Positions 1-64,000 of a stretch of 64,000 bases of DNA are shown here, piece after piece. Positions within the stretch are counted from its first letter, which is position 1, and the number at the start of each line of letters is the position of its first letter. The translations under genes were made by a program, and so were the position numbers. Location: NCBI RefSeq assembly GCF_019693215.1, contig NZ_CP081183.1, positions 809,226 through 873,225 on the forward strand. Direction: 5' to 3'. Below the pieces are notes generated by a model, which saw only the letters and a list, made by a program, of their open reading frames with translations, did not search any database and was not told where the DNA came from. Source of the stretch: Salinarchaeum sp. IM2453 (lineage in GTDB: Archaea > Halobacteriota > Halobacteria > Halobacteriales > Salinarchaeaceae).

Positions 1-3
1 CGC

Positions 4-468
4 TTGGAGTCGGTATTTGAACGACTGGCAGCAACAGATTCGCAAGTAGCACTGTTTGTTGATGGACCAAACGTTCTGCGAGAGAACTTTTCGATCGACT
101 TAGATGATGTTCGTGACGTTGCCCGCAATCGGGGGAGACTGACAGTATCGCGGCTATACTTAGATGAGCGTGCACCAGGAAAACTTGTTCAGGCAGCAGA
201 AGCACGAGGATTCGAAGTAATCGTAACAAGTGGTGACGTCGATGTTCGGATGGCCGTGGAAGCGACAGAACTGATTCTTGAGAAAGATATTGATCTGCTG
301 GTTATTGCATCTCGAGATACAGATTTCAAGCCGGTGCTTGAGTTGGCGCGTGAGCGGGGGATTGCAACGATTGCGCTTGCACCCGGAGAACATGGGCGGT
401 CAGACGCACTACGCAATGCGGCTGATGAAGCTATTAAACTTTCAGGTCAATCAGATGAGGACGAGTAG
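4..468 (+). CDS. NYN-domain protein, TIGR00288-like
   Basis: This looks like a small NYN (PIN-like) domain protein of the archaeal TIGR00288 type; NYN domains are metal-dependent RNase-like folds, but the substrate of this family is not known to me. The visible signature is VALFVDGPNVLR near residue 15, giving the first acidic metal ligand, then VDVRMAVEA and LLVIASRDTDFKPVL near residues 80-110, giving the later acidic residues. It ends in an acidic tail typical of haloarchaea. The chosen start is the TTG three bases inside the window, so the true start could lie outside it. The gene downstream is a TatD-like hydrolase on the same strand, 210 bp away across two mini-elements. Confidence 0.8.
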   Translation: MESVFERLAATDSQVALFVDGPNVLRENFSIDLDDVRDVARNRGRLTVSRLYLDERAPGKLVQAAEARGFEVIVTSGDVDVRMAVEATELILEKDIDLLVIASRDTDFKPVLELARERGIATIALAPGEHGRSDALRNAADEAIKLSGQSDEDE

Positions 469-476
469 TTTAAGTC

Positions 477-540
477 CTACAGGTTACGGCCCCATTCTTG
501 AGAGGTTGTCGAAGACAGCAAGCAGGCAGTCATAGTTGAC
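477..540 (+). repeat. Family C mini-element (degenerate, 64 bp)
   Basis: It begins CTACAGGTTACGGCCCC, a variant of the family-C left end (TACAGGCTACGTCCCC), and ends GGCAGTCATAGTTGAC, a variant of the family-C right end (GGTAGTTCAC). It is preceded by TTTAAGTC, like the other copies. It contains no gene. It abuts the family-B element that starts at 542, so two different mini-elements lie head to tail. Confidence 0.6.
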
Positions 541-541
541 A

Positions 542-590
542 CTACAGCGGTAGCGAGACGAAACCTCCAGGATTTAGCCGGGGGAGCCAA
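542..590 (+). repeat. Family B mini-element
   Basis: The left end CTACAGCGGTAGCGAG matches the copies near 22893, 25921 and 29976. The right part carries a weak hairpin around GGATTTAGCCGGGGGAG. It is gene-free and lies between the NYN gene and the TatD-like gene, directly after a family-C element. Confidence 0.6.
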
Positions 591-680
591 AGAGTATGGA
601 ATTGTTCCTATGTATACCACCACCGGACCTTTGGCAACAAGACACACCAGTTCAAGTGTTGCCAGCACGACTTAATAACT

Positions 681-1517
681 ATGAGTAAAAATACACCAAT
701 TCTCGATAATCATCTTCATTTGAACCCTGAAGAAGGAGATGGTATCGAAGCAGTTGATGCATTTGCATCGATGGGAGGGACACACATGCTAATCGTGAAT
801 CTACCTTCATGGTATTTTGATGTTCAGGCATCAAAAGGAGAGGATTTTCAGCCGGTATTTGACAAAACAGTTGAGATTGCTAAACAAGCAACAACCCGAC
901 TTCCGGGAAAGGCTTGGCCGGTCCTTGGAGTACATCCTGGGTTGATCTCAAAACTAATTGAACGTGGAGAAAGCCCTGATTCAGCCAAAGAAATTATGCA
1001 GTCGGGGATTGAAACAGCAGCAGAATATGTTGCAGAAGGCAAAGCACTGGCATTGAAATCAGGTCGTCCACATTATGACGTATCGGATGAGGTTTGGCAA
1101 GCATCTAATGACGTGATGCGACACGCATTTCAGATGGGCGCCGAGCATGACTGTGTCGTTCAACTGCACACAGAAGGTGGTAGTGATTTCAGTGAAGTGA
1201 CAACATGGGCAAAAGAGGTTGGACTCGATTCCAAACATGTTGTGAAACACTATTCACAAGGACCGATTGAGGGACCTGTTCCCAGTGTAATTAGCTCTAA
1301 AGACGCAATAGAAGAGGCTGCTGAAGGAGATGAATTATTCTTCATGGAGACAGATTTTCTTGATGATCCAGACCGTCCGGGTGCTGTTCTTGGGCCGAAG
1401 ACAGTCCCACGGCGAGTTCGATGGATGGAGGAAAACGGTTATGAGGAGGCGATTTACCGTGCACATGTAGAAGCTCCAAAGCGGGTATACGGAATTGACA
1501 CAGAGTCCACACTCTAG
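681..1517 (+). CDS. TatD-like metal-dependent hydrolase
   Basis: This is a TatD/amidohydrolase-superfamily protein, a TIM-barrel metal hydrolase; relatives are 3'-5' nucleases, but the archaeal branch is poorly characterised. The visible features are LDNHLHLNP near residue 10 (metal-binding HxH), VLGVHPG near residue 100, ALKSGRPHYDV near residue 125, VVQLHTEGG near residue 160 and HVVKHYSQGP near residue 188, a series of conserved histidines in barrel order. FFMETDFLDDP near residue 220 supplies the C-terminal acidic ligand. The length, 278 residues, is normal. Its TAG stop overlaps the stop of convergent rnhB, both being read from one CTAG. Confidence 0.8.
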   Translation: MSKNTPILDNHLHLNPEEGDGIEAVDAFASMGGTHMLIVNLPSWYFDVQASKGEDFQPVFDKTVEIAKQATTRLPGKAWPVLGVHPGLISKLIERGESPDSAKEIMQSGIETAAEYVAEGKALALKSGRPHYDVSDEVWQASNDVMRHAFQMGAEHDCVVQLHTEGGSDFSEVTTWAKEVGLDSKHVVKHYSQGPIEGPVPSVISSKDAIEEAAEGDELFFMETDFLDDPDRPGAVLGPKTVPRRVRWMEENGYEEAIYRAHVEAPKRVYGIDTESTL

Positions 1518-2182
1518 AACTCATCAAGCCCAGACTGTTCAGCGGCAGCCAGCAAATCATCACATGTTTGCCAAGATTCTCGGGCAAACGGAGGCAAAGA
1601 TCCGTAATCCTCGATGTATGAGGCGAGAAAGTCACGCGTGGTCTGGTCACTTGGATATCCACTGCCAATTTCACCATATTCACTGGCAAGGTCAGAAATA
1701 TGGGATTCTCGTCTCGTTTTGGCGACGATAGAGGCAGCTGCGACGATTGGATATTCGACGTCTGCTTTGTGGGTTGCTTCAAGCTCAAACGAGAAATTAC
1801 ACTGCTGTTGGATTCGAGATGCAAATCGTTCAGGCTTAACATCACTTGCATCAACAACAACGGCAACGTCCGACGCTGGATTACTATCAATTATATTATT
1901 TATAGCAGTAGCATGGGCTGAAACAGTCAATGTATTCATGTCTGTCTCTGGCGCGTCAATGTCAGAAGGCGAAACCTCAATCGTCGCAGTATAGATTGAA
2001 CTATGCTCCGCAATCTGGGTGGCAAGTGTTTCTCGGGAAGCATCTGACAATTGCTTAGAATCGGCAACAGAATCTGGAATATTAGACAAGTCGGGGACAG
2101 CAACCGCAGAAACAAACATTGAACCGATTACGGGACCTTTTCCTGCTTCATCAACGCCAATGTAAATTGTCGATGTAGTCAT
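1514..2182 (-). CDS. rnhB: Ribonuclease HII
   Basis: RNase HII cleaves the RNA strand of RNA-DNA hybrids and starts the removal of ribonucleotides and primers from DNA. The diagnostic N-terminal motif GVDEAGKGPVIG (residues about 8-20) carries the first Asp and the Glu of the active site. VVVDASDVKP near residue 110 gives a second catalytic Asp, and ADVEYPIVAAASIVAK near residue 140 gives a further one, as in archaeal family members. The length is 222 residues, typical for archaea. It converges on the TatD-like gene with a 4-bp overlap. Confidence 0.95.
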   Translation of the reverse strand: MTTSTIYIGVDEAGKGPVIGSMFVSAVAVPDLSNIPDSVADSKQLSDASRETLATQIAEHSSIYTATIEVSPSDIDAPETDMNTLTVSAHATAINNIIDSNPASDVAVVVDASDVKPERFASRIQQQCNFSFELEATHKADVEYPIVAAASIVAKTRRESHISDLASEYGEIGSGYPSDQTTRDFLASYIEDYGSLPPFARESWQTCDDLLAAAEQSGLDEF

Positions 2183-2230
2183 CTGTGTATCAAACGATTG
2201 CTACAAAAGCATGATGAGTGTTTACAGTAT

Positions 2231-3334
2231 TTATTGGGGCGGGGAAGCAAGACGATAGGAGCCGGCGTCGGAATCCAGCTGTCGTTGTTTGATATACTGT
2301 GCTGTTCGGCCCAAAATAACAGTATCTGTCTGTTGGAGTTCAGATACCGTTAAGGACCCCGTTACAAACATGGCAGTACGAAGTTCAGCGGTAAGATTCT
2401 CAATCTTATCAACGAGTGCATCAACACTGTCGCTTGCTGGTTTGAGCAGTGGTTTAGCTAGGCCACCAGCTTGTGCACCAAGTGCAATGGATTTTGCAAT
2501 ATCAAGGCCAGATCGAACACCACCGCTTGCAATCACACAATCGTGTTCAGATGCTGCTTCGATTGTACTGGCAGCCGTTGGGATCCCCCACTTCCGATAC
2601 AAAGTTCCAACTCGGTGTCGTTGCTTATCATCAACAGCAGCGGCACGATACGCTTCAACACCAGACCAAGTTGTTCCTCCTCGACCAGCTACATTAATTG
2701 CGTCAACGCCAGCATCCGATAATTGAGCAGCAGTCTCTGCGCTGATGCCATTTCCAGTTTCCTTGACAATTATTGGAACAGAGAGGGAATCAGCTAGTCG
2801 CTCAATAGCGGCCAAGCAGCCTCGAGCATCAACGTCACCCTCAGGCTGAACGGCTTCCTGAAGGAAATTAAGATGAACAGCCATGGCATCTGCATCGATC
2901 ATCTCCACAGCCTCTTCTACTGTTTCAGTATCATACGAGATGACCTGTGCCGCACCAAGGTTTCCAAATATAAACGCATTGGGCGCAGCATCACGGACAA
3001 CAGTATAGGACTCAAGGACATCAGGGTCATCCAGTTCCAGTGCAGCCCGCTGGCTGCCAAGCCCCATTGCAACGTTGCACTCTTCTGCAGCAGCTGCGAG
3101 TCGTCTGTTAATCTTAATTGTGTTCTCGCTCCCGCCAGTCATGCTGTCTAAAATAATCGGTGCAGAGATTTCTTTTCCGCAGAGATCAACAGACAAATCA
3201 ATTTGTTCCCTATGGACTTCAGGAAGTGCCTCGTGAACTAACTGGACATCTGCAAATCCGGTTGTTCCTTCTTCAACGTCTTCATCGCGGATGATGCGGA
3301 TATGGTCGTCCTTCCGATCCTCAGTTTCCGACAT
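2231..3334 (-). CDS. fni: Type 2 isopentenyl-diphosphate delta-isomerase
   Basis: This FMN-dependent enzyme interconverts isopentenyl and dimethylallyl diphosphate, a step feeding the archaeal ether lipids, carotenoids and quinones. Family signatures in order are ILDSMTGGS near residue 65, GLGSQRAAL near 95, FGNLGAAQ near 125, [11 protein letters not shown] near 200, [10 protein letters not shown] near 225 and [14 protein letters not shown] near 275, the FMN/NADPH-binding loops of the TIM barrel. The start chosen is the ATG of MSETEDRK, giving 367 residues; an ATG 27 bp upstream is in frame but adds a non-conserved leader. Pus10 lies upstream on the same strand, separated by a family-D repeat. 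Confidence 0.95.
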
Positions 3335-3403
3335 ACGGGAATGTGCGTATGGGGAGAACAAAGTAATGTCGATTTTTAGCTTCTTCTAAGTTAGCCCTTA
3401 TCA

Positions 3404-3510
3404 GTAGTTGAAAACACAGTTTTATTATTCAACACGAGTCATGTGATAATGGTGTATCACGGGTTGTTACCGGATCACCACTGAATAAAGAAATCGTATT
3501 ATCAACAACT
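3404..3510. repeat. Family D element, 107 bp with 30-bp inverted ends
   Basis: The right arm (3481-3510, starting CTGAATAAAGAAATCG) and left arm (3404-3433, ending TTTTATTATTCAA) are inverted copies matching at about 23 of 30 positions. The same arm bounds the 515-bp element at 40111-40625 and occurs singly at 49895-49924. The internal 47 bp contain no gene. It is a MITE-like structure between fni and pus10; no target duplication was found by eye. Confidence 0.6.
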
Positions 3511-3554
3511 GTTATCGTTAAGATGCTATACACGGGGCCGATTGATGGAGTAGT

Positions 3555-4847
3555 TTACGCAATGAGATGGTCTTCTTGTTCAAATTCCTCATCTTCCCCT
3601 TCAACGGCGATTACATCAAGTTCTGTAACGGTCGCACCAGTATTAACTAATCCAGCTAAGCTTGGCGTTGTTCGACCATCATCACCGCTGACAAGTTCTT
3701 TAATATAGAGACCGCCTTCGCCGTCAATTGTGATTGTCGCCGTTGTCTCATCGACAAGTTCGCCACCAGCGGCGTAGACATCACGAGTTCTGGTCTGACT
3801 TGCACGGCGATGGTCGACCCGTTGCGGAGTAAATTGCTCGATGGTAGTTCCTTCAAGCTCATCAAGTGCAGCACTTAGTGTTGAGGAATCAATTGGATCA
3901 TCGAACTGAACAGTTGCTCGGTACACTTTGCTAGCATCAAGTTCTTTGACACGCTCAACCATTGTGTGGGTTGCCAGCTGAAGTCCATCTACTTCAACAC
4001 CGTCAGCGTGGTCGTTAATAGTCTTCTGTAACGCCTCAATGTCGGGCGTTCGAATAGCTGGGTTTTTGACTTCAACAACAAAAGGGCGACCAGTTCCAAG
4101 CATTAGTGCGTCAACATCTTCACGACCTGCACCGTGAAAAAGCGCTTCTTCACCATTCATGGCCTCTTTAACATGAGGAGAAACCTCCTCCTCTACACTT
4201 GTCGGATAAAGATATCCTTCGCCGTCACAGTGTTCACATGGGACTTCACCTTCATCACCAAATTGTTTCCCGGATCCACCACATTCACGACATGGCCATT
4301 CTGTTTGTGGAATGTCTCGTTCGATTTTGCGATATCGACCGTATACAAAGGCTGGGTTAACCTGTAGGTCCACATCGCCCCGCTCAAGATTCAAAACAGC
4401 AAGAATATCCGGACGCTCAAAGTCGACTTGCGAGTCCGTAAGTGCACCAACGCGTTTGCCGACCTCGCGGTTAAATGCAGATTTAAATGATTCACCAGCA
4501 TCAGAAGGGAGATCAGCATCCTCGCGAAGAAGACGATCATTTTCTTCGATGAGTGGTGGGACTCGGGTACCCACTTGGTATGTATTAAATTCATAATCAC
4601 GAGCTTCCTCTGCTACGCGTTCGGCCCACGTTTCATATTCATTACAGTGTCCTTCACAAACCCAGCATGCATCAGGGTCAGGACGTTTGTACTCAATGTC
4701 CTCATCTATTGCAGCAGTTACACGGAGGGCTTTACCTCGCTCAATATTAGTGAGTCCAAAGCTACGATCAGCGACAACACGGCCGAGACACGCATTGCAG
4801 AGTGGCCCAGTGTCAAGAAGTTCGCGGGTTATTCGGAGAAGATCCAT
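3555..4847 (-). CDS. pus10: tRNA pseudouridine(54/55) synthase Pus10
   Basis: Archaeal Pus10 makes pseudouridine 55, and often 54, in the tRNA T-loop. The N-terminal third has the THUMP/zinc region with CNACLGR near residue 18 and CWVCEGHC near residue 61, then a second pair of Cys knuckles, CRECGGSG and CEHCDGEG, near residues 185-210. The catalytic block GREDVDALMLGTGRPF near residue 242 carries the active-site Asp, followed by VEVKNP. Length 430 is normal for haloarchaea. It starts with ATG at MDLLRITREL. It probably forms a same-strand group with fni, although a family-D repeat lies between them. Confidence 0.95.
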   Translation of the reverse strand: MDLLRITRELLDTGPLCNACLGRVVADRSFGLTNIERGKALRVTAAIDEDIEYKRPDPDACWVCEGHCNEYETWAERVAEEARDYEFNTYQVGTRVPPLIEENDRLLREDADLPSDAGESFKSAFNREVGKRVGALTDSQVDFERPDILAVLNLERGDVDLQVNPAFVYGRYRKIERDIPQTEWPCRECGGSGKQFGDEGEVPCEHCDGEGYLYPTSVEEEVSPHVKEAMNGEEALFHGAGREDVDALMLGTGRPFVVEVKNPAIRTPDIEALQKTINDHADGVEVDGLQLATHTMVERVKELDASKVYRATVQFDDPIDSSTLSAALDELEGTTIEQFTPQRVDHRRASQTRTRDVYAAGGELVDETTATITIDGEGGLYIKELVSGDDGRTTPSLAGLVNTGATVTELDVIAVEGEDEEFEQEDHLIA

Positions 4848-4953
4848 ACATAAACGGAGTTCGGGCGCGTGTTAGAACGTTTCGGAGCACATATACTCAG
4901 CGAAATATCTGCCCTATTCGAGCTTTTGGCACAGGAGGCATAACCAGCAAGAA

Positions 4954-5024
4954 GTGAACTACCTCTGCCTACTCACTCACCGCTGACGCGGTTCGCTCCT
5001 TGAGGATGGGGACGTAGCCTGTAA
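4954..5024 (-). repeat. Family C mini-element (71 bp)
   Basis: Read on the minus strand it starts TACAGGCTACGTCCCC, continues with ATCCTCAAGGAG and ends GGTAGTTCAC. The base run before it, TTAACTCT, is also found before the family-B copy at 25921. It is a deletion form of the 360-bp elements at 15682 and 50002, with no coding content. Confidence 0.75.
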
Positions 5025-5124
5025 GAGTTAAACCAAAAACAGTTGATATATTGATCTGGTATAGGCTCTTGCCTAACTGAGCGAAACAATGATCAGATAA
5101 GCGATATCGTTACTGATTGGCGTT

Positions 5125-5154
5125 TGACCTCCTCCACACGGCTGAAGTCGTGGG
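5125..5154 (-). repeat. Right-end hairpin of IS605/IS1341-type element (family B type)
   Basis: On the minus strand this reads CCCACGACTTCAGCCGTG followed by TGGAGGAGGTCA. It is the terminal hairpin expected downstream of a TnpB gene, and here it follows the TnpB fragment at 5185. The same hairpin recurs without any TnpB at 8706, 25873, 29921 and elsewhere, which identifies those orphan copies as ends derived from this element class. Confidence 0.7.
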
Positions 5155-5184
5155 ATTCCTCCGTGGGTAATCCAACCAGATCGA

Positions 5185-5514
5185 TTACCCCGGCTGTGAA
5201 CGTGCGGGTTTGCTGACGCTGGGTTGGTCGAATGAACGCGACTGTTCCTCAACATCGGCGGGTCTCCAGTCGTGTTCGTTCCACTGCCAGTACGCCCCCT
5301 CGTGGGGTGCGTCCCTGTCGCGTTCAGCAGACAGGGCAGCGGGCCGGGCCATCGGCCCCACTTCTTGCTGCAAGATGTTCCACGCTCCTGCCACGTCACT
5401 GTGAGCGTTTAGCTCGCAGTCTTGACACCGGAACGAATCGCCTCTCCGAGTGACATCACTACTTCCACACTCGGGACACTCGCTACTTGCACACCTCGAT
5501 CTGTCAACGACGGG
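5185..5514 (-). pseudogene. TnpB (IS1341/IS605 OrfB) C-terminal fragment
   Basis: About 110 codons of a TnpB-type RNA-guided nuclease remain. The zinc ribbon is intact (CPECGSSD, then FRCQDCELN), followed by AHSDVAGAWNIL, which holds the last RuvC-like catalytic Asp, and a tail (YWQWNEHDW) like that of haloarchaeal IS1341-type transposases. The first about 300 residues are missing, and no start codon or other RuvC motifs lie upstream, where an in-frame TGA occurs. The base composition is visibly more GC-rich than the flanks. The right-end hairpin follows at 5125-5154. The whole interval 4848-5661 between pus10 and tbp holds only this remnant, a family-C mini-element and AT-rich DNA. Confidence 0.8.
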
Positions 5515-5627
5515 GGGGATATCTGTGTATCACTGAATTAGGCAAAAGCGCTGGTATATTATCCATCTGAATACCACAACCATAGGAAAAAAGAGATAGG
5601 AGCAAAATGCCGTACAGGTCACCAACC

Positions 5628-5636
5628 TTTATAAAG
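5628..5636 (+). promoter_or_regulatory. Probable TATA box of tbp
   Basis: TTTATAAAG is centred about 30 bp before the tbp ATG at 5662. That is the spacing expected for an archaeal promoter driving a leaderless or nearly leaderless transcript, and no Shine-Dalgarno sequence precedes the ATG. Confidence 0.5.
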
Positions 5637-5661
5637 CTTAAATACGACTTTTAAATGTAGT

Positions 5662-6222
5662 ATGACCAATCCAAAAGAGACTATTAATATCGAAAATGTA
5701 GTTGCTTCGACGGGAATCGGCCAAGAGCTGGATCTCCAGAGTGTTGCAATGGACCTTGAGGGAGCTGACTATGATCCAGAACAGTTCCCAGGACTTGTTT
5801 ATCGTACTGAAGATCCGAAATCTGCTGCTCTCATTTTCCGTTCAGGAAAAATCGTCTGTACTGGAGCTAAGAGCACCGATGATGTGCACGAGAGTTTACA
5901 GATTGTCTTTGACAAACTTCGAGAGCTTAAAATTAACGTCAATGACGATCCGGAGATTGTCGTTCAGAACATTGTTACCTCGGCTGACCTTGGACGTAAC
6001 CTAAATCTCAATGCGATTGCAATTGGATTAGGACTCGAGAATATTGAGTACGAGCCAGAGCAATTCCCCGGGCTGGTATATCGACTCGACGATCCAGAAG
6101 TTGTAGCTCTGCTTTTCGGATCTGGTAAACTCGTCATTACTGGCGGAAAAGAACCAGAAGATGCAGAACACGCGGTTGACGAAATTGTTGATCGTCTGGA
6201 AGATCTCGGATTACTCAACTAA
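5662..6222 (+). CDS. tbp: TATA-box-binding protein
   Basis: TBP recognises the archaeal TATA box and, with TFB, recruits RNA polymerase. The 186-residue protein shows the two imperfect direct repeats of the TBP saddle: NVVASTGIGQELDL to about residue 92, and NIVTSADLGRNLNL to the end. Each contains the hallmark EQFPGLVYR followed by a SGK(I/L)V.TG strand. An acidic C-terminal tail is absent apart from LEDLGLLN. The length is normal for haloarchaea. It is transcribed convergently to hisG, with 12 bp between the stops. Haloarchaea often have several TBP genes; whether this is the main one cannot be judged here. Confidence 0.97.
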   Translation: MTNPKETINIENVVASTGIGQELDLQSVAMDLEGADYDPEQFPGLVYRTEDPKSAALIFRSGKIVCTGAKSTDDVHESLQIVFDKLRELKINVNDDPEIVVQNIVTSADLGRNLNLNAIAIGLGLENIEYEPEQFPGLVYRLDDPEVVALLFGSGKLVITGGKEPEDAEHAVDEIVDRLEDLGLLN

Positions 6223-6234
6223 TCGTTGAGGAAC

Positions 6235-7089
6235 TTATTCAACGAGTCGTTCAATTTCTGTAACAAGGATATCGCTGGCACCAACTTCTTTTACTTCCGT
6301 TATTGTCTCGAAAACATCACGCTCATCAACTACAGCATGAACAGCCACCTTGCCATTTTGTCCATCGGCGATATCCATTACGGTCGGGCCACCCATGCCA
6401 GGAATGACTGATTTGACAGTTTCAAGTTGGTCAGTTGGTACATTCATCATAAGATATCTTTTTCCTTCAGCATCAAGAACAGATTGTAGTGCTGTAGTAA
6501 CTTGTTGCACCTTTGTGTCAGTGGCGACATCATCACGAGCAAACAGGCGAACAGAGCTGTTGAGCACTTCATCGATGATTGCAAGTCGGTTTACCTGTAA
6601 CGTGGTTCCCGTTGAAGTAATATCTACAATTGCATCGGCCATTCCAGCGTGTGGGGTTAGTTCAGTAGCGCCGGTGACTTCGGTAATGTCCGCATTGATA
6701 CCTTCTTGCTCAAGATACGATCGGGTGATCGTTGGGAATTCTGTAGCAATTGTTCCGCCTTCAAGATCAGTTGGGGATTGGATCTCACCTTCTTCTGGCG
6801 CAGCAAGTACAAGTCTGCACTGTCCAAATTCAAGATCAAGTAGTTCGGTCAGAGTATCAGCATTAGCTTCCTTGACTTGATCATAACCGGTAATACCCAT
6901 ATCCGCTGCTCCATCACGCACATACTCAGGGATATCAGCGGCACGTGCAAATAGAATCGTGACATCTGGATCAACTGTATCAGCGTAGAGTTTTCGGTCA
7001 GCACTGTTAACGACAGGAAGGCCTGCCCGCTCCAGTAGATCCATGGTTGGATCATGAAGCCGCCCTTTGTTCGGCACAGCAATGCGCAT
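6235..7089 (-). CDS. hisG: ATP phosphoribosyltransferase (long form)
   Basis: HisG condenses ATP with PRPP in the first, feedback-controlled step of histidine synthesis. It starts [15 protein letters not shown], the standard N-terminus. [11 protein letters not shown] near residue 66 and [15 protein letters not shown] near residue 155 form the substrate- and PRPP-binding loops. Residues about 205-284 (from YLMMNVPTD to VTEIERLV) are the ACT-like regulatory domain, so this is the long, histidine-inhibited form that works without HisZ. hisB and hisA are 43 kb away, so the pathway is scattered. Confidence 0.96.
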
Positions 7090-7290
7090 GTGTCGACTTT
7101 GCGGCCGAGAATGAATTGTTTTTCCATCTTCGATTGCTAAGATTACACAGAAATTACTCTGAGACTGTTGTTCAAAGCCAAAAAACAGAGAGATTGAGAG
7201 GATTATATGCTTTCTTAGCTACGTACAGTATAAACAAGGCAAACATAAAAGACCAGACACAAACAAAGACTAAAGACGAAGGTTAGAACC

Positions 7291-8583
7291 TTGCAAATCA
7301 AAAAGAGCCTTCAAGACCGGCGGGTGGCAGCTGGTTTCTGGTTACAAGAGTCGTCACACCTCATTCGAATTTCAGTGCTTGTACTTGTGCCGTTAATTGT
7401 CGGCATTGTTACGTGGCTCTCAAACGTCTCAAACGCGATTTCGTTTCTGTTATTCCCGCCAATTGCTGCTGGCACCTATACGCTATTTGCTGCACCGGAC
7501 CGGTCGTCTCCTCGACGATTTGTGATGGGGATTACAGCAGGGGGAGTGTGCGGATGGATTTCATTAGAAGCAATCTTATTTTTTGATGTAGCTGTTGTGG
7601 AAGCGCCAATTCCTCCTGAAGGAGCGGCACTAAGCGTCTTACTTGCCGGAATTGTTACATGGATTATCAAAGTAGAGGAACCATCTGCGTATTCAACAGC
7701 ACTACTCGTCCTTGTCACGGGAGTTGATGAAATCACCTACGTGTTTGGGATAGCAACGTCTAGCTTGCTTGTTGCTATTGTATTCATCCTCTGGAGAGAT
7801 CAAGTATATCAGAAGCGGGCAGAGTTTCTATATCGAAAAAAAGGTCAGTCAGAGCACGTGCTTGTTCCAATGTGGGAAAATGAAAGTAGTACGTTGGCCC
7901 ACATAGGTGGAAAGGTCGCTGCCGAGAGTCCATCCAGCCGGGTCATTTTACTAGGGAGAGAAAGTGAGACACAATCCAAGTCAGAAACCGTTGCTGAGGT
8001 TGAAGAACAAGCCGAAGAGATTGAGTCTAAATACAATGTTGTTGCAGATGTAATTATAATCCCGCAAGGGAGCGATACAAAGCAGTTGCTCTCTGTAGCA
8101 GCAGACACAAACTGCACTTCGATTGTTACAAGCTATAATCCGGACAATGTCAAACCATTGGAAAAGCTATTTAAATCAAATATCGAGATTATCGGAGTCG
8201 AAACAACGCCAGAGAAGACTGAATGGCAAAGTGCTATGGTCGGCGTAATGGCAGCCGACGTAGCAAATCAGCGCTTGGCAGAAATTGGATCCCGAATAGC
8301 ATCCGAGACGAGCCTTTGTTACTGCGTTCCTGAAGATAAAACGCAGCGAGAAGGAAGACAGATGGTCACCGCACTGGCTGAGTCCGTAGATAGGAGAGTA
8401 AATACAGTTGTCACAGGAGATTCACCACAAGTATACTTCAATAAAGCAGCCAGTGAAAAGGATTTGCTAATTATCGGAGCAAGTACAGATCGAGGGACAA
8501 TATCACGCACATTAGTTCCTCCAACGTACTTTGGATTGGATGTTGACTGTGATATTGCAGTCGTTCATCAGCCTGGAAATTAG
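7291..8583 (+). CDS. HPP-family membrane protein with UspA-like cytoplasmic region
   Basis: The N-terminal about 185 residues form an HPP-type integral membrane domain with about five hydrophobic segments (for example ISVLVLVPLIVGIVTWL and ALSVLLAGIVTWII). The remainder is soluble and resembles two universal-stress-protein folds in tandem: one from HVLVPMWENES to about residue 300, the second ending LLIIGASTDRGTISRTLV. Fusions of this kind are common in haloarchaea and are presumed to be small-ligand sensors or transporters; the function is unknown. The start is TTG at 7291 (MQIKKSLQD), because no ATG precedes the first membrane segment. It is divergent from hisG. Confidence 0.8.
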   Translation: MQIKKSLQDRRVAAGFWLQESSHLIRISVLVLVPLIVGIVTWLSNVSNAISFLLFPPIAAGTYTLFAAPDRSSPRRFVMGITAGGVCGWISLEAILFFDVAVVEAPIPPEGAALSVLLAGIVTWIIKVEEPSAYSTALLVLVTGVDEITYVFGIATSSLLVAIVFILWRDQVYQKRAEFLYRKKGQSEHVLVPMWENESSTLAHIGGKVAAESPSSRVILLGRESETQSKSETVAEVEEQAEEIESKYNVVADVIIIPQGSDTKQLLSVAADTNCTSIVTSYNPDNVKPLEKLFKSNIEIIGVETTPEKTEWQSAMVGVMAADVANQRLAEIGSRIASETSLCYCVPEDKTQREGRQMVTALAESVDRRVNTVVTGDSPQVYFNKAASEKDLLIIGASTDRGTISRTLVPPTYFGLDVDCDIAVVHQPGN

Positions 8584-8705
8584 TTGACCTTCTCTTAGGC
8601 TAAAACTGAGGGATTACATCGATACTCTGTGAGGCTACGTGCTTAATAAGCACTCAATTTGTTTGATGAGAAATGTATAACAAACTACAGAGGAAACAGG
8701 AGAGA

Positions 8706-8738
8706 GCCCACGATTTCAGTCGTGGAAGGGGGAGGTCA
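8706..8738 (+). repeat. Family B right-end hairpin overlapping alaS stop
   Basis: GCCCACGATTTCAGTCGTGG is a near-perfect hairpin, followed by AAGGGGGAGGTCA, the usual family-B right end. The final TCA is the complement of the alaS TGA stop codon, so the element supplies the end of alaS. The left end is degenerate or lost. Confidence 0.7.
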
Positions 8739-11507
8739 AGCGTGGAGTCGCTCTCGAAGAAGGTCAGGAACAGACTCAAGCACGTCGTCAAGCTTCTCAA
8801 CGTCTGGACCACCTCCCTGCGCAAAGTCGGCTGGACCACCGCCGCCGCCGCCAACAGACTGTGCGAGTTCGCTGACAATCTCACCAGCATTGAGGTTCAC
8901 TGATTCGGGGACAGCAACAACAAACTGTGCACTGCCGTTACCACTGCCAATAACTGCCACAGTTCCATCTTCTTGAAGTGCTGTTGCGGTTGCACGCAGT
9001 TCATCAATATCGGCATCAATGCGCTGAATGACGGCCTCAGCATCGTTCAACTCAATGTTCTTTCCAGTGCTAGTTCCACTTGCACGGGCTGCAGCGAGTT
9101 CTTCTTTGAGTTCAGAAATGCGTTTTCCTCGGTCTTTCCATTCCTTGAAGAAGCGATCAGCTGTTTCTGGAACTTCTTGAGGCGTGACATCAAAGGTATC
9201 AGCTGTTTCAAGGAGAGCATCTTCTGTTTCCTGGATACCTTCAATGGCTGCCTCACCAGCAGAGAAAATCAAGCGTTCAACACCGTCTTGGACACGTTCG
9301 TTTGAGTGGATCTTGATAAATCCGATATCACCAGTACGACCCACATGTGTACCACCACATGCCTGAACATCATCATCAACGGTTATAATGCGAATCTCTT
9401 CACCAGCTGGAATGCCACCCTGATACAAATCAAAGCCATATTCGTCTTCAGCATCATTTCGGTGGATCCATTCCTGCGTAACGGACACATTCTTGCGAAC
9501 GATCTCGTTGGCACGCCGCTCGATAGATTTAATCTGTTTACGGTCAATCCGCTGATAATGAGTTAGGTCAATCCGAGAGCTGTCAATGCCTTTTTGTGCA
9601 CCTGCCTGTCGAATGTGCTCGCCGAGGACTTCTCGAGCACTGTCAATCACAATATGAGTCGCCGTGTGGTGTGCCATAAGCCGACTGCGGCGATCCCAGT
9701 CAATACTTCCGCGGATCATAGCACCTTTATCAAGCGGGGCGTCTGTTCGATGAAGGACAATGCCATTCTCAATCTGAACATCAGAGACAGAAACCGTTTG
9801 TTCGTCGCTTGAGAGAGTTCCCTTGTCAGCTGGTTGTCCACCACCTTCTGGGTAAAACATCGTCTGATCAAGGACAATATCATATCCTTCATCTTGTTCA
9901 AACACATCTAACACAACTGCCTCAAAGTCAGTTCCAGACTGGTTCTCGTAATAGAGTTTCTCAGTTTCAGGAAGATCAAAGAACCGTTCATCATCAGCTG
10001 CAGTCTCTGATTCCGCATCACCTTGATCATGCCGATCAGCTACAAGGGAATAGAAGTCATCCGGAATATCAAGATCAGCGCCTTCCTCAGCAGCGATTTC
10101 TCTTACCGTATCGGGTTGAATACCATGAGAATCATATAATTCGATAAGTGTCTCAGATGGGATTGGATCATCTTGCTCTGCATACTCAACTGCGATATCC
10201 TTCACCTTTCGGCGACCACGAGTTAGTGTTTCGCGGTATTTTTTGACTTCTGTTCGAACAATGTCTCGAATTGTATCTCGGTTAGAGTACCCAAGTCGTT
10301 TGGCTTGCATATCGACGAGTTCATCGATTGGAGCATCAACTCCTACATCATCAACAAGTCGCTTTGTACGGCGTAAAACCATTCTTGCAAGATATCCGGT
10401 TCCAACGTTGGATGGAACAATTCCATCTCCAAGCATGTAGGCGAGCGTCCGAGAGTGATCAGCAATTGCATAGATGGTCTCAAGCGGCTCAAGAAGTTCA
10501 CGAAGCCGGTCAACAGAAACCCCGAGTTCATCGGCAATATCACCACGAGCTGCTTCGACATCATCTACATCATCGATATCAAGAGTACCGGCGAGGCGGG
10601 AAGCATTATGAATAAGTTCGGATTCAGCTTCTGTGTACTCAATATCAGCACTTTCCTTGAGGAAATCAATCATGTCAGGGTAGATTGCCTCATAAACAGT
10701 TGGCGTCCCCTGTGACATCCAGGTCCATCGTTCGAGGCCGTATCCAGTATCGACAACGTATGTATCCATCTCAGAATAGCGATTGCCGTCTTTGAGTTTA
10801 TATTCGCCTTCTGGATCCTGCTTCATCGACATGAAGACCAGCGTCGACAATTCTAGTCCCCGGTAAATAACTTCAATTGCAGGGCCAGCGTTTCCGCCAC
10901 CAACCCATGGATCTTCGATGTAAATGACCTCATCTAAGTTCGCTCCCATCTCCTCTAACAATTGGTCACAGAGTTCAACAGTCCGGTCTTTCCAGTATAC
11001 TTCACCCTCGTATGCATATTCGTCATCAGCATCCTCTCGGGTATTGAATGCGTGATGAGCCATCATCTCGAAAGCCATGGTGTGTCGACCGGTCTTTCCA
11101 ACGTTGTCAATATCCTGCATTCGAATACATGGCTGTGAAATTGTCAGAGGATTCGCAGGAGGCGGAGTCTCCCCACTTGTGACAAGCGGTTGGAAGTCAT
11201 AGATCGATGCTTGGGTAAGCAACACGTCATCGCGCCACCGGTTCGCGGCGACAGGGTATGGCTCAATACGCTCGTGACCGTGCTCTTCGAAAAAAGAAAG
11301 GAATGCCTCGCGCATCTCCTCAAGCTCGAGTTTCTCGTCAAAGCCGGGATTGTCGATAAAGCTGTACGGTTCACAAGGGGGCTCACCGCACAGTTCCCGC
11401 TCAGCATCTCGCGTCCAGAAATGATCCCCACACTCCGGACATTGCTTGCGGTGGAACCCGTTTTCGGTAAAGTAGTCTAAGCGATACTCTTCTTCAAGTT
11501 GACTCAT
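8736..11507 (-). CDS. alaS: Alanyl-tRNA synthetase
   Basis: It charges tRNA-Ala and edits mischarged Ser/Gly. The protein (923 residues from [11 protein letters not shown]) is of the archaeal type, which has an extra N-terminal zinc module (CPECGDHFW). Class II catalytic motifs occupy the first third. The editing domain has HHTATHIV near residue 615 and [14 protein letters not shown] near residue 725, which give its zinc-binding His and Cys residues. The C-Ala region contains a Gly run ([16 protein letters not shown]) near the end, typical of the family. An upstream in-frame ATG would add 27 hydrophobic, non-conserved residues and was rejected. The stop codon lies in a family-B repeat. Confidence 0.96.
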
Positions 11508-11682
11508 TGAACTATACTGACTGGGCAGTGAGTAAAATAGTTCGGAAATAGTTTGATTAATACAATGAAAAATAAGATAGAGATGCACTAGAATAGATTA
11601 ATATTCACTATATTTTACGCATATATGAGACCATACATTGAACGAACAAGTAGAAAATAAAACAAACAGAATCGATTGTAAG

Positions 11683-13251
11683 TTAGTCAAGCGCAAGAGA
11701 AGCAAGCATGGCTTCGAGTTGGATTCGTTCATCTGCTCCTTCAACAATTCGATATTCAGTTTCACCCATTCGGTCCATGAGATGGACAGTTGTCTGTTCG
11801 TCAAGATCAAGGTCCCAGACGGATCGATGAAGTTGATCGAGAATGTCGCCACCAGCAATACCACGGTTAATAAGCAGATCCTCTAGACGCGATCTAGCAG
11901 CCAAAAAGTCACCATCGATAGCATATTGAGCCATTTCCATTACTTCTTCGGGACGGGCAGTTGACGTAATCGCATAGACATCTTCTTCGGTGACGGTCTC
12001 ACTGATAGATGCAGTGGCTTGTAAAGCATTAATTGCTCGGCGCATATCTCCATCTGCAACATACGCAATTGCGTCCAGACCGTCTTCAGTAATCGTTAGG
12101 CCTTCAGAATCCGCAACCCGGCGAATTTGTTCAGTAACAGCTTCATCAGAAAGTGGTGAAAATCGGAATACAGCGCACCGGGACTGAATTGGGTCAATAA
12201 TCCGGCTGGAGTAGTTACATGAAAGAATAAATCGGGTCTGATCAGAGAATTGTTCCATCGTTCGTCGCAACGCGGACTGTGCGTCACTGGTATTGTGGGT
12301 CAAGATGCCGTTGGAAAGCATAAAGTTTGGTGTTCCTTCCATGCTGATGTTGTATGCTTTTCCACGGTGACTGTACTCGATTTGATCGATAGGGGCTGTT
12401 GAGACAGTTTTTAGCCCACCGTCAGAAACAATCGTCTCAGACGCTTGATTAGGTGATATATTCGTGGGAGCTGTGTGTGCCGGCGTATCACCAGTATGGT
12501 CACCTGTGCAGTCGGAAGAACAGTATTGTTTGGTGGTCCATCGGCCACAGTTCTCACACGGAGAAACACCAATCTCCTGGCTGAAGTCAGCGATTTTGTC
12601 CCCTGCTGAGAGTTCACGAAGTTCCTTCTCAACAAGGTATCCATTATCATCTACGACAAAGAATGGATGAGTCAGGCTTGCCTGCATGGACCGACCATCA
12701 CACAGTGTGAGCTCAAAGAAATCCGCAACACCAGAGTCAACCTGTTTTCCGACATCCGATTGAATTTCATTGGTTTCAAAATCAACCGAAGGGATTTGCT
12801 CTCCTGTGCTGGAAACATCTTCAATTGGTTTAATCTCGGGGGACGATGGGTCACCAGTGATAACCTCAGTACCCGGTGGTACACACAGTGCGTCTGCCTC
12901 ATCAAGGAAGATAATACGGAATTCGTAGTCACCAAACGACGATCGGGCAAAATCTTTGATCCGACCTCGGACAACATCGATACCACGTTGATCAGATGCA
13001 TTTAGTTCAAGGAAGTGATTCTGCCAATCATCACCATAAATTTCACGCGCGATTGCTAACGCTGTGGTTGTTTTTCCAGTGCCTGCAGGGCCAGCAAAAA
13101 GGAGGTTAGATAAGTCATTATCGTCGACGTACGCACTAATCCGGTCGATAATTGCTTCGTGTCCTACGACTTCCGAAAGTTGCTGTGGCCGGTATTTTTC
13201 AACCCAGACATCTTCTCGTCCCATCGACAGTTCAGCGTCGGCTTCGCTCAT
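11683..13251 (-). CDS. rfcS: Replication factor C small subunit, intein-containing
   Basis: RFC small subunit is part of the clamp loader that places PCNA on DNA. The extein parts give a normal RfcS of about 324 residues: [14 protein letters not shown] near residue 17, Walker [10 protein letters not shown] near 54, Walker [10 protein letters not shown] near 113, and SRC-type motif [12 protein letters not shown] after the intein. A mini-intein (198 residues) interrupts the protein directly after DEADAL and before [10 protein letters not shown]. The start chosen is [24 protein letters not shown] is an alternative. The longer frame upstream (40 residues) overlaps hemD and is unlikely. hemD ends 40 bp upstream, so hemC-hemD-rfcS may form one transcription unit. 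Confidence 0.96.
12292..12885 (-). other. Mini-intein in RfcS (198 residues), zinc-ribbon-like insert
   Basis: The splice domain shows block A beginning with Cys1 ([12 protein letters not shown]), block B with SLTHPFFVV, block F with [16 protein letters not shown] and block G GILTHN ending in His-Asn, followed by a Thr as the +1 nucleophile. These residues are all those needed for splicing, so it is probably active. No LAGLIDADG or HNH endonuclease is present. Between the splicing halves lies a short Cys-rich stretch (CENCGRW then YCSSDC, residues 232-248 of the host protein) that looks like a zinc knuckle. It sits at the Walker B site, a common RFC intein insertion point. Confidence 0.92.
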
Positions 13252-13291
13252 ACTCACATCAAACAGGTTTGGAAGCATAAAACGCGCGGGA

Positions 13292-14056
13292 TTAGTTTTC
13301 AGAAAAGTGATCCTGAAGCTCTGAAACAAGGACTTCAAAGTCGGCTGTAGATGCAACAAAGTCAACATCAATCTCGTTGCTTGCTGCTGTATCAGCCGTT
13401 GGAGGGCCTATGACACCGACAGTAACAGAACGTAGTTGATTTTTGAGATCCGAGAGGGTCTGTCGTTCAGTTGCAACGTCTATAAAGTGGGTAACCGTGA
13501 GTGAGGATGTAAATAGAATTGCGTCCAATTTACCGTCAATAAGTAGATCAACTGAGACACCGGCATCGTCTGGACGATTAAGTGTATACAAAATAGTTTC
13601 AGAGACAGTGGCTCCGGCATCTTCAAGACCATCAATTAGCACATCGCTTCCATGATCACTCCGAGCCACTTCCACGGTAGCACCGGGCATATCTGTTCGG
13701 AGTTCAGTGACGAGGCCGGAAGAGGTGTATGTCTCTGGGATCCGATCAACAGGATACCCAGCCGTTCGCAAGGCATCAGCAGTCGACGTTCCGATAGCAA
13801 CGATTTTCGCATCAGTATTCGGGGTCCAATCTGCATCTGAGATGATATCAACACCGGTTTTGCTCGTAAATACGATGTAATCTGCATTAGGAGATGGAAG
13901 AGATCCGGTAGGAGTAATTGCAAGCATCGGATCTGGAACTGGATCAAATCCAGCCTCTGTAAGCAACTCGACAGCAGTATCAATCCGCTCATCATCTGGC
14001 CGGAATACAGCAACGGTAGGCCTCGATTCAGATGATTGTTGAGCTGATCCAGACAT
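13292..14056 (-). CDS. hemD: Uroporphyrinogen-III synthase
   Basis: HemD cyclises and inverts ring D of hydroxymethylbilane to give uroporphyrinogen III, the precursor of haem, sirohaem and cobalamin. The family is poorly conserved, but the 254-residue protein shows the expected bilobal pattern: [11 protein letters not shown] at the N-terminus, [14 protein letters not shown] near residue 60, [13 protein letters not shown] near 85, and [15 protein letters not shown] near 185. It follows hemC with a 3-bp gap on the same strand, which strongly supports the assignment. Confidence 0.92.
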
Positions 14057-14059
14057 TAT

Positions 14060-15133
14060 TTAGTATTGCTTTTTTGCGGCTTCAATAATATCTGCAGCAC
14101 CTTTCTCACGGAGTGAATTGGCAAACTCGATGGCCGCCTCTCGATGTCGCTCGATTGGAAGGTCACGGGCCTCTAAGATAACATCAGATGCATCTTGGGA
14201 AAGAACATGCACAGTAGTATGGACATACTGACCTTGAACAACTGCCGAGATACCAAGCGGTGCGACACATCCACCGCCAAGTTCAGAGAGGATTGTTCGT
14301 TCAACGATCACCTCAGTACGACTAACAGCATCATCAAGATGCGTCCGTATGATTTCAATGACATCCTTATCAGCGGCGGAAACAGCGATTGCTCCTTGGC
14401 CGGGAGCAGGAACAAAATCAGATTCCGGAAGACGCTGATAGTTTAAATGACGGAGAAGGCCAGAGCGGCGGAGTCCTGCTTCCGCAAGAACAATTGCATC
14501 ATACTCTGTTGATACCTCTTGTTCAAGAGCTTCTCGTTCAATTTCAGCTAGTCCATTGAACCACTCATCCAGATCTTGATCAAACGATTCGCCAGTATCG
14601 TCATCACTTTCCTCTGCCTCAAGGCGCTTTTCATGTTCAGCCTGAAGCGATGGAGCAAGAAGCTTCTTGATGCGAGTGTCAACATTTCCACGGAGCGGCT
14701 GTACATCGATATCTGGGCGTACAGCGAGTAGTTGCGCCTTTCGTCGGAGACTCGACGTCCCAACGGTTGCATTGCTTGGCAGATCATCAATCGCCGCTCC
14801 ATCAGGAGAAACCAGTACATCATTTCGGCGTTCTCGTTCAGGGATAGCAGCAATCGTTAGCTCGTCTGGCATATCTGTCGGAACATCTTTCATAGAGTGA
14901 ACAGCTGCGTCAGCTTCAGAGAAGAGAACACGTTCGTCAAGACTTCGGACGAATGCACCGGTCTTACCGAGATTCTGTATAAGCTCATCTCGAATTTGGT
15001 CCCCAGTTGTCTCCACTTCAAGTAGTTCAACATTGTATCGATAATCTTCCAGTACCGACTGAACAGATGCAGACTGTCGAAGAGCGAGGTCCGATCGGCG
15101 TGTCGCTAACGACAGTGTCTCGCGGGTGCTCAT
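14060..15133 (-). CDS. hemC: Hydroxymethylbilane synthase (porphobilinogen deaminase)
   Basis: HemC polymerises four porphobilinogens to hydroxymethylbilane. The motifs in order are LATRRSDLALRQ near residue 8, VHSMKDVPTDMP near 78, GTSSLRRKAQLL near 120, PLRGNVDTRIKKL near 140 and GGGCVAPLGIS near 285, whose Cys anchors the dipyrromethane cofactor. An acidic insertion (EAEESDDDTGESFDQD) near residue 175 is a haloarchaeal adaptation. It is the first gene of a hemC-hemD(-rfcS) cluster; a DCC-family gene lies 83 bp upstream on the same strand. Confidence 0.96.
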   Translation of the reverse strand: MSTRETLSLATRRSDLALRQSASVQSVLEDYRYNVELLEVETTGDQIRDELIQNLGKTGAFVRSLDERVLFSEADAAVHSMKDVPTDMPDELTIAAIPERERRNDVLVSPDGAAIDDLPSNATVGTSSLRRKAQLLAVRPDIDVQPLRGNVDTRIKKLLAPSLQAEHEKRLEAEESDDDTGESFDQDLDEWFNGLAEIEREALEQEVSTEYDAIVLAEAGLRRSGLLRHLNYQRLPESDFVPAPGQGAIAVSAADKDVIEIIRTHLDDAVSRTEVIVERTILSELGGGCVAPLGISAVVQGQYVHTTVHVLSQDASDVILEARDLPIERHREAAIEFANSLREKGAADIIEAAKKQY

Positions 15134-15216
15134 ATATACTCACTATAGGTGAATACAAAAAAACTCCTCAGTTCGACGTCAGTTGATGTGGCATTTTATT
15201 AGATGGCAATATTGGA

Positions 15217-15630
15217 TCAAACTGAGCCAGCAGCAGCCAGCAAATCATCAAGCTGATGAAAAGCATTTTCGGTCATAGCAACAGTTTCGTGCACCAAGTC
15301 AAAGTCCGGCTTTGCGTCTGATGTTTCACGAGTCAGCTGTGCCAATGACTCATAATTTGTTTCGATGGCACCGGCTGCGAATGACGGGAGACCAGCTCTG
15401 TCACTTATCTTACGAGCAGCGTTCCGACCAACATGAACTTCCTGATGTTTGAAGTCAGCAAGGACCAAGGAAAAGGGAATCGAATCAAATTGTGCGGATA
15501 AAAAGATCTGCGCTGCTTCGTGTTCCCACGGTACAACCTCAGTTCTTGCTGTTCTTTGCGCAATGGCTGCTGCACGAGAACAGAACTGACAGTTCCCATC
15601 GAATAAAAGAACAGCATTGGACGAGCTCAT
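15217..15630 (-). CDS. DCC-family (DUF393) thiol-disulfide oxidoreductase-like protein
   Basis: The 137-residue protein begins NAVLLFDGNCQFCSRAA, the DGxCxxC signature of the DCC family, related to thioredoxin folds. The substrate and partner are unknown. It is encoded immediately upstream of hemC on the same strand, but the 83-bp gap leaves open whether they are co-transcribed. It is soluble, with no signal peptide. The normal family length is 110-140 residues. Confidence 0.85.
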   Translation of the reverse strand: MSSSNAVLLFDGNCQFCSRAAAIAQRTARTEVVPWEHEAAQIFLSAQFDSIPFSLVLADFKHQEVHVGRNAARKISDRAGLPSFAAGAIETNYESLAQLTRETSDAKPDFDLVHETVAMTENAFHQLDDLLAAAGSV

Positions 15631-15681
15631 TATGAAATATAGGTGACGAGAGTGAATATATGTTACCTCAAATTTAACTTT

Positions 15682-16042
15682 TGCAGGCTACGTCCCCGTC
15701 CTCAAGGAGTGAGTAGTGCGGGGATACAGCCGTCACTTAGCCACAGCAAAAACAGTCAACTCAATTGCTAGCAAACACTGAATTGTGACGGGGTTTACTC
15801 ATGAGGTTGGCTTCGAGTGGGATTATAACCGCGGTCAGACTCTATTTCCCGTCACCAGCAAGTAGGATTTGGACAATCCAAAGCAACGCCTGCGGAGACT
15901 GGCACCGCTGTGGACACGGATGCCACCCATGAAGTGTCTGCAAGTGCCGTCGTGGAATCAGAAAGTCCTGTTCGAAAGACAGGAAGCCCCGTCCTCAACA
16001 AAGAGGGTGCAGCCCGAGCAGAGTAGGGCGGGGGAAGTTCAC
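15682..16042 (+). mobile_element. Family C long element, TnpB-deleted IS605-like derivative
   Basis: It opens with the family-C left end (GCAGGCTACGTCCCC, then CTCAAGGAGTGAGTAG), preceded by TTTAACTT, and closes with GTAGGGCGGGGGAAGTTCAC, an IS200/IS605-type right end. Between them is a long-range inverted repeat (CCGTCAC near 15731, GTGACGG near 15785) and the last 55 codons of TnpB. A nearly identical 360-bp arrangement lies at 50002-50361. The retained 3' half corresponds to where the overlapping omega-RNA (sotRNA) of IS1341-type elements is encoded, so the element could still yield a structured RNA. Confidence 0.75.
15862..16026 (+). pseudogene. TnpB C-terminal tail (55 codons) inside the long element
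   Basis: The frame reads VGFGQSKATPAETGTAVD and later SAVVESESP, ending ARAE and TAG. This resembles the C-terminal tail of haloarchaeal IS1341-type TnpB proteins as I know them. All catalytic parts are missing. The second copy at 50181-50345 is also 165 bp and in frame to a stop. Confidence 0.7.
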
Positions 16043-16060
16043 AGAATATCAAGGCGGATG

Positions 16061-16135
16061 CCACGGGGTCGTCCGGAAATCTCCGATTTCCGTGATCACG
16101 AGAATCGAAGATGCTCGAACGACTTGACCCCGTGG
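16061..16135. repeat. Family E 75-bp repeat, copy 1
   Basis: It is bounded by CCACGGGGTC and GACCCCGTGG (inverted) and contains the core TTTCCGTGATCACGAGAATC. The copy at 61641-61715 is also exactly 75 bp, with a similar core and ends CCTTGGGG/CCCCGAGG. It contains no gene. Confidence 0.6.
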
Positions 16136-16331
16136 AGGAAGCCGACACGCAACCGAATACAACATATTCAAAGAGTTTAAAATCGTATTCGAAACTAGTA
16201 ACTCGCAGCCAGATGTGTTGTGAGTTACGGGCTGTCCGTCAACCAGCCCCTCGAAGTTAGGGACGTTGAACGTGAATGGTCAGACCAGACCTACCGAGTA
16301 CTTCTCGGTTAGAACGGGAGTCAACTAACAA

Positions 16332-16354
16332 GCCTCGGGGCTTGACCCCGAGGC
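16332..16354 (+). repeat. Family A right-end hairpin, copy 1
   Basis: GCCTCGGGGCTTGACCCCGAGGC is a near-perfect hairpin followed by AGTTGAC. The shape (hairpin plus short tail ending TTGAC or TTCAC) is that of an IS200/IS605 right end. It lies just downstream of the thiC stop, so it could also act as a transcript 3' structure. Confidence 0.65.
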
Positions 16355-16393
16355 AGTTGACAGAGACACGATTTCCAGATGGATCAATTTGAG

Positions 16394-17800
16394 CTATGGG
16401 ATATGGGCAGGACAGGACGAAAAGTCGATCTCCTCAGAGATATCTGGAAGATTTTGATGCGGAGCATCTGAGTCTTGAATAGCAGTAATATCTGCTGATG
16501 TATCAGATTCTGTTGTGTCTTTTCGATCTTGATCGATACGCATCGAGCAATACTCAACACCACACATTGAGCAGAATCGTTGCTGTGTAGACTCTGACTG
16601 ATCATCATCAGAATCATCTGATTTGAATCCATCATGGGCACGTTCAGAATCAATCGCAAGTTCAAATTGTCGAGGCCAATTGAATGAAGCACGAGCGCTC
16701 GAAAGAGCGTTATCCCAGTCGTGGGGAGTGCCAGTGGCAATGTCTGCTGCATGCGCGGCAATGCGAGCGGCGATAATTCCTTCTCGAACATCGGATTCGT
16801 CTGGAAGGCCAAGATGTTCAGCTGGCGTTACATAACAGAGCATTGCCGCACCAGCCCGAGCAGCTTCAGTTCCACCAATAGCACTGGTGATATGATCGTA
16901 TCCAGGGGCAATATCAGTCACAACGGGACCGAGGACATAATATGGCGCTCCGTCACATATCTCCTGTTGTCGTTTCACATCGTCTGCAATTTGATCAAAC
17001 GTCATGTGCCCTGGTCCTTCAATCATGACTTGCACACCGTGCTCTTTCGCCCGCGTAGTTAGCTCGCCAAGAACGTCCAGTTCAGCATATTGAGCAGCGT
17101 CACCTGCATCTGCAATTGAACCGGGACGGAGTCCATCACCAAGACTGATTGTTACGTCGTGCTCACGAAGAATCTGGCAAATATCATCGTATGCAGTGTA
17201 CAATGGGTTTTCTGCATCGTGTTCATCCATCCATGCTGCAAGAATCGATCCTCCACGCGACACAATTCCCGTAAGGCGGTCATCAGCATACGACAGGTGT
17301 TCCTTCAGAAGGCCAGCGTGGATCGTCATATAGTCGACACCTTGTCGAGCTTGTGATTCAATTTCAGTTAGCAACTGATTCTGTGTAAGTTCAGTATGAC
17401 TATCAACGGTTGTTGCTGCAGCATAAATTGGAACAGTTCCAATTGGGATAGGACTACGGGCAATGTGATCCTTGCGAATCTTGTCAAGTGGCCCTTCCGT
17501 TGAAAGGTCCATTACGGTGTCTGCACCGTAGTCCAGTGCTGTTTGGAGTTTGTCTCGTTCAGCGCCCAGATCATCACTAAGAGAGCTAGTTCCAATATTG
17601 GCGTTCACTTTTGTTGAAAATTCTCGACCAATGACGATAGGATCAAGCGACTCATGGGATGGATTTGCTGGAATAACTGCATCTCCAGAGGCAACAGCCT
17701 CCCGAATTGTCTCGGACTCAACCTGTTCTCGGTCTGCAACACGTTCCATCGCAGCAGTAATAGTGCCAGATCTGGCGTGCTCTAGCTGCGTTTTCGACAT
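16394..17800 (-). CDS. thiC: Phosphomethylpyrimidine synthase ThiC
   Basis: ThiC is a radical-SAM enzyme that converts aminoimidazole ribotide to HMP phosphate for thiamine. It begins MSKTQLEHARSGTIT (468 residues). Blocks include VMDLSTEGPLDKIR near residue 100, YMTIHAGLL near 165, SRGGSILAAW near 185, GDGLRPGSIADA near 225 and EGPGHM near 265. The C-terminal cluster motif CSMCGVEYC (CxxCxxxxC) binds the 4Fe-4S centre, and an acidic tail follows. I saw no TPP-riboswitch-like sequence in the 129 bp up to rlmE, which is divergent. Confidence 0.97.
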   Translation of the reverse strand: MSKTQLEHARSGTITAAMERVADREQVESETIREAVASGDAVIPANPSHESLDPIVIGREFSTKVNANIGTSSLSDDLGAERDKLQTALDYGADTVMDLSTEGPLDKIRKDHIARSPIPIGTVPIYAAATTVDSHTELTQNQLLTEIESQARQGVDYMTIHAGLLKEHLSYADDRLTGIVSRGGSILAAWMDEHDAENPLYTAYDDICQILREHDVTISLGDGLRPGSIADAGDAAQYAELDVLGELTTRAKEHGVQVMIEGPGHMTFDQIADDVKRQQEICDGAPYYVLGPVVTDIAPGYDHITSAIGGTEAARAGAAMLCYVTPAEHLGLPDESDVREGIIAARIAAHAADIATGTPHDWDNALSSARASFNWPRQFELAIDSERAHDGFKSDDSDDDQSESTQQRFCSMCGVEYCSMRIDQDRKDTTESDTSADITAIQDSDAPHQNLPDISEEIDFSSCPAHIP

Positions 17801-17929
17801 TATATTAACTAGTAATAACACCCGCTAATAAAAATAACGGTTGAATATTCAACAAATTGAGTAAATACAATATAGGTGAAAGAACAACGACATGCATATC
17901 CAACCGGATGGGCTATTAATGAATGAATA

Positions 17930-18736
17930 ATGGCTCGAAAAGATGATTATTACAATCGGGCAAAACAGGAAGGATATCGGGCCCGGTCAGCATACAAGCT
18001 AAAACAGATTGATTCAGAGGTGGGATTATTTGATGATGGAGCAGTAGTGGTTGATCTTGGGGCAGCACCTGGTGGATGGATGCAGGTTGCCGCTGAAAAA
18101 GTTGGAAAAACAGGAACAGTGGTTGGGGTTGATCGGCAACGAATTGATCCACTAGAAGACACAGAGGCAACAGTTGAGTTACTTCGCGGAGACATTACCG
18201 AAGAGGAGACACATGAGCGAATAACCAGTACAGTCGAATCTGTAACGGGTATTCAGCCAGAAGGAAAGCAAAATGGTCCTGTTGATGTAGTGTTGTCGGA
18301 TATGGCACCGAATATGTCGGGAGATTATGATCTTGATCATGCCCGATCAGTCTACTTAGCAAAACAGGCAGCCAACGTTGGACAGGCTGTGCTACGGGCA
18401 GGAGGTGACCTCGTAATTAAGGTCTTCCAGGGCCGAGATCTTGACGATCTAGAAGCAGAACTTGAAGAGGATTTTGAATACGTTCGGCGATATACTCCAG
18501 AAGCGTCTCGTGATGAATCTTCTGAGATTTACCTTATCGCAAGGTCATTCCTAACAGCACCTGTTCGTCCGGGCGATGAACTAACAGTGGAAATCACAGA
18601 TACTGGACAAGAAGGAGATGGAATCACGACAGTTGAGGGGTATACGCTCTTTGTGTCAGGTGCGAATGAAGGGGAGTCAATTGATGTTAGGGTCACTGAC
18701 TGTAAAGCGAATTTTGGCTTTGCAGAGCGAATTTAG
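17930..18736 (+). CDS. rlmE: 23S rRNA (uridine-2'-O)-methyltransferase RlmE/FtsJ with TRAM domain
   Basis: This SAM-dependent enzyme 2'-O-methylates a uridine in the 23S rRNA A-loop. SAYKLKQID near residue 18 carries the first catalytic Lys. VVDLGAAPGGWMQVA near residue 42 is the SAM loop, VVLSDMAPNMSG near 122 has the catalytic Asp, and DLVIKVFQGRD near 160 the second Lys. Residues about 205-268 (from PVRPGDELTVEITD to ANFGFAERI) form a TRAM RNA-binding domain, the usual archaeal C-terminal addition. It is convergent with tatCt, with 11 bp between them. Confidence 0.95.
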   Translation: MARKDDYYNRAKQEGYRARSAYKLKQIDSEVGLFDDGAVVVDLGAAPGGWMQVAAEKVGKTGTVVGVDRQRIDPLEDTEATVELLRGDITEEETHERITSTVESVTGIQPEGKQNGPVDVVLSDMAPNMSGDYDLDHARSVYLAKQAANVGQAVLRAGGDLVIKVFQGRDLDDLEAELEEDFEYVRRYTPEASRDESSEIYLIARSFLTAPVRPGDELTVEITDTGQEGDGITTVEGYTLFVSGANEGESIDVRVTDCKANFGFAERI

Positions 18737-18747
18737 TAATAAAATGT

Positions 18748-20970
18748 TCACGAGGTTTGTGCATCTACGTTTCTAGCTCTGGAAGGATACGTAAGGACCC
18801 ACAGTAGCCCAACTCCAATACTGTAGGCAATAATCAATGGAATTACCAAGAGCAGCATCGTGATGATGCTACCCGGCGTAAGGAGTGCTCCAAGGATGAG
18901 AAGACCGACGATAATCGGCCGCCACGTCTCATACATCCACTCAAAGCTGGCAATTCCTGTGTAATGGAAGATAAGAACAGAGACTGGAATAGCGAAAAAC
19001 AGTCCAATACCGATCGTAAGGAAGAACACAAACCAAAGCAGATTACGGATTCTATATGAGATTACAACGCCTGACTCAAGAGCATCAGTAACTAGGTACG
19101 ACACGGTTACAGGCGCAATATACACAAATCCAAGGACAGTACCTCCAAGGATAATACCAAGAAGCGTAGCACCCCAGACAAGGAAGCCGCGTCTGTCGCC
19201 TTCTGTGCTTACGAACCCACGATTCTGGATAGCAGGCCACGCATAATACAAGAGCAGTGGAAGTGTAGCGATGATTGCAAGAATTCCACTAAACTTAACG
19301 ATAAAGATTAGGACTTCAACAGGGTGTAATGCAACGACATAATCGATTGAGGCGGTTGGAGCATCTCCTGCGCCAGGTTGAAATTGCTCTTCAGGGACTC
19401 GAGAGGTAAACTGAGACATAACATCGCCAATACCTCGGTAGTAGAAATACGAGAATGCCGCAAGAAAAACACCGAGGAATACTCCAAACAGGACAAACAT
19501 CCGGGATCGAAGGCTGTTAGCAATAAACTGGATATCGTAAAGATATCCACCGATATCATCCTCTGTTGTCCGGTCTTCACTGAAGGCATCAACGACACCA
19601 GCAGCGGTATCCCGGAGTAGATCTTCATCTTCTTCTTCAGTTTCCTGGCCGTCACTTGTTGTAGTATCTTCCTCAGACTCTTGTTGAACCTCCTCCCATC
19701 GATTGAGAATGAGCTCTGCTTTCTCAGGATTGGACTCCATACTGTCTCGCGCAAGTTGTACCGCATCGTCTTCTGACAGGGCTGCAAACGTTGCATCAGG
19801 AGCCTGTTTTACTTCGTTGACGTCAAGTTGAGAGAGATCAATTTCCTCAGGATCCATTCGTGCTCCGGCATATAACGGTTGAACAACTGGTTCCCTAAGA
19901 ATAGAAACCAGCTGAGTAAACAGGATAATACCTCCAACAAGAGTTCCAACCTGTATGCTTGTCCAGACCTGTGAAAGAGTAGCTTCAGTAGCTAACAGTT
20001 CAACAGAAACAATAGTGCCGAGATACGGAAGCGAAAGCCCAGTATCAAGGGTAGAGTAAAGGGACTCAGCGATACCAGTGACGAACACGCCGAATGTGAG
20101 TAGAGTACCAGTAGCAAATCCATATCCAACATACTTTGCCTTGGTTGTGTAGCGTGCGATATCAATCGCGCTATCATTTCTGCGTGCCCTGCTGATATTT
20201 GTCACAATCTTACCGATTCCAAGACTGAACAGATAGAGTGCAATCAGCGGGAACGCCCACATAAGCAGTGTGAACGGGTCTGGCGGAGAGAAGATCATCC
20301 CAAACACAAAGATCCCCAAAACAGCATATCGCCAGTTATCTCGGAACGTTTCGTATTTTACAATTTCAGAGTACGTGAGTGCGCCGATGAAGAGTGGTAG
20401 CTGTGCAGCGATTGCGAAAGAGAGCGTTAGGAAGAGAAGAAACTCGGTAAACCTAACAACACCAAAGCTCGGCTTAACACTTGCTTGGAGCGCTTGTTCG
20501 ATCAATATACGAAACATAACCGGAAAGAAAACACTGTATGCATAGATTGCACCAGCGATAGCAAGCGATAACGAGAAAAATACGAATCCGTAGATACGAC
20601 CCCGAGTCACATTCGCTCGCTGGTCAACACGTCTGAGAATTGCTTTTCTACCAAGATACCCAGCAGTAATTATTGCGGCGATGATGCCAAGGATCAACCC
20701 TATTTTAGCCTGCATCAGTAATACGTCAAAAGGCGTACGAGCAACAATATCAACTTGTGCCGCATCTGCTGCCGAAAGATATGAGACGGCAACGGATTCG
20801 AGATACTCCCACACATACGCTCGCATAGCGATGATGGTGCCAACCAGTACGATCACAAAGACAATGAATACTTTTTGAAGCTCAGTCCTAGCACTCTCGA
20901 AGAGCTCTATAGCAGTATCTCGGGTTTCGTTGATGGTTTGTGCTGTATCCTCGTCGACAACCGAACCCAT
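18748..20970 (-). CDS. tatC2: Twin-arginine translocase subunit TatCt (fused double TatC)
   Basis: Haloarchaea send most secreted proteins through Tat; TatCt is their unusual subunit made of two TatC modules in one chain. The 740-residue protein (start MGSVVDEDTAQ) has a first multi-span module (about residues 30-350), a soluble acidic linker with EESEEDTTTSDGQETEEE near residue 440, and a second multi-span module to the C-terminus with paired segments such as IIVGLLILGALLTPGSI. It is divergently transcribed from tatCo, with about 140 bp between the start codons, so the two can share a promoter region. Confidence 0.93.
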   Translation of the reverse strand: MGSVVDEDTAQTINETRDTAIELFESARTELQKVFIVFVIVLVGTIIAMRAYVWEYLESVAVSYLSAADAAQVDIVARTPFDVLLMQAKIGLILGIIAAIITAGYLGRKAILRRVDQRANVTRGRIYGFVFFSLSLAIAGAIYAYSVFFPVMFRILIEQALQASVKPSFGVVRFTEFLLFLTLSFAIAAQLPLFIGALTYSEIVKYETFRDNWRYAVLGIFVFGMIFSPPDPFTLLMWAFPLIALYLFSLGIGKIVTNISRARRNDSAIDIARYTTKAKYVGYGFATGTLLTFGVFVTGIAESLYSTLDTGLSLPYLGTIVSVELLATEATLSQVWTSIQVGTLVGGIILFTQLVSILREPVVQPLYAGARMDPEEIDLSQLDVNEVKQAPDATFAALSEDDAVQLARDSMESNPEKAELILNRWEEVQQESEEDTTTSDGQETEEEDEDLLRDTAAGVVDAFSEDRTTEDDIGGYLYDIQFIANSLRSRMFVLFGVFLGVFLAAFSYFYYRGIGDVMSQFTSRVPEEQFQPGAGDAPTASIDYVVALHPVEVLIFIVKFSGILAIIATLPLLLYYAWPAIQNRGFVSTEGDRRGFLVWGATLLGIILGGTVLGFVYIAPVTVSYLVTDALESGVVISYRIRNLLWFVFFLTIGIGLFFAIPVSVLIFHYTGIASFEWMYETWRPIIVGLLILGALLTPGSIITMLLLVIPLIIAYSIGVGLLWVLTYPSRARNVDAQTS

Positions 20971-21111
20971 CAGTGATTGATATTGCAATCTAGTTATTAT
21001 CAATCTTCTCCATATCACCGAGTCAAATTCAAGATGGTGCGAAAGATTATGTAGGTGTACTGCCCGTCAACAAAAAAGCCTATAATGACCCGTGGCTGTA
21101 CCTTTGTTGAG

Positions 21112-21984
21112 ATGTCGGAGGAGTCGGAAGTCCCACAATTAGATGACAATAATAGTCGAGGGACCGCCGAAAATGGCAACAAGGTCCGCCCTGACGGGGG
21201 AACTACTGGTGGTGTGGAAGCTCCGCCGGACGACGAAGAAATGCCGATCACGGAACATATCGAGGAGATGTTCCTCCGACTGGTTGTTGTTGCAGTATCA
21301 GCAACGATCGTAACGCTAGCGATAGTGCCACTTACAGATGATGTAATTATTCAGATGTGGTACGACATCCATGACGGAACTGTTGAGGCATGTCAGGATG
21401 TTGGCGGAGATCTAGCAGGATGTACACCACCACATATATACGGTCCACTTGAGTTCCTGATTACCAGATTAAAACTGGCAGCAATTGCTGGACTGGTTAT
21501 AGCATTTCCAATTGCGATATATCAGATTTATCGGTTCATGCGTCCGGGACTGTACCCGCGTGAGCGACGATACTATCTTGCATCAGTACCATTGAGTTTT
21601 GTACTGGGCGTCATTGGAGTGCTCTTTGCGTACTTTGTTGTACTTCCATTGCTGTTTACGTACTTTATTACATACACAGAAGGAACAGGCGCCATTGAGA
21701 TTGCATTCCAGTTGCAAGATACAATGAACCTCATCATTATCATGATGGGGATGCTTGCCGTTATTTTCCAGATTCCACTAGCAATCGTACTTGCGATTAT
21801 GATGGGAATCACAACACGACGATGGCTGGAAAATCGACGGTTGTATTTCTACATGGGATTCGCCAGCGTTGCGTTCCTGTTTGGACCAGACCCAACGGGA
21901 ATGGCACCACTTATGCTTGCAGTTACGATGATTATTCTGTTTGAAGGGACACTGCTGTTACTAAGATGGACAGGCACGAATTAG
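21112..21984 (+). CDS. tatC1: Twin-arginine translocase subunit TatCo
   Basis: This is the conventional six-span TatC, the receptor for RR-signal peptides. After a soluble, low-complexity N-terminus of about 45 residues (MSEESEVPQLDD), the conserved EHIEEMFLRLVVVAVS leads into the first span. PIAIYQIYRFMRPGLYPRERRYY near residue 140-160 contains the conserved FxxPGL-type loop, and VLGVIGVLFAYFVVLP follows. Length is 290 residues from the chosen ATG; upstream in-frame ATGs precede a non-conserved stretch. Its stop overlaps the stop of convergent larE. Confidence 0.94.
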   Translation: MSEESEVPQLDDNNSRGTAENGNKVRPDGGTTGGVEAPPDDEEMPITEHIEEMFLRLVVVAVSATIVTLAIVPLTDDVIIQMWYDIHDGTVEACQDVGGDLAGCTPPHIYGPLEFLITRLKLAAIAGLVIAFPIAIYQIYRFMRPGLYPRERRYYLASVPLSFVLGVIGVLFAYFVVLPLLFTYFITYTEGTGAIEIAFQLQDTMNLIIIMMGMLAVIFQIPLAIVLAIMMGITTRRWLENRRLYFYMGFASVAFLFGPDPTGMAPLMLAVTMIILFEGTLLLLRWTGTN

Positions 21985-22817
21985 TTATCTGGGCTAACAC
22001 TTCCCGTTTGATAACCAGCAAGGTCAAGGGTGACGTGATCAAATCCGAGTTCACGGAGGTGATGCTCAGCAGCACTAGCAAAGTCCTGTGATAGCGCTAC
22101 ATCGAGTTCAGCCTGATTGACTTCAATTCGAGCAAGTCCGTCGTGATCACGAACACGGAACTGTTTAAATCCCCATGATCGAAGGAATTGTTCTGCTTTT
22201 TCAACCCGTGATAGCCGTTCCTCAGTTACTTCAATTCCAGTAGGAATGCGGGAAGACAAGCATGCCATTGAAGGTTTATCTGCAACAGAAAGTTCGTAGT
22301 GCTCCGCAATATCCCGCACTTCCGACTTATTGAGGTCATTGTCAGCTAACGGGGAAATAGCATCTAATTCTTGGACTGCAGCTAACCCTGGTCGGTGGCC
22401 AGCGTCAAAATCAGAGACATTTGTACCCTCACAGACAACGTCCACATCAAGTTCATTAGCTCGCTTAGACATCTCCGATAGCCGCATTGAGCGACAGTGA
22501 TAGCACCGTTCATCATCGTTCGAAACAAATGCGTCCGACTCAAGTTCAGAAAAGGAAACAATATCATGCGGAATTCCGATCTCGTCTGCGACGCTTTGTG
22601 CTGTCTCAAGTTCTGCTTCCGGGAGAGTTTCACTTCGGGCTGTACACGCAACTGCGTCCTCACCTAAAACATCGTACGCAATAGCTGCAACAACGCCTGA
22701 ATCAACGCCACCTGAGAAAGCAACTAAAGCACTGTCGTACCCTGCGAGTTGTTGTTTGGCAGCATTGAGTTTTTCCTCAGTAGCCGACGAGAGTTCGCGC
22801 TCGATTGCCTCAGTCAT
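21981..22817 (-). CDS. larE: ATP-dependent sacrificial sulfur transferase LarE-like
   Basis: It belongs to the PP-loop ATPase family of LarE, which moves sulfur onto the nickel-pincer cofactor precursor of lactate racemase. The PP-loop is ALVAFSGGVDSGVVAA near residue 30; ERCYHCRSMRLSEM near residue 103 and KPSMACLSSRIPTG near residue 180 are family blocks with conserved Cys residues. Start MTEAIERELSS gives 278 residues. No larA, larB or larC gene is in the window, so whether it makes the pincer cofactor or thiolates something else is open. Confidence 0.88.
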   Translation of the reverse strand: MTEAIERELSSATEEKLNAAKQQLAGYDSALVAFSGGVDSGVVAAIAYDVLGEDAVACTARSETLPEAELETAQSVADEIGIPHDIVSFSELESDAFVSNDDERCYHCRSMRLSEMSKRANELDVDVVCEGTNVSDFDAGHRPGLAAVQELDAISPLADNDLNKSEVRDIAEHYELSVADKPSMACLSSRIPTGIEVTEERLSRVEKAEQFLRSWGFKQFRVRDHDGLARIEVNQAELDVALSQDFASAAEHHLRELGFDHVTLDLAGYQTGSVSPDN

Positions 22818-22892
22818 CAGATAATACTCCGGTCCAAGAGAAAAAAGCACATCGTCTCAAAAATACGATGTGCAACAAACATGTATGAGAAT

Positions 22893-22943
22893 CACAGCGG
22901 TAGCAAAGCGAGATTCCATCGACTTTAGCCGGAGGAAGGGATC
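22893..22943 (+). repeat. Family B mini-element
   Basis: CACAGCGGTAGCAAAGCGAG is the left end; the hairpin region around ATCGACTTTAGCCGGAG is degenerate. A family-C element follows 17 bp downstream in the opposite orientation. Together they fill most of the 305-bp larE to mutS gap, in which I see no gene. Confidence 0.6.
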
Positions 22944-22960
22944 AAATGTGCGAAGAGGGA

Positions 22961-23023
22961 GTGAACTACCTCTGCCTACTCACTGTTGTTGGCGGCTCTT
23001 TGAGGACGGGGACGTAGCCTGCA
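22961..23023 (-). repeat. Family C mini-element (63 bp)
   Basis: On the minus strand it starts GCAGGCTACGTCCCCGTCC and ends GGCAGAGGTAGTTCAC. It is almost identical at both ends to the copy at 4954-5024 and differs in the centre. Confidence 0.75.
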
Positions 23024-23122
23024 AAATTTAAGTTGACTCAAATGAGAGTATTGTTTGTTATAAAACGTCCATAGAGATTATCGCATAAGCGCCAGAAAAA
23101 CACAAATATATTTTGCCCCTGC

Positions 23123-25123
23123 ATGAGTACCGAACACTCGATGGAACTGGAAGCAATTCCAGGTGTTGGAGAAAAAACTGCTGCGGCATTGCAAGAGTTG
23201 GATGATCCACACGCAGCGTTACAGGCTGAAGACGTGGCGACAGTAGCAACTGCGGATGGAATTAGTACCGGTAGAGCCGCAAATATAGTTCGAAATGCAA
23301 TTAAAAAACGGCATGGCGAAGAGGGTGATTTTCTAAAGACACACCGTGCCAAGGAGATTTATGAGCAGTTATTAGAGATGCTAACTAATCGCGCAGTGAC
23401 GAATTACGCTGAACAGCGGATGAAGACACTGTACCCATCGACCGCTAAGTCGCGCGTCGATGAGGTTCGGGGGTTAGTTGATGAAGCATTGAGTAGAACG
23501 CCGAGTAATGCAATTACGTCCGCATTAGAAGACGTTGAACCACTTGAACAGCCACAACAAGTTCGCGTCCGAGAACGGTGTTTAGCAACAACAGAAGCAG
23601 AAACATACCGAACTGCACAGCAAGCAATCCCCGAGCTACCAGTTGAAGTGATTGATAACACACGTGAGCTAGCAGAGCTTGCTCGGGGGTATTCAACAGT
23701 GGTTGCACTTGATGAAACGTTTGCGGGCGTTGATGTAGAAGGCGACGTACGGGTTGACCCTGACGCATTAGAAACGCCAGCGAAGACAGTTCCAGAAAGA
23801 ACGCTGGCGTTTTTCGCGAATAATAAACAGCAGATTCAAGCAGCAACCGCAGTTCACCAAGAGGCAGATATTGATCCTCCATGCGATGTTGAGAAGCTTG
23901 AGTCTACACTCAATCAAATCGACGAAACAGGAACACCAATCGGAGATGAAGAGTTTGATCGACTGGATGCTGCAGTCAATGATATAGACGCAGCGGTTTC
24001 GACTGCTGCAAGTGTCGCAAACGATAACCTGCAGTCATCAATCCGAGAGCGGGATGTAACTGTGGAGGGATCTGATTTACTTTCACTTGTTGAACAAGGA
24101 GCTGGAGTCGATTCAATTCTTACAAGGGAACTATCAGAGGAGTACGCTGATGCCATTGAGCAGGCCCGAAACCACTTGATTGATGCACTACAGTTAGAGG
24201 GACATGAAGCCGAACAAGCCAAGCGTGTGTTTCCAGAACGGCCGACGTTTCCAGTTGAATATAATGAGGAGGCAGTCGACCGACTCCGAGAAACGCTAAA
24301 AACAGCTCGAAACCAACGGTCTGAGCGACTCAAACGAGAGATCGCTGAGGAGTTAAGCGAATTTGAACCAGCAGCAGAAGAGCTGGTTCAAACAGCACTT
24401 GACCTTGATGTAGAACTCGCAATTGCACAATTTGCTGCCGATTTTGACTGTGTGACACCAGAGTTTATCTGGGAGCAGGAGAGGCGGCAATTCGAAATTC
24501 AGGATGGTAAGAATCCATTGCTAAATGAGGATTGGAATGAGATCGAACCGGTAGATTACAGTGTTGAAGGAGTGGTCCTATTATCTGGAGTCAACAGTGG
24601 TGGCAAGACATCGACACTGGATCTTGTGAGTGCAATCGTAATTCTGGCACAGATGGGATTACCTGTGCCAGCAAATTCTGTTCGACTAACGCCATTTGAA
24701 GCGCTATATTACCACGCTAAGACACAGGGAACACTTGACGCCGGGGCATTTGAGTCAACAGTAAGAGAGTTCGCCGAATTAGCGACTGGCGACAAAGGTG
24801 CATTAGTGCTGGTCGATGAGCTGGAATCAATCACCGAGCCAGGGGCAAGCGCCAAGATTATTGCTGGAATTCTTGAGACACTCTCAGAGAGTGACACAAC
24901 CGCAGTATTTGTCTCTCACTTAGCAAAAGAGATTCAAGAGGCAGCTAAAGTCAAACTGCCGGTTGACGGAATCGAAGCAAGAGGACTAGAAAATGGAGAA
25001 TTAATTGTTGATCGGTCACCGAAAAAGGATCATCTGGCTAGGTCAACACCAGAGTTGATTGTAGAGAAATTAGCAGAAGAGCATGAAACTGGATTTTATC
25101 AGAGCCTACTTGAGAAATTCTGA
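23123..25123 (+). CDS. MutS-family ATPase with N-terminal HhH region
   Basis: This 666-residue protein ends in a MutS-type ABC ATPase: Walker A LLSGVNSGGKTSTL near residue 488, Walker B ALVLVDELESITEPG near residue 563, and an H-loop region VFVSHLAKEI near residue 598. It lacks the MutS mismatch-recognition (FxE) domain. The N-terminus (EAIPGVGEKTAAALQ) is a helix-hairpin-helix DNA-binding module, followed by long coiled-coil clamp-like helices. It matches the archaeal MutS5-like branch thought to act on recombination intermediates rather than mismatches; that role is inferred. ATG at MSTEHSMEL chosen. Confidence 0.88.
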   Translation: MSTEHSMELEAIPGVGEKTAAALQELDDPHAALQAEDVATVATADGISTGRAANIVRNAIKKRHGEEGDFLKTHRAKEIYEQLLEMLTNRAVTNYAEQRMKTLYPSTAKSRVDEVRGLVDEALSRTPSNAITSALEDVEPLEQPQQVRVRERCLATTEAETYRTAQQAIPELPVEVIDNTRELAELARGYSTVVALDETFAGVDVEGDVRVDPDALETPAKTVPERTLAFFANNKQQIQAATAVHQEADIDPPCDVEKLESTLNQIDETGTPIGDEEFDRLDAAVNDIDAAVSTAASVANDNLQSSIRERDVTVEGSDLLSLVEQGAGVDSILTRELSEEYADAIEQARNHLIDALQLEGHEAEQAKRVFPERPTFPVEYNEEAVDRLRETLKTARNQRSERLKREIAEELSEFEPAAEELVQTALDLDVELAIAQFAADFDCVTPEFIWEQERRQFEIQDGKNPLLNEDWNEIEPVDYSVEGVVLLSGVNSGGKTSTLDLVSAIVILAQMGLPVPANSVRLTPFEALYYHAKTQGTLDAGAFESTVREFAELATGDKGALVLVDELESITEPGASAKIIAGILETLSESDTTAVFVSHLAKEIQEAAKVKLPVDGIEARGLENGELIVDRSPKKDHLARSTPELIVEKLAEEHETGFYQSLLEKF

Positions 25124-25210
25124 ATACTATCGCGTTTTGCCAGATAAGGAGCAAGAATACTATACGTTTTATGTGTCAGTACTGCTGTGAGTGACAGGAG
25201 CACGGAATGT

Positions 25211-25663
25211 TTATCGAACAACAGTGACCGGAACCTGTGCGCGCTGGACAATGGCTTGAGCGACACTTCCAACTAAATGGTCGTTACGGATCGACTCGCC
25301 TCTGTGCCCAACATATATAGCATCAATCTCATTATTTGTGGCATAATCAACAATTTCGTTAACAGGATTACCGTAAAGCAGCGATGAGGTAACAGAGACT
25401 TCATCTGGAACAGAGTCGACCGCATCTTCAAGTGCTTCCCTTCCCCGAGCCTCAGCTGCCTGTACACTTTTGACCAAATCGCGCTCATAGCCTTTAGCTC
25501 GGTTAGCAGGAGCTGGTGTATCAGACTCTTTGTATATATCGGGATGGACCGCATGAACTATATCAATATCCGCATTCATTGCCACAGCAATTTCCGCGGC
25601 ATGGTCAAGTGCGCGTTCTGACTCGGTTGTACCATCGATTGCAACAAGAAAGGTTTGTGCCAT
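25211..25663 (-). CDS. Universal stress protein UspA family
   Basis: A single 150-residue Usp domain. It starts MAQTFLVAIDGTTESERAL, has VHAVHPD at the second strand, and ends with GHRGESIRNDHLVGSVAQAIVQRA, a variant of the ATP-binding GxGG...GS loop. The canonical G-2x-G-9x-G(S/T) is roughly kept (GHRG, then GSVA), so nucleotide binding is plausible. The function is unknown. It is convergent with the MutS-like gene. Confidence 0.9.
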   Translation of the reverse strand: MAQTFLVAIDGTTESERALDHAAEIAVAMNADIDIVHAVHPDIYKESDTPAPANRAKGYERDLVKSVQAAEARGREALEDAVDSVPDEVSVTSSLLYGNPVNEIVDYATNNEIDAIYVGHRGESIRNDHLVGSVAQAIVQRAQVPVTVVR

Positions 25664-25872
25664 TACCAGAAATGAACACAATATAGCTACCTAACTCTTG
25701 TGAATAATCATGGTAGTCGTTTTAAAAAGTATGACATTTGTGCTTTAAGAAAAATAAAATTCAGGTGATAAGAAGTAGGATATTATTGGATAATAGGGTT
25801 AATAGGCTCTAAAGCATGTGAAATTATACAATACGTGAACACGGCAACTATGTTCAGATAGTGCAATCGTTT

Positions 25873-25921
25873 TGACATTCCCCCACGACTGAAGCCGTGG
25901 GCGTCCTCGCTACCGCTGTAA
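25873..25921 (-). repeat. Family B mini-element upstream of orc1/cdc6
   Basis: Read on the minus strand: TTACAGCGGTAGCGAGGACG, then the hairpin CCCACGGCTTCAGTCGTGGG and GGAATGTCA. This is the cleanest family-B copy. It ends only 33 bp before the orc start, within its likely promoter region. The rest of the 291-bp gap is AT-rich with no origin-box repeats visible to me. Confidence 0.75.
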
Positions 25922-25954
25922 GAGTTAAGTCTCTGGGGAAGCGTGGTGAAAGTA

Positions 25955-27085
25955 ATGGCAGAGGATCCCAACTCGGGGATGCTCTCTTGGGACGAGACCA
26001 TCTTCCGGGATGAACGTGTGTTCGAGATTGATTTTGTTCCGGAGACCTTCAAGCACCGTGATACCCAGATGGAGAAGCTAAAGTACGCACTTCGTCCAGC
26101 GACGCGAGGGTCCCGGCCGCTTAATGCACTAGTTCGTGGCCCACCTGGAACGGGGAAAACAACAGCAATTAAGAAAATATTTGATGAGTTAGCGACGGTG
26201 TCAGATATCTCAACGACCCGTATTAATTGCCAAGTAAACGATACACGGTATTCGGTCTTCTCCCAATTATTTAAGCACGCATTTGATTATGAACCGCCAA
26301 AGAGCGGTGTTTCGTTCAAGAAACTATTCAGTCAAGTGACAGATAAACTTGTAGAAGAAGATGAGGTGCTAATTGTCGCTCTTGACGATATTAATTATCT
26401 CTTCTACGAAAACGAAGCATCAGGAACATTATACTCATTGTTACGAGCGCACGAAGAACAAGGCGGCGCACGAATTGGGGTAATCACAGTCTCATCAGAT
26501 CCAGATCTAAAGCCTGTCGCAGAGCTTGATAGTCGTGTACAGAGCGTGTTTCGCCCGGAGAAGATTTACTTCCCGACATATGGTCAGAGTGAAATTGTCG
26601 ATATTCTCCAAGAGCGTGTTGACAAAGGCTTTCGTGATGACGTTATTGGCTCACGGCCATTAGATAAGGTTGCGAAATATACTGCCGAGAATGGTGATCT
26701 TCGGGTTGGAATTGACCTACTGCATCGAGCAGGGTTGAACGCAGAAATGCGCGGAAGCAAGACTGTCGAATTAGAAGATATCGAAGAAGCATATGAGACA
26801 GCTAAGTACGTACATCTTGATCACAGTCTCCAGACACTTTCGGAGAGTGAAACTTCACTTCTCGGGGTAATTGCGGAGCACGAAGGGAAGCAGGCAGGAG
26901 AGATTTACGAGCAATTTCATGCAAAAACTGATCTTGGATATACTCGCTACTCAGAGATACTCAGTAAGCTTGAGGAGCTCGGTGTTGTCGAAACAAAGTA
27001 TGCAGAATTGGATGGACGTGGGCGATCACGGTCAATTTCACTAGCGTACGAATCTGATGCGATCTTAGATCGGATCGAGACCTGA
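25955..27085 (+). CDS. Orc1/Cdc6-family replication initiator
   Basis: Orc1/Cdc6 proteins bind origin repeats and load the MCM helicase. This 376-residue protein has Walker A LVRGPPGTGKTTAI near residue 61, Walker B LIVALDDINYLF near residue 148, a sensor-1 region GVITVSSDPDL near 180, arginine-finger-like DSRVQSVFRPEKI near 195 and a C-terminal winged helix ending in YTRYSEILSKLEELGVVETK. GTG codons 9-12 bp upstream are alternative starts. rpiA follows 33 bp downstream on the same strand. Haloarchaea carry many orc paralogues, so an adjacent active origin cannot be assumed. Confidence 0.95.
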   Translation: MAEDPNSGMLSWDETIFRDERVFEIDFVPETFKHRDTQMEKLKYALRPATRGSRPLNALVRGPPGTGKTTAIKKIFDELATVSDISTTRINCQVNDTRYSVFSQLFKHAFDYEPPKSGVSFKKLFSQVTDKLVEEDEVLIVALDDINYLFYENEASGTLYSLLRAHEEQGGARIGVITVSSDPDLKPVAELDSRVQSVFRPEKIYFPTYGQSEIVDILQERVDKGFRDDVIGSRPLDKVAKYTAENGDLRVGIDLLHRAGLNAEMRGSKTVELEDIEEAYETAKYVHLDHSLQTLSESETSLLGVIAEHEGKQAGEIYEQFHAKTDLGYTRYSEILSKLEELGVVETKYAELDGRGRSRSISLAYESDAILDRIET

Positions 27086-27118
27086 AAGGCTATTGTGAGG
27101 GAGGAAAACTACACTGGT

Positions 27119-27781
27119 ATGGAACAACTAAAGCAACGAGCCGCAAAAAAGGCGGTAGAATCTGTCACAGATGGAGACGTTGTTGGGTTAGGATCAGGGA
27201 GTACAGCAGCATTCGCGATTCGAGAACTTGCTGAGCGTGCAATCGAAATTAAAGGGGTGCCGACCTCATTTCAAGCACGAAAAATAGCAATAGACGAAGG
27301 GATTTCAGTGGTTGATTTGGATCAGGTTGAGGCAATCGATATAGCGATTGATGGAGCCGATCAGGTTGGTGATAATAATATTATTGTCAAGGGAGGTGGC
27401 GCCGCACACACAAGAGAAAAAATCGTCGACAGCGCCGCAGAGCGTCTGGAGATTATTGTAGACGAATCGAAGATGGTCTCAACACCGGACTATCCTGTCC
27501 CAGTTGAGGTACTTCCAAGTGCTCGTTCTGTCGTCTATGAACGGATTCGTCAGCTTGGTGGTACCCCATCACTACGAATTGCAGATGAAAAGAGCGGCCC
27601 AGTAATCACAGACAATGGCAACATGATCCTTGATTGTGCGTTCGGTGAAATTCAACAGCCAAGGAAATTAGCTAAAAAGTTGAGTGCATTACCGGGAGTA
27701 TTGGAGCATGGGTTGTTCATTGAAATGGCAGACCAGATTATTATTGGAACAGAAAATGGAGTCGAAACCAGAGCACCTTAA
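27119..27781 (+). CDS. rpiA: Ribose-5-phosphate isomerase A
   Basis: RpiA interconverts ribose 5-phosphate and ribulose 5-phosphate for nucleotide synthesis. Motifs are VVGLGSGSTAAFAI near residue 20, DIAIDGADQVG near 75, VKGGGAAHTREKIV near 90 and IVDESKMV near 115. The ATG start at MEQLKQRAAKK is preferred because GGAGG lies 12 bp before it; an in-frame GTG 24 bp upstream is possible. Length 220 is typical. It lies 33 bp after orc on the same strand, so they may be co-transcribed. Confidence 0.96.
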   Translation: MEQLKQRAAKKAVESVTDGDVVGLGSGSTAAFAIRELAERAIEIKGVPTSFQARKIAIDEGISVVDLDQVEAIDIAIDGADQVGDNNIIVKGGGAAHTREKIVDSAAERLEIIVDESKMVSTPDYPVPVEVLPSARSVVYERIRQLGGTPSLRIADEKSGPVITDNGNMILDCAFGEIQQPRKLAKKLSALPGVLEHGLFIEMADQIIIGTENGVETRAP

Positions 27782-28050
27782 CTCCTTTTAGCGTTCGGGG
27801 CCGTCGGATTCCCTTTGTGGATAATCCTCGTTGAATTAGTGCGGCTGGGGACTTGTAGGTTCGCTGATGCACCCTTTTGCCTTCGGCTGAGGATGTAGTG
27901 TCTTGAGTACGAGTATATTCCCCAGAACAAGCATAACACATGTATATTATGTGATACTTAGTTCAGTTTATATTCAAATTCGAAGAATTACGGGAATCAA
28001 GAATACTCGACCTGTTTTTGTAGGTGGAGTCTTTCAGATATATATACGCA
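27782..28050. other. Gap between rpiA and recJ
   Basis: It begins GC-richer (to about 27910), then becomes AT-rich. The minus strand is open for 66 codons (with IQRGLSTKGIRRP), which I cannot identify; it may be an old transposase remnant. No RNA gene was recognised. Confidence 0.3.
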
Positions 28051-29463
28051 ATGTCGGGGCCAGTTCCGGAATTAGCTGATCGTGCCGCGCGATGTGCAGA
28101 GGCAGTTATGAATGCAGACGAAGTTGTTGTTGCATCACATATTGATGCAGATGGGTTAACAAGTGCAGCAGTTGCCACAGAGACACTGAAACGATGCGAG
28201 ATTCCGCATCAAGTAGTGTTCAGAAAGCAATTAGACGGAGAAGGAATCAAGCAAATCTCTGAGCTGGGTGCAGATACAGTCCTGTTTACTGATTTCGGGA
28301 GTGGACAACTCCGTGACATCAAAAAATATGCTAAGGACGCATTTACCCCCGTCGTCGTCGACCACCATCAGCCCGTGGATGTAGAAATTCAATATCACCT
28401 GAACCCATTGCTTGAAGGAATCGATGGAGCTGCAGAATTGTCTGGAGCAGGAACAACGTACGTACTTTCCAGAGCATTGGAAGACACTGAGGGTGCGAAT
28501 AAGGATTTGGCTGCGCTTGCAATTGTCGGCGCCATCGGGGATCGACAGCTTACGAATGGTACACTAACCGGAGCAAATACAGCAATTGTTGAAGAGGGAG
28601 TACAAACTGGGGTACTGAAGACACAGACAGATTTGTCACTGTACGGAAAACAGACACGAGAGTTGCCAGATCTATTGGCATATGCGGGCGATATTCGGAT
28701 TCCAGGAATCACTGGAGACAGAAATGGAACAGTCCAGTTTCTTGATGGGCTTGATATTGAGGTGCGATCCGATGAGTCCTGGAAGCGTTGGGTCGATCTT
28801 TCAGAGTCCTCGAAGAAGACTCTTGCCAGTGCGCTGATCCAGAAGGCAATGACGAAAGGGATATCGACTCAAAAAATTGATCAGTTGATCGGAGAGTCAT
28901 ATATTCTCAGTACCGAGCAAGAGGGAACAGAACTACGGGACGCAAGTGAATTCTCAACGTTATTGAACGCAACAGCACGGTACGAACGGGCAGATGTAGG
29001 CTTAGCCGTGTGCCTTGGAGATCGCGACAAAGCATATGAGAAGTCACAAAGGCTGCTGCGAAATCACCGGAGAAATCTCTCAGAAGGGGTTACGTGGGTT
29101 GAAAACACCGGGGTCGAGCGTGAGAATCAGTGTCAATGGTTCCACGCACAAGACAATATCAAAGAAACCATTGTTGGAATCGTTGCAGGCATGGCGCTCG
29201 GAGTAGAGGGAGTAAGCCGAGACAGACCAATTATTGCATTTGCAAATAAGACAGACGATACGGTCAAGGTCTCTGCGCGGGCTACATCAGAACTAACGGG
29301 GAAAGGAGTCGATCTTTCTGAAGTAATGTACGAAGCTGCCAATGCAGTTGAAGGAGAAGGAGGAGGACATACAATTGCCGCCGGAGCAACGATACCGTCT
29401 GGAACCGAAGAGACATTTCTCGATGTAGTGGAAAGAACACTCAAGCGACAACGGGAAGAATAG
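28051..29463 (+). CDS. recJ: RecJ-like DHH-family exonuclease
   Basis: This is an archaeal RecJ/GAN-type DHH phosphoesterase, probably a single-strand DNA or RNA 5' exonuclease associated with replication and repair. The DHH motifs are VVASHIDADGLTSAAV near residue 28, VLFTDFGSGQL near 75 and VVVDHHQPVDVE near 103. The DHHA1 domain ends in GEGGGHTIAAGATIP near 440, the usual GGGH signature. Length is 470 residues with the start at MSGPVPELADRA. A GTG 27 bp upstream would add a non-conserved leader. Confidence 0.93.
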   Translation: MSGPVPELADRAARCAEAVMNADEVVVASHIDADGLTSAAVATETLKRCEIPHQVVFRKQLDGEGIKQISELGADTVLFTDFGSGQLRDIKKYAKDAFTPVVVDHHQPVDVEIQYHLNPLLEGIDGAAELSGAGTTYVLSRALEDTEGANKDLAALAIVGAIGDRQLTNGTLTGANTAIVEEGVQTGVLKTQTDLSLYGKQTRELPDLLAYAGDIRIPGITGDRNGTVQFLDGLDIEVRSDESWKRWVDLSESSKKTLASALIQKAMTKGISTQKIDQLIGESYILSTEQEGTELRDASEFSTLLNATARYERADVGLAVCLGDRDKAYEKSQRLLRNHRRNLSEGVTWVENTGVERENQCQWFHAQDNIKETIVGIVAGMALGVEGVSRDRPIIAFANKTDDTVKVSARATSELTGKGVDLSEVMYEAANAVEGEGGGHTIAAGATIPSGTEETFLDVVERTLKRQREE

Positions 29464-29763
29464 ACCGTCTTCGAGTACCTTGAAGCAAATAGGTTGATTT
29501 ATGTACAGTCTTCGACCAAAGCCAGAGAATTTTGGCTGTGATACTACTGTATTTTGAGGATTATAGCGACTGAGAGGCAAAAATCACCCGTTAACGGTGG
29601 AACGAAGCTGAGAACTGGAGATTGTTCCCGCTTGAACTGCGATTATCAGATCTACAGTATTTGATATAGCGCAATACAGTTTATGGCATTTCAATAAATA
29701 AATATCGGTCACATAATTTCAGACTCTGAAAAGCCAATTTTCTACAGATGGAACAGACCGAGT
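29464..29763. other. AT-rich gap after recJ
   Basis: I see no gene. A TTTATTTATT-rich stretch and TATAGCGCAATACAG near 29670 resemble sequence near 30660-30690 (TATCGCTATATCAAAT, inverted), which suggests the two family-A copies at 29764 and 30599 share more than the hairpin. Confidence 0.35.
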
Positions 29764-29786
29764 GCCTCGGGGCTTGTCCCCGAGGT
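29764..29786 (+). repeat. Family A right-end hairpin, copy 2
   Basis: GCCTCGGGGCTTGTCCCCGAGG folds as a hairpin and is followed by TACTTCAC. The flank on the other side (CAGACCGAGTGCC) matches the flank of the copy at 30599 in inverse orientation. Confidence 0.65.
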
Positions 29787-29811
29787 ACTTCACAGTATTG
29801 CACCCGGATCA

Positions 29812-29976
29812 ATGATAGTTACAACACCAACTGCCGGGGATAACCTCACGGATATTATTGAACAAATCTCAAGGAAAATAAAACAGCTCACTCAGAAATA
29901 CTGGTACATCAGAGCTGCTTTGGCCTCCTCCACACGGCTAAAGCCGGTGGGGGCTTTTGCCTCGATACCGCTGTAA
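29812..29976 (+). other. Short open frame ending inside a family-B element
   Basis: An ATG opens a 54-codon frame beginning MIVTTPTAGDNLTDIIEQIS. The first about 33 codons look protein-like; the rest is read through the family-B element and ends at its TAA. It may be the stump of a gene cut off by the element, or chance. It is not recognised and no function is claimed. Confidence 0.3.
29921..29976 (-). repeat. Family B mini-element
   Basis: On the minus strand it runs from TTACAGCGGTATCGAGGC through the hairpin CACCGGCTTTAGCCGTGTGG to AGGAGGCCA. Both ends are intact. No gene lies between it and the NifU-domain gene at 30125. Confidence 0.75.
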
Positions 29977-30124
29977 CGAGAAGTCGATCGGACGACTGAA
30001 GTCGACAGCCTCGATAATAAACGCACCTCAGGGTTGATCTCGAAGTCGTCGCGTTGACTGTTGATATACTGCTGAGCCACTGTTCCCCAAGACCTAAGAT
30101 GAATAGGTCCATAATATGGTTACC

Positions 30125-30475
30125 ATGAGCACAGATACACAGGAGACGGAAGACTTGGAAACAGAAGTAACGAATTTCCTCCGACGAAACTTTCCACAGA
30201 TTCAGATGCACGGAGGAACAGCCGCTGTGGAGAATGTTGATCCAGAGTCAGGTACAGTTTCAATTCGTCTTGGAGGGGCTTGTAGCGGGTGTGGTATTTC
30301 GCCGATGACAGTGCAGGCTATCAAGAGTCGAATGGTCGAAGAAATTCCAGAGATTGAAAAAGTCGAAGCAAATGCTGGTGGAGGTGGAGGATCATTCGGA
30401 CCATCACCGTATCCAGATGTGGGCGACGATACAGAGGACACCGAAGATGACGGAAGTCCTTCCGCTCCTTTCTAG
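30125..30475 (+). CDS. NifU C-terminal-domain protein (Fe-S carrier type)
   Basis: The 116-residue protein is a stand-alone NifU C-terminal (Nfu) domain, which carries Fe-S clusters between scaffold and target proteins. The key motif is GGACSGCGISPMTVQAIK near residue 52, with the CxxC pair. The tail is a Gly run (AGGGGGSFG) followed by acidic residues. An ATG 9 bp upstream (MVT) is an alternative start. No other Fe-S assembly gene is adjacent. Confidence 0.9.
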   Translation: MSTDTQETEDLETEVTNFLRRNFPQIQMHGGTAAVENVDPESGTVSIRLGGACSGCGISPMTVQAIKSRMVEEIPEIEKVEANAGGGGGSFGPSPYPDVGDDTEDTEDDGSPSAPF

Positions 30476-30782
30476 CTTTAGAAACCATCGATATACGAGG
30501 CACGAAGGTTCACTATTTTTAGAGCGATAATTAATCTCGTAGTTGCTGAATGTATGCTTCGACCTGACTGTAGTTCGTGATACGTTCAACGTGAACCGTT
30601 CGGGGTCAAGCCCCGAGGCACTCGGCCTGCTTTTTCTGTAGAGTTACGCATTTCATAAATCATATATCGCTATATCAAATCGTTTTGAGTTCGACGATTA
30701 GAGCAGTCATCCTCCGCAGTAAGAGATAGAAGATTCTGGAGGTCGTTATGCGGAACATTCACATGTATACCGTATTCAGATA
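30476..30782. other. Gap with one family-A hairpin
   Basis: Apart from the hairpin at 30599-30619 and its flank (CACTCGGCCTGCTTTTTCTG), I see no gene. The sequence is AT-rich on both sides. Confidence 0.4.
30599..30619 (-). repeat. Family A right-end hairpin, copy 3
   Basis: On the minus strand it reads TGCCTCGGGGCTTGACCCCG followed by AACGGTTCAC, again a hairpin plus a TTCAC tail. The flank matches those of copies 2 and 4. Confidence 0.65.
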
Positions 30783-31076
30783 ATGGATATGGCTTCACCG
30801 TCGTATGCGATTCACCGGATTCGAAAGGTCCATCGGGCAATCGAAGAAAGCGAAGACAGTGATCAAATAGACTTTCGGGAAGAATATCGGAAAATACTGC
30901 AAGCAATCCACCAGCATGCTGATGAAGAAACGCATGATGATCTGATGGGCTGGGTCATTGTCGAAACAGTACATAGCCAAGACTTACCTGATCCGGCGGA
31001 CTTGCGAGACCGGGCCCGAGACCTATGTCGATATCGAGGAATTACGATTCCTCCAGATTCACCACTTCAGCGTTGA
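30783..31076 (+). CDS. Hypothetical small protein
   Basis: A 97-residue soluble, highly charged protein of predicted helices (IHRIRKVHRAIEESEDSDQ to DLCRYRGITIPPDSPLQR). No motif is recognised. The codon and acidic-residue pattern resembles its neighbours, so it is probably a real gene. The ATG two codons later is an equally good start. It converges on thpR, with about 50 bp between the stops. Confidence 0.6.
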   Translation: MDMASPSYAIHRIRKVHRAIEESEDSDQIDFREEYRKILQAIHQHADEETHDDLMGWVIVETVHSQDLPDPADLRDRARDLCRYRGITIPPDSPLQR

Positions 31077-31125
31077 CATCCACCCGTGTCTGAAACCGGG
31101 GACTTTATTTCAAAATTGCCGTGAA

Positions 31126-31686
31126 TTATAATTCAAACGATTCAATCGTGGAATACACCGGGCCGTCCTGTGTGAGTGTTGACTCCTTGAGTTGGATGGT
31201 ATCTACGTTAAACGACCCTATATCAGGTGACTTATCCCGAACCATATCTTGGACACTCTCTTTCCCGCCTGCATGTTTCATTCGGGCAATTGTGACGTGT
31301 GGTGTGAAATCATTATCCTCAGGATCAAATCCGGCATTGACAGCTTGCTTTTCAATTTCCTCGTGAAGTGTAGTTATCTCATTAGCACCATCGCCGACAC
31401 CAAGCCAAACAATGCTGATATAATCAAGGGAGGGAAATACACCTAATTTGGTAATAGACACGTCAAATGAACCAGTACCAGCATCTGAAACAGCCGAGGA
31501 AATCAGACTAGAAATATCGTCTGCTTTCTCAGACGAGACATCACCAAAGAATTTTAGAGTAATATGTGCTTGAGTTGGATCAGTGAGTTTGATTCCAGAA
31601 GCACTGTCGATACGTGATTGAACAGCTTCAATGTCAGAGACAAAAGACTCGGGAAGATCGATACTAGCAAACACACGCATGCTCAT
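31126..31686 (-). CDS. thpR: RNA 2',3'-cyclic phosphodiesterase
   Basis: ThpR (LigT-like 2H phosphoesterase) opens 2',3'-cyclic phosphates, with RNA substrates. The N-terminus FASIDLPESFV is typical, and the two catalytic HxT motifs are AHITLKFFGD near residue 41 and PHVTIARM near residue 130. Length 186 is standard. A second ATG two codons in is an alternative start (MRVFASID). No tRNA ligase gene is nearby. Confidence 0.93.
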   Translation of the reverse strand: MSMRVFASIDLPESFVSDIEAVQSRIDSASGIKLTDPTQAHITLKFFGDVSSEKADDISSLISSAVSDAGTGSFDVSITKLGVFPSLDYISIVWLGVGDGANEITTLHEEIEKQAVNAGFDPEDNDFTPHVTIARMKHAGGKESVQDMVRDKSPDIGSFNVDTIQLKESTLTQDGPVYSTIESFEL

Positions 31687-31839
31687 TTGGAGTAAATATA
31701 GGGCTTATGACAATACATGTATCGGAATACGAGATATGAAGTGCAGGAATTGATCTGTGAACTGTCTTGGTGCCAATCCTATGATTTCTGGCTATATTCT
31801 CGATAGAGGTTTATCTGGAGAGTGAATAATATCGTATAC

Positions 31840-32772
31840 ATGCAAACGCACATCGTCCCGGTCGGATTCGATTATGATCGACTAATTGCGCCGTTGATTC
31901 GTGATCAACGTGAAGTCGACCGGGTAGTACTGCTCAAAGGTGCTGTTGGGAGCCAAGCAAATGTCGAGTACTCAAAGCGTCTGACAATGAAACTTGAGCA
32001 GGACTTTCAAAATCTTCTCGGAGCAGAAACGGAGCGGGTGCTTGTTGAGGACGTTTATGACTACGATGCAGCGTTTGAGCAGGCATTTGACTTGATTGGC
32101 TCTGAACTGGACGGAGGTAACGAAGTTTGGGTCAACGTGTCAGCAATGCCTCGAACAGTCTCGTTTGCGTTTGCAGCTGCGGCTCACTCAATTATTGTCG
32201 AGCGAGATGATGATCGGGAGGAAGTACATACATATTATACTGCCCCTGAGAAATATCTTGAAACAGAACTTGCTGAGGAACTTCGGAATCAAGTCGATGT
32301 GCTTTCTGAAATAATAAACAGTAACAAGACAGTTGATAATAGTCGAATTAAGGAACGATTGGATTCCGCCGAGGAGTTGCTTGCTGAGTTTGATGAGCGA
32401 GGTACGACAATTGGGGCAAAAAAGATTGGTAACAGTCATATTGTCGAGATACCAGTTGCTTCATTTCGGAATGTGAAGCCATTTGAGGAAGTAATCCTAT
32501 TCAAGCTTGGTGAAGAAGGAGAGTTCAAGTCGGTCTCAGAACTTGCTAAAGCACTGGCCAAAGAGTTGGGAGAAGAGTATACTGACAGTTTCCGATCTAA
32601 GGTAATTTACACAGTTGACCGGCTTGGGCAGAATGGAAAAGGGTATATCAAACAGGAGCGGCACGGAAAGTCGCATCGAACTCGGTTATCGCAGCTCGGA
32701 TCGCTGTGGGTTCGGGCACACTCGAAAGACAAACAGCAGCAATCAACTCTTGGACCGACAGAACAAGGTTAA
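31840..32772 (+). CDS. CARF-like sensor with winged-helix region (HFX_2341/DUF6293 type)
   Basis: The 310-residue protein has an N-terminal domain (THIVPVGFDYDRLIAPLIR to about residue 150) with a CARF/Csa3-like Rossmann pattern. It includes VWVNVSAMPRTVSFAFA near residue 98, which resembles the ligand-binding loop of CARF proteins. The C-terminal half contains a predicted winged helix (EFKSVSELAKALAKELG to GKSHRTRLSQLG). It matches the haloarchaeal DUF6293 regulator family. CARF domains bind cyclic oligoadenylates in CRISPR systems, but no CRISPR or cas gene is here, so the ligand is unknown. valS follows on the same strand 157 bp away. Confidence 0.75.
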   Translation: MQTHIVPVGFDYDRLIAPLIRDQREVDRVVLLKGAVGSQANVEYSKRLTMKLEQDFQNLLGAETERVLVEDVYDYDAAFEQAFDLIGSELDGGNEVWVNVSAMPRTVSFAFAAAAHSIIVERDDDREEVHTYYTAPEKYLETELAEELRNQVDVLSEIINSNKTVDNSRIKERLDSAEELLAEFDERGTTIGAKKIGNSHIVEIPVASFRNVKPFEEVILFKLGEEGEFKSVSELAKALAKELGEEYTDSFRSKVIYTVDRLGQNGKGYIKQERHGKSHRTRLSQLGSLWVRAHSKDKQQQSTLGPTEQG

Positions 32773-32929
32773 TATCGCCGACGAAAGATATAATTACACG
32801 AACAAGCCACTAACGAACTGATGAAAGCGGTCGGCGTGCAGGTGGATGTATTTGTAGGGGAAATATAGCCCCGAAATTACAGCCCGTTTTCGGTGCGTTT
32901 TCCTCGCCGATCATGTTATAGATCAAGCT

Positions 32930-35650
32930 ATGTCTAAGGAAACATCACAATCCAAGTTTGACGCACAGGGTTCACTCACTGGCGAGTATGACCCGCGCGA
33001 AGTTGAATCGCGATGGCAACAAGAGTGGGTTGACCAGCAAACATACACGTACGACCCAGAGACAGCAGATCCAGATCTCACGTTCACTATTGATACACCA
33101 CCACCGACAGTTTCTGGTAGTCTGCACATGGGTCATCTGTATGGGTTCACGCTGCAGGATATGATTGCTAGATTCCGTCGGATGTACGATGGTAATGCAT
33201 TGTATCCGTTTGGCTACGACGACAACGGAATTGCGAGTGAACGGTTGACCGAGCGTGAGTTGGGCATCCAACATGGAGATTTCTCGCGCCGCGAGTTCCA
33301 AGAAAAATGTAGGGAGGTATGTCAGGAATATGAATCAGAGTTCACAGAAAAAGTCCAAGGATTAGGAGCGTCAGTTGACTGGACACGAACATACAAAACG
33401 ATTGAGCCACGTGTGCAACAAATTTCGCAGTTGTCGTTTATTGATCTGTATGAGCAAGGCCGAGAGTACAGACAGCGGGCACCAGCTATCTGGTGTCCCG
33501 AGTGTCAGACAGCAATTTCACAGGTTGAAATGGAAGACGCTGAACGTGATTCTCATTACAACGATATTGCATTTACTCTAAAAGAGCTCGGAGGTAACGC
33601 TCCGGAAGCAGTTGGTAATGAAGATCAAGAGTATCCAACCCCAGTTGAGACAGGCGATGATATTGTAATCTCGACGACACGACCAGAATTGCTTCCTGCT
33701 TGTGTTGCCATGTTTGTGCATCCGGAAGACAAGCAGAATGCTCACCTTGTTGGCGGGACCGCGGAGGTGCCGCTATTTGAGCATGAGGTCCCGATATATG
33801 CGGATGAAAGAGTTGATATGGATACTGGGACCGGAGTTGTCATGTGCTGTACGTTTGGTGACCAAACAGACATTGAATGGTATCAGGCACATGATTTAGA
33901 CCTTCGAGTTGCAATTGACGAAACAGCAACACTGACGGAATTAGCTGATGATTACGAGGGGATGAGCACACATGAGGCAAGAGATGTTATCGTCGAAGAC
34001 CTAGATGATGAAGGACTACTCCTTGATCGGCGAGCAATTACACATACGGTAAATGTCCACGAGCGATGTGAAACGGATGTTGAATTCCGGGTGACAGAAC
34101 AATGGTACGTTGAATTATTGGATAAAACCGATGAATATCTTGAAGCTGGCAGGAAAATGGACTGGTATCCAGAAAAGATGTTTACCCGGTACCAGCATTG
34201 GATTGAAGGACTAGAGTGGGACTGGTGTATCTCTCGACAACGTGATTCAGGTATTCCATTCCCAGTCTGGTACTGTGAGGAGTGCAACGAAGAGATACTT
34301 GCTGATCGAGATGATCTGCCAGTAGATCCAATTCAAGATGAGCCTCCAGTTGATGAATGTCCTGCCTGTGGGAGTACCGAATTTAAGCCAGAAGAAGATG
34401 TATTCGATACGTGGGCAACATCGTCATTGACACCACTGGTTAACTGCGGTTGGGATCCAGAAGAGGTTGGAACAGGAAAGGCTGGGAAGAGTGATTTCAA
34501 GTATCCAGGGCTATATCCGATGAGCCTTCGCCCACAAGGACATGATATCATCTCATTCTGGCTATTCCATACAATTGTAAAATGCTATGAGCATACTGGA
34601 GAAGTGCCATTTGAGTCTGTGATGATCAATGGGATGGTGCTCGATGAGAATCGAGAAGCAATGTCAAAGTCTAAAGGGAATGTTGTTGTTCCAGATGAGG
34701 TGCTGGCAGAATTCCCGGTTGACGCAACTCGATTTTGGGCAGCAGGAACATCAATTGGAGACGACTTCCCCTTCAAAGAGGGTGACCTCGAAGCAGGAGA
34801 AAAGCTCCTGCGGAAGATATGGAACGCATCAAAGCTAGTTGACCAACTTACGCCAGAAACAGTCGAAGAACCAGCATCACTGACACCAATTGATGAGTGG
34901 TTGCTCGCTCGTCTGGATACAGCAATAGAGACAATCGCTGATCACTTACTCAACTACGAATTCTCGAAGGCAAGAAACAAGCTCCGGATGTTCTTCTGGA
35001 ATACATTCTGTGATGATTATCTAGAGATCGCAAAACAACGGTTAGATGGTGGATCCTCTGAGTCGACAGAATACACCCTGATCACTGCACATAGGGTGTT
35101 TTTGAAGATGTTTGCACCGCTGTTGCCGCACATCACTGAGGAGATCTGGCAGGCAATGTACGCCAACGAAGAGAGTATTCACACAACCACATGGCCAGAC
35201 AAGACTGGGTATGATGCTGATATCGAAGCAGGAGAGACAGCAATGGAAGTAATCTCAGCATTGCGGCGATACAAAACGGATAACCAGATGCCACTAAACG
35301 CAACACTGGACGATGTGATTGTATATGGTGATGTCACAGGATTTGAAGATGCAATTACAGATGTAATGCATGTGAATAAGCTTGAGACAACTACAGATGA
35401 AGCTCCGATCACAACGGAAGTTGTAGATGTCAATCTGGATTATGCGACAGTTGGACCAAAGTATGGTGGAAAAGTGAGCGAGTTTGATGCGGCAATTGAA
35501 GCAGGTGAGTTCGAGGATACAGACAACGGACTTGAGATTGCCGGAGAAACCCTTGCTGAGGATGTGTACGAGCTACAGGAGGAACGGACGTATGCTGGTG
35601 AAGGTGAAATGGTAGAAGCAGGAGGAGCGGTTGTAATCGTCAAAGGCTAG
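32930..35650 (+). CDS. valS: Valyl-tRNA synthetase
   Basis: This class I synthetase charges tRNA-Val. It has PTVSGSLHMGHLYG near residue 60 (HIGH motif) and AMSKSKGNVVV near residue 580 (KMSKS). The editing domain includes VISTTRPELLPACVA near residue 243. The Cys clusters CPECQTAI, CEECNEE and CPACGS are the zinc knuckles of archaeal ValRS. Length is 906 residues, with an acidic N-terminal extension of about 20 residues before YDPREVESRWQ. No inteins or frameshifts are seen. Confidence 0.97.
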   Translation: MSKETSQSKFDAQGSLTGEYDPREVESRWQQEWVDQQTYTYDPETADPDLTFTIDTPPPTVSGSLHMGHLYGFTLQDMIARFRRMYDGNALYPFGYDDNGIASERLTERELGIQHGDFSRREFQEKCREVCQEYESEFTEKVQGLGASVDWTRTYKTIEPRVQQISQLSFIDLYEQGREYRQRAPAIWCPECQTAISQVEMEDAERDSHYNDIAFTLKELGGNAPEAVGNEDQEYPTPVETGDDIVISTTRPELLPACVAMFVHPEDKQNAHLVGGTAEVPLFEHEVPIYADERVDMDTGTGVVMCCTFGDQTDIEWYQAHDLDLRVAIDETATLTELADDYEGMSTHEARDVIVEDLDDEGLLLDRRAITHTVNVHERCETDVEFRVTEQWYVELLDKTDEYLEAGRKMDWYPEKMFTRYQHWIEGLEWDWCISRQRDSGIPFPVWYCEECNEEILADRDDLPVDPIQDEPPVDECPACGSTEFKPEEDVFDTWATSSLTPLVNCGWDPEEVGTGKAGKSDFKYPGLYPMSLRPQGHDIISFWLFHTIVKCYEHTGEVPFESVMINGMVLDENREAMSKSKGNVVVPDEVLAEFPVDATRFWAAGTSIGDDFPFKEGDLEAGEKLLRKIWNASKLVDQLTPETVEEPASLTPIDEWLLARLDTAIETIADHLLNYEFSKARNKLRMFFWNTFCDDYLEIAKQRLDGGSSESTEYTLITAHRVFLKMFAPLLPHITEEIWQAMYANEESIHTTTWPDKTGYDADIEAGETAMEVISALRRYKTDNQMPLNATLDDVIVYGDVTGFEDAITDVMHVNKLETTTDEAPITTEVVDVNLDYATVGPKYGGKVSEFDAAIEAGEFEDTDNGLEIAGETLAEDVYELQEERTYAGEGEMVEAGGAVVIVKG

Positions 35651-35780
35651 TTAATCTTGTCTTTCATGCACAACGCAATCAAGCCATAGATAGTATTTTA
35701 CTATCCGTTTCGCGCATATCGATCGTCAAAGTGCCACCGGAACATTTAGTATTGTAAAGGATTGTATATACTATACACAT

Positions 35781-35969
35781 ATGCTAGATGCATGCGAATC
35801 GCAGGTGCGGTTGATGGCAGGAATTGTAGTAACTGCTGGGCTGATTCTTGGAATTTTTTGGAATCAGTGGGCACTAGTTGTGCCGGCGTTTGCAGGGCTC
35901 AATCTATTCCAGAGTAGTATAACAGGTGTCTGTCCTGCCGAGTGGTTTTTACCGGGCTGTTCAGAGTAG
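35781..35969 (+). CDS. DUF2892/YgaP-like small membrane protein
   Basis: A 62-residue protein with two hydrophobic segments (GIVVTAGLILGIFW and ALVVPAFAGLNLFQSS), the inner-membrane DUF2892 fold. It ends in GVCPAEWFLPGC, a conserved Cys pair that in rhodanese-linked relatives lies near the sulfur-carrying domain. The function is unknown. The gene stands alone; the IS630 element begins 26 bp after its stop. Confidence 0.85.
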   Translation: MLDACESQVRLMAGIVVTAGLILGIFWNQWALVVPAFAGLNLFQSSITGVCPAEWFLPGCSE

Positions 35970-35980
35970 CACAGTGAACT

Positions 35981-35992
35981 GCCTCGGGGTCA
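35981..35992 (-). repeat. Family A hairpin, copy 4, left half (interrupted)
   Basis: GCCTCGGGGTCA is half of the family-A hairpin. The other half, AGCCCCGAGGC, lies at 37139-37149, beyond the IS630 element. Joining them without the intervening TA bases gives the uninterrupted family-A sequence exactly (GGGGTCAAGCCCC). Confidence 0.75.
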
Positions 35993-35994
35993 TA

Positions 35995-37136
35995 ATGAGT
36001 ATGAAAACTTTTGTGAGCTAAGCTCGATAGAAGAGTAATGGAGCGCTCACGTCGAAAAGAAATTAAGCGTCACTTGACTGAGGAAGAAATCGATAAATTA
36101 CTGCGTGAGACCGAAGACGATCACCACCTCCGCAGGCTTGGATTTTTGAAAAATCTCTACCAAGGCGACTCGATCCCGGAGGCCGCCGACCGAGAAGGTC
36201 GGTCGGCCACCACCGGTGGTCGCTGGGCCGACGCTTGGAACGAGGACGGCTTAGATGGACTGATGCCGAGTTTCGGGGGCGGCCGGCCCCCGAAACTCGA
36301 CGAGGATGAGCAAGAAGAGCTGGTCGAGATGCTTCGTGACGGCCAACCGTGGAAATCACAGGAGATTCAGCATCTTCTCCAGGAGGAATTCGGCGTTTCC
36401 TACAGTCCAAATTACCTTGGTACCTTCCTTCGGGAACTCGGTCTCTCATACGCGAAACCACGGCCAAAACGTCCACATCGACCAGAGAATCCTGATGAAA
36501 TCCTCGAAGAGCGCGTCGATGACGCGCTCGACGAGGGCAACCAGCCACACAACAAACGTGAGGGAGAAGACGAGAAAGGATGGACTGTTGACGATGATAT
36601 CTGCACCGATGGTGGTACAGTCCTCGGATTTTTTGACGCATCGAAGCCACAACCGTACGATAATTCACGACGTGTCTGGTACGTAGACGATCCACACATT
36701 GAGCGGGAGTTAGTCAAGACACACGATTCTGCGGTTGGATTCTACGCGCTCAACGGCGAGAGCTTGGTTGAGTTCACTGAAGACGAAAAGAAGGAACGAA
36801 TCTGTGGTGTATTAGAAATGGTTCGCGAGCAGAATCCCGGCAAGCGGATTCTGCTCGTTTTGGATAAGCACGGAGCTCATAGATGTAAATACACGCGCAA
36901 GCGTGCGCATGAACTCGGAATCGACCTGATTTTCATTCCATCAGGCTCACCGCACCTCAACCCAATCGAACAGGTCTGGAAACATCTCAAGTGGACGATG
37001 GCACCGATTGTCGTTGACAACGAAAGTGAATTCAAAACCCTTGTTCAGAGAACGTTCGAGAAAATAACGAACCGTGTCAGCTTCGCAAAGAAGTGGTGTG
37101 AGAAGTTCCTTGACTTTCAAAAGTTATCTTAGTCAT
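35995..37136 (+). mobile_element. IS630-family insertion sequence, apparently complete
   Basis: The 1142-bp element has imperfect inverted ends: ATGAGTATGAAAACTTTTG on the left and ATGACTAAGATAACTTTTG (read inward) on the right, 16 of 19 matching, each flanked outside by TA. TA duplication is the habit of IS630/Tc1-mariner elements. It contains one intact transposase gene whose TAG stop lies in the right end. It is inserted precisely at the loop of a family-A hairpin. Its base composition is visibly more GC-rich than the surroundings, consistent with recent arrival. Confidence 0.88.
36038..37132 (+). CDS. IS630-family transposase (intact)
   Basis: A 364-residue DDE transposase. The N-terminal half has helix-turn-helix regions: NLYQGDSIPEAADREGRS and a second near EFGVSYSPNYLGTFLREL. 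The catalytic domain shows VLGFFDASK near residue 195, LLVLDKHGAHR near 270 and SPHLNPIEQVWKHLK near 305, which give the D, D and E ligands with the NPIE signature of the family. There is no frameshift, so it may be active. Confidence 0.94.
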   Translation: MERSRRKEIKRHLTEEEIDKLLRETEDDHHLRRLGFLKNLYQGDSIPEAADREGRSATTGGRWADAWNEDGLDGLMPSFGGGRPPKLDEDEQEELVEMLRDGQPWKSQEIQHLLQEEFGVSYSPNYLGTFLRELGLSYAKPRPKRPHRPENPDEILEERVDDALDEGNQPHNKREGEDEKGWTVDDDICTDGGTVLGFFDASKPQPYDNSRRVWYVDDPHIERELVKTHDSAVGFYALNGESLVEFTEDEKKERICGVLEMVREQNPGKRILLVLDKHGAHRCKYTRKRAHELGIDLIFIPSGSPHLNPIEQVWKHLKWTMAPIVVDNESEFKTLVQRTFEKITNRVSFAKKWCEKFLDFQKLS

Positions 37137-37138
37137 TA

Positions 37139-37149
37139 AGCCCCGAGGC
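37139..37149 (-). repeat. Family A hairpin, copy 4, right half
   Basis: AGCCCCGAGGC completes the hairpin begun at 35981. Its outer flank CACTCTGCCTGTTTTTTGCAG matches the flanks of copies 2 and 3, so this was a normal family-A site before the IS630 insertion. Confidence 0.7.
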
Positions 37150-37247
37150 ACTCTGCCTGTTTTTTGCAGATAAGAGATAATGCCCTTCGGCCCGTATTTG
37201 CAGATTCGGGGGCTACGTTTTTATTTATTCGAGAAATACACGATGAT

Positions 37248-37574
37248 ATGGGTACTGCTACCGAACCAATAGTAATCGAAACAAGACAAGATTTTGAAAC
37301 AGCACTCGACGAGAAAGGAGTGGTGCTTGTCGACTTTTATGCAGACTGGTGTGGGCCATGCAAGCGAATGAATCCAGTATTGGAGGAAGTCGCCGAAGAA
37401 ACAGCAGCAACCTTGGCCAAAGTCGATGTCGACAGCCAACAAGAACTAGCTCAAGAACATGAAGTACGCTCAGTCCCTACAATAAAGATTTTCGCAGATG
37501 GAAACGAAGTAGAGCGATTGGTTGGAGTGCAGAAAAAAGAGCAATTGGCTGAAATAATCAAAAAGTACAACTGA
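37248..37574 (+). CDS. trxA: Thioredoxin
   Basis: A 108-residue classic thioredoxin: VVLVDFYADWCGPCKRMNP near residue 25 with the WCGPC active site, AKVDVDSQQELAQEH in the centre and the cis-Pro loop VRSVPTIKIFADG near residue 75. The start is ATG at MGTATEPIV; a longer frame upstream is not conserved-looking. Substrates are unknown. Confidence 0.95.
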   Translation: MGTATEPIVIETRQDFETALDEKGVVLVDFYADWCGPCKRMNPVLEEVAEETAATLAKVDVDSQQELAQEHEVRSVPTIKIFADGNEVERLVGVQKKEQLAEIIKKYN

Positions 37575-37667
37575 ACATAAGGCATTACCGTGTTGTGGCT
37601 GAAATAGTTGCTCCTGATTGATAGGTTTCGTGGATTAAATAAAAGTTCTTACTGGCTATTTTCGGGG

Positions 37668-38249
37668 TCAACCGGGGAGGAAAATACTGATAATAGCGAC
37701 CACAAGCCCAGCTAAACCCATCCGTAATGCCGATACATACCAGCGCTGTCTGGAGATAACACCCATATATGCACCAACGATTCCAAGCAGGAGGACAGCA
37801 AGGATAATCGACAGAACAACAGCTTGGAACATTGTCAGTGTACTTTCAACGAAGAGGAAAGGGGTTAATAAGATTAGTATTGCCAGTACAGGGCCAGTAG
37901 CAGAAGCAAGAGAAAGCAGCATCTGTTCATATCGCAGATCACGGGTAATACGGGTATCCCCCAGACTGGTGAGCATTGCCTCTTCAACGCGTCGTTGCTC
38001 AATTTTCGTCTCAGCTCGTTCAATCTCCCAGACACTCCAAATGCCGGAGATGCCGAGACCAACAGCAGCTCCTAGACCAACAGCAATAACAGCCTGACCA
38101 TTATCGACTCCAGATAGATAAGAACTAACGATAACACCAATGGCAGTCAGTGTACCATCGAATCCGTTAGCAACAAAATATCGGCGCATAAGCGACTTCA
38201 CATCGTCTTTGCCGAGGACGCGTCTGAACGATTCTGTTGGGAGATTCAT
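37668..38249 (-). CDS. VIT1/CCC1-type transporter
   Basis: A 193-residue membrane protein with five hydrophobic spans, resembling VIT1/CCC1 iron/manganese transporters. MRRYFVANGFDGTLTAIGVIVSS near residues 21-43 contains the conserved FDG(T/L) start of span 1. The EIERAETKIEQRRVEE loop corresponds to the metal-binding helical region, though the Glu pattern is weaker than in VIT1. It overlaps the upstream DUF211 gene by ATGA, so the two are co-translated. The transported ion is not determinable. Confidence 0.8.
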   Translation of the reverse strand: MNLPTESFRRVLGKDDVKSLMRRYFVANGFDGTLTAIGVIVSSYLSGVDNGQAVIAVGLGAAVGLGISGIWSVWEIERAETKIEQRRVEEAMLTSLGDTRITRDLRYEQMLLSLASATGPVLAILILLTPFLFVESTLTMFQAVVLSIILAVLLLGIVGAYMGVISRQRWYVSALRMGLAGLVVAIISIFLPG

Positions 38250-38533
38250 CGGACTAGCATGTCATCAAACTCTGTTGGACGGTCGCCACAGACAACTTGA
38301 TCAACAGAATGTACAGCACCACCGAGATCACGCACTTTTTCATCGATAGTGTCGATGTCAAGATTTTGGCCTTCGACAACCAGCTGTAATGAGCGAGTAT
38401 CTTCCTCGATTTCAACAAGAGTGGCAGAAACAGCCTCTACACCGGAAATATCACTAAGTGGCTGAGTAAACTCAACAAGCGGCGGGTCATGTGGCTTCAA
38501 TACATCAAGGACAAGCCGAACAATATCGGACAT
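38246..38533 (-). CDS. DUF211 protein
   Basis: A 95-residue ferredoxin-fold archaeal protein (MSDIVRLVLDVLKPHDPP) of the DUF211 family, which forms oligomers and is of unknown function. Its stop overlaps the start of the VIT1-like gene. This pairing suggests that it may sense or regulate the same cation; this is inference from position only. Confidence 0.88.
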   Translation of the reverse strand: MSDIVRLVLDVLKPHDPPLVEFTQPLSDISGVEAVSATLVEIEEDTRSLQLVVEGQNLDIDTIDEKVRDLGGAVHSVDQVVCGDRPTEFDDMLVR

Positions 38534-38596
38534 GTGTAAATGTATAATGATAGCTCCTTATCAGTGCTTAGGTGATCAGATTCAGAGAGAGGAAAC

Positions 38597-38640
38597 TTGA
38601 CCTCCTCCCACTCCTTCAGGGGTAGGTTTTCGCCTCGCAC
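38597..38640 (-). repeat. Family B mini-element (left end trimmed)
   Basis: On the minus strand: GCGAGGCGAAAACCTACCCC, then TGAAGGAGTGGG and AGGAGGTCAA. The TACAGCGGTA part of the left end is missing. Confidence 0.6.
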
Positions 38641-38924
38641 GATCTATAATCTCTACCTTCAAAGAGCGCATCAGCGCGAACAGAGTGAGGTAGTCCATAG
38701 AAATATCAAGGGAGATACCACGAGGCTTGTCTCCATGGAAGAAGCCGATGTTCGAGAGTACGCATGAACTATTCTGGGTGTAGTACGGTATATGAGTGCC
38801 AGTTGGGCAGACCGCAACTGACATGGGCTAGCAGTCACCTGACCTTCAACTCAGGGACAACAAAGGTGAACGTTGATTACACACCTGTCGAGTTGATCGG
38901 GGATATCTGGAGTCCACTGACAGT
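38641..38924. other. Unassigned gap between DUF211 and antiporter genes
   Basis: The minus strand is open for about 80 codons running into the family-B element, but I do not recognise a protein in it. No RNA gene is visible. It is probably decayed mobile DNA between two element remnants. Confidence 0.3.
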
Positions 38925-38945
38925 CTTTGGGGTTTGACCCCGAAG
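38925..38945 (+). repeat. Family A right-end hairpin, copy 5 (degenerate)
   Basis: CTTTGGGGTTTGACCCCGAAG followed by CAGTTGAC has the same layout and tail as copy 1, with base changes in the outer stem. Confidence 0.55.
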
Positions 38946-39017
38946 CAGTTGACCGTTAAAATCGTTATTGGTATTCAACACGTACGAAAAAATGAACGTC
39001 ATATTCTGTACGAGGAT

Positions 39018-40040
39018 TCACGCGACAATATTAACAACACCAGTGCTCTCTAACAGCATCCATCCGACAAAGCCGACATAGAGGAGAAGTAGGGAATAGG
39101 CCTCACGATTTGTGACCTCTAAGTCAGTTCGAGTTGCAACGAAAACCGCAATCGTTGCTACAATTAGAAAGCCCATCATCGGGGCAGTACGATCAAAGTT
39201 AATAACAGTGGCACTTGACTGGAGAGCAGCAAGCAGCACTCCGGCAGGGACTGCCACCAGAAGGTCGAAGATATTGCTGCCAAAGACATTAGCGAGGCTT
39301 ACACCCGATCGTCCGGAACGTGCAGCCTTGATGCTAATGAATGCGTCTGGCAGACTTGTTCCAGCAGCAATGACAATAAGCCCCCATAGGAAAGGCGAGG
39401 TATCGAATATATCACCAAGTGTCAATGTCGCGTAGATAAGCCCTTCAACACCAATAAGAATCAACACGAGGCCGCCGATCAAGAGCCCCCATTGATACGG
39501 AACATTAACCGAAGGTTTGGGACCTGGCTCATAATCTTGGACATCCTCATATTGGACAAAAATATATAGTCCATAGAGTGCAAGCAGGATCAAGCCAAGT
39601 TCGACACTAAATACGCCCCGAAGGGTGTCTCCTCCGCCTTCCGGGAAATAGATAACAGCCATGGAGAATGCAAGTGTCAAAGCAGCGAGTGAGATCAGAT
39701 AAAATTGAGCCTCTTTATAAACAAGGTCACGGCTGGCCTCAAGTGGTTTATCTTTAGCTAGGCCAGCAAGTGCAGGGATAATAAGGATATTAAACAATGC
39801 GGATCCGATAACGGCAGCAACGCCAAGTTCAAAGTCGCCATGACGGAGCGTTGACAACACAATACTCGCTAGTTCTGGAAAGCTGGAACCAGCAGCAGCG
39901 ACAATTGCTCCTTGAACAATCGCCGGTAATCCGTAATATTTTGATAGGCGATTACCAGCACCTTCTAACCAGATACTGCCCTTCCATATAAGTGCAGTGG
40001 CAACGACAGCCACGACCAATAACCAGGCAAATATCAACAT
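39018..40040 (-). CDS. CaCA-family sodium/calcium antiporter-like protein
   Basis: A 340-residue membrane protein with about ten spans and the two inverted alpha repeats of the CaCA superfamily: GSSFPELASIVLST near residue 58 (repeat 1), GSALFNILIIPAL near 85, and GTSLPDAFISIKAA near 230 (repeat 2) with GSNIFDLLVAVPAG near 265. It resembles YrbG-type exchangers. The start is ATG at MLIFAWLLVV; an upstream extension would run toward the family-D repeat. Ion specificity (Na/Ca or K-dependent) is inferred from family only. Confidence 0.92.
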   Translation of the reverse strand: MLIFAWLLVVAVVATALIWKGSIWLEGAGNRLSKYYGLPAIVQGAIVAAAGSSFPELASIVLSTLRHGDFELGVAAVIGSALFNILIIPALAGLAKDKPLEASRDLVYKEAQFYLISLAALTLAFSMAVIYFPEGGGDTLRGVFSVELGLILLALYGLYIFVQYEDVQDYEPGPKPSVNVPYQWGLLIGGLVLILIGVEGLIYATLTLGDIFDTSPFLWGLIVIAAGTSLPDAFISIKAARSGRSGVSLANVFGSNIFDLLVAVPAGVLLAALQSSATVINFDRTAPMMGFLIVATIAVFVATRTDLEVTNREAYSLLLLYVGFVGWMLLESTGVVNIVA

Positions 40041-40140
40041 GTGTATCACCACAACCGATAAGAAAAAGAAACCTCGGATCGGTGATCGCTGGAGTAGGTA
40101 GTTCGTTATCAGTTGTTGCAAATACGGTTTCTTTATTCAG

Positions 40141-40172
40141 TGTGAAGTACCCCGCGCACGGTGGCGCGGGGC
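40141..40172 (-). repeat. IS605-type right-end hairpin inside family D element
   Basis: On the minus strand GCCCCGCGCCACCGTGCGCG folds as a strong hairpin and is followed by GGGTACTTCAC, the terminal tail seen at other IS605-like right ends here. It directly abuts the family-D left arm. Confidence 0.65.
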
Positions 40173-40180
40173 GTCTGTGT

Positions 40181-40501
40181 TTAGTCCTGCACTGCTGACG
40201 CAACGGACTTTAATTCCTCTCGCGCTCCCATCCTTGGTTGCGCCGACGTTCCGTGTCGGTGAATACCCGAACACAAATCGTGTCCGTGAGAGTCGGAGCC
40301 TCCACCAGCCCCCGATGCCGCCCGTCTCACCGTCCGAGCTCGTGGAAGGGTTTCGAGAGGCGGCACAGTTCCATACTGTTCGTCTAACCACTCCTGCACA
40401 ACGCATACCGCCGCCTTCCGATCAGCGTGATCTCCGAGTCGGCAGTCACTCGAAGTACGGTTTTGGTGAACTACGAGTGAAGCCTGTCGAGCCCCGCCCA
40501 A
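40181..40501 (-). pseudogene. Possible TnpB C-terminal remnant
   Basis: The minus-strand frame reads DCRLGDHADRKAAVCVVQEW, then LDEQYG and a Gly/Ser-rich tail (RRAASGAGGGSD). GDHADRKAA resembles the last RuvC-like Asp block of TnpB, and the terminal hairpin downstream supports this. The zinc ribbon is not convincing, and the N-terminal two thirds are gone. Confidence 0.45.
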
Positions 40502-40626
40502 ATCAGTGTCAGGACTCAGAGGAAAAGACGAAGGTCACCGGGGAAGATAACTCATGCGAGACGGAAGAATCGGCACGAAAAAATCACGCCGCAGACTGAA
40601 TAAAGGAATCGTATCTGCAACAACTG

Positions 40627-42342
40627 TTATTGATGGGCGAAGTATGCGATTGGATCTTGATCTTGCTGATCGATTCGAACGAACCCAACACGCTCAAATT
40701 GAATAATAGTGTCAGGAAGAAGGTCGCTTACAGCGGGTTCTGCGTAACCTTGTACATCTCCGCTTGGCGTACGGCAGCGCATATTGATGCTGTCATCATC
40801 AGGAACCCAGTGAATCACAGGGACATCTTCCTCTCGAACAGCGGAGATATCATCGCCGGTAGTAACAAACTGATCACCATCATATCGAACACAGCCGAGC
40901 CCTTTAAGCCAGACTCGAGTATCAGGTTCAGGCATATCATCTGGTTCAATTAAAACAGCATCGGTGATGGGGATCGATCGCGAACCTCGGTCTGGGTAAT
41001 CGGGATGCAACGGTGGAGAGGCCGTTGAGGGGGTATCTCCAGTGAGTGGTATGCTCGTAGGGTTCCTGACGAAAAAGTACCGGTCTGCCTCCTTATCAAT
41101 TCGTTCTCGATTGGCCGAGTAAACAGAGCTCATTGATAAGTCAACATTGGATGTTGATGTTCCCAGCTCAACCATCGCATCGACGATAGCATCACCTTTG
41201 ATACCGCGGCGGCGGAGACTGGCGAGAGTCGGGGCGCGAGGGTCATCCCAACCGTCAAGTTCGCCATTGTTTATCATTTCAGCAATACTGGATGTCGACA
41301 TTGGAACATCGTATCCGTCAATCTGAACGTGTCCCCAGTGGACAACTTCTGGGTACTCCCAGTCAAAGTAGTCATAAACAAATCTCTGGCGTTTAGCAGA
41401 GTCCTGCAGGTCGATGCCACGGATAATATGTGTGATGCCGATCTCATGATCATCAATTCCAGACTGGAAGTCCAGCATCGGCCAGCACCGATATTCAGCA
41501 GCGTCATCACGAGGATGAGGAGTATCAATCATTCGGAATCCAACCCAATCACGGAGGGCAGGGTTTTTGTGTTTAATATCGGTTTTTATCCGAAGAACCA
41601 TCTCTCCCGAGTCATATTCACCGCTGATCATTTGCTCGAATTCATGTTCGACGGTCTCTACTGGTTTATCACGGTGAGGGCATGGTTTTCCGTTGTTTTT
41701 GAGTTGGGAGAACTCATCAGCGGGACACGAGCATGTGTAGGCGCCTCCTTTTTCAATTAACTCACGAGCATAGTCATAGTAGAGTTCAAGTCGATCACTT
41801 GCTTTGTATACTGCATTAGGATCAAACCCGAGGTATGAAACATCGTCTAAGATAGCATCATACGCATCTAAGTCCGGACGTTTTGTTTCGGGGTCAGTAT
41901 CATCAAATCGAACACAGAACCAGCCGTCATATCGCTGTTTATACGTGCCAATGACGGCAGGCATACGAGCGTGGCCAAGATGCCACGGACCATTAGGGTT
42001 TGGAGCGCACCGCATTCGAACTTCATCATATTGATCCACATTTGGAAGCTCAGGGAGAGGATGCTCATCTTGTTCATCAGACGCTTCAATATCGGCAAGG
42101 GCTTCAGAATCAAGATCGGCCAATTGCTCACGACGCTCTTCGTGAGACATTCCAGCGATATCAGAGACAATTGGGCCTGCAATCTGTGGGATTTCATCTC
42201 CATGCTCACGGAATTTGGGATGATCCTGCATGAGCGGACCCATAATTGCGCCCACATTTGGCTCACTTTCATGTTTGACAGCGTTAATCAGCGCATGCCG
42301 TTTGACCGCACGCTTAATCTGATCACGAAGTTCAGAGTCCAT
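40627..42342 (-). CDS. gltX: Glutamyl-tRNA synthetase (archaeal, non-discriminating type likely)
   Basis: It charges tRNA-Glu (and in archaea usually tRNA-Gln, for later amidation). After an alpha-helical N-terminal domain of about 105 residues, the HIGH-equivalent is APNPNGPWHLGHARMP near residue 112. The zinc region is CSCPADEFSQL...CPHRD near 200, the KMSKS-equivalent VPMSTSSIAEMI near 350, and the C-terminal beta-barrels follow. Length 571 is normal. The stop is directly after the right arm of the family-D element. Confidence 0.96.
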   Translation of the reverse strand: MDSELRDQIKRAVKRHALINAVKHESEPNVGAIMGPLMQDHPKFREHGDEIPQIAGPIVSDIAGMSHEERREQLADLDSEALADIEASDEQDEHPLPELPNVDQYDEVRMRCAPNPNGPWHLGHARMPAVIGTYKQRYDGWFCVRFDDTDPETKRPDLDAYDAILDDVSYLGFDPNAVYKASDRLELYYDYARELIEKGGAYTCSCPADEFSQLKNNGKPCPHRDKPVETVEHEFEQMISGEYDSGEMVLRIKTDIKHKNPALRDWVGFRMIDTPHPRDDAAEYRCWPMLDFQSGIDDHEIGITHIIRGIDLQDSAKRQRFVYDYFDWEYPEVVHWGHVQIDGYDVPMSTSSIAEMINNGELDGWDDPRAPTLASLRRRGIKGDAIVDAMVELGTSTSNVDLSMSSVYSANRERIDKEADRYFFVRNPTSIPLTGDTPSTASPPLHPDYPDRGSRSIPITDAVLIEPDDMPEPDTRVWLKGLGCVRYDGDQFVTTGDDISAVREEDVPVIHWVPDDDSINMRCRTPSGDVQGYAEPAVSDLLPDTIIQFERVGFVRIDQQDQDPIAYFAHQ

Positions 42343-42451
42343 TACATGCTGTTATGAGACCCGGTTTGAACTAGTTTACGAGAAACAAAAAGAGACAATC
42401 AGAATAAATGGTATCAAAACAACAAACGATCCTGAGAACAAACTACAAGGT

Positions 42452-42961
42452 ATGATTGTACTTCTATCAGATACACATCGACAAAGAAAACCGGATTTAA
42501 CGGGACATTTGCGGGCACGAATTCAAGAAGCAACAGCAGTGTGTCATGCAGGAGATTTTACAACTACAACAGTTCTTGAGCACTTTCAGGATATAGCGCC
42601 ACGGTTATATGCCGTTCACGGAAATGCAGATGAACGTGCCGTAATTGACCAATTGCCACCAAAGCGTACGATTAGAGAAAGCGGGGTGAATATTGCAATG
42701 ACACATCGTAAACGAGGCGGAAAGACTGGATTGATGATGTTTGGCCGCGAACGGGACGCAGATATTGTTGTCAGTGGTCATACGCACAATCCAACAATAG
42801 TGCAGACAGATGGTCCATTACTTGTGAATCCGGGAAGTCATGCAGACCCACGGGGGAATCAACCAGGATACGCAGAAATCAAGCAGAGTCCTGAGCAGAT
42901 AATCGCCACTATATACACACCCACAGGCAGTAAGATACAGGAAGTGAAAGTAACAGAATAG
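42452..42961 (+). CDS. YfcE/MJ0936-type metallophosphoesterase
   Basis: A 169-residue calcineurin-like phosphodiesterase. The metal-binding motifs are LLSDTHRQRKP near residue 4, CHAGDFT near 31, VHGNADER near 54, MTHRKRGG near 83 and VSGHTHNP near 107, ending LLVNPGSHADPR. Members hydrolyse phosphodiesters in vitro; the cellular substrate is unknown. It starts with ATG near the 5' end of a transcript possibly including the small membrane protein and aminopeptidase downstream. Confidence 0.93.
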   Translation: MIVLLSDTHRQRKPDLTGHLRARIQEATAVCHAGDFTTTTVLEHFQDIAPRLYAVHGNADERAVIDQLPPKRTIRESGVNIAMTHRKRGGKTGLMMFGRERDADIVVSGHTHNPTIVQTDGPLLVNPGSHADPRGNQPGYAEIKQSPEQIIATIYTPTGSKIQEVKVTE

Positions 42962-43007
42962 CTAGCAAAAATGTCATAATGAAGGAAAAAGTGAACGTAT
43001 ACTAAGC

Positions 43008-43127
43008 ATGGATCCACTGTTTGTAATCTTACTCGGGATTGTTGGCTTGTTGCTGTTTTTTGGGTTTTTACTGCTTCGTCGGACACTGTTAGGGTTCAGA
43101 GAGGGGTACGATAAAGGCAAGCGGTGA
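43008..43127 (+). CDS. 39-residue single-span membrane protein
   Basis: ATG to TGA encodes MDPLFVILLGIVGLLLFF, then GFLLLRR and a charged tail GYDKGKR. It is one hydrophobic helix followed by a basic C-terminus. The reading frame uses the same codon style as the neighbours, and its TGA overlaps a GTG that is in frame with the aminopeptidase gene. It lies 46 bp after the phosphoesterase. I believe similar small proteins occur in other haloarchaea, but the function is unknown. Confidence 0.65.
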   Translation: MDPLFVILLGIVGLLLFFGFLLLRRTLLGFREGYDKGKR

Positions 43128-43165
43128 CCGGAACCGGTTTTTTCGTCGGGGAAATAGCCATAAAC

Positions 43166-44251
43166 ATGGACCCTCGCGTTCGTGAGCATGCAGATATTAT
43201 CGTATCACACTCAGTTGAGCTTGAAGAAGGCGACGACGTAGTTATTCATGCACCTCCCGTTGCTGAGGACCTGGTTGTAGCACTATACGAGCGAATCGGA
43301 GACGTGGGAGCCAACCCAATTTCGCTATTCGGTAGTGACCGGGCACAACGTGCCTATCTCAAAGCCCGAGATGAATTTGAGACACCAGAACATACACTGG
43401 CAATGGTAAAAGAGGCAGATGTTCACATTGCTATTCGAGCAAATCGTAATGTAACTGAGACAGGAGATGTCGATCCAGAGACAAATGCTGCATATTCAAA
43501 GGCAGTGATGCCGGTTCGAGAAGAACGACTCTCAAAACGGTGGTGTCTAACGCAATATCCAGCTCCTGCTAATGCGCAATTGGCGGAAATGTCAACCGCA
43601 GGCTATGAAGATTTTGTCTGGGATGCCGTGCTAAAAGACTGGGAAGAGCAACGAAAGCATCAGGAACAGCTGGTTGAAATACTTGATCCAGCCGAAGAGG
43701 TTAGAATTGTGTCAGGGGATACGACAGATCTGACAATGTCAATTGATGGGAACCCAACAAAAAATGACTATGGAGAACACAATATGCCAGGAGGAGAGGT
43801 ATTCACAGCCCCACAACCAGACAGTGTAAACGGAGAGGTGTTGTTTGACAAGCCACTTTATCACCAAGGCCGAGAGGTCGAAAATGTATACTTGGAATTT
43901 GAAGATGGTGTTGTTGTTGACCATTCGGCAACGAAGAATGAGGAAGTGCTGACAGAAGTCTTAAATACAGATGAAAATGCTCGACGACTCGGAGAGCTAG
44001 GCATTGGGATGAACCGGGATATCGACCGATTCACATATAATATGCTGTTTGACGAGAAGATGGGAGATACTGTCCATATGGCGGTTGGTCGAGCATATGA
44101 AGACACGGTTGGGAAAGATAACGAGCGAAACGACAGTGCAGTGCACGTGGATATGATCGTTGATATGGCAGAAGAATCACGGATTGAAGTTGATGGAGAG
44201 ACAGTTCAAAAGAACGGATGCTTCATTTTCGAAGACGGGTTTGAAGAATAA
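43166..44251 (+). CDS. M29-family aminopeptidase
   Basis: A 361-residue peptidase of the M29 (thermophilic aminopeptidase, AmpS) type, a dinuclear metal enzyme. It starts MDPRVREHADIIVSHS. Later blocks are KRWCLTQYPAPANAQLA near residue 135, DTTDLTMSIDG near 195, NMPGGEVFTAPQPDSVNG near 213 (the metal-binding Glu), LGELGIGMN near 280, FDEKMGDTVHMAVG near 300 and SAVHVDMIVDM near 325. An in-frame GTG 42 bp upstream overlaps the small membrane protein and could allow coupled translation. Confidence 0.93.
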   Translation: MDPRVREHADIIVSHSVELEEGDDVVIHAPPVAEDLVVALYERIGDVGANPISLFGSDRAQRAYLKARDEFETPEHTLAMVKEADVHIAIRANRNVTETGDVDPETNAAYSKAVMPVREERLSKRWCLTQYPAPANAQLAEMSTAGYEDFVWDAVLKDWEEQRKHQEQLVEILDPAEEVRIVSGDTTDLTMSIDGNPTKNDYGEHNMPGGEVFTAPQPDSVNGEVLFDKPLYHQGREVENVYLEFEDGVVVDHSATKNEEVLTEVLNTDENARRLGELGIGMNRDIDRFTYNMLFDEKMGDTVHMAVGRAYEDTVGKDNERNDSAVHVDMIVDMAEESRIEVDGETVQKNGCFIFEDGFEE

Positions 44252-44295
44252 CGTATAAAGCTTGGCGAAGATATCGAGTTCAGAAATCAAAATGA

Positions 44296-44369
44296 CGGGC
44301 ATACTGGGATTCGAACCCAGAATCATCGGCTTAGAAGGCCGACGCCTTGTCCAGTTTGGCCATATGCCC
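44296..44369 (-). tRNA. tRNA-Arg (anticodon TCT)
   Basis: The 74-nt minus-strand sequence folds as a cloverleaf: acceptor GGGCATA/TATGCCC with discriminator G, D-arm GCC/GGC, anticodon stem TCGGC/GCCGA with loop CTTCTAA (anticodon TCT), a 5-nt variable loop, and T-arm CTGGG/CCCAG with loop TTCGAAT. No intron and no encoded CCA. It reads AGA codons. It is convergent with the aminopeptidase gene. Confidence 0.96.
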
Positions 44370-44495
44370 TACTGGATATTAGTTGATGACTTCAAAAATG
44401 TATTGCGCTTTCATTTATTGAGCGGTGGACGAATTCATGATAAATGAGAAGGAGCCGCTAAAGTTATTTAAGTAACGGAACAACGCAAAACCGCG

Positions 44496-45830
44496 ATGGT
44501 ATTTGAGGTGGCAACTGCAGCAATAGGACTCATTGAGTTGGAGCTTGGTCGGTCAGCGATACTCTGGATTGGCGCAATCACACTTGTCATATTGTTAGGG
44601 TTATCTGGGTTTTTTTCTTCTTCAGAAATCGCCATGTTTTCGTTGCCAGCACATCGTGTTGAGCCGTTGGTTGAAGAAGGACGAAAAGGGGCAAAAACAC
44701 TAAAACAACTAAAAGAGCAGCCTCATCGGCTGTTAGTGACAATTCTTGTTGGTAATAACATTGTTAATATTGCAATGTCGTCGCTTGCAACTGGGTTATT
44801 AGCGTATTATGGAGTCGGACAAGGTGCATCAGTTGCAATTGCTACATTCGGTGTAACAGCTGTTGTATTGTTATTCGGTGAAGCGGCACCAAAATCATAT
44901 GCGGTTGAGAATTCAGAGTCATGGTCACTACGGATAGCGCGTCCACTGAAAATCTCTGAATATCTCTTATTACCGCTTGTCGTCACATTCGATCACCTCT
45001 CGCGATATGTGAATAAGCTGGTCGGCGGCCGATCAACAATTGAGAGTACATACGTGACTCGATCAGAGATCAAGGATATGATTACAACCGGCGAGCGAGC
45101 AGGTGTGATCGAAGAAGATGAACGAGAGATGTTGCAGCGGATTTTCCGGTTTAACAATACGATTGCAAAAGAAATCATGACACCGCGGTTGGATGTTACC
45201 GCAGTTTCTACAGAGGACTCAATCGATGATGCGTTAGCTACTTGCGTTCAGAGTGGACATACACGGTTACCTGTTTACGAAGGAAGTTTAGATAACATTA
45301 TTGGGGTAGTCATTGTTGAAGATCTTGTTCGTGAAAGTGTCTATGGTGAACGAGAAGACATCACGTTGTCAGATCTTATCAATCCTACACTTCATGTTCC
45401 CGAATCAAAGAATGCAGATGAGTTGTTAACCGAGATGAGAGAGCAGCGAGTACAACTAGCGATTGTGATAGACGAATTTGGAACGACTGAAGGGATCGTC
45501 ACGATGGAAGACATGGTAGAGGAAATTGTCGGTGAAATCTTGGAAGGAGAAGAGCCAGAACCAATCGAACAGATAGATGATCAAACAATCATCGTGCAGG
45601 GCGAGGTTAACATTGAAGAGGTGAACGAGGCATTAGATATTGAACTTCCTGAAGGAGAAGAGTTCGAAACAATTGCTGGGTTTATTTTCAACCGTGCTGG
45701 AAGGCTTGTTGAAGAGGGCGAAGAGATTGAATACGATGACGTGTCGATTCGCGTTGAAACTGTTGAAAATACCAGAATTCGAGAAGCAAGAATTGAACGA
45801 GAAGGGACAGTCGCTGAAACCACAGAATAG
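44496..45830 (+). CDS. CNNM/CorC-type (DUF21-CBS-HlyC) membrane protein
   Basis: The 444-residue protein has the standard order: DUF21/CNNM transmembrane domain (about residues 1-190, with GLSGFFSSSEIAMFSL near 38 and LLVTILVGNNIVNIA near 80), a CBS pair (about 205-335, starting EIMTPRLDVTAVS, with HTRLPVYEG and IVIDEFGTTEGIVT) and a C-terminal CorC/HlyC domain (about 355-430). The family contains magnesium/cobalt or sodium-coupled divalent-cation exporters and so-called hemolysins. It stands alone here. Confidence 0.93.
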   Translation: MVFEVATAAIGLIELELGRSAILWIGAITLVILLGLSGFFSSSEIAMFSLPAHRVEPLVEEGRKGAKTLKQLKEQPHRLLVTILVGNNIVNIAMSSLATGLLAYYGVGQGASVAIATFGVTAVVLLFGEAAPKSYAVENSESWSLRIARPLKISEYLLLPLVVTFDHLSRYVNKLVGGRSTIESTYVTRSEIKDMITTGERAGVIEEDEREMLQRIFRFNNTIAKEIMTPRLDVTAVSTEDSIDDALATCVQSGHTRLPVYEGSLDNIIGVVIVEDLVRESVYGEREDITLSDLINPTLHVPESKNADELLTEMREQRVQLAIVIDEFGTTEGIVTMEDMVEEIVGEILEGEEPEPIEQIDDQTIIVQGEVNIEEVNEALDIELPEGEEFETIAGFIFNRAGRLVEEGEEIEYDDVSIRVETVENTRIREARIEREGTVAETTE

Positions 45831-45888
45831 CAAAATATTATTGGAGCATATCGGTGGCAATCTGTGACCGATGTATCTATTTCTCAGG

Positions 45889-47064
45889 TCAGATAAGTGA
45901 TGTCACAGTGTAAGCTCCGTACCCTACTGTTAAAGCCGCAACAAACGAAGCAATCCATGCAAGGACGGTTATTCCCATTTTACGGCGGCTCACTGAGCTG
46001 CCTCCAACAGCATATCCGCTGCCAATGATTGCGCTGATGATAATCTCATTAAAAGAGATGGGAATACCAAAAAGTACAGCAGTTTGCGCAATTGCAAACG
46101 ACGGAACAAGAGCAGCGATAGATCGGCGTGGGCCAAGCGACGAGTAGTCCTGTGAGATTGCCTTAATCATGCGGGGGGCACCAGTCCACGAACCAATAAG
46201 TAAGCCCAGTCCTCCACCAAATAGAATCAGCGTGATTGAAATCGAGAAGGGTTCAAGTAGAGGCAATAGAGGGCCAATGGTAAGCCCAACCTGACTACCA
46301 CCAGCAGAGAATGCAACAAGGCTGCCAAGCAAAATTAGAAACCGTCGCTGTGCAGTGACACGATCAGTACGGGTCCGTTGGTAAAGAATGCCGCCAGCAA
46401 GGCCTGCAGCAACAAGGGTGACAAGCGAGATACCAAGCATTGTGGTGTCTGTAAAAAATGCTGAGAGTTCGGCAGCAATAGTAGATCCGTCACCATTGCT
46501 CCCAAGCACCGCAAATTCAATATTCACGAGCATAGCGCCAACAACCGCTCCAACAAGAGACATCGAGACAGATGGAGAATCATATTCGCGGAGAAATCTA
46601 GCAACAGCATAGGCAACACCACCGCCGATGAAAGGAGTCAAAATCCACATTGCGCCAATTTCAGCGTATTTCTCCCAAGCTGGAGCACCGCCCATGGCAA
46701 GTCCAACACCAATAACAGCACCAGTGACGGTGAAAGCAGTAGCAATTGGATATCCTGTAAAAACACCAAAAGCAACAAGAGCAGCAGCGAGCGAAAGAGC
46801 AATTGCGGCGGCCTGAGCAGATAGCTCTTCTCCAATGATCAGTTCCTGGCCAACTGCTTCAGTAACATTTTGGCCTTGTAAAACGGCACCAGCAAGACAT
46901 AAAATGCCAACAAGAAGTCCGGCCCGCATTATTGAAATCGCATTGGCACCAACAGCCGGAGCAAATGGCGTAGACCCACTTGATCCGGCGCCAATAGACC
47001 ACGACATGAATGCACTGGCTATAACAGCGATAAACAACGTCGCCAGTGTCGCAATATCTACCAT
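45889..47064 (-). CDS. Inorganic phosphate transporter, PitA family
   Basis: A 391-residue protein with about ten spans. The family repeats appear as FMSWSIGAGSSGSTPFAPAVGANAISIMRAG near the start (the equivalent of GxNDxANxxGxxVG) and a second half after about residue 230 (SAGGSQVGLTIGPLL). The canonical ND pair is not obvious in the first repeat, where GAGSSGST is found instead; haloarchaeal Pit homologues often diverge here. It is expected to couple phosphate uptake to protons or sodium. No PhoU gene is next to it; a DUF5828 gene lies upstream. Confidence 0.82.
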   Translation of the reverse strand: MVDIATLATLFIAVIASAFMSWSIGAGSSGSTPFAPAVGANAISIMRAGLLVGILCLAGAVLQGQNVTEAVGQELIIGEELSAQAAAIALSLAAALVAFGVFTGYPIATAFTVTGAVIGVGLAMGGAPAWEKYAEIGAMWILTPFIGGGVAYAVARFLREYDSPSVSMSLVGAVVGAMLVNIEFAVLGSNGDGSTIAAELSAFFTDTTMLGISLVTLVAAGLAGGILYQRTRTDRVTAQRRFLILLGSLVAFSAGGSQVGLTIGPLLPLLEPFSISITLILFGGGLGLLIGSWTGAPRMIKAISQDYSSLGPRRSIAALVPSFAIAQTAVLFGIPISFNEIIISAIIGSGYAVGGSSVSRRKMGITVLAWIASFVAALTVGYGAYTVTSLI

Positions 47065-47144
47065 TGATACCGAATTTAGTACTGAGATACAAGTTACTTA
47101 TTCTTCACTGGAGCGGATTAGGATCTGTATCTGTTTAACTTAGA

Positions 47145-47834
47145 TTAGTTGACAGTATGTTTAGACTCTTCAGAATCTTCTGTAGACGGGAGAGATTCAA
47201 TACCTTCAGCAGCCTCAATTTGCTCGGTTTCTTTCTCGGTTGTGACATGCCAGCGTTTAATTTCATCATCGTATGTATGGAGTTGTTCTGAAACAGCGTC
47301 TTTTAACTCATCATCGTTGACATTAACCTCGAAGGTAAATTCTCCCTGGTCGGTCTGTTGAATATTTGCACTAATGAGGTCATTGTCAAAGTAGTATGGA
47401 GCGAGTTGTGTCATCACGCGCTTGTAGACCGTATCTTCGACTTTTCTAATCGCCTTCCGGCTTGCAGAGTCAGCGGCACGAGTGACATAATCGATTGACT
47501 CACTCCAGCGGCCAACAGCCTTTTCACGGTCTTCAGTCAGTTTTTCATATGACTCGCTGAGCTTTTCGCCTGCTTTTTTAATATCTTCATCAGGGTCCTT
47601 TCCTGCTTGTTCTCCTTCACCCTCTTTGACGTGTGCTTGTTCAGCGGTTTTCTCGCTCACATCTTCATCAATAGTTTCATGAGCACGAGGGCGCCATTGG
47701 TCCCACTCTTCAAACGCATCAGGGTACTCTTCATCAGCACCAGTTTCGCGGAGTGCCTGTGTAATCCGCTCACCATGTTCAACGACATCTCCCCAATCGC
47801 TTTGAACTTTGAATCCAGATACGCTTTCTTCCAT
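47145..47834 (-). CDS. DUF5828 haloarchaeal protein
   Basis: A 229-residue, very acidic soluble protein, mostly predicted helix (KKAGEKLSESYEKLTEDREKA). A basic stretch, SASRKAIRKVEDTVYKRVM, near residue 123 is followed by a mixed domain. It matches the DUF5828 family found in haloarchaea. No catalytic motif is recognised and its function is unknown. It is 80 bp upstream of the Pit-like gene on the same strand and may be co-transcribed with it. Confidence 0.75.
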   Translation of the reverse strand: MEESVSGFKVQSDWGDVVEHGERITQALRETGADEEYPDAFEEWDQWRPRAHETIDEDVSEKTAEQAHVKEGEGEQAGKDPDEDIKKAGEKLSESYEKLTEDREKAVGRWSESIDYVTRAADSASRKAIRKVEDTVYKRVMTQLAPYYFDNDLISANIQQTDQGEFTFEVNVNDDELKDAVSEQLHTYDDEIKRWHVTTEKETEQIEAAEGIESLPSTEDSEESKHTVN

Positions 47835-47995
47835 AATCAGTTGAAAAAGAGGTGGTTATACAGTTGGTTGTAAGCAAGGGCTATTTGAGAGCAGTACCGA
47901 CCGACACGAAATCGTGTACTCACATTGAGAAGCCTAGGTTGCAGTGAATAAATCTTTCTCGGTCAGAGAAAGGTGAATAGGCTATCTTCTCAGAG

Positions 47996-48598
47996 TTATT
48001 CAGTGATCTGTGCTCGACCACTTGTTGCGCTTTGGATGCGGTCCTTGAGAGAGATAGTCGCGTCTTCATCGATTTGGATTGAGAAAACAACGTCTTCCTC
48101 ATACTGTGCCGTAAATTCGGCTTGACTACTCTCTAGAATACCACGAACAGTACCAGAGTCATCATACGTCACCTGAACATCAAAGCGTTGCTGTGGCCGC
48201 TGGGTTATGATGTCAGCTGTTTCGATTGCTTCGGCGGCGGCCCGCGAATACGCGCTTACAAGTCCACCAATACCAAGATTAGTCCCTCCGTAGTACCGTG
48301 TGACAACAGCAGCAACATTCTCAAGATTTTCCCCCTGTAGAACATTCATTATCGGTTGGCCTGCAGATCCACTTGGCTCGTTATCATCATTCTCGTATTC
48401 ACGAAGAAAGTCGCCTTCTCGAACCCGATATGCTGGAACATTATGTGTTGCGTCTGGATGCTGCCCCCGGATTGCTGATATAAATGATTCAGCAGCATCG
48501 ATAGACTGGACGGGAGCCACATAACCGATGAACTCCGATCCTTGTATCTCAAAAGAGGCCTGTCCCTGAGAAGTGATCGTACGATAACTGTCAGTCAT
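47996..48598 (-). CDS. IMPACT/YigZ-family protein
   Basis: A 200-residue YigZ/UPF0029 protein. The N-terminal domain shows GSEFIGYVAPV near residue 19, DATHNVPAYRVREG near 48 and the family signature NDDNEPSGSAGQPIMNVL near 71. The C-terminal ferredoxin-like part follows at about residue 135. Eukaryotic IMPACT regulates Gcn2; prokaryotic function is unclear. Its start overlaps the stop of the upstream ACT-domain gene by ATGA. Confidence 0.92.
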   Translation of the reverse strand: MTDSYRTITSQGQASFEIQGSEFIGYVAPVQSIDAAESFISAIRGQHPDATHNVPAYRVREGDFLREYENDDNEPSGSAGQPIMNVLQGENLENVAAVVTRYYGGTNLGIGGLVSAYSRAAAEAIETADIITQRPQQRFDVQVTYDDSGTVRGILESSQAEFTAQYEEDVVFSIQIDEDATISLKDRIQSATSGRAQITE

Positions 48599-49098
48599 TG
48601 TATCTCGACTGATCGAACATATGGTAAGTTAGTAAGATCATTAATCAACTCACCGGGAAGTTCTTCATCACTGACAACATGCAACCGGGGTTCATCAGTG
48701 AACTCAGGATCCTCGGTAATAAGCTGCCGAATAGTAATATCATATTCAGCTAGAAGCGCAGAAACGTCGGCGACAATACCCCGTTCCTCAGCATCACGCA
48801 CTGCAACAGTTAGGACCGTCAAATCAAGAACAGGGCCCAAATCCATAAGGCTTGGAACCTGTGATATATTTTGGAAGATACGACGAAGTTCGTCATCTTC
48901 AAGGATGGCATCTGTTGTTGAGTCAACAACGCGCCGATCAACACCAAGTTCACGGGCAATTCCCGTATTGGGAATTTCAATTCCACCAGAAACAACTCGA
49001 CCTTCATCGTTCACGGAAAACCCTCGCTCAAGTAATAGTCGAATAACAGTCTGTTGGCTCGGGCTGCCTTCGAACTTCTCCATTATTTGTTCGAACAT
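48595..49098 (-). CDS. ACT-domain regulator of amino-acid metabolism (COG2061-like)
   Basis: A 167-residue protein with an N-terminal helix-turn-helix-like region (SPSQQTVIRLLLERGF, then IARELGVDRRVVDST) and a C-terminal ACT domain (LTVLTVAVRDAEERGIVADVS to VRSVEIQ). ACT domains bind amino acids; together this suggests an amino-acid-responsive DNA-binding protein. The target genes are unknown; hisB lies 131 bp downstream of the window-ordered neighbour but on the same strand further upstream. It is co-translated with YigZ. Confidence 0.82.
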   Translation of the reverse strand: MFEQIMEKFEGSPSQQTVIRLLLERGFSVNDEGRVVSGGIEIPNTGIARELGVDRRVVDSTTDAILEDDELRRIFQNISQVPSLMDLGPVLDLTVLTVAVRDAEERGIVADVSALLAEYDITIRQLITEDPEFTDEPRLHVVSDEELPGELINDLTNLPYVRSVEIQ

Positions 49099-49229
49099 AT
49101 CTGTACATTCACGTTTTGAGGCCTTGAAGATGGTCTTTGTTGTCCAAAGACGAGTAAAATAAGCCAGTGTAACTCACTGTGCACAGAGGTAGTTGTGGTA
49201 TTCAGAGAAAGGCCTGTAATAGGCTGTAT

Positions 49230-49817
49230 TCACAGTGAATTTTTGGTGCTAGGGGTGCCACTACGCCGTTGGTCGATACGTGTTGCATCATCAAGTGCTC
49301 GAGCAGTTGCTTTGAACAGAGCTTCAATTTCGTGGTGAGCATTTGCTCCAGAAACCTCAGTGTGGAGGGTTATATTCGATTGCATGGCAAATGACTCAAA
49401 AAAGTGCCGAGCCATATCGCTGGTAAAATCACCAACAGCGGATTGAGAAAAGTCTCCATCAAAATAAAACCGGGGACGACCAGATAGATCAACGACGACA
49501 CCGGCTACAGACTCATCAAGCGGAACCCGCCGATCTGCAAATCGAGTGATTCGACTACGGTCACCAAGAGCCTCATCAAAGGCAGTACCAAGGACAATAC
49601 CAACATCCTCTACAGTGTGATGATCATCGATGTTTAGGTCACCATCACAAGAGACGGTAATATCAAAGAGACCATGTTTGGCAAATGACGTCAACATGTG
49701 ATCAAAAAAGCCAATTCCGGTATCAACGGTTGCTTCACCATCGCCATCAACTTCGAGGGTAACTTCAATTTCAGTTTCGGCTGTGGATCGGGTTTTTGCC
49801 GCTGCTCTGGAAGTCAT
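49230..49817 (-). CDS. hisB: Imidazoleglycerol-phosphate dehydratase
   Basis: HisB dehydrates imidazoleglycerol phosphate, step six of histidine synthesis; this is the monofunctional form. Motifs are [15 protein letters not shown] near residue 38, [14 protein letters not shown] near 66 (metal-binding His/Glu) and [16 protein letters not shown] near 160. The start chosen is [11 protein letters not shown] (195 residues). hisA lies upstream in the same orientation, but they are separated by 582 bp containing a 360-bp TnpB-derived element. Confidence 0.96.
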
Positions 49818-49894
49818 GACTAGAATAAACAGCGGCATCCATATATCAATGACGAGTCAATAAACTATTTCACTCAATTTCCCTGACTCATGAC

Positions 49895-49924
49895 AGTTGT
49901 TGATAATGCGATCTCTTTATTCAG
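49895..49924 (+). repeat. Family D terminal repeat, solo
   Basis: AGTTGTTGATAATGCGATCT followed by CTTTATTCAG matches the family-D arms. No second arm was found nearby. It lies about 80 bp upstream of the hisB start. Confidence 0.5.
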
Positions 49925-50001
49925 TTCAGAACGCGCAACAAACCCGTTCGATATGCAACTGCGTATCGAATAGTGAATAGCATATTTGTATTTTTAAGTT
50001 C

Positions 50002-50361
50002 TACAGGCTACGTTCCCGTCCTCAAGGAGCGAGTAGGGCGGGGATACAGCCGTCACTCAGCCGCATCAAACCATTCAACAAATTGATACCAGACATTGAA
50101 TTGTGACGGGCTTTACTCATGAGACTGGCTTCGGGTGAGATCATAACCACAGTCAGACTCCATCTTGCCGTCACCATCGAGTAGGGTTGAGACAATCCAA
50201 AGCAACGCCTGCGGAGACTGGCACCGCTGTGAGCCTGTCCCAGCGCAGGATAGTGCTTGGAAGTGCTGTCGTGGAACCAGAAACTCCGGTCCGAAAGGAG
50301 AAAGTCCGCCCTCAACAAAGCGAGGGCGCAGCCCGAGCGGAGTAGAGCGGGGTAAGTTCAC
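50002..50361 (+). mobile_element. Family C long element, second TnpB-deleted copy
   Basis: It has the same structure and almost the same length as 15682-16042: left end TACAGGCTACGTTCCC, an inverted CCGTCAC/GTGACGG pair, the last 55 TnpB codons (50181-50345, VGLRQSKATPAETG), then the right end GAGCGGGGTAAGTTCAC. It is preceded by TTTTTAAGTT. It is inserted between hisA and hisB and may separate a former operon. Confidence 0.75.
50181..50345 (+). pseudogene. TnpB C-terminal tail (55 codons), second copy
   Basis: It reads VGLRQSKATPAETGTAV, then SAVVEPETPVRKE and ends ARAE-TAG, parallel to 15862-16026. It has the same number of codons, with many third-position and some amino-acid differences, so the two copies are not recent duplicates. 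Confidence 0.7.
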
Positions 50362-50399
50362 TAACTGACAAGGGGATCGATCGTTGAGAGAGATTCGCA

Positions 50400-51137
50400 C
50401 TATCTTACAGACTGAACGGCAGACAGTGCTTCATCAAACGTTAATTCTCCTTCATACAATGCAGAACCAATAACAACGGCAGACGCCCCCGTAGATTGTA
50501 ATTCTTGGATATCTTCCTGCGTTGCAACGCCACCGCTTGCAATTACAGGAATATTAACAGCGTCAACAACAGCAGCGGTGTGCTCTGACCGGACACCGGC
50601 TAATTGTCCTTCAACATCAACATCAGTGAACAGAATCGCGGCTGCACCCAGATTCTCGTACCGAGATGCTGCCTCTGCTGGGGCAATCCCTGTTCCTTCA
50701 GTCCAACCCTCAACGACCACTTCACCATTTTTTGCGTCAAGGCTTACAACAACACTATCTGGCCGGCGATCATTGATCTCTTCCACAATACTCGGGTTTT
50801 CAACCGCTGCAGTACCCAAGATAACGCGATCAACTCCAAGATCAAGAAGTTCAATAGCATCAGAAGCGGTACGGATTCCTCCGCCAACCTGAATTGTGAC
50901 AGTGTCAGATAAATCGACAATCGATTCGATTGTCTCTGCATTAACTCGCTTACCCTCAAAAGCACCATCAAGATCAACGATATGAAGTGTCTGAGCACCA
51001 GCATCAATCCAATCTCGTGCAGTTTTGACTGGATCACCATATTCACTACCAGTACCACGTTTCCCGCCGATTAGCTGGACGGCCTGGCCATCTTGAATAT
51101 CAACGGCTGGAATAATCTCAAATGACGCTGAGTCCAT
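50400..51137 (-). CDS. hisA: ProFAR isomerase HisA
   Basis: 1-(5-phosphoribosyl)-5-[(5-phosphoribosylamino)methylideneamino]imidazole-4-carboxamide isomerase of histidine synthesis. The half-barrel repeats are visible: PAVDIQDGQAVQL near residue 9 with the first catalytic Asp, VQVGGGIRTASDA near 83, VVSLDAKNGEVVVEGW near 125 with the second Asp, LFTDVDVEG near 165, and IASGGVATQEDI near 200. Length 245 is normal. Its TAG stop lies 39 bp from the end of the family-C long element. Confidence 0.96.
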   Translation of the reverse strand: MDSASFEIIPAVDIQDGQAVQLIGGKRGTGSEYGDPVKTARDWIDAGAQTLHIVDLDGAFEGKRVNAETIESIVDLSDTVTIQVGGGIRTASDAIELLDLGVDRVILGTAAVENPSIVEEINDRRPDSVVVSLDAKNGEVVVEGWTEGTGIAPAEAASRYENLGAAAILFTDVDVEGQLAGVRSEHTAAVVDAVNIPVIASGGVATQEDIQELQSTGASAVVIGSALYEGELTFDEALSAVQSVR

Positions 51138-51244
51138 ACAGATTCATAGACACAGGAGGTCAAAAAGAACAGGAAATATCGAGCAGAAGAGACAATTAAC
51201 CTGCTACAATCAAGTCAGAGTTCACTTGTGCGTTCGGAATGGGA

Positions 51245-52159
51245 TTACGAGATTTTTTCGTATTGATCAGAGAGTTTTTCTGCAGCGTCATCAAGGAGTT
51301 CGTATTCTTCTTCGTTAAGGTCCCACTCAATTACCTCTTCAACTCCATCAGAGCCAAGTTTAACCGGTACGCCCATCGCAGTATCATCATATCCATATTC
51401 ACCATCGAGGGCAACGGAGCATGGAAGTACTTCTCCAGTATCATGAAGGATCGATTCAACAATGTGAGCAACACCGGTAGCTGGTCCCCACTGTGTTGCA
51501 CCTTTACGCTCGATCACATCCATTGCGGATGCTTGAAGATCAGATAGAATTTCTTCGCGTTCATCAGCGGAGAATGCTGGATCCGTCCCGTTTACTCGGA
51601 CTTTCGAGAAGACAGGAACCTGTGCATCACCGTGTTCACCCAAGATTGTTGCATCTATATTCTGGACCGGTACCTCAAACCGTTCCGATAGCACATATCT
51701 GAACCGAGCAGAGTCAAGTCGGCCACCAAATCCAATAACCTGCTCTCGAGAACGGGATCCAGATTCGTAGAGATGACGATTAAGGAGATCAACAGGATTG
51801 GAAGTAGTGACAGTAATGAAATCTTCGTTGTACTCTGCCAATGAAGATTGGATATCCTCCATAATCGGAGCATTATCTTCAGCCAAATCAATACGGGTCT
51901 GGCCAGGTTGACGAGGGATACCAGCTGTGATAACGACAACATCTGAGCCAGCGGTATCAGAGTAGTCTCCTTGCCGGACAGTCGTGTTTGAATCGTATGC
52001 AACACCGTGGTTGGTATCCGCTGCTTCACCGATTGTCTCGTCTTCCTTGTCCGGAATATCTACAAAAACCAGTTCATCAGCAATGTCACGATACGCGATA
52101 TTGTAGCCGGCCGCGGCACCAACAGTGCCCGCGGCACCAACTACGCTTACCTTCGTCAT
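51245..52159 (-). CDS. mdh: Malate dehydrogenase
   Basis: A 304-residue MDH of the LDH-like type known from haloarchaea, oxidising malate to oxaloacetate with NAD. It starts [18 protein letters not shown], the nucleotide-binding GxxGxx[15 protein letters not shown] near residue 80 is the mobile loop with the substrate Arg residues, [13 protein letters not shown] near 115, and [13 protein letters not shown] near 175 contains the catalytic His. An upstream in-frame ATG adds 21 non-conserved residues and was rejected. It is divergent from the SSSCA1-like gene. Confidence 0.96.
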
Positions 52160-52330
52160 ACTATGCCAAATGTCACATTTCCATTTGTTAAACGCTTCGA
52201 AAAGTGGTTTTAAAACAGACATCTGCCGTTAAAAATATTCGACGATAGTCGAATTGGTGGAGGCAGTAATTATTTAGACCAGCTGTAAGAAGACAGACGA
52301 CTTTTAATTCCAAGTTACCTTCTTATAGAT

Positions 52331-52858
52331 ATGAGCGATTTCGACAAGGAAGCTGAACGTGAGAAATTGCGTAAGCGGTTCCAAGAAGAAGAGAAAAAAC
52401 GAAAATCAGCCGAGCAGATGAGTGAGTTGCTGCTGAAGGGTGCAACAATGACAAACAAGCATTGCAGTGAGTGTGGGAATCCGATCTTCCGGATGAATGG
52501 ACAAGAATTCTGTCCAAACTGTCAAGGAAACCCAGAAGAGAATCAGAAAGAAAAAGAAATACAGGAAGAAGAGGAAAAGAACCCGATTCAAATAACTGGT
52601 GAAACAACAATCAAAGAGATGGAAGATGCTGAGTTGTCAACCCAGACTGAGCAACCATACTCAGAGTCGGACGAAGAGCAAACTGTTGAGATTGCGGATA
52701 CAGATCTGGAAGAGGGGTACAAAGCACTTGTCCAGGCATTAAACACACACGCTAAGCACGCTGCGTCGACAAGCGATCCACGAAAAGCAAAAGAACATCT
52801 TGAGGCTGCAAACGAAGCGGCCGACACACTTGGAACACTAAAACAGACACAGAAGTAG
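52331..52858 (+). CDS. SSSCA1 (Sjogren/scleroderma autoantigen 1)-type zinc-ribbon protein
   Basis: A 175-residue charged protein. An N-terminal helix (EKLRKRFQEEEKKRKSAEQM) leads to the SSSCA1 domain: MSELLLKGATMTNKHCSECG near residue 30, then IFRMNGQEFCPNCQG, one zinc ribbon. A long acidic, probably disordered linker follows, then a C-terminal helical region (YKALVQALNTHAKHAAS). Archaeal members are of unknown function. It is divergent from mdh and convergent with hef. Confidence 0.85.
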   Translation: MSDFDKEAEREKLRKRFQEEEKKRKSAEQMSELLLKGATMTNKHCSECGNPIFRMNGQEFCPNCQGNPEENQKEKEIQEEEEKNPIQITGETTIKEMEDAELSTQTEQPYSESDEEQTVEIADTDLEEGYKALVQALNTHAKHAASTSDPRKAKEHLEAANEAADTLGTLKQTQK

Positions 52859-52944
52859 GTGTCAAGGACACAGTATCTCTGTTCAGCCGACCTTGGGAAC
52901 CAGACTAAGACTTGGCAATATAGAACTTCGCAAATATTTTTTGA

Positions 52945-55350
52945 CTATTGATACTGAGATCCAACGACATCTCGGATTCGTTCAGCAGTTACCTCGCCAA
53001 CACCTTCTGCTTCCATGAGTGTCTGCTTATCAGCAGTCATGACAGCTTCTACAGACCCAAACTCAGAAAGCAATGATCTAGCTGTAACAGGGCCAATTTC
53101 AGCAATTGAGGCGACTACATACTCCTGCTGTTCAGACAGAGTTTTAGCCTGCTTTTCGCCGTGAACGCTGATGGTTCTATCGTTGTGTTCTTGCTCTCGG
53201 GTAGTAATCGTCGAGATAATCTTCGTGGTGTCGTCTTCATCGGAACTGAATAGAACGCTGACGCCAAAGTCAACAGCCAGAGAGGTTAATGATCCGCGGA
53301 TTGCATTAGGGTGGACATCCCGCTTTTCGTATAGGTTATCTCCCTCAATGAGAAATACCGACCGAGGATAGTGGCGAGTAAGGTCACTAGCTTGTTCGAA
53401 AAGTGAACGTTCTTCTCCCAAAAGCGTGTCAAGGAAGTCATCAACTGTTTTTCGCTCAACTGCGACCCGATCAGAGCAGATGTAATCTCCAACGCTGAGC
53501 GTCTCAAGACGGGTTTGGATATCACTACGCTTCGACAGTTGGCGAGCAACTGTCGAGTGGAGCTCCCGTTGGTCAACGACAACTTCAAGTTCATCAGTAG
53601 CAGGAACTGGAGTATCATCAGAGGATGCGCTATCGGCGTTATCACTTTGTTCTGTTACAGAAGAGATTGTTTGCTGCAATGTTGCCTGGCTCTGACCAGA
53701 GTCAGCATTTGTACTCTTAGAGCCAGTATTGTTCGAAACAGAACTAGAATCAGGCCGATCTCCAGAGGAGAAGTTTGTAAGATTGGCCTGGGACAATTCA
53801 GAGTTTAGCTCATCGGTCATTGACTTGAGTTCTCTGAGCTCTTCTTGCATTTTCTGTTCACGTCGTCGAGACATCCAGAAGAATGCCTCATCCCGGGTAT
53901 CTTCGGTCATAAGCACAACAACCGCTCCCTTTGCTTGGCGACCAGTACGACCTTTGCGCTGTATCGATCGAATTGCCGTTGGAACAGGTTCGTAGAACAG
54001 AACAAGATCGACTTCAGGAACATCGAGTCCCTCTTCCGCTACGGAGGTTGAAACAAGAACTTCAAAGTCGCCTGCACGAAAGGCATCAAGCGTTTCCTGT
54101 TGTTCTTTTTGTGTCATCCCGTCAGAATGTTCTTTGTCTCCCTGTCCGACAAATCGATGAGTGTCAAAGCTCTCACCGAGGATTTCCGTTAGAACTTCAG
54201 CTGTATCCCGAGACTCAGTGAATACAATTGCTCTGTCTCCACCATCGATCCCAAGTGTCTCAGCGAGACGGGCACGAGCACGTTCAAACTTTGGGTGTCG
54301 ACCATCGAAGTCCTCAACACGCCGTATAGCCTCAAGAATTTTCCCGTCTGAGATAAATCGTTGACTTGCTTTAGACGCCCCTGAAGAACGAGCAGCCTGT
54401 TGCTGACGGTCGAAGTATCGCTCAAGTGCTTCGACAGATTGTGTTTCGATTAACTCACGAGCACGCCGAATCTTCATAATCTCAGCGTGGATTGACATCG
54501 CCTGATAGCCGGCTGAATTGTCATTATCGATCAGCTCTTGGATCTTTCCACGCAGTTTATTGAGATCTTTCTGTGAAAGATCAGGATCGGAACGGTTGGT
54601 GATTCCGAGTTCACGGAGCGTCCCGAGTCGTTGTTTAATCACATCAACAAGCAGATCTCGAATATCGGCTAAGTCATCTGGAAGGGTTACTTGTTCCCAG
54701 TCAATTTCAGTTGCATGTGTATACGAATCAACATCGGCATCATCTTCTGTCATCACATCGACAGACTTGATGCCAAGATTCGAGCAAATAGTGACAATCT
54801 CATCTTTGTCACTTCCAGGTGATGCGCTCATGCCAGTAACAAGGGGCTGGTCAGCGTCCTCATGATATCGCTCTGCGATATAGGTATATGCGTAATCTCC
54901 GGTCGCACGATGACACTCATCAAAAGTGCAGTGTGTAACGGATTGAAGCGAGATTCGTCCGCCAATGAGGTCATTCTCGATAACTTGTGGAGTTGCAATA
55001 ACAATTTGGGATGTAGTCCAAAGCTCTTCCCGATCATCTGGTCGAACATCACCAGTAAAGACAACAACATCGTCTTCATCCATACGCAGTGCCTCACGGT
55101 AGAAGGTTGCGTGTTGTTGGACAAGCGGCTTTGTCGGAGCAAGCAAGAGAATCTTTCCACCAACCTCCTCAAGGCGGCGGACGGTAACAAGAAGGCTTAC
55201 TGTCGTCTTTCCAAGGCCGGTAGGAAGGCAGACAAGCGTATGATTCTCAAGTGCACGGTTTGCTAATCGCAACTGGTAGAGTCTACGTTCAACCGTCTTC
55301 GAGGTAAGGAGTGGGTGATCAATATATGCTTGTCCGTCCTGTGTCGCCAT
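52945..55350 (-). CDS. hef: Hef: XPF/FANCM-type helicase-nuclease
   Basis: Hef processes stalled replication forks and is the archaeal relative of FANCM/XPF. Of the 801 residues, the N-terminal about 550 form an SF2 helicase: VCLPTGLGKTTVSLL near 40 (motif I), FDECHRATGDY near 138 (DECH), and QRKGRTGRQAKG near 465 (motif VI). A Ser/Asp-rich linker (VSNNTGSKSTNADS) leads to the ERCC4 nuclease: VVDQRELHS near 605 and VAVERKTVDDFL near 645 (the ERKxxxD motif). Tandem HhH motifs end the protein (SEFGSVEAVMTADK). All modules are present, so it should be functional. Confidence 0.96.
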   Translation of the reverse strand: MATQDGQAYIDHPLLTSKTVERRLYQLRLANRALENHTLVCLPTGLGKTTVSLLVTVRRLEEVGGKILLLAPTKPLVQQHATFYREALRMDEDDVVVFTGDVRPDDREELWTTSQIVIATPQVIENDLIGGRISLQSVTHCTFDECHRATGDYAYTYIAERYHEDADQPLVTGMSASPGSDKDEIVTICSNLGIKSVDVMTEDDADVDSYTHATEIDWEQVTLPDDLADIRDLLVDVIKQRLGTLRELGITNRSDPDLSQKDLNKLRGKIQELIDNDNSAGYQAMSIHAEIMKIRRARELIETQSVEALERYFDRQQQAARSSGASKASQRFISDGKILEAIRRVEDFDGRHPKFERARARLAETLGIDGGDRAIVFTESRDTAEVLTEILGESFDTHRFVGQGDKEHSDGMTQKEQQETLDAFRAGDFEVLVSTSVAEEGLDVPEVDLVLFYEPVPTAIRSIQRKGRTGRQAKGAVVVLMTEDTRDEAFFWMSRRREQKMQEELRELKSMTDELNSELSQANLTNFSSGDRPDSSSVSNNTGSKSTNADSGQSQATLQQTISSVTEQSDNADSASSDDTPVPATDELEVVVDQRELHSTVARQLSKRSDIQTRLETLSVGDYICSDRVAVERKTVDDFLDTLLGEERSLFEQASDLTRHYPRSVFLIEGDNLYEKRDVHPNAIRGSLTSLAVDFGVSVLFSSDEDDTTKIISTITTREQEHNDRTISVHGEKQAKTLSEQQEYVVASIAEIGPVTARSLLSEFGSVEAVMTADKQTLMEAEGVGEVTAERIRDVVGSQYQ

Positions 55351-55403
55351 GTAAATCTATTATAGTTCCAGTCTGCAAAAGAGTTCATATACCACGGTGA
55401 AAG

Positions 55404-55443
55404 TGACCTCCATCCCCGGCTGAAGCGGGGAGTCCCATCAGAC
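55404..55443 (-). repeat. Family B right-end hairpin
   Basis: On the minus strand: CCCCGCTTCAGCCGGGGA is a hairpin followed by TGGAGGTCA, the family-B tail. The left end is not clear. Confidence 0.6.
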
Positions 55444-55548
55444 ATAGCGTTGCCCAAATTCCGATATTATCCGTTTCCTCTGTGGAAAAAGTCGCCTTTG
55501 TCCGCCAAATATACGTGCTAAAACGGAACTTTCTCTTTGATTCTCCGT

Positions 55549-55601
55549 TGGCCTCCTCCACACGGCTAGAACCGATGGGTGTTCGCCTTGAACCTCTGTA
55601 A
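55549..55601 (-). repeat. Family B mini-element
   Basis: On the minus strand it starts TTACAGAGGTTCAAGGCG and ends CTAGCCGTGTGGAGGAGGCCA. It is close to the copy at 29921 in its right half. Confidence 0.7.
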
Positions 55602-55661
55602 GCCGGAATTCCCGTGACTGACACTAGTGTGGAGCATTTCGCAACAAGATATAAAATGTGA

Positions 55662-56270
55662 TTATATAATTATTGAAGCGATCCAACCGCCAACAGCAGC
55701 AAAGATCGGCAAAGAGAGATTATCATCAATAACAAATCCACGAATCTCCATGAAAACGCCATCAGCAATCGTGGCAGCAACACCAACAACAACAGCTACG
55801 ACCGTTGGAAGAAAGAGCACAGCAAACAAAAACGACAAAAGAAACATACCGATAAGTGCTACTGGTCGTTTGATTGGTATTGGGTCTTCTCCAGCAAGCG
55901 CACCAGCAATTGGATCAGCAATTGCCAGAATTAACATCGCCGGAACAGCAATCTCTGGCGAGAATAGGAGTGCAACAGTTGCCATTCCGACTGCATAAAG
56001 CGCATACCCAGCAATGCTATCTTGTTCATACTCTCGAGTGAGATGTTCATAGATCCACCACTGAAGGCCAATCTGGAGACGAATCGTCTCCAGAACTGCT
56101 GCACCGAGAACAAGAACAATGGTGGCTATTTGAATGTACTGCCATTCGACACCAGCAAGATACGCAAGAGGAATAACGGCTCCTGAGGAATGGACAAGCC
56201 GTCGTCCAACTTCCCCTTTAATCGAGTTGAGAAGTCCCTGAGTCTGTACTCTATCTGCGTTCTGTTTCAT
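55662..56270 (-). CDS. Dolichol-kinase-like membrane protein
   Basis: A 202-residue integral membrane protein with about six spans. KGEVGRRLVHSSGAVIPLA near residue 18 and AIADPIAGALAGE near residue 125 match the CTP-dependent polyprenol/dolichol kinase (SEC59-like) family, in which the Asp of the second block binds the nucleotide. It could recycle dolichol for haloarchaeal N-glycosylation. The stop of glyS overlaps its start (ATGA), so the two are co-translated, although no functional link is evident. Confidence 0.82.
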   Translation of the reverse strand: MKQNADRVQTQGLLNSIKGEVGRRLVHSSGAVIPLAYLAGVEWQYIQIATIVLVLGAAVLETIRLQIGLQWWIYEHLTREYEQDSIAGYALYAVGMATVALLFSPEIAVPAMLILAIADPIAGALAGEDPIPIKRPVALIGMFLLSFLFAVLFLPTVVAVVVGVAATIADGVFMEIRGFVIDDNLSLPIFAAVGGWIASIII

Positions 56271-58021
56271 TCGTTGACTATCTCAGAAAATCTCAGTTCA
56301 CCGTCCCGAAGATTACTAAGGATAGTGGATAAGTCGTCAAGCGGAGCTCGTACCTGTTCCGTCGTATCCCGCTCGCGGATGGTCACCGTGTCATCATCAA
56401 GTGTCTGGTAGTCAACAGTGACACAGAATGGTGTGCCAATTTCATCTTGACGACGGTATCGGCGTCCAATAGCGCCAGACTCATCATAGGCAACAGACAG
56501 TCCAGAGCGGCGAAGTTCTTCTGCAACATCACTGGCGACCTCATCCAGACCGTCTTGAGTCATAAGTGGGAACACGCCAACGGTCGTCGGAGCAACCTGT
56601 GGATCTAATGCAAGATAAGAGCGCTGTTCATCATCGACCGTATCCTCACGATAAGCGTGTTCAAGCACAGTGTAGATAATACGATCAACACCGAACGATG
56701 GCTCAATTACATGGGGGAGGATATGTTCGCCTGATTCAGTCTGTTCCTCTATTGAGTAGTTAACGTGTTCAAGTGGAACATCATAGGTGACGTCGTCAAT
56801 ATCGACAGTGACAGAGTCATCAGCAGTTTCGAAGACTGTCGGATTATCTTCGGTAAGTCGCTCAAGTTCATCAGCAATAGCAGCAGCGTCGCCACCAAAT
56901 TCTGGGCCGAGAGCGCTCATATCCGGATCAACAGTCGGGCGCTCGACCGTTATAGGTTCATCGTACTGTTTGAAGATTGTGAACTCTTCGTTGCTGTACT
57001 CATCGTGTTTCCGAAGGTCATAATCTCCTCGATAGGCAAAGCCAGAAAGCTCAATCCAATCACCAGTTGCATATGCCTCAGCGTCCCAGCAATCAGCCGC
57101 ATAGTGAGCTCGTTCGCCGCTAAGATGCTGACGGAACCGGAATCGGTCCATATCAACACCAATTGACTGGTACCATTGTTTGGAAATACCGAGATAGTAT
57201 GCAATCCAAGGACTCTCGATGATGCCTTCATCAATCGCCTCACGAACCGTCCGATTGATGACCTGTCCATCTTCTTTGTTCTGTTCAGTCACCGGGTAAA
57301 GAGACAGTGTTTCATCAGCCACGGAGTTGATATCCGGGGAATCTTCTTCTGGATCAATGAATAGTTCCAGTTCAGCCTGCGTGAATTCTCGTACCCGAAT
57401 AATAGATTTACGAGGACTAATTTCATTGCGGTATGCACGACCAACTTGAGTGACTCCGAATGGGAGCTGTCCTCGGGCATACTCTTTGAGCAGAGGAAAT
57501 TCAACAAATATACCCTGTGCTGTTTCTGGTCTTAGATAGCCAGGATCAGAAGATCCGGGGCCAATGTTAGTCTTAAACATAAGGTTGAAATCTTCAACAG
57601 ACCGACTTGCAAGGCTGGCACCGCAGTCTGGACAAACAATATCGTGTTCTGCGACAAGAGACTCAACTTCATCCAGCGGCAGTGCTTCCGCATCTTCGAT
57701 ATCAGTATTATCTTCAATCAGATGGTCAGCGCGGTGAGTAGCACCACAATCGCCACACTCGATCAGCATATCGTCAAACCCGTCAAGGTGGCCAGACGCC
57801 TCAAATACATCTTCGGGCATTACGGTAGGAGCATCTACCTCTTGATGGCCTTCTTCGAGCGCAAACCGCTCACGCCATGCGTTCTCGATATTCTGTTTGA
57901 GAGTAGCGCCATGTGGACCAAATGTATAGAACCCAGCAACGCCGCCGTAGGCGCCACTGGATTGGAGGAAAAATCCTCTACGCTTTGCAAGTTCGGTAAG
58001 CTTGTCAGTAGTTTCACCCAT
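56267..58021 (-). CDS. glyS: Glycyl-tRNA synthetase
   Basis: Class II homodimeric GlyRS of the archaeal/eukaryotic kind. FYTFGPHGATLKQNIENAW near residue 28 is the start of the catalytic domain; RPETAQGIFVEF near 170 and GRAYRNEISPRKSIIRVREF near 195 are motif 2. A zinc-type pair, CGDCGATHR and CPDCGASL, lies near 88-140, and the end of the class II core is EPSFGVDRIIYTVLEH near 430. The anticodon-binding domain follows (VGVFPLMTQDG). Length 584 is normal. Confidence 0.96.
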   Translation of the reverse strand: MGETTDKLTELAKRRGFFLQSSGAYGGVAGFYTFGPHGATLKQNIENAWRERFALEEGHQEVDAPTVMPEDVFEASGHLDGFDDMLIECGDCGATHRADHLIEDNTDIEDAEALPLDEVESLVAEHDIVCPDCGASLASRSVEDFNLMFKTNIGPGSSDPGYLRPETAQGIFVEFPLLKEYARGQLPFGVTQVGRAYRNEISPRKSIIRVREFTQAELELFIDPEEDSPDINSVADETLSLYPVTEQNKEDGQVINRTVREAIDEGIIESPWIAYYLGISKQWYQSIGVDMDRFRFRQHLSGERAHYAADCWDAEAYATGDWIELSGFAYRGDYDLRKHDEYSNEEFTIFKQYDEPITVERPTVDPDMSALGPEFGGDAAAIADELERLTEDNPTVFETADDSVTVDIDDVTYDVPLEHVNYSIEEQTESGEHILPHVIEPSFGVDRIIYTVLEHAYREDTVDDEQRSYLALDPQVAPTTVGVFPLMTQDGLDEVASDVAEELRRSGLSVAYDESGAIGRRYRRQDEIGTPFCVTVDYQTLDDDTVTIRERDTTEQVRAPLDDLSTILSNLRDGELRFSEIVNE

Positions 58022-58024
58022 ATA

Positions 58025-58873
58025 TTACAATGCACGGAGGAGGTCAATGTCCCTAACGATTCCAACGAGTTTGTCACCGGAAACAAGAGGGATTTGCTCA
58101 ATATCGTGAGTGATCATAGTCTGGGCTGCATCCTGAATGGATTTGTTTGTCGCAATTGTGATAACATCATCAGTCATGAGTTCATCGACAGCAATTGACG
58201 GGAGTTCAACGTTCCGGGTTGGGAGGGTTCGACTTCCAACACCTTTGATCCCTTCCCACATCCACTCGTTATCTTGGTCAGCAAAACTGTTGCCAGTCGA
58301 TTCTGATCCCTCAACAATCTCAGCAGTGCGAAGGATGTCAACAGAGGTAACAATGCCAGCCATTCCACCGCTGTCATCAAGAACGATGGCATATGGCACA
58401 TTTGCATAGAAAAGTTGTCGCTCAGCCGCACCAATCGGCGTATCCGTATGTGTGGTCATAATTTCACGAGTCGCAATATCACCGACAGGAGTATCATCAC
58501 CAACTTCACCCTCTGCGATCGAGCGGACAACATCGGTAACAGTGATTATGCCTTCAAACGAGTCGTCTACAACGGGCAGCCTACGCTCTTCTTCAGTGAA
58601 CATAAGACTAGCAGCATCTGTGATAGAAGCATCAGGGGCAACTGTCGGTATTTCGTCATCCATTAACAGAGCTAATTGATCTTCGTCGGGACGCTCAATG
58701 AGACTTTCTCGAGTTACAATACCTCGATATTCTTCACCATCATCGGTAGGTTTGACAACTGGAACTGATGAAAATTCTCGGTTCTGGAGATATTCAAGAG
58801 CATCATCACGAGAACCAGGAATCTCAACAGTGACAACTGACGAACGTGGAGTCATTGCTTCAGCTACGTTCAT
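58025..58873 (-). CDS. Four-CBS-domain protein
   Basis: A 282-residue soluble protein made of four CBS motifs in two Bateman modules: AMTPRSSVVTVE at the N-terminus, DDEIPTVAPDASITDAASL near 70, EIMTTHTDTPIGAAERQ near 135, and ELMTDDVITIATNKSI near 225. CBS pairs bind adenine nucleotides; no effector domain is attached. It ends 3 bp before glyS on the same strand, so it is probably co-transcribed with glyS and the dolichol-kinase-like gene. Confidence 0.9.
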   Translation of the reverse strand: MNVAEAMTPRSSVVTVEIPGSRDDALEYLQNREFSSVPVVKPTDDGEEYRGIVTRESLIERPDEDQLALLMDDEIPTVAPDASITDAASLMFTEEERRLPVVDDSFEGIITVTDVVRSIAEGEVGDDTPVGDIATREIMTTHTDTPIGAAERQLFYANVPYAIVLDDSGGMAGIVTSVDILRTAEIVEGSESTGNSFADQDNEWMWEGIKGVGSRTLPTRNVELPSIAVDELMTDDVITIATNKSIQDAAQTMITHDIEQIPLVSGDKLVGIVRDIDLLRAL

Positions 58874-59028
58874 AACATACTATTAGAACAATCGACATAT
58901 AAACAATTCTGCTTATTCATCAGTTATTTCGTTCAGGTCTGTGACAGTTACCACACATCACATTGTGAGATTCACTTGACAATCCTTCGCGAGAAAGTGT
59001 TTAGGTCTGCTTGGTCCTAATGTGTATT

Positions 59029-59397
59029 ATGGAACTTGATGTGATGGACCCGGAAAAAAGCGAGTATAAGCCGACGGAAGAAACAGTCGAAGTATTTGAG
59101 TCCCAGGCTGACACAATTGCAGTCAAGATTTGGGGTAGTGATTGGTGTGTCGACTGTCAAGAACAATTACCACCATTTGCAGCACTCGTCGCTGCTGCAG
59201 GAATTCCACGTGAATCAGTTGAGGTATATCCAGTCAATAAAGAGAAAGAAGGAACAAAAGTAGAAGAATACGGAGTCGAGTTAATTCCAACAATTATTAT
59301 CGAAAAAGACGGAAAAGAAATCGCTCGTTTTGTGGAAGCGGAGGATGTGCCAGCACCGGAATACTTAGCAGAGCAGTTAAAGAAGGTCAAAAAGTAA
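59029..59397 (+). CDS. Thioredoxin-family protein with WCVDC active site
   Basis: A 122-residue thioredoxin fold. The active site is KIWGSDWCVDCQEQLPPF near residue 35, with Val-Asp between the cysteines instead of Gly-Pro, and the cis-Pro loop is GVELIPTIIIEKDG near 85. This variant suggests a more specialised redox role than trxA at 37248. It stands alone. An ATG 18 bp upstream is the alternative start. Confidence 0.87.
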   Translation: MELDVMDPEKSEYKPTEETVEVFESQADTIAVKIWGSDWCVDCQEQLPPFAALVAAAGIPRESVEVYPVNKEKEGTKVEEYGVELIPTIIIEKDGKEIARFVEAEDVPAPEYLAEQLKKVKK

Positions 59398-59413
59398 GAG
59401 AATACACAGCGAA

Positions 59414-59656
59414 CTACGTACTATCAAGAAGGAAGTTCCGCAGTTTCAGACCAATATAGAGTCCTCCGATAAGGAGGACTAACGTCGCAGTAATTGGGTC
59501 AATGACAGTGGCGGTAACCTGATACAAGACAACAGCTCCAAGCCACACCGCAAGTACAATAACCACGAGTTGAGGTAGGCCATTACGAATGCGCTCGGTC
59601 GCCGTGTCTCCCTCAATGGTAAACCATTTACGAATTCTTCGTTGTAAGTCTGACAT
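59414..59656 (-). CDS. Small two-span membrane protein
   Basis: An 80-residue hypothetical protein: a charged N-terminus (SDLQRRIRKWFTIEGD), two hydrophobic segments (LVVIVLAVWLGAVVLY and TATLVLLIGGLYIGLKL) and a short tail. It is convergent with the thioredoxin-like gene, 16 bp away. No family is recognised. Confidence 0.65.
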   Translation of the reverse strand: MSDLQRRIRKWFTIEGDTATERIRNGLPQLVVIVLAVWLGAVVLYQVTATVIDPITATLVLLIGGLYIGLKLRNFLLDST

Positions 59657-59826
59657 TATTCTAGTGGTAAAACAAAAGAGCGACAGCCGAATAACGGTTT
59701 ATGAACTACATCGTTCTACTTGTGTCGGGTAATCACTCTTGAGGACGGCGGCAGAGCGTCTGCAATCAGCTAAGTGGAAACAAATCGACCGGTGGGCTTT
59801 TGACTACACCGAACAGTCACTCGTGC

Positions 59827-60804
59827 ATGACCAATTCAGAGAATGGGCTAACATACTCAGAGGTCGGGGTTGATATTGAGGAAAGCGAGGCAGCGACAAG
59901 TGCGTTGCTCAATGCTGTAGGAAATGTTGTCGATACAGAATACGCCGGTATGCTGGAAATTGGAGATCAGTATCTTGCCTTGGCAACAGACGGGGTCGGA
60001 ACAAAGCTTCTCGTCGCGGAAGCGATCAAAGATTACTCGACCATTGGGATTGACTGTATCGCAATGAATGTCAACGATCTGGTAGCTGCAGGTGTGGATC
60101 CAATTGCATTTGTTGATTACCTTGCTGTGGAATCTCCGAGCGAAACAATGACTGAGCAAATCGGAGAGGGCTTAGCCAGAGGTGCTAAACTGGCAAACAT
60201 TTCATTGTTAGGAGGTGAGACAGCTGTACTGCCAGAAGTAATTTCAGGATTTGACTTAGCAGGGGCCTGTGTCGGGATTGCCGACAAAGATGACGTATTG
60301 GAGGGAAAAGCCCAGCCAGGTGATAAGCTCGTGGGAGTTCCATCAAATGGCATCCACTCAAATGGACTGACACTGGCTCGAAAAGCAATCACAAAGGAGT
60401 ATGAGTACACAGACAAGTATCCACACGACACATCCAGAACAATTGGAGAAGTACTACTTGAGCCAACACAAATATACACTGACCTCCTTGAGCCAATGCG
60501 ATCTTATGAAGTACGTGCTGCTGCACACATTACTGGAGGAGGGTGGGCGAACCTCACTCGGATGGGCGAATTCCATTATGAGATTACAAACCCATTCCCT
60601 GCGCAACCAATATTTGAGCTAATCCAAGAGTGTGGTAACGTTAGCCGTGAAGAGATGCATCGAACATTTAATATGGGTACTGGATTTGTAATGGCTGTTT
60701 CAGAAGAGCAAGCAGAGGCACTGGCAGAAACGGTTGACGGCCAGGTTATTGGAGAAGTAGCCGCTGGGTCAGGGGTATCTATTCGAGATATCAAAATAGA
60801 GTAG
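59827..60804 (+). CDS. purM: Phosphoribosylformylglycinamidine cyclo-ligase
   Basis: PurM (AIR synthetase) closes the imidazole ring in purine synthesis with ATP. Motifs are YSEVGVDIEESE near residue 10, LALATDGVGTKLLVA near 48, CIAMNVNDLVAAGVDPIAFVDYLA near 75 (split by the metal site), LLGGETAVLPEV near 125, GVPSNGIHSNGLTLAR near 170 and AHITGGGWANLTRM near 235. The ATG start at MTNSENGLTYS is preferred over a TTG 27 bp upstream. Length is 325 residues. Confidence 0.96.
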   Translation: MTNSENGLTYSEVGVDIEESEAATSALLNAVGNVVDTEYAGMLEIGDQYLALATDGVGTKLLVAEAIKDYSTIGIDCIAMNVNDLVAAGVDPIAFVDYLAVESPSETMTEQIGEGLARGAKLANISLLGGETAVLPEVISGFDLAGACVGIADKDDVLEGKAQPGDKLVGVPSNGIHSNGLTLARKAITKEYEYTDKYPHDTSRTIGEVLLEPTQIYTDLLEPMRSYEVRAAAHITGGGWANLTRMGEFHYEITNPFPAQPIFELIQECGNVSREEMHRTFNMGTGFVMAVSEEQAEALAETVDGQVIGEVAAGSGVSIRDIKIE

Positions 60805-60834
60805 ACATCACAGTTCACTTGCTTAGCGTCAACT

Positions 60835-60855
60835 GCTCGGGGTCAAGCCCCTTTC
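60835..60855 (-). repeat. Family A right-end hairpin, copy 6 (degenerate)
   Basis: GCTCGGGGTCAAGCCCCTTTC keeps the inner stem of family A; the outer stem on one side is lost. The flank GTCAACT matches the tail of copy 1. Confidence 0.5.
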
Positions 60856-60996
60856 ATTCACCTCTGTAGCCTGTACAGCCATTTGTCCGATATAATGACA
60901 GAAATATACAGGAGTTTCTTTCTGTATGGCATTTATATTCATCAGGAAATTGAAACTGCCGATAGAATTTACCGTTCTGAGTCATAATTTTGATCT

Positions 60997-61593
60997 ATGG
61001 CATCAGTTACAATAGTCGGTGGTGGTCCCGCCGGCCTAAGCGCAGGCGTATTTGCTAGTAAAAATGGACTGGACGTTACAGTATACGACACTGACGGGAC
61101 ATGGATGCACAAGGCACACCTGTTCAATTACTTAGGGATAGGCTCAGTTGGAGGTTCAGAGTTTATAGAAATTGCCCGGCAGCAAGCAGAAGACTTTGGG
61201 GTGGATTTGAAGCAGGATCATGAGGTGACAGGCGTTGAGGTAGATGGGGAGGAGTTCCACATCACTTCAGAAGAAGGGGAGATAACATCAGATTATCTCG
61301 TATTAGCGACAGGTGCTGATAGAAGTCTTGCAGAAGAGATAGGGTGTGAATTTAACGAAAATGGTACTGTAAATGTTGATGTTACCATGGAGACCTCGAT
61401 TAACGATGCGTACGCAACAGGAGCAATGGTACGTGCTGAGGAGTGGCAAGCAGTAATTTCAGCAGGTGATGGAGCCGCAGCAGCGCTAAACATCCTGACA
61501 AAGGAACGCGGCGACCACTTCCATGACTTCGATGTGCCAGCAGATGCAACCGCCGCATTTGGTGAGATGCGAAAAGACGCTGTAGACGAATAG
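60997..61593 (+). CDS. Short FAD-dependent oxidoreductase (thioredoxin-reductase-like)
   Basis: A 198-residue flavoprotein. VTIVGGGPAGLSAGVFA near residue 4 is the FAD-binding Rossmann motif, SDYLVLATGADRSL near 103 the ATG-type motif and NDAYATGAMV near 135 the second FAD contact (GD/GA motif). The NAD(P)H domain and the CxxC redox pair of true thioredoxin reductases are both absent. Haloarchaea have several such single-domain proteins. It is not obviously truncated: start and stop are clean and the C-terminus is charged. Confidence 0.8.
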   Translation: MASVTIVGGGPAGLSAGVFASKNGLDVTVYDTDGTWMHKAHLFNYLGIGSVGGSEFIEIARQQAEDFGVDLKQDHEVTGVEVDGEEFHITSEEGEITSDYLVLATGADRSLAEEIGCEFNENGTVNVDVTMETSINDAYATGAMVRAEEWQAVISAGDGAAAALNILTKERGDHFHDFDVPADATAAFGEMRKDAVDE

Positions 61594-61640
61594 GAGTTGA
61601 TGAAATCGGCCATGTGATCTACAGAAAAGGCAGCCGATTG

Positions 61641-61715
61641 CCTTGGGGACTCCGAGAATCGGAGGTTTTCGTGATCACAAAAATTGAATATTCTCGACTG
61701 ATCTGACCCCCGAGG
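61641..61715. repeat. Family E 75-bp repeat, copy 2
   Basis: It is the same length as 16061-16135, with ends CCTTGGGG and CCCCGAGG and the core TTTTCGTGATCACAAAAATT. The outer ends resemble the family-A stem, so family E may be a longer hairpin of the same origin. It is followed by CCTTCACTT. Confidence 0.55.
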
Positions 61716-61953
61716 CCTTCACTTCATTTGATCTAAGCGACGGAGACACTGCGGAATTCTTCCAATCAGTGTTCACTTGTTAGGGCTCCGACCTCGACTC
61801 TTCTATCTGGTTTTTTGTCTTCGTTTCAACGGGAGTGACTGGCCCCACTCGAAATCGGGGAAGTTCAAGAGAGAGAATTATCAGAGTCCGCTAAAAAAGG
61901 TCGTCCCGGAACAGCGTCAAGCTGAATAACATCATCCCCATTGCCAACAACTG
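61716..61953. other. Gap between flavoprotein and CBS regulator genes
   Basis: I see no gene. At 61843-61866 a hairpin, CCCCACTCGAAATCGGGG, is followed by AAGTTCA, another orphan IS605-type right end. A T-rich run (GGTTTTTTGTC) near 61810 could be a terminator for the upstream gene. Confidence 0.4.
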
Positions 61954-62493
61954 CTAAGAAAGTCGAGCAGCGATATCTGCCTCGGTAATAATCCCGACAG
62001 TGTCTCCGTTTTTTGTAACAATAGCAGCTTTGTAGTGATCGAGAAGGCCACGCAGTTCGTTGAGTGTTGCATCGGGAGAAACAGTTGGGAAGCTTTCTGT
62101 CATGTGCTCGCTCACAGGATCATCTCGAGCGTGTTCATCAACATCCACAAGTTCGCTCTGACTAATTGAGCCAACTGGGATTCCTTCGCGAAGAACAGGA
62201 AGTTGAGAGAAAGCTTCTTCATTCATTTTCTGAACAGCGGTGCTTACAGGATCATCAGGTACGACATGAACGACATCTGTGTGCATAAGATCCTCCGCTC
62301 TAACGACGCCTCCTTCTGCTTCTTCAAGGGCATTGACTATCTTACGAAGTGTTGATAACCGAGGATCAACATCTCCACCTTCAATACGAGCAATTAGCGG
62401 CTGGGAAACTTCCGCAGCATCGGCGAGCTCACTCTGAGTTAATCCAAGATCAACCCGTCGCTCGCGTAGGTCAGCCGGTGTAGGTAAGTCCAT
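61954..62493 (-). CDS. XRE-type HTH plus CBS-pair transcriptional regulator
   Basis: A 179-residue regulator. The N-terminal Cro/C1-type helix-turn-helix is LRERRVDLGLTQSELADAA to SQPLIARIEGG (residues 9-40), followed by a CBS pair (VVHVVPDDPVSTAVQKM near 73; ESFPTVSPDATLNELR near 132; the end IITEADIAARLS). This is a common archaeal architecture. CBS domains probably sense adenine nucleotides; target genes are unknown. It is convergent with the flavoprotein gene. Confidence 0.9.
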   Translation of the reverse strand: MDLPTPADLRERRVDLGLTQSELADAAEVSQPLIARIEGGDVDPRLSTLRKIVNALEEAEGGVVRAEDLMHTDVVHVVPDDPVSTAVQKMNEEAFSQLPVLREGIPVGSISQSELVDVDEHARDDPVSEHMTESFPTVSPDATLNELRGLLDHYKAAIVTKNGDTVGIITEADIAARLS

Positions 62494-62598
62494 ATATACA
62501 ATTACTATTAGTTATAATTAAAGATTATGGTACAGAATACCACAAAACAGACAGGCAGAAGTATCGGATCAATGTACTCTCAGAGCTCCACTTGACTA

Positions 62599-62661
62599 GT
62601 AAACTACTTCTGCTTACTCACTTCCGTCGTGCACTCCTTGAGGACGGGGACGTAGCCTATG
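62599..62661 (-). repeat. Family C mini-element (63 bp)
   Basis: On the minus strand: TAGGCTACGTCCCCGTCC at the left, GAGTAAGCAGAAGTAGTTTAC at the right end. It is the same length as the copy at 22961. It lies 15 bp past the cheW stop. Confidence 0.7.
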
Positions 62662-62676
62662 GAAGTTAGAGAAATA

Positions 62677-63174
62677 TTATTTCGGAGTCTGTCCAACCTG
62701 ATATTCTTCAATAGCTTCCTCGACGCGAGAGACGACTAATTCGGGCGAAATAATAATTGTATATTCATCATCGGAAGAGTCAGGATCAGAAACGACAGCT
62801 TCCATCCACGTTTGTTGTTCTGGAGGATCGATTGCGTGTTCCGAGTTTATTTCCGAAACACGTTGTACGTCATCGACAATCCAGCCAATGTTTCCTTGTT
62901 GATCGTTAAATTGCTCTGTATCAAAGATAATAATCAGTTTTGTATCGGTCCCTTCGTTGTCAATATCAAGTACATCAGTTGGATCAAGAACGGTAGTGAC
63001 TCTACCACGAAGATCAATAAGTCCTTTAACGCAGTCAGGAGTGTTCGGCATGCGGGTAATCGTCTCTCTTTCTACAATTTCTTCGGTATAGGAGACATCG
63101 AAGGCGTACCTTTCATCTCCAAGCGTAATTTCGATGTATTTTTGATCGGTATCAATTGAGGTTGGTGTGCTCAT
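62677..63174 (-). CDS. cheW: Chemotaxis coupling protein CheW
   Basis: CheW links chemoreceptors to the CheA kinase. The 165-residue protein has the CheW fold: YIEITLGDERYAFDVSYTEEI at the start, TRMPNTPDCVKGLIDLRGRV near residue 40 (the core NxRG-like loop) and IGWIVDDVQRVSEI near 95, ending in VSRVEEAIEE. It is 74 bp from cheA and on the same strand. No receptor or flagellar gene lies in the window, but the cluster may continue beyond its end. Confidence 0.94.
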   Translation of the reverse strand: MSTPTSIDTDQKYIEITLGDERYAFDVSYTEEIVERETITRMPNTPDCVKGLIDLRGRVTTVLDPTDVLDIDNEGTDTKLIIIFDTEQFNDQQGNIGWIVDDVQRVSEINSEHAIDPPEQQTWMEAVVSDPDSSDDEYTIIISPELVVSRVEEAIEEYQVGQTPK

Positions 63175-63248
63175 ATTATCGTTAATGTGTGTTTGATGTA
63201 TGATGGTTGGATATCAATACACAAAAGCGTTCAACGGCTAAGAGAGTA

Positions 63249-64000
63249 TCAGAGTGTACCAGCGTCAATCAAGTACATGATTTCTCCATCGCCGAGTATT
63301 GCAGTTCCACTCAATCCCGGTGTTCCGCTAAGCAATCCTTCAAGCGGCTTGACAACGACAGTTTGTTGTGCACGAACGTCATCGCAGGTAAGTGCGACTC
63401 TTCGCTCGTCACGGTCAACACGGATGACCTTTTCACCAGCGCCAGCATTTGGAACGTCAAAGTTGTCAGATAATTCAATCACGCGATAAATATCATCTTC
63501 ATACTCCATGATAAGATTATTATCAAGGGTCGACAAGGAGTCGCGTGTCGTAATTTCATCAACGTGTTTTATTGGGATACCATATTCTTCGTCACCAACC
63601 TGTAGAATCAACACTTCAACAATGGCCATAGTGACCGGAAGTTCAAGCGTAACGGTAGTCCCCTTTCCAAGTTCACTCTCTACATTGATTGAGCCATCAA
63701 GCTTAGAGATGGTCTGATACACAACATCCATACCGACACCACGTCCGCTAACATCAGTAACTTCGTCTGAAGTAGAAAATCCGGGATGGAAGACCAAATC
63801 ATATAGTTCAGATTCGGACATCCGTTCAAGTTCATCCGCAGTGCGGACGCCCTGCTCAATTGCGGTTTCCTTAATATCTTCGACATCAAGTCCGGCGCCG
63901 TCGTCATCAATTTCAATTATAACATGATCACGCTCTCGTCTTGCTCGGAGTTCCACGTTCCCCTCTGGCGGTTTTCCAGCATCTTTACGCTCTTCTGGCG
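63249..64000 (-). CDS. cheA: Chemotaxis histidine kinase CheA, C-terminal part
   Basis: The gene runs off the window, so only the C-terminal about 250 residues are seen. They hold the end of the ATPase domain: IIEIDDDGAGLDVEDI (N/G1 box), FSTSDEVTDVSGRGVGMDVV (G1/G2) and GKGTTVTLELP. A CheW-like regulatory domain follows: AIVEVLILQVGDEEYGIP to the end. The frame stays open to base 64000. CheA autophosphorylates in response to receptors and feeds CheY. Confidence 0.95.
   Translation of the reverse strand, partial: PEERKDAGKPPEGNVELRARRERDHVIIEIDDDGAGLDVEDIKETAIEQGVRTADELERMSESELYDLVFHPGFSTSDEVTDVSGRGVGMDVVYQTISKLDGSINVESELGKGTTVTLELPVTMAIVEVLILQVGDEEYGIPIKHVDEITTRDSLSTLDNNLIMEYEDDIYRVIELSDNFDVPNAGAGEKVIRVDRDERRVALTCDDVRAQQTVVVKPLEGLLSGTPGLSGTAILGDGEIMYLIDAGTL

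Follow-up and report, generated by a model that had tools for sequence, protein, structure and literature searches.

TnpB-less IS200/IS605 derivatives with a conserved omega-RNA scaffold in haloarchaea, candidate guide-RNA-only mobile elements

The genome of Salinarchaeum sp. IM2453, a 2.66-Mb single contig, carries within the stretch of 64,000 nt analyzed here (the window; GC content, 47%) two short elements that look like tnpB transposons from which the nuclease gene has been lost. By protein identity (62-70%), the nearest named relatives of the host are Halobacteria. They raise the question of whether a mobile element can keep the guide RNA of a TnpB system, dispense with the nuclease, and still make use of the RNA. 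The first-pass annotation described two elements of 360-361 bp that keep both ends. Both exist and both ends are kept in each, but their true lengths are slightly greater: ~364 bp from the flank TTTAAC through GTTCAC for copy 1 (15679-16042), and ~363 bp from the flank TTTAAG through GTTCAC for copy 2 (49999-50361) (Table 1). The two copies share 84-91% identity, in blocks. The left-end part of copy 1 resembles the leader of the intact TnpB elements L042 and L046, and most copies share the TTTAAC flank, which intact tnpB elements also have on their left side.

Table 1. Features of the two TnpB-less elements and of neighboring or related elements in the window
Feature	Position	Strand	Remark
Copy 1, left flank TTTAAC (target site, presumed TAM)	15673-15678	+	TAM role presumed
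Copy 1, left end: near-terminal imperfect palindrome and spacer	15679-15784	+	
Copy 1, domain M, 72-nt structured module	15785-15855	+	R2, 80.0 bits, E 1.1e-20
Copy 1, last 55 tnpB codons and TAG, open	15859-16026	+	Frame not conserved among copies
Copy 1, omega-RNA scaffold (helices A-D), right-end hairpin	15884-16042	+	R1, 79.3 bits, E 1.1e-16
Copy 1, end motif GTTCAC	16037-16042	+	
Second mobile element (right end ...CCCCGAGGCAGTTGAC, target TTCAC), abutting copy 1 right end	16043-16360	+	
Copy 2, left flank TTTAAG	49993-49998	+	
Copy 2, TnpB-less element	49999-50361	+	
Copy 2, domain M	50103-50174	+	R2, 81.8 bits, E 3.5e-21
Copy 2, omega-RNA scaffold	50203-50361	+	R1, 58.3 bits, E 7.1e-12
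Copy 2, guide position	50362-50379	+	No second genomic match at <=1 mismatch
Terminal-only relative (~74 bp), fused ends, without omega-RNA scaffold	4954-5027	-	
Terminal-only relative, fused ends	22961-23026	-	
Terminal-only relative, fused ends	62599-62663	-	

To which class do these elements belong? Copy 1 is too short for a transposase and has no transposase ORF, and its longest ORF has no match in Pfam. Neither of the ends, TTTTGCAGG... and ...AAGTTCAC, is an inverted copy of the other, and near-terminal palindromes (CCCCGTCCT/AGGGCGGGG) are present; in the copies inspected, the left TTTAAC and the right flanks are unlike, with no target duplication. With neither terminal inverted repeats nor target duplication seen, we rejected an identity as MITEs, as well as one as complete IS200/IS605 (IS1341-type) elements, of which the final 55 codons of tnpB are left, plus one piece from its middle. 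The family to which both copies belong, here PATE-I, has ~13 long copies in the genome, whose alignment shows a near-constant left flank, TTTAA[C/G], and the right end GTTCAC (GTTTAC in two copies); both ends match those of intact tnpB elements, which relates the family to the IS605 type. The same genome contains ~20 terminal-only elements of 65-80 bp (three within the window, of ~65-75 bp), 34 matches to the TnpB domain PF01385, 14 open tnpB ORFs with a right end of PATE-I type, and one Y1 TnpA. Similar elements are the PATEs of Haloquadratum walsbyi, transposase-free relatives of IS605 that were classed as degenerate IS605 elements and one of which, HqIRS71, the nearest parallel, retains part of the tnpB end (PMC3119063). 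Ours resemble them in the near-terminal palindromes, in the absence of a transposase and of terminal inverted repeats, in ends common to IS605-type elements, and in the occurrence of terminal-only forms. The available part of that paper, which is older than omega-RNAs, treats PATEs as non-coding degenerate elements and describes no omega-RNA scaffold, domain M (see below), or covariation.

The first-pass annotation had also proposed that the elements keep the omega-RNA region. At the Rfam gathering score, the sole match in the window is a tRNA. We built a covariance model, R1, from 14 TnpB-linked right ends, most of which belong to an open tnpB; six come from the host genome, eight come from other haloarchaea, and zero PATEs were included. 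Its structure, with helices A (CCTG/CAGG), B, and C, the right-end hairpin D, and an end-motif pseudoknot, matches the published description of the omega-RNAs (sotRNAs) of Halobacterium, which have a pseudoknot, an end motif, and a right-end hairpin (PMC12558985). Among the input sequences, 93% of cells are paired and 12 pairs are double-changed, a level reached in 0 of 500 shuffles. The two best R1 matches in the window are copies 1 and 2 (79.3 and 58.3 bits), and the folds of both agree with those of TnpB-linked omega-RNAs, which supports the proposal. Across the genome, R1 finds 85 matches, 54 of them above 36 bits; of these, 14 lie at an open tnpB and ~40 away from any intact tnpB. As in the omega-RNA or reRNA of TnpB, the scaffold consists of the tnpB 3' end and the right end, with a right-end hairpin, an end-motif pseudoknot, and a guide position in the flank, from which the guide of those systems is taken (PMC12558985, PMC8612924). 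Unlike in those systems, the nuclease gene is missing and the scaffold is preceded on its 5' side by a fused hairpin that stems from mid-tnpB; PATE-I additionally has an extra hairpin, plus one extra base ahead of the end motif. Stand-alone omega-RNAs, guide RNA loci that lack a neighboring nuclease gene, have been reported for IscB, whereas the present ones are of the TnpB type and form part of a unit that is, as a whole, mobile and present in multiple copies.

If the 3' end of tnpB is retained, is it retained as protein or as RNA? Exactly the last 55 TnpB codons had been claimed to remain in frame. The codon count stands, as both copies are open for 55 codons to a TAG, with TnpB protein similarity starting about there; a frameshift breaking these codons was a candidate that we dropped after alignment with TnpB tails. 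The frame itself is not the conserved feature of PATE-I, because copy 2 shows, relative to copy 1, a loss of 2 nt followed by a gain of 2 nt before reaching the same stop, and because the frame varies among 12 PATE-I copies, some of which end at another stop. As for RNA structure, the first-pass annotation had cited a hairpin that pairs as CCTGT/ACAGG in one copy and CTCC/GGAG in the other. This pair of sequences reflects simply a 2-nt deletion in copy 2, and the hairpin (helix 5) has zero compensatory pairs in 11 copies and is absent from most TnpB-linked omega-RNAs; hairpin E was rejected as covariation evidence. Covariation among copies, although absent from the cited hairpin, is found in other helices and in domain M. 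In the PATE-I omega-RNA (11 copies), 89.4% of cells are paired and 15 cells are double-changed versus 5.6 in shuffles (0 of 500). The end-motif pseudoknot, GUUC with GAAC of the scaffold, is paired in 93% of PATE-I cells, and helix C occurs in three sequence versions, every one of which pairs. These versions (L009 and L001-L004) look like module exchange between elements. In 4 of 12 copies, on the other hand, helix B is disrupted with no compensating change, and the PATE-I omega-RNA is no less diverged than the remainder of the element (0.19 for unpaired omega-RNA versus 0.14 for domain M and its surroundings). Conservation in PATEs correlates weakly with the columns that are invariant in TnpB-linked omega-RNAs (rho 0.19, P 0.03), a correlation that we did not use as evidence.

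All aligned members of the PATE superfamily carry, between left end and scaffold, a module of 71-74 nt that we named domain M. A plain MAFFT alignment (22 sequences) shows 91% of its cells paired and 11 of 20 pairs double-changed, with 51 double-changed cells versus 18.6 in shuffles (0 of 500) and at most 11 when the partners were slid as a control. At one position, G-U is the commonest pair type (16 of 22). The domain M model, R2, matches both window copies at E near 1e-20, and among 196 genomes of the order it exceeds 45 bits in five (the host, G053, G059, G108, and G148); in G053 and G148, the two of these read besides the host, PATEs were confirmed. The core of the module also gives weaker matches, which in most of the TnpB loci read fall within tnpB, mostly at residue ~112-135, where the encoded motif YRSxTYxQSGFxLDKKxGQTV precedes RuvC-I by ~75-90 residues. 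Since the core matches sit inside tnpB, the elements kept two separate pieces of this gene, the middle (domain M) and the 3' end, so that the earlier statement that none of the nuclease is left was incomplete: domain M of copy 1 stems, in its core, from tnpB codons ~112-135. Taken together, these results well support that the element is an IS200/IS605 deletion derivative of the PATE kind with a complete omega-RNA scaffold and domain M.

The M core is also constrained in intact genes. In 46 tnpB ORFs, which are related to one another and were in part found using R2, 357 of 414 pairs of the 9-bp core stem can form, compared with 223 +/- 8 when codons were redrawn among synonyms with each ORF's own usage, and double changes number 8 versus 3.2 in shuffles. 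The M core is thus favored beyond synonymous codon choice inside intact tnpB genes. An example of such a coding-sequence hairpin is found in L043 at 1972-2013, on the minus strand.

A sister family, PATE-II, found via L187, is TnpB-less in all copies and occurs, at 82-88% identity, both in the host and in members of two further haloarchaeal families. Its omega-RNA is 97.3% paired, with 14 double-changed cells versus 6.0 in shuffles (0 of 500); counted as pairs with double changes, the figure is 5 versus 4.5, not above shuffles. Within the family, G-C is swapped for C-G in helix A and U-A for C-G in helix C. Helix D has three further changes in its apical hairpin, which one templated event could have produced, and our argument thus rests on helices A and C. 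The swaps in these show compensation in the omega-RNA that arose after TnpB loss. The eight elements compared have zero indels in the 133-nt omega-RNA versus many upstream, and copies outside the host genome mostly score 105-111 bits with R1. In a small sample, each of the three PATE-II genomes has tnpB and TnpB-type omega-RNAs, while two genomes from the host's family that are devoid of this omega-RNA carry no PATE.

Does the flank of each copy still provide a guide? The first-pass annotation had suggested examining whether the sequence after each right end targets its donor or other genomic sites. The guide position is kept. For copy 2, the guide matches only itself at <=1 mismatch, the nearest other genomic sites being one with 2 and one with 3 mismatches, which fits a guide directed at its own empty site. 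In copy 1, the 18 nt past the right end are no longer donor site, being the left end of another mobile element that inserted exactly there. All four other inspected copies of this second element adjoin TTCAC, and it used the PATE right end as its target, replacing the donor-site guide. We rejected a guide of copy 1 aimed at the second element family: matches exist, but those inspected adjoin TTCAC, not TTTAAC. The second element represents another PATE-like family (right end CCTCGGGGCTTGACCCCGAGGCAGTTGAC, target TTCAC), also seen at 38704-38953 and in L290 and L291, with a possible relationship to the one TnpA element of the genome (L171). That single TnpA adjoins sequence like the second element family, not PATE-I.

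Could a nuclease act on these RNAs in trans? Each of the 14 open tnpBs that share this omega-RNA type fits the RuvC-I pattern, and 11 fit all three RuvC patterns, the remaining three missing one (RuvC-II in L045 and L046, RuvC-III in L051). Given these 14 genes, it is possible that the orphan guide RNA works with a TnpB encoded elsewhere. Loading in trans is possible in principle, because ISDra2 TnpB assembles with its RNA, and works with it, when the RNA comes from a separate plasmid (PMC8612924). Our best explanation, to which we give about an even chance, is that the elements are guide-RNA-only mobile PATEs that use TnpA and TnpB in trans. In this model, the PATE, composed of left end, domain M, the last 55 tnpB codons doubling as scaffold, and right end, would be transcribed, and its RNA loaded by TnpB from one of the 14 open genes. 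TnpA, also in trans, would move the element, excising it from one chromosome copy, whose donor site reseals; TnpB, guided by the flank next to TTTAAC, would then cut the resealed site, and repair from another chromosome copy would restore the PATE, which would thus parasitize both proteins. For copy 1, guiding would be broken or redirected, since another element inserted at its right end and replaced the guide. In favor of this explanation we counted the R1 matches, the pair counts of PATE-I and PATE-II, the spread, indel-free scaffold, and R1 scores of PATE-II and its co-occurrence with tnpB, domain M, the 14 open tnpBs, and the ISDra2 precedent; against it, the divergence of PATE-I, its helix B breaks and its extra hairpin and base, the lost guide of copy 1, the position of the only TnpA beside the second family, and the persistence of terminal-only copies, which show that element ends persist by themselves.

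A serious rival, above all for PATE-I, is a hitchhiking relic, in which the elements would spread or have spread via TnpA-recognized ends, the omega-RNA and domain M being remnants of an old deletion, carried along in slow decay and devoid of RNA function. Several PATE-I copies show decay of helix B and hairpin E, PATE-I omega-RNA divergence is not below that of the rest of the element, ~20 terminal-only elements do without the omega-RNA, and the Haloquadratum paper calls PATEs degenerate (PMC3119063). Against this explanation stand the compensatory changes that helices A and C and domain M underwent in lineages lacking TnpB, the zero indels in the PATE-II omega-RNA, the PATE-II scaffolds of 105-111 bits kept in other haloarchaeal families, and the two separate tnpB pieces, both kept and both folded. 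We regard the relic explanation as a real but somewhat doubtful possibility overall; it is nearly as likely as function in trans for PATE-I, and less likely for PATE-II.

The conserved structures might also act by other means. IS200/IS605 transposition uses ssDNA hairpins at element ends, and both helix D and the left palindrome are suitably placed to serve TnpA or host replication as DNA rather than RNA. Domain M and helices A-C are internal, however, and the terminal-only elements lack them; the G-U pairs, the commonest type at one M position and universal among the copies at one position of helix C, fit RNA better, and R1 was learnt from omega-RNAs overlapping tnpB. We thus consider a purely ssDNA role very improbable. 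A role of the element RNA as a decoy or regulator, titrating or repressing TnpB, or tnpB mRNA via the M hairpin, appears unlikely, if less so: the M hairpin is common to tnpB mRNAs and constrained there beyond protein, and the copy 1 guide is no longer its donor site, but the element retains the guide position, end motif, and flank of a guiding element.

Extending the guide-RNA-only explanation beyond the host genome, we tentatively propose, at somewhat less than even confidence, that such elements form long-lived, horizontally spread haloarchaeal transposons whose structure was selected after TnpB loss and which use TnpA and TnpB in trans, with the M core as a second, previously undescribed functional RNA element in tnpB mRNAs and PATEs. 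We found no TnpB-less omega-RNA elements in the open-licence literature searched. If true, omega-RNA systems would have non-autonomous riders that supply the guide alone, TnpB would take on, beyond its role as a cis-acting retention device, that of a shared resource, and the host genome's far greater number of omega-RNA loci than of matching tnpB genes would be explained. PATEs would offer a ready natural test of trans loading, and the M hairpin, lying within the coding sequence of tnpB, would count as a new RNA element, testable in any haloarchaeal TnpB.

Some loci of G148, another haloarchaeon, show further variation. In the PATE-II copies L286, L287, L288, L305, and L306, several palindromes have been inserted close to the left end, resembling the SMR-A insertions of Haloquadratum. 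L307 and L308 represent a third type of omega-RNA locus, with no intact tnpB within the stretch that was read, in which two extra hairpins lie inside omega-RNA helix B and leave the helix unbroken.

Follow-up and report, generated by a model that had tools for sequence, protein, structure and literature searches.

In a 64,000-nucleotide stretch of DNA from Salinarchaeum sp. IM2453 (hereafter the window), similar inverted arms enclose inserts described as unrelated, which raises the question of what kind of element has such ends. The original prediction offered a family of MITEs that had captured an IS605-like remnant or a palindromic site into which other elements had inserted time and again, and considered a correspondence to the palindrome-associated elements (PATEs) of Haloquadratum. 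According to our analysis, the window elements are very probably MITE-like and non-autonomous, and descend from a haloarchaeal DNA transposon that carries HRAMP (haloarchaeal RAMP). HRAMP is an array-less derivative of type III CRISPR systems that occurs in many haloarchaea and whose mechanism two reviews give as unknown (PMC8730458, PMC12669027).

Inverted-repeat elements in the window

The predicted arms around the inserts proved real: they are 38 nt long (40107-40144 and 40592-40629) and 87% complementary, and the arm pattern has four matches in the window (at 3481 and 40596 on the minus strand, at 40110 and 49894 on the plus strand), as compared to a mean of 0.00 in 100 shuffles. They delimit two elements with terminal inverted repeats (TIRs) of about 31 bp and an exact TTAT on each side (Table 1), which measure 517 bp (40110-40626) and 110 bp, not 515 and 107 bp as first estimated. 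The "solo arm" reported at 49895 turned out to be the left TIR of a decayed copy, which aligns end to end with a second decayed short copy (L035:6273-6381); at neither of these two could a duplication be recognised.

Table 1. Features of the TIR elements in the window (positions refer to the window)
Feature	Position	Strand	Basis or remark
Target duplication, left copy (TTAT), 517-bp element	40106..40109		Flank comparison
Left TIR of 517-bp element, 31 bp	40110..40140	+	Arm pattern, inverted-arm search
3' end of IS1341-type tnpB element	40134..40433	-	97.7% identity over 300 bp to C1:158730-159029
C-terminal remnant of cas5-like (Cmr3-like RAMP) gene, motif GSHSKYGFGELRVKP	40432..40595	+	Alignment to Halosimplex pelagicum L231
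Right (cas5-side) TIR of 517-bp element	40596..40626	-	Arm pattern, inverted-arm search
Target duplication, right copy (TTAT), 517-bp element	40627..40630		Holds stop codon of 574-aa ORF 40627-42351 (-)
110-bp MITE-like copy, TIR to TIR	3402..3511	+	TTAT on both sides; L008 99%, L010 95%
Decayed copy, ~110 bp	49894..50003	+	Left TIR 49894-49924; right end degenerate; no duplication seen

Judged by its alignments, the 517-bp element is a fusion of a putative tnpB 3' end with the C-terminus of a cas5-like gene and the right TIR. The cas5 part together with the TIR (40432-40626, 195 bp) shares 88.7% identity with a larger element from Halosimplex pelagicum (L231) at the cas5 end of the latter, and its motif GSHSKYGFGELRVKP is presumably the glycine-rich loop of RAMP proteins. 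Because a search with a Natrinema TnpB gave no match in the 517-bp copy itself, the tnpB assignment rests on the second copy at C1:158730-159029, which a tnpB-like ORF of 463 aa overlaps with its end (tblastn 2e-5). The interior had been read as a TnpB-like remnant, which holds for 40134-40433 and not for the rest. Likewise, the idea of MITEs with a captured IS605-like remnant came close, in that the elements have TIRs and target duplications, are non-autonomous and in one case include an IS1341-type tnpB end; it missed the cas5 part. Transposase queries gave no match inside the 517-bp copy, and the 110-bp copy is too small to encode a transposase.

Copies elsewhere in the host genome

The proposed genome-wide search with the arm gave 22 matches in the 2.66-Mb host genome when up to three mismatches were allowed, and none with the reversed control. 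Paired arms are not confined to the window: ten inward-facing pairs were measured, eight with exact 4-bp duplications and two with duplications that differ by one mismatch, with a central TA. An eleventh pair (L025) faces outward, and for 8 of the 22 arms the stretches fetched contain no partner that faces inward. The 110-bp copy is repeated at two different sites (L008, 99%; L010, 95%), with TTAT/ATAA duplications at all three such copies, including that at 3402 in the window. Deletion derivatives of intermediate length retain parts of the cas5-like gene; all five host copies of 243–486 bp that were examined contain such remnants (L027, L028 twice, L029 and L034).

The single complete host copy without a transposase (L023, C1:1485708-1489247, 3,540 bp) retains a TIR at each end, is flanked by a TTAT duplication and holds three genes with open frames, namely a cas5-like gene, a middle gene and a cas7-like gene; the stop codon of a CCA-adding enzyme gene directly adjoins its end. 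A search for the transposase in the host, in which all 17 candidates were scored, revealed one fragment with 77% identity (query positions 266–451; C1:161088-161645), and the remaining nine matches have 37% identity or less. As the host genome has only a transposase fragment, its copies are either mobilised in trans or immobile; the transposase would thus act in trans, if at all. The short copies arose by internal deletions, as their shared ends show. They agree with MITEs in that they are short, encode no transposase, share TIRs with a transposase-bearing parent and are flanked by target duplications, and nothing essential sets them apart; what is peculiar here is the unusual parent element.

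The suggested correspondence to PATEs of Haloquadratum was not supported. According to PMC3119063, PATEs of Haloquadratum walsbyi have no TIRs and make no duplications, while SMR-A (represented by HqIRS42, HqIRS43 and HqIRS55) is a repeat of about 110 bp with prominent TIRs and, again, no target duplication, which inserts into palindromes close to the ends of PATEs or IS605-type elements. The window elements are also short repeats in a low-GC haloarchaeon, and the 110-bp copies do resemble SMR-A in length and in the possession of TIRs. However, the TIRs of 31–38 nt and the TTAT duplications in the window separate them from PATEs, and the 4-bp duplications of the copies at 3402 in the window, L008 and L010 separate them from SMR-A as it is described. 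We therefore consider it very unlikely that the window elements are PATEs or SMR-A.

A complete transposon with HRAMP genes in other haloarchaea

The arm is present (with at most two mismatches) in 90 of 382 haloarchaeal genomes. The complete relatives of the window elements are 5.8–7.3 kb long and bounded by TIRs of about 31 bp (consensus CAGTTGTTGNNNATACGNTTTCTTTATTCAG). The gene for an ISH3-like DDE transposase lies near one TIR, and genes for Cas7-, Cas10- and Cas5-like proteins adjoin the opposite one. The arms of the window elements match the TIRs of five larger elements that carry HRAMP and, at the opposite end, encode a DDE transposase (L069, L070, L072, L073 and L077); two further HRAMP elements (L225 and L227) have diverged transposases. 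HRAMP and transposase together with both TIRs and exact duplications were found in L069, L070, L072, L077, L225 and L227, in which the open frames of the transposase comprise 597–628 codons (in L069 the frame is shifted near its end). L023, L071 and L298 have HRAMP, both TIRs and exact duplications and no transposase, and in two HRAMP elements with both TIRs the duplication is inexact (two mismatches in L073, one in L208/L295). Carriers of these elements include Haloferax sulfurifontis, Halobacterium salinarum and Natrinema pellirubrum. Defined ends, duplications and named carriers become available for a transposon with HRAMP, and a population of short haloarchaeal repeats finds a probable explanation as its derivatives. 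Our literature search, whose scope did not extend to the primary description of HRAMP, found no mention of HRAMP inside a transposon, so the novelty of this association is provisional.

Two transposases were compared with domain families. Both match DDE_Tnp_1 from Pfam (3e-11 and 3e-9) and are closest to the NCBIfam family ISH3 (NF033541; 4e-33 and 3e-34), albeit with 115 and 118.6 bits, below the curated cut-off of 225 bits. They differ from ISH3 also in length (610–626 aa vs 298 positions in the ISH3 profile), and the elements differ from it in that they carry cargo within 5.8–7.3 kb and make 4-bp NTAN duplications; copies of ISH3 are flanked by 5-bp and those of ISH10 by 8-bp duplications, according to PMC10264941. 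HRAMP accompanies transposase lineages that are only about 35% identical to one another. In L231, the transposase is 93% identical to tnp1, yet Cas7 groups apart from that of the other tnp1 loci (a fork of moderate support), which means that the transposase type and the Cas7 branch do not always agree.

A further variant of the TIR (CAGTTGTTGGCAATGTG...) occurs in L227:5279-12570, together with a transposase of about 34% identity, HRAMP and a TTAC duplication. On plasmid pHS3 of the model strain Halobacterium salinarum R1 (L177 and L314), remnants of cas5 and of the middle gene lie beside a transposase 73% identical to tnp1; these genes are annotated as "hypothetical protein" and "transposase".

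Proteins of the three-gene module

The cas7-like protein was matched to Csm3 in PADLOC (2e-6) and, just below the cut-off, to the RAMPs family in Pfam (5e-4), and the cas5-like protein to Cmr3 in PADLOC (2e-6). The structural model of the latter (pLDDT 70) aligned with chains of the type VII complex (Z 10.2) and with Cmr3 (Z 8.5). The middle protein had no match in the families searched. Its model (pLDDT 90) gave weak Foldseek matches (best E 0.04), the best 36 of which are all Csm or Cmr entries. With VIA-align it was superimposed on Csm1/Cas10 chains with a Z of 12.8 over 226 residues, a value near 13 being one that can be common among helical folds; the 50 matches listed are chains of 478–965 residues that likewise come from Csm or Cmr entries. 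On the Csm1 side the alignment stops near residue 553, which we take to lie before the GGDD palm motif. An R-H-D-x-H-K motif of the middle protein does not vary among 14 sequences, and among 32 it varies little or not at all. By these model comparisons, the third protein of HRAMP (L221:10788-11525 and its homologues in groups A and B, see below) looks like a reduced Cas10-like protein with a conserved HD motif, which could confer nuclease activity. Profiles from three alignments matched PDB sequences at chance level only.

In having diverged Cas5- and Cas7-like RAMPs, a conserved third protein and no array, the module agrees with HRAMP as described in the literature, and it is equated with HRAMP on that description; the resemblance of the third protein to a reduced Cas10 in its predicted structure is added here, and taken with the conserved HD motif it points to a type III complex of minimal size. 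No CRISPR-like repeat-spacer array was found in the three elements tested, and a scan of four loci with Rfam models found no RNA inside the elements and one tRNA outside. A search for HRAMP in viral contigs gave 22 stretches that matched a peptide pattern, none of which was confirmed.

Two groups of HRAMP loci

A scan of the named genomes with a Cas7 alignment gave 90 confirmed stretches, which yielded 79 loci (11 stretches are not among them). We defined group A by a Cas7 identity of at least 68% to L023 (n=42) and group B with n=37; L111 and L112 (Cas7 identity 35% and 27%) were assigned to neither. In the Cas7 tree (41 rows), group A forms one side of a single branch with support 97/94; we do not claim a root, because outgroups gave unreliable long branches.

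The groups differ in their association with the transposon. A TIR arm (PWM score of at least 20) is present in 21 of 42 group A loci, a transposase in 12 and either of them in 24, as compared to 0/37 for each in group B. A looser TIR pattern was found in 29/42 group A and 2/37 group B loci (reversed controls 3 and 5), though this pattern was shaped after some of the loci had been viewed, so the count of 29 is partly post hoc, while that of 24/42 precedes it. Where a recognised arm is present (18 of the 39 loci measured), it begins 19–92 bp after the stop codon of cas5. In 18 of 42 group A loci there is neither an arm at this threshold nor a transposase; several arm-less loci have a degenerate TIR motif after cas5, and L249, L256 and L264 have none there. 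The association may therefore have arisen after group A did, or it may have been lost.

The groups differ also in their nuclease genes. Among loci with enough 3' sequence, an exonuclease gene (presumably of the DEDD type, as named from its motif), an HNH gene or both lie within 6 kb in 35/36 group B loci and in 0/34 of group A. The associated nucleases that form part of the HRAMP description (HNH, PD-(D/E)xK or other) are therefore lacking in group A as far as the exonuclease and HNH proteins of group B and a distance of 6 kb are concerned. In L231 (group A), homologues of both lie 6.6–7.6 kb from cas7, beyond this limit and outside the TIR, and another HNH protein was weakly matched in 2/42 group A loci. 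In contrast to group B, the transposon-borne group A lies within TIRs, lacks these exonuclease and HNH genes and, in complete copies, is accompanied by a DDE transposase.

Target sites and movement

For a survey of target sites we scanned the fetched loci for TIR pairs, discarded those that lack an exact 4-bp duplication and counted each site once. This gave 43 independent pairs, 99 bp to 10 kb apart, of which 42 are flanked by NTAN, although TA makes up 3.2% of the dinucleotides in the flanks. When the nearest arm pairs were taken without the duplication filter (n=55), 41 had exact duplications, seven had one mismatch and seven had more. A logo of the 42 sites showed no strong motif beyond TA.

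Movement is seen in an empty site. When the flanks of a 4,917-bp element on plasmid pHSAL2 of Halobacterium salinarum (L178) are joined, they align to an uninterrupted gene of Halorubrum ezzemoulense in frame and with no gap at the junction (83% identity). The transposase of this element is 91% identical and its cargo is other than HRAMP; an element with HRAMP is located on the same plasmid. An empty site was obtained for this one of three elements tried, and for L223 and L070 no uninterrupted relative was found in 15 and 57 genomes, respectively. In the proposed mechanism, the transposase would recognise the TIRs and insert the element with duplication of 4 bp at NTAN, with catalysis expected from the DDE domain.

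The palindromic site invoked in the original prediction amounts to a fixed regulatory or palindromic motif that other DNA has entered repeatedly. Such a motif might account for the excess of sites located just after a stop codon (6/41 vs 37/1984 control NTAN sites, Fisher p 2e-4) and for TIR-like motifs after cas5 in some group A loci that have no recognisable partner arm. The arms are, however, TIRs with exact 4-bp duplications of varied sequence, copies with 95–99% identity lie at unrelated places, 10 of 41 sites lie inside predicted ORFs, and the empty site contradicts this reading for at least one element, an autonomous relative. We regard a fixed motif as extremely improbable and retain the interpretation of the arms as transposon ends.

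At 40627-40630 in the window and at L023:10249, the insertion lies exactly after the stop codon of a gene and the duplication restores the stop. We did not adopt insertion targeted to stop codons, since 10/41 sites are in predicted ORFs and selection against gene-breaking copies can explain the excess.

Cargo or partner in transposition

That one HRAMP branch resides in a TIR transposon and lacks the nuclease genes found in the other suggests two testable roles, as cargo or as a partner in transposition. To the first we would give an even chance: HRAMP would be a defence module captured by the transposon with no effect on transposition. This agrees with the occurrence of group B HRAMP without TIR or transposase (0/37) and with the other genes found in elements with the same TIRs, such as an annotated metallophosphoesterase (L178) and, judged by eye, genes of metabolism or transport (L181, L189 and L220) and one for an ATPase-like protein (L207). 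On the other hand, one might expect a defence module to retain its nucleases after capture, and group A has none of the exonuclease or HNH genes within 6 kb (0/34), although the HD motif could still act.

The second role recalls CASTs, Tn7-like transposons (with TnsB, TnsC and TniQ) that carry a CRISPR-derived effector module, do not cleave their target and insert at a set distance from it under the direction of a guide RNA. A nuclease-poor HRAMP might cooperate with the DDE transposase, for instance by directing or licensing insertion or by regulating it, and use an RNA guide produced elsewhere; we consider this unlikely. The similarity to CASTs consists in a transposon with a CRISPR-derived effector module from which the usual nucleases are missing: group A lacks the exonuclease and HNH genes carried by 35/36 group B loci, and the absence of these genes from the branch within the transposon would be expected of a complex that binds its target without destroying it, as CASTs do. 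In addition, Cas10-, Cas7- and Cas5-like genes are retained together with the transposase in complete elements, and HRAMP is found with transposase lineages of about 35% identity, with the transposase type and the Cas7 branch sometimes in disagreement (L231). However, the transposase is ISH3-like and not Tn7-like, the module is derived from type III, and no array or guide was found. No TnsC-like ATPase, TniQ or TnsB is among the annotated genes of the two complete elements L179 and L180, several of which are labelled only "hypothetical protein". The restriction of the target logo to TA and the absence of an array from three elements both speak against a guided mechanism. Moreover, an element with the same transposase and without HRAMP has moved, albeit with an HRAMP element present on the same plasmid; because this transposase also moves other cargo (L178), HRAMP is dispensable in cis. 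It is accordingly doubtful that an array-less complex of type III origin and an ISH3-like transposase constitute an archaeal form of RNA-guided or RNA-regulated transposition that arose independently of the Tn7-like CASTs; a transposase beside a stripped-down CRISPR-type set resembles an RNA-guided transposon, and the parallel is one of resemblance only.

Since other cargo has moved, insertion sites lack a guided pattern and the search for a guide found none, we put most weight on cargo or self-regulation. The HRAMP complex would travel with the element, most likely as cargo directed against other mobile elements or as a regulator of the element itself; a role in the choice of insertion sites is possible.

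Other genes in elements with the same TIRs

Elements with the same TIRs and without an intact transposase carry genes of host type, which by eye resemble a cystathionine synthase (L181:8281-10923), an EamA-type transporter (L189:6845-8139), an oxidoreductase (L188:8199-10115) and a PEP synthase (L220:1825-8132). The duplications are exact in L181, L189 and L220 and have one mismatch in L188. It is possible that these non-autonomous elements have captured host genes. Another element (L207:8373-13447, 5,075 bp), with an exact TTAA duplication, contains a remnant of cas5 and encodes a protein of 1,478 aa with a P-loop-like motif recognised by eye, which is possibly a defence cargo.
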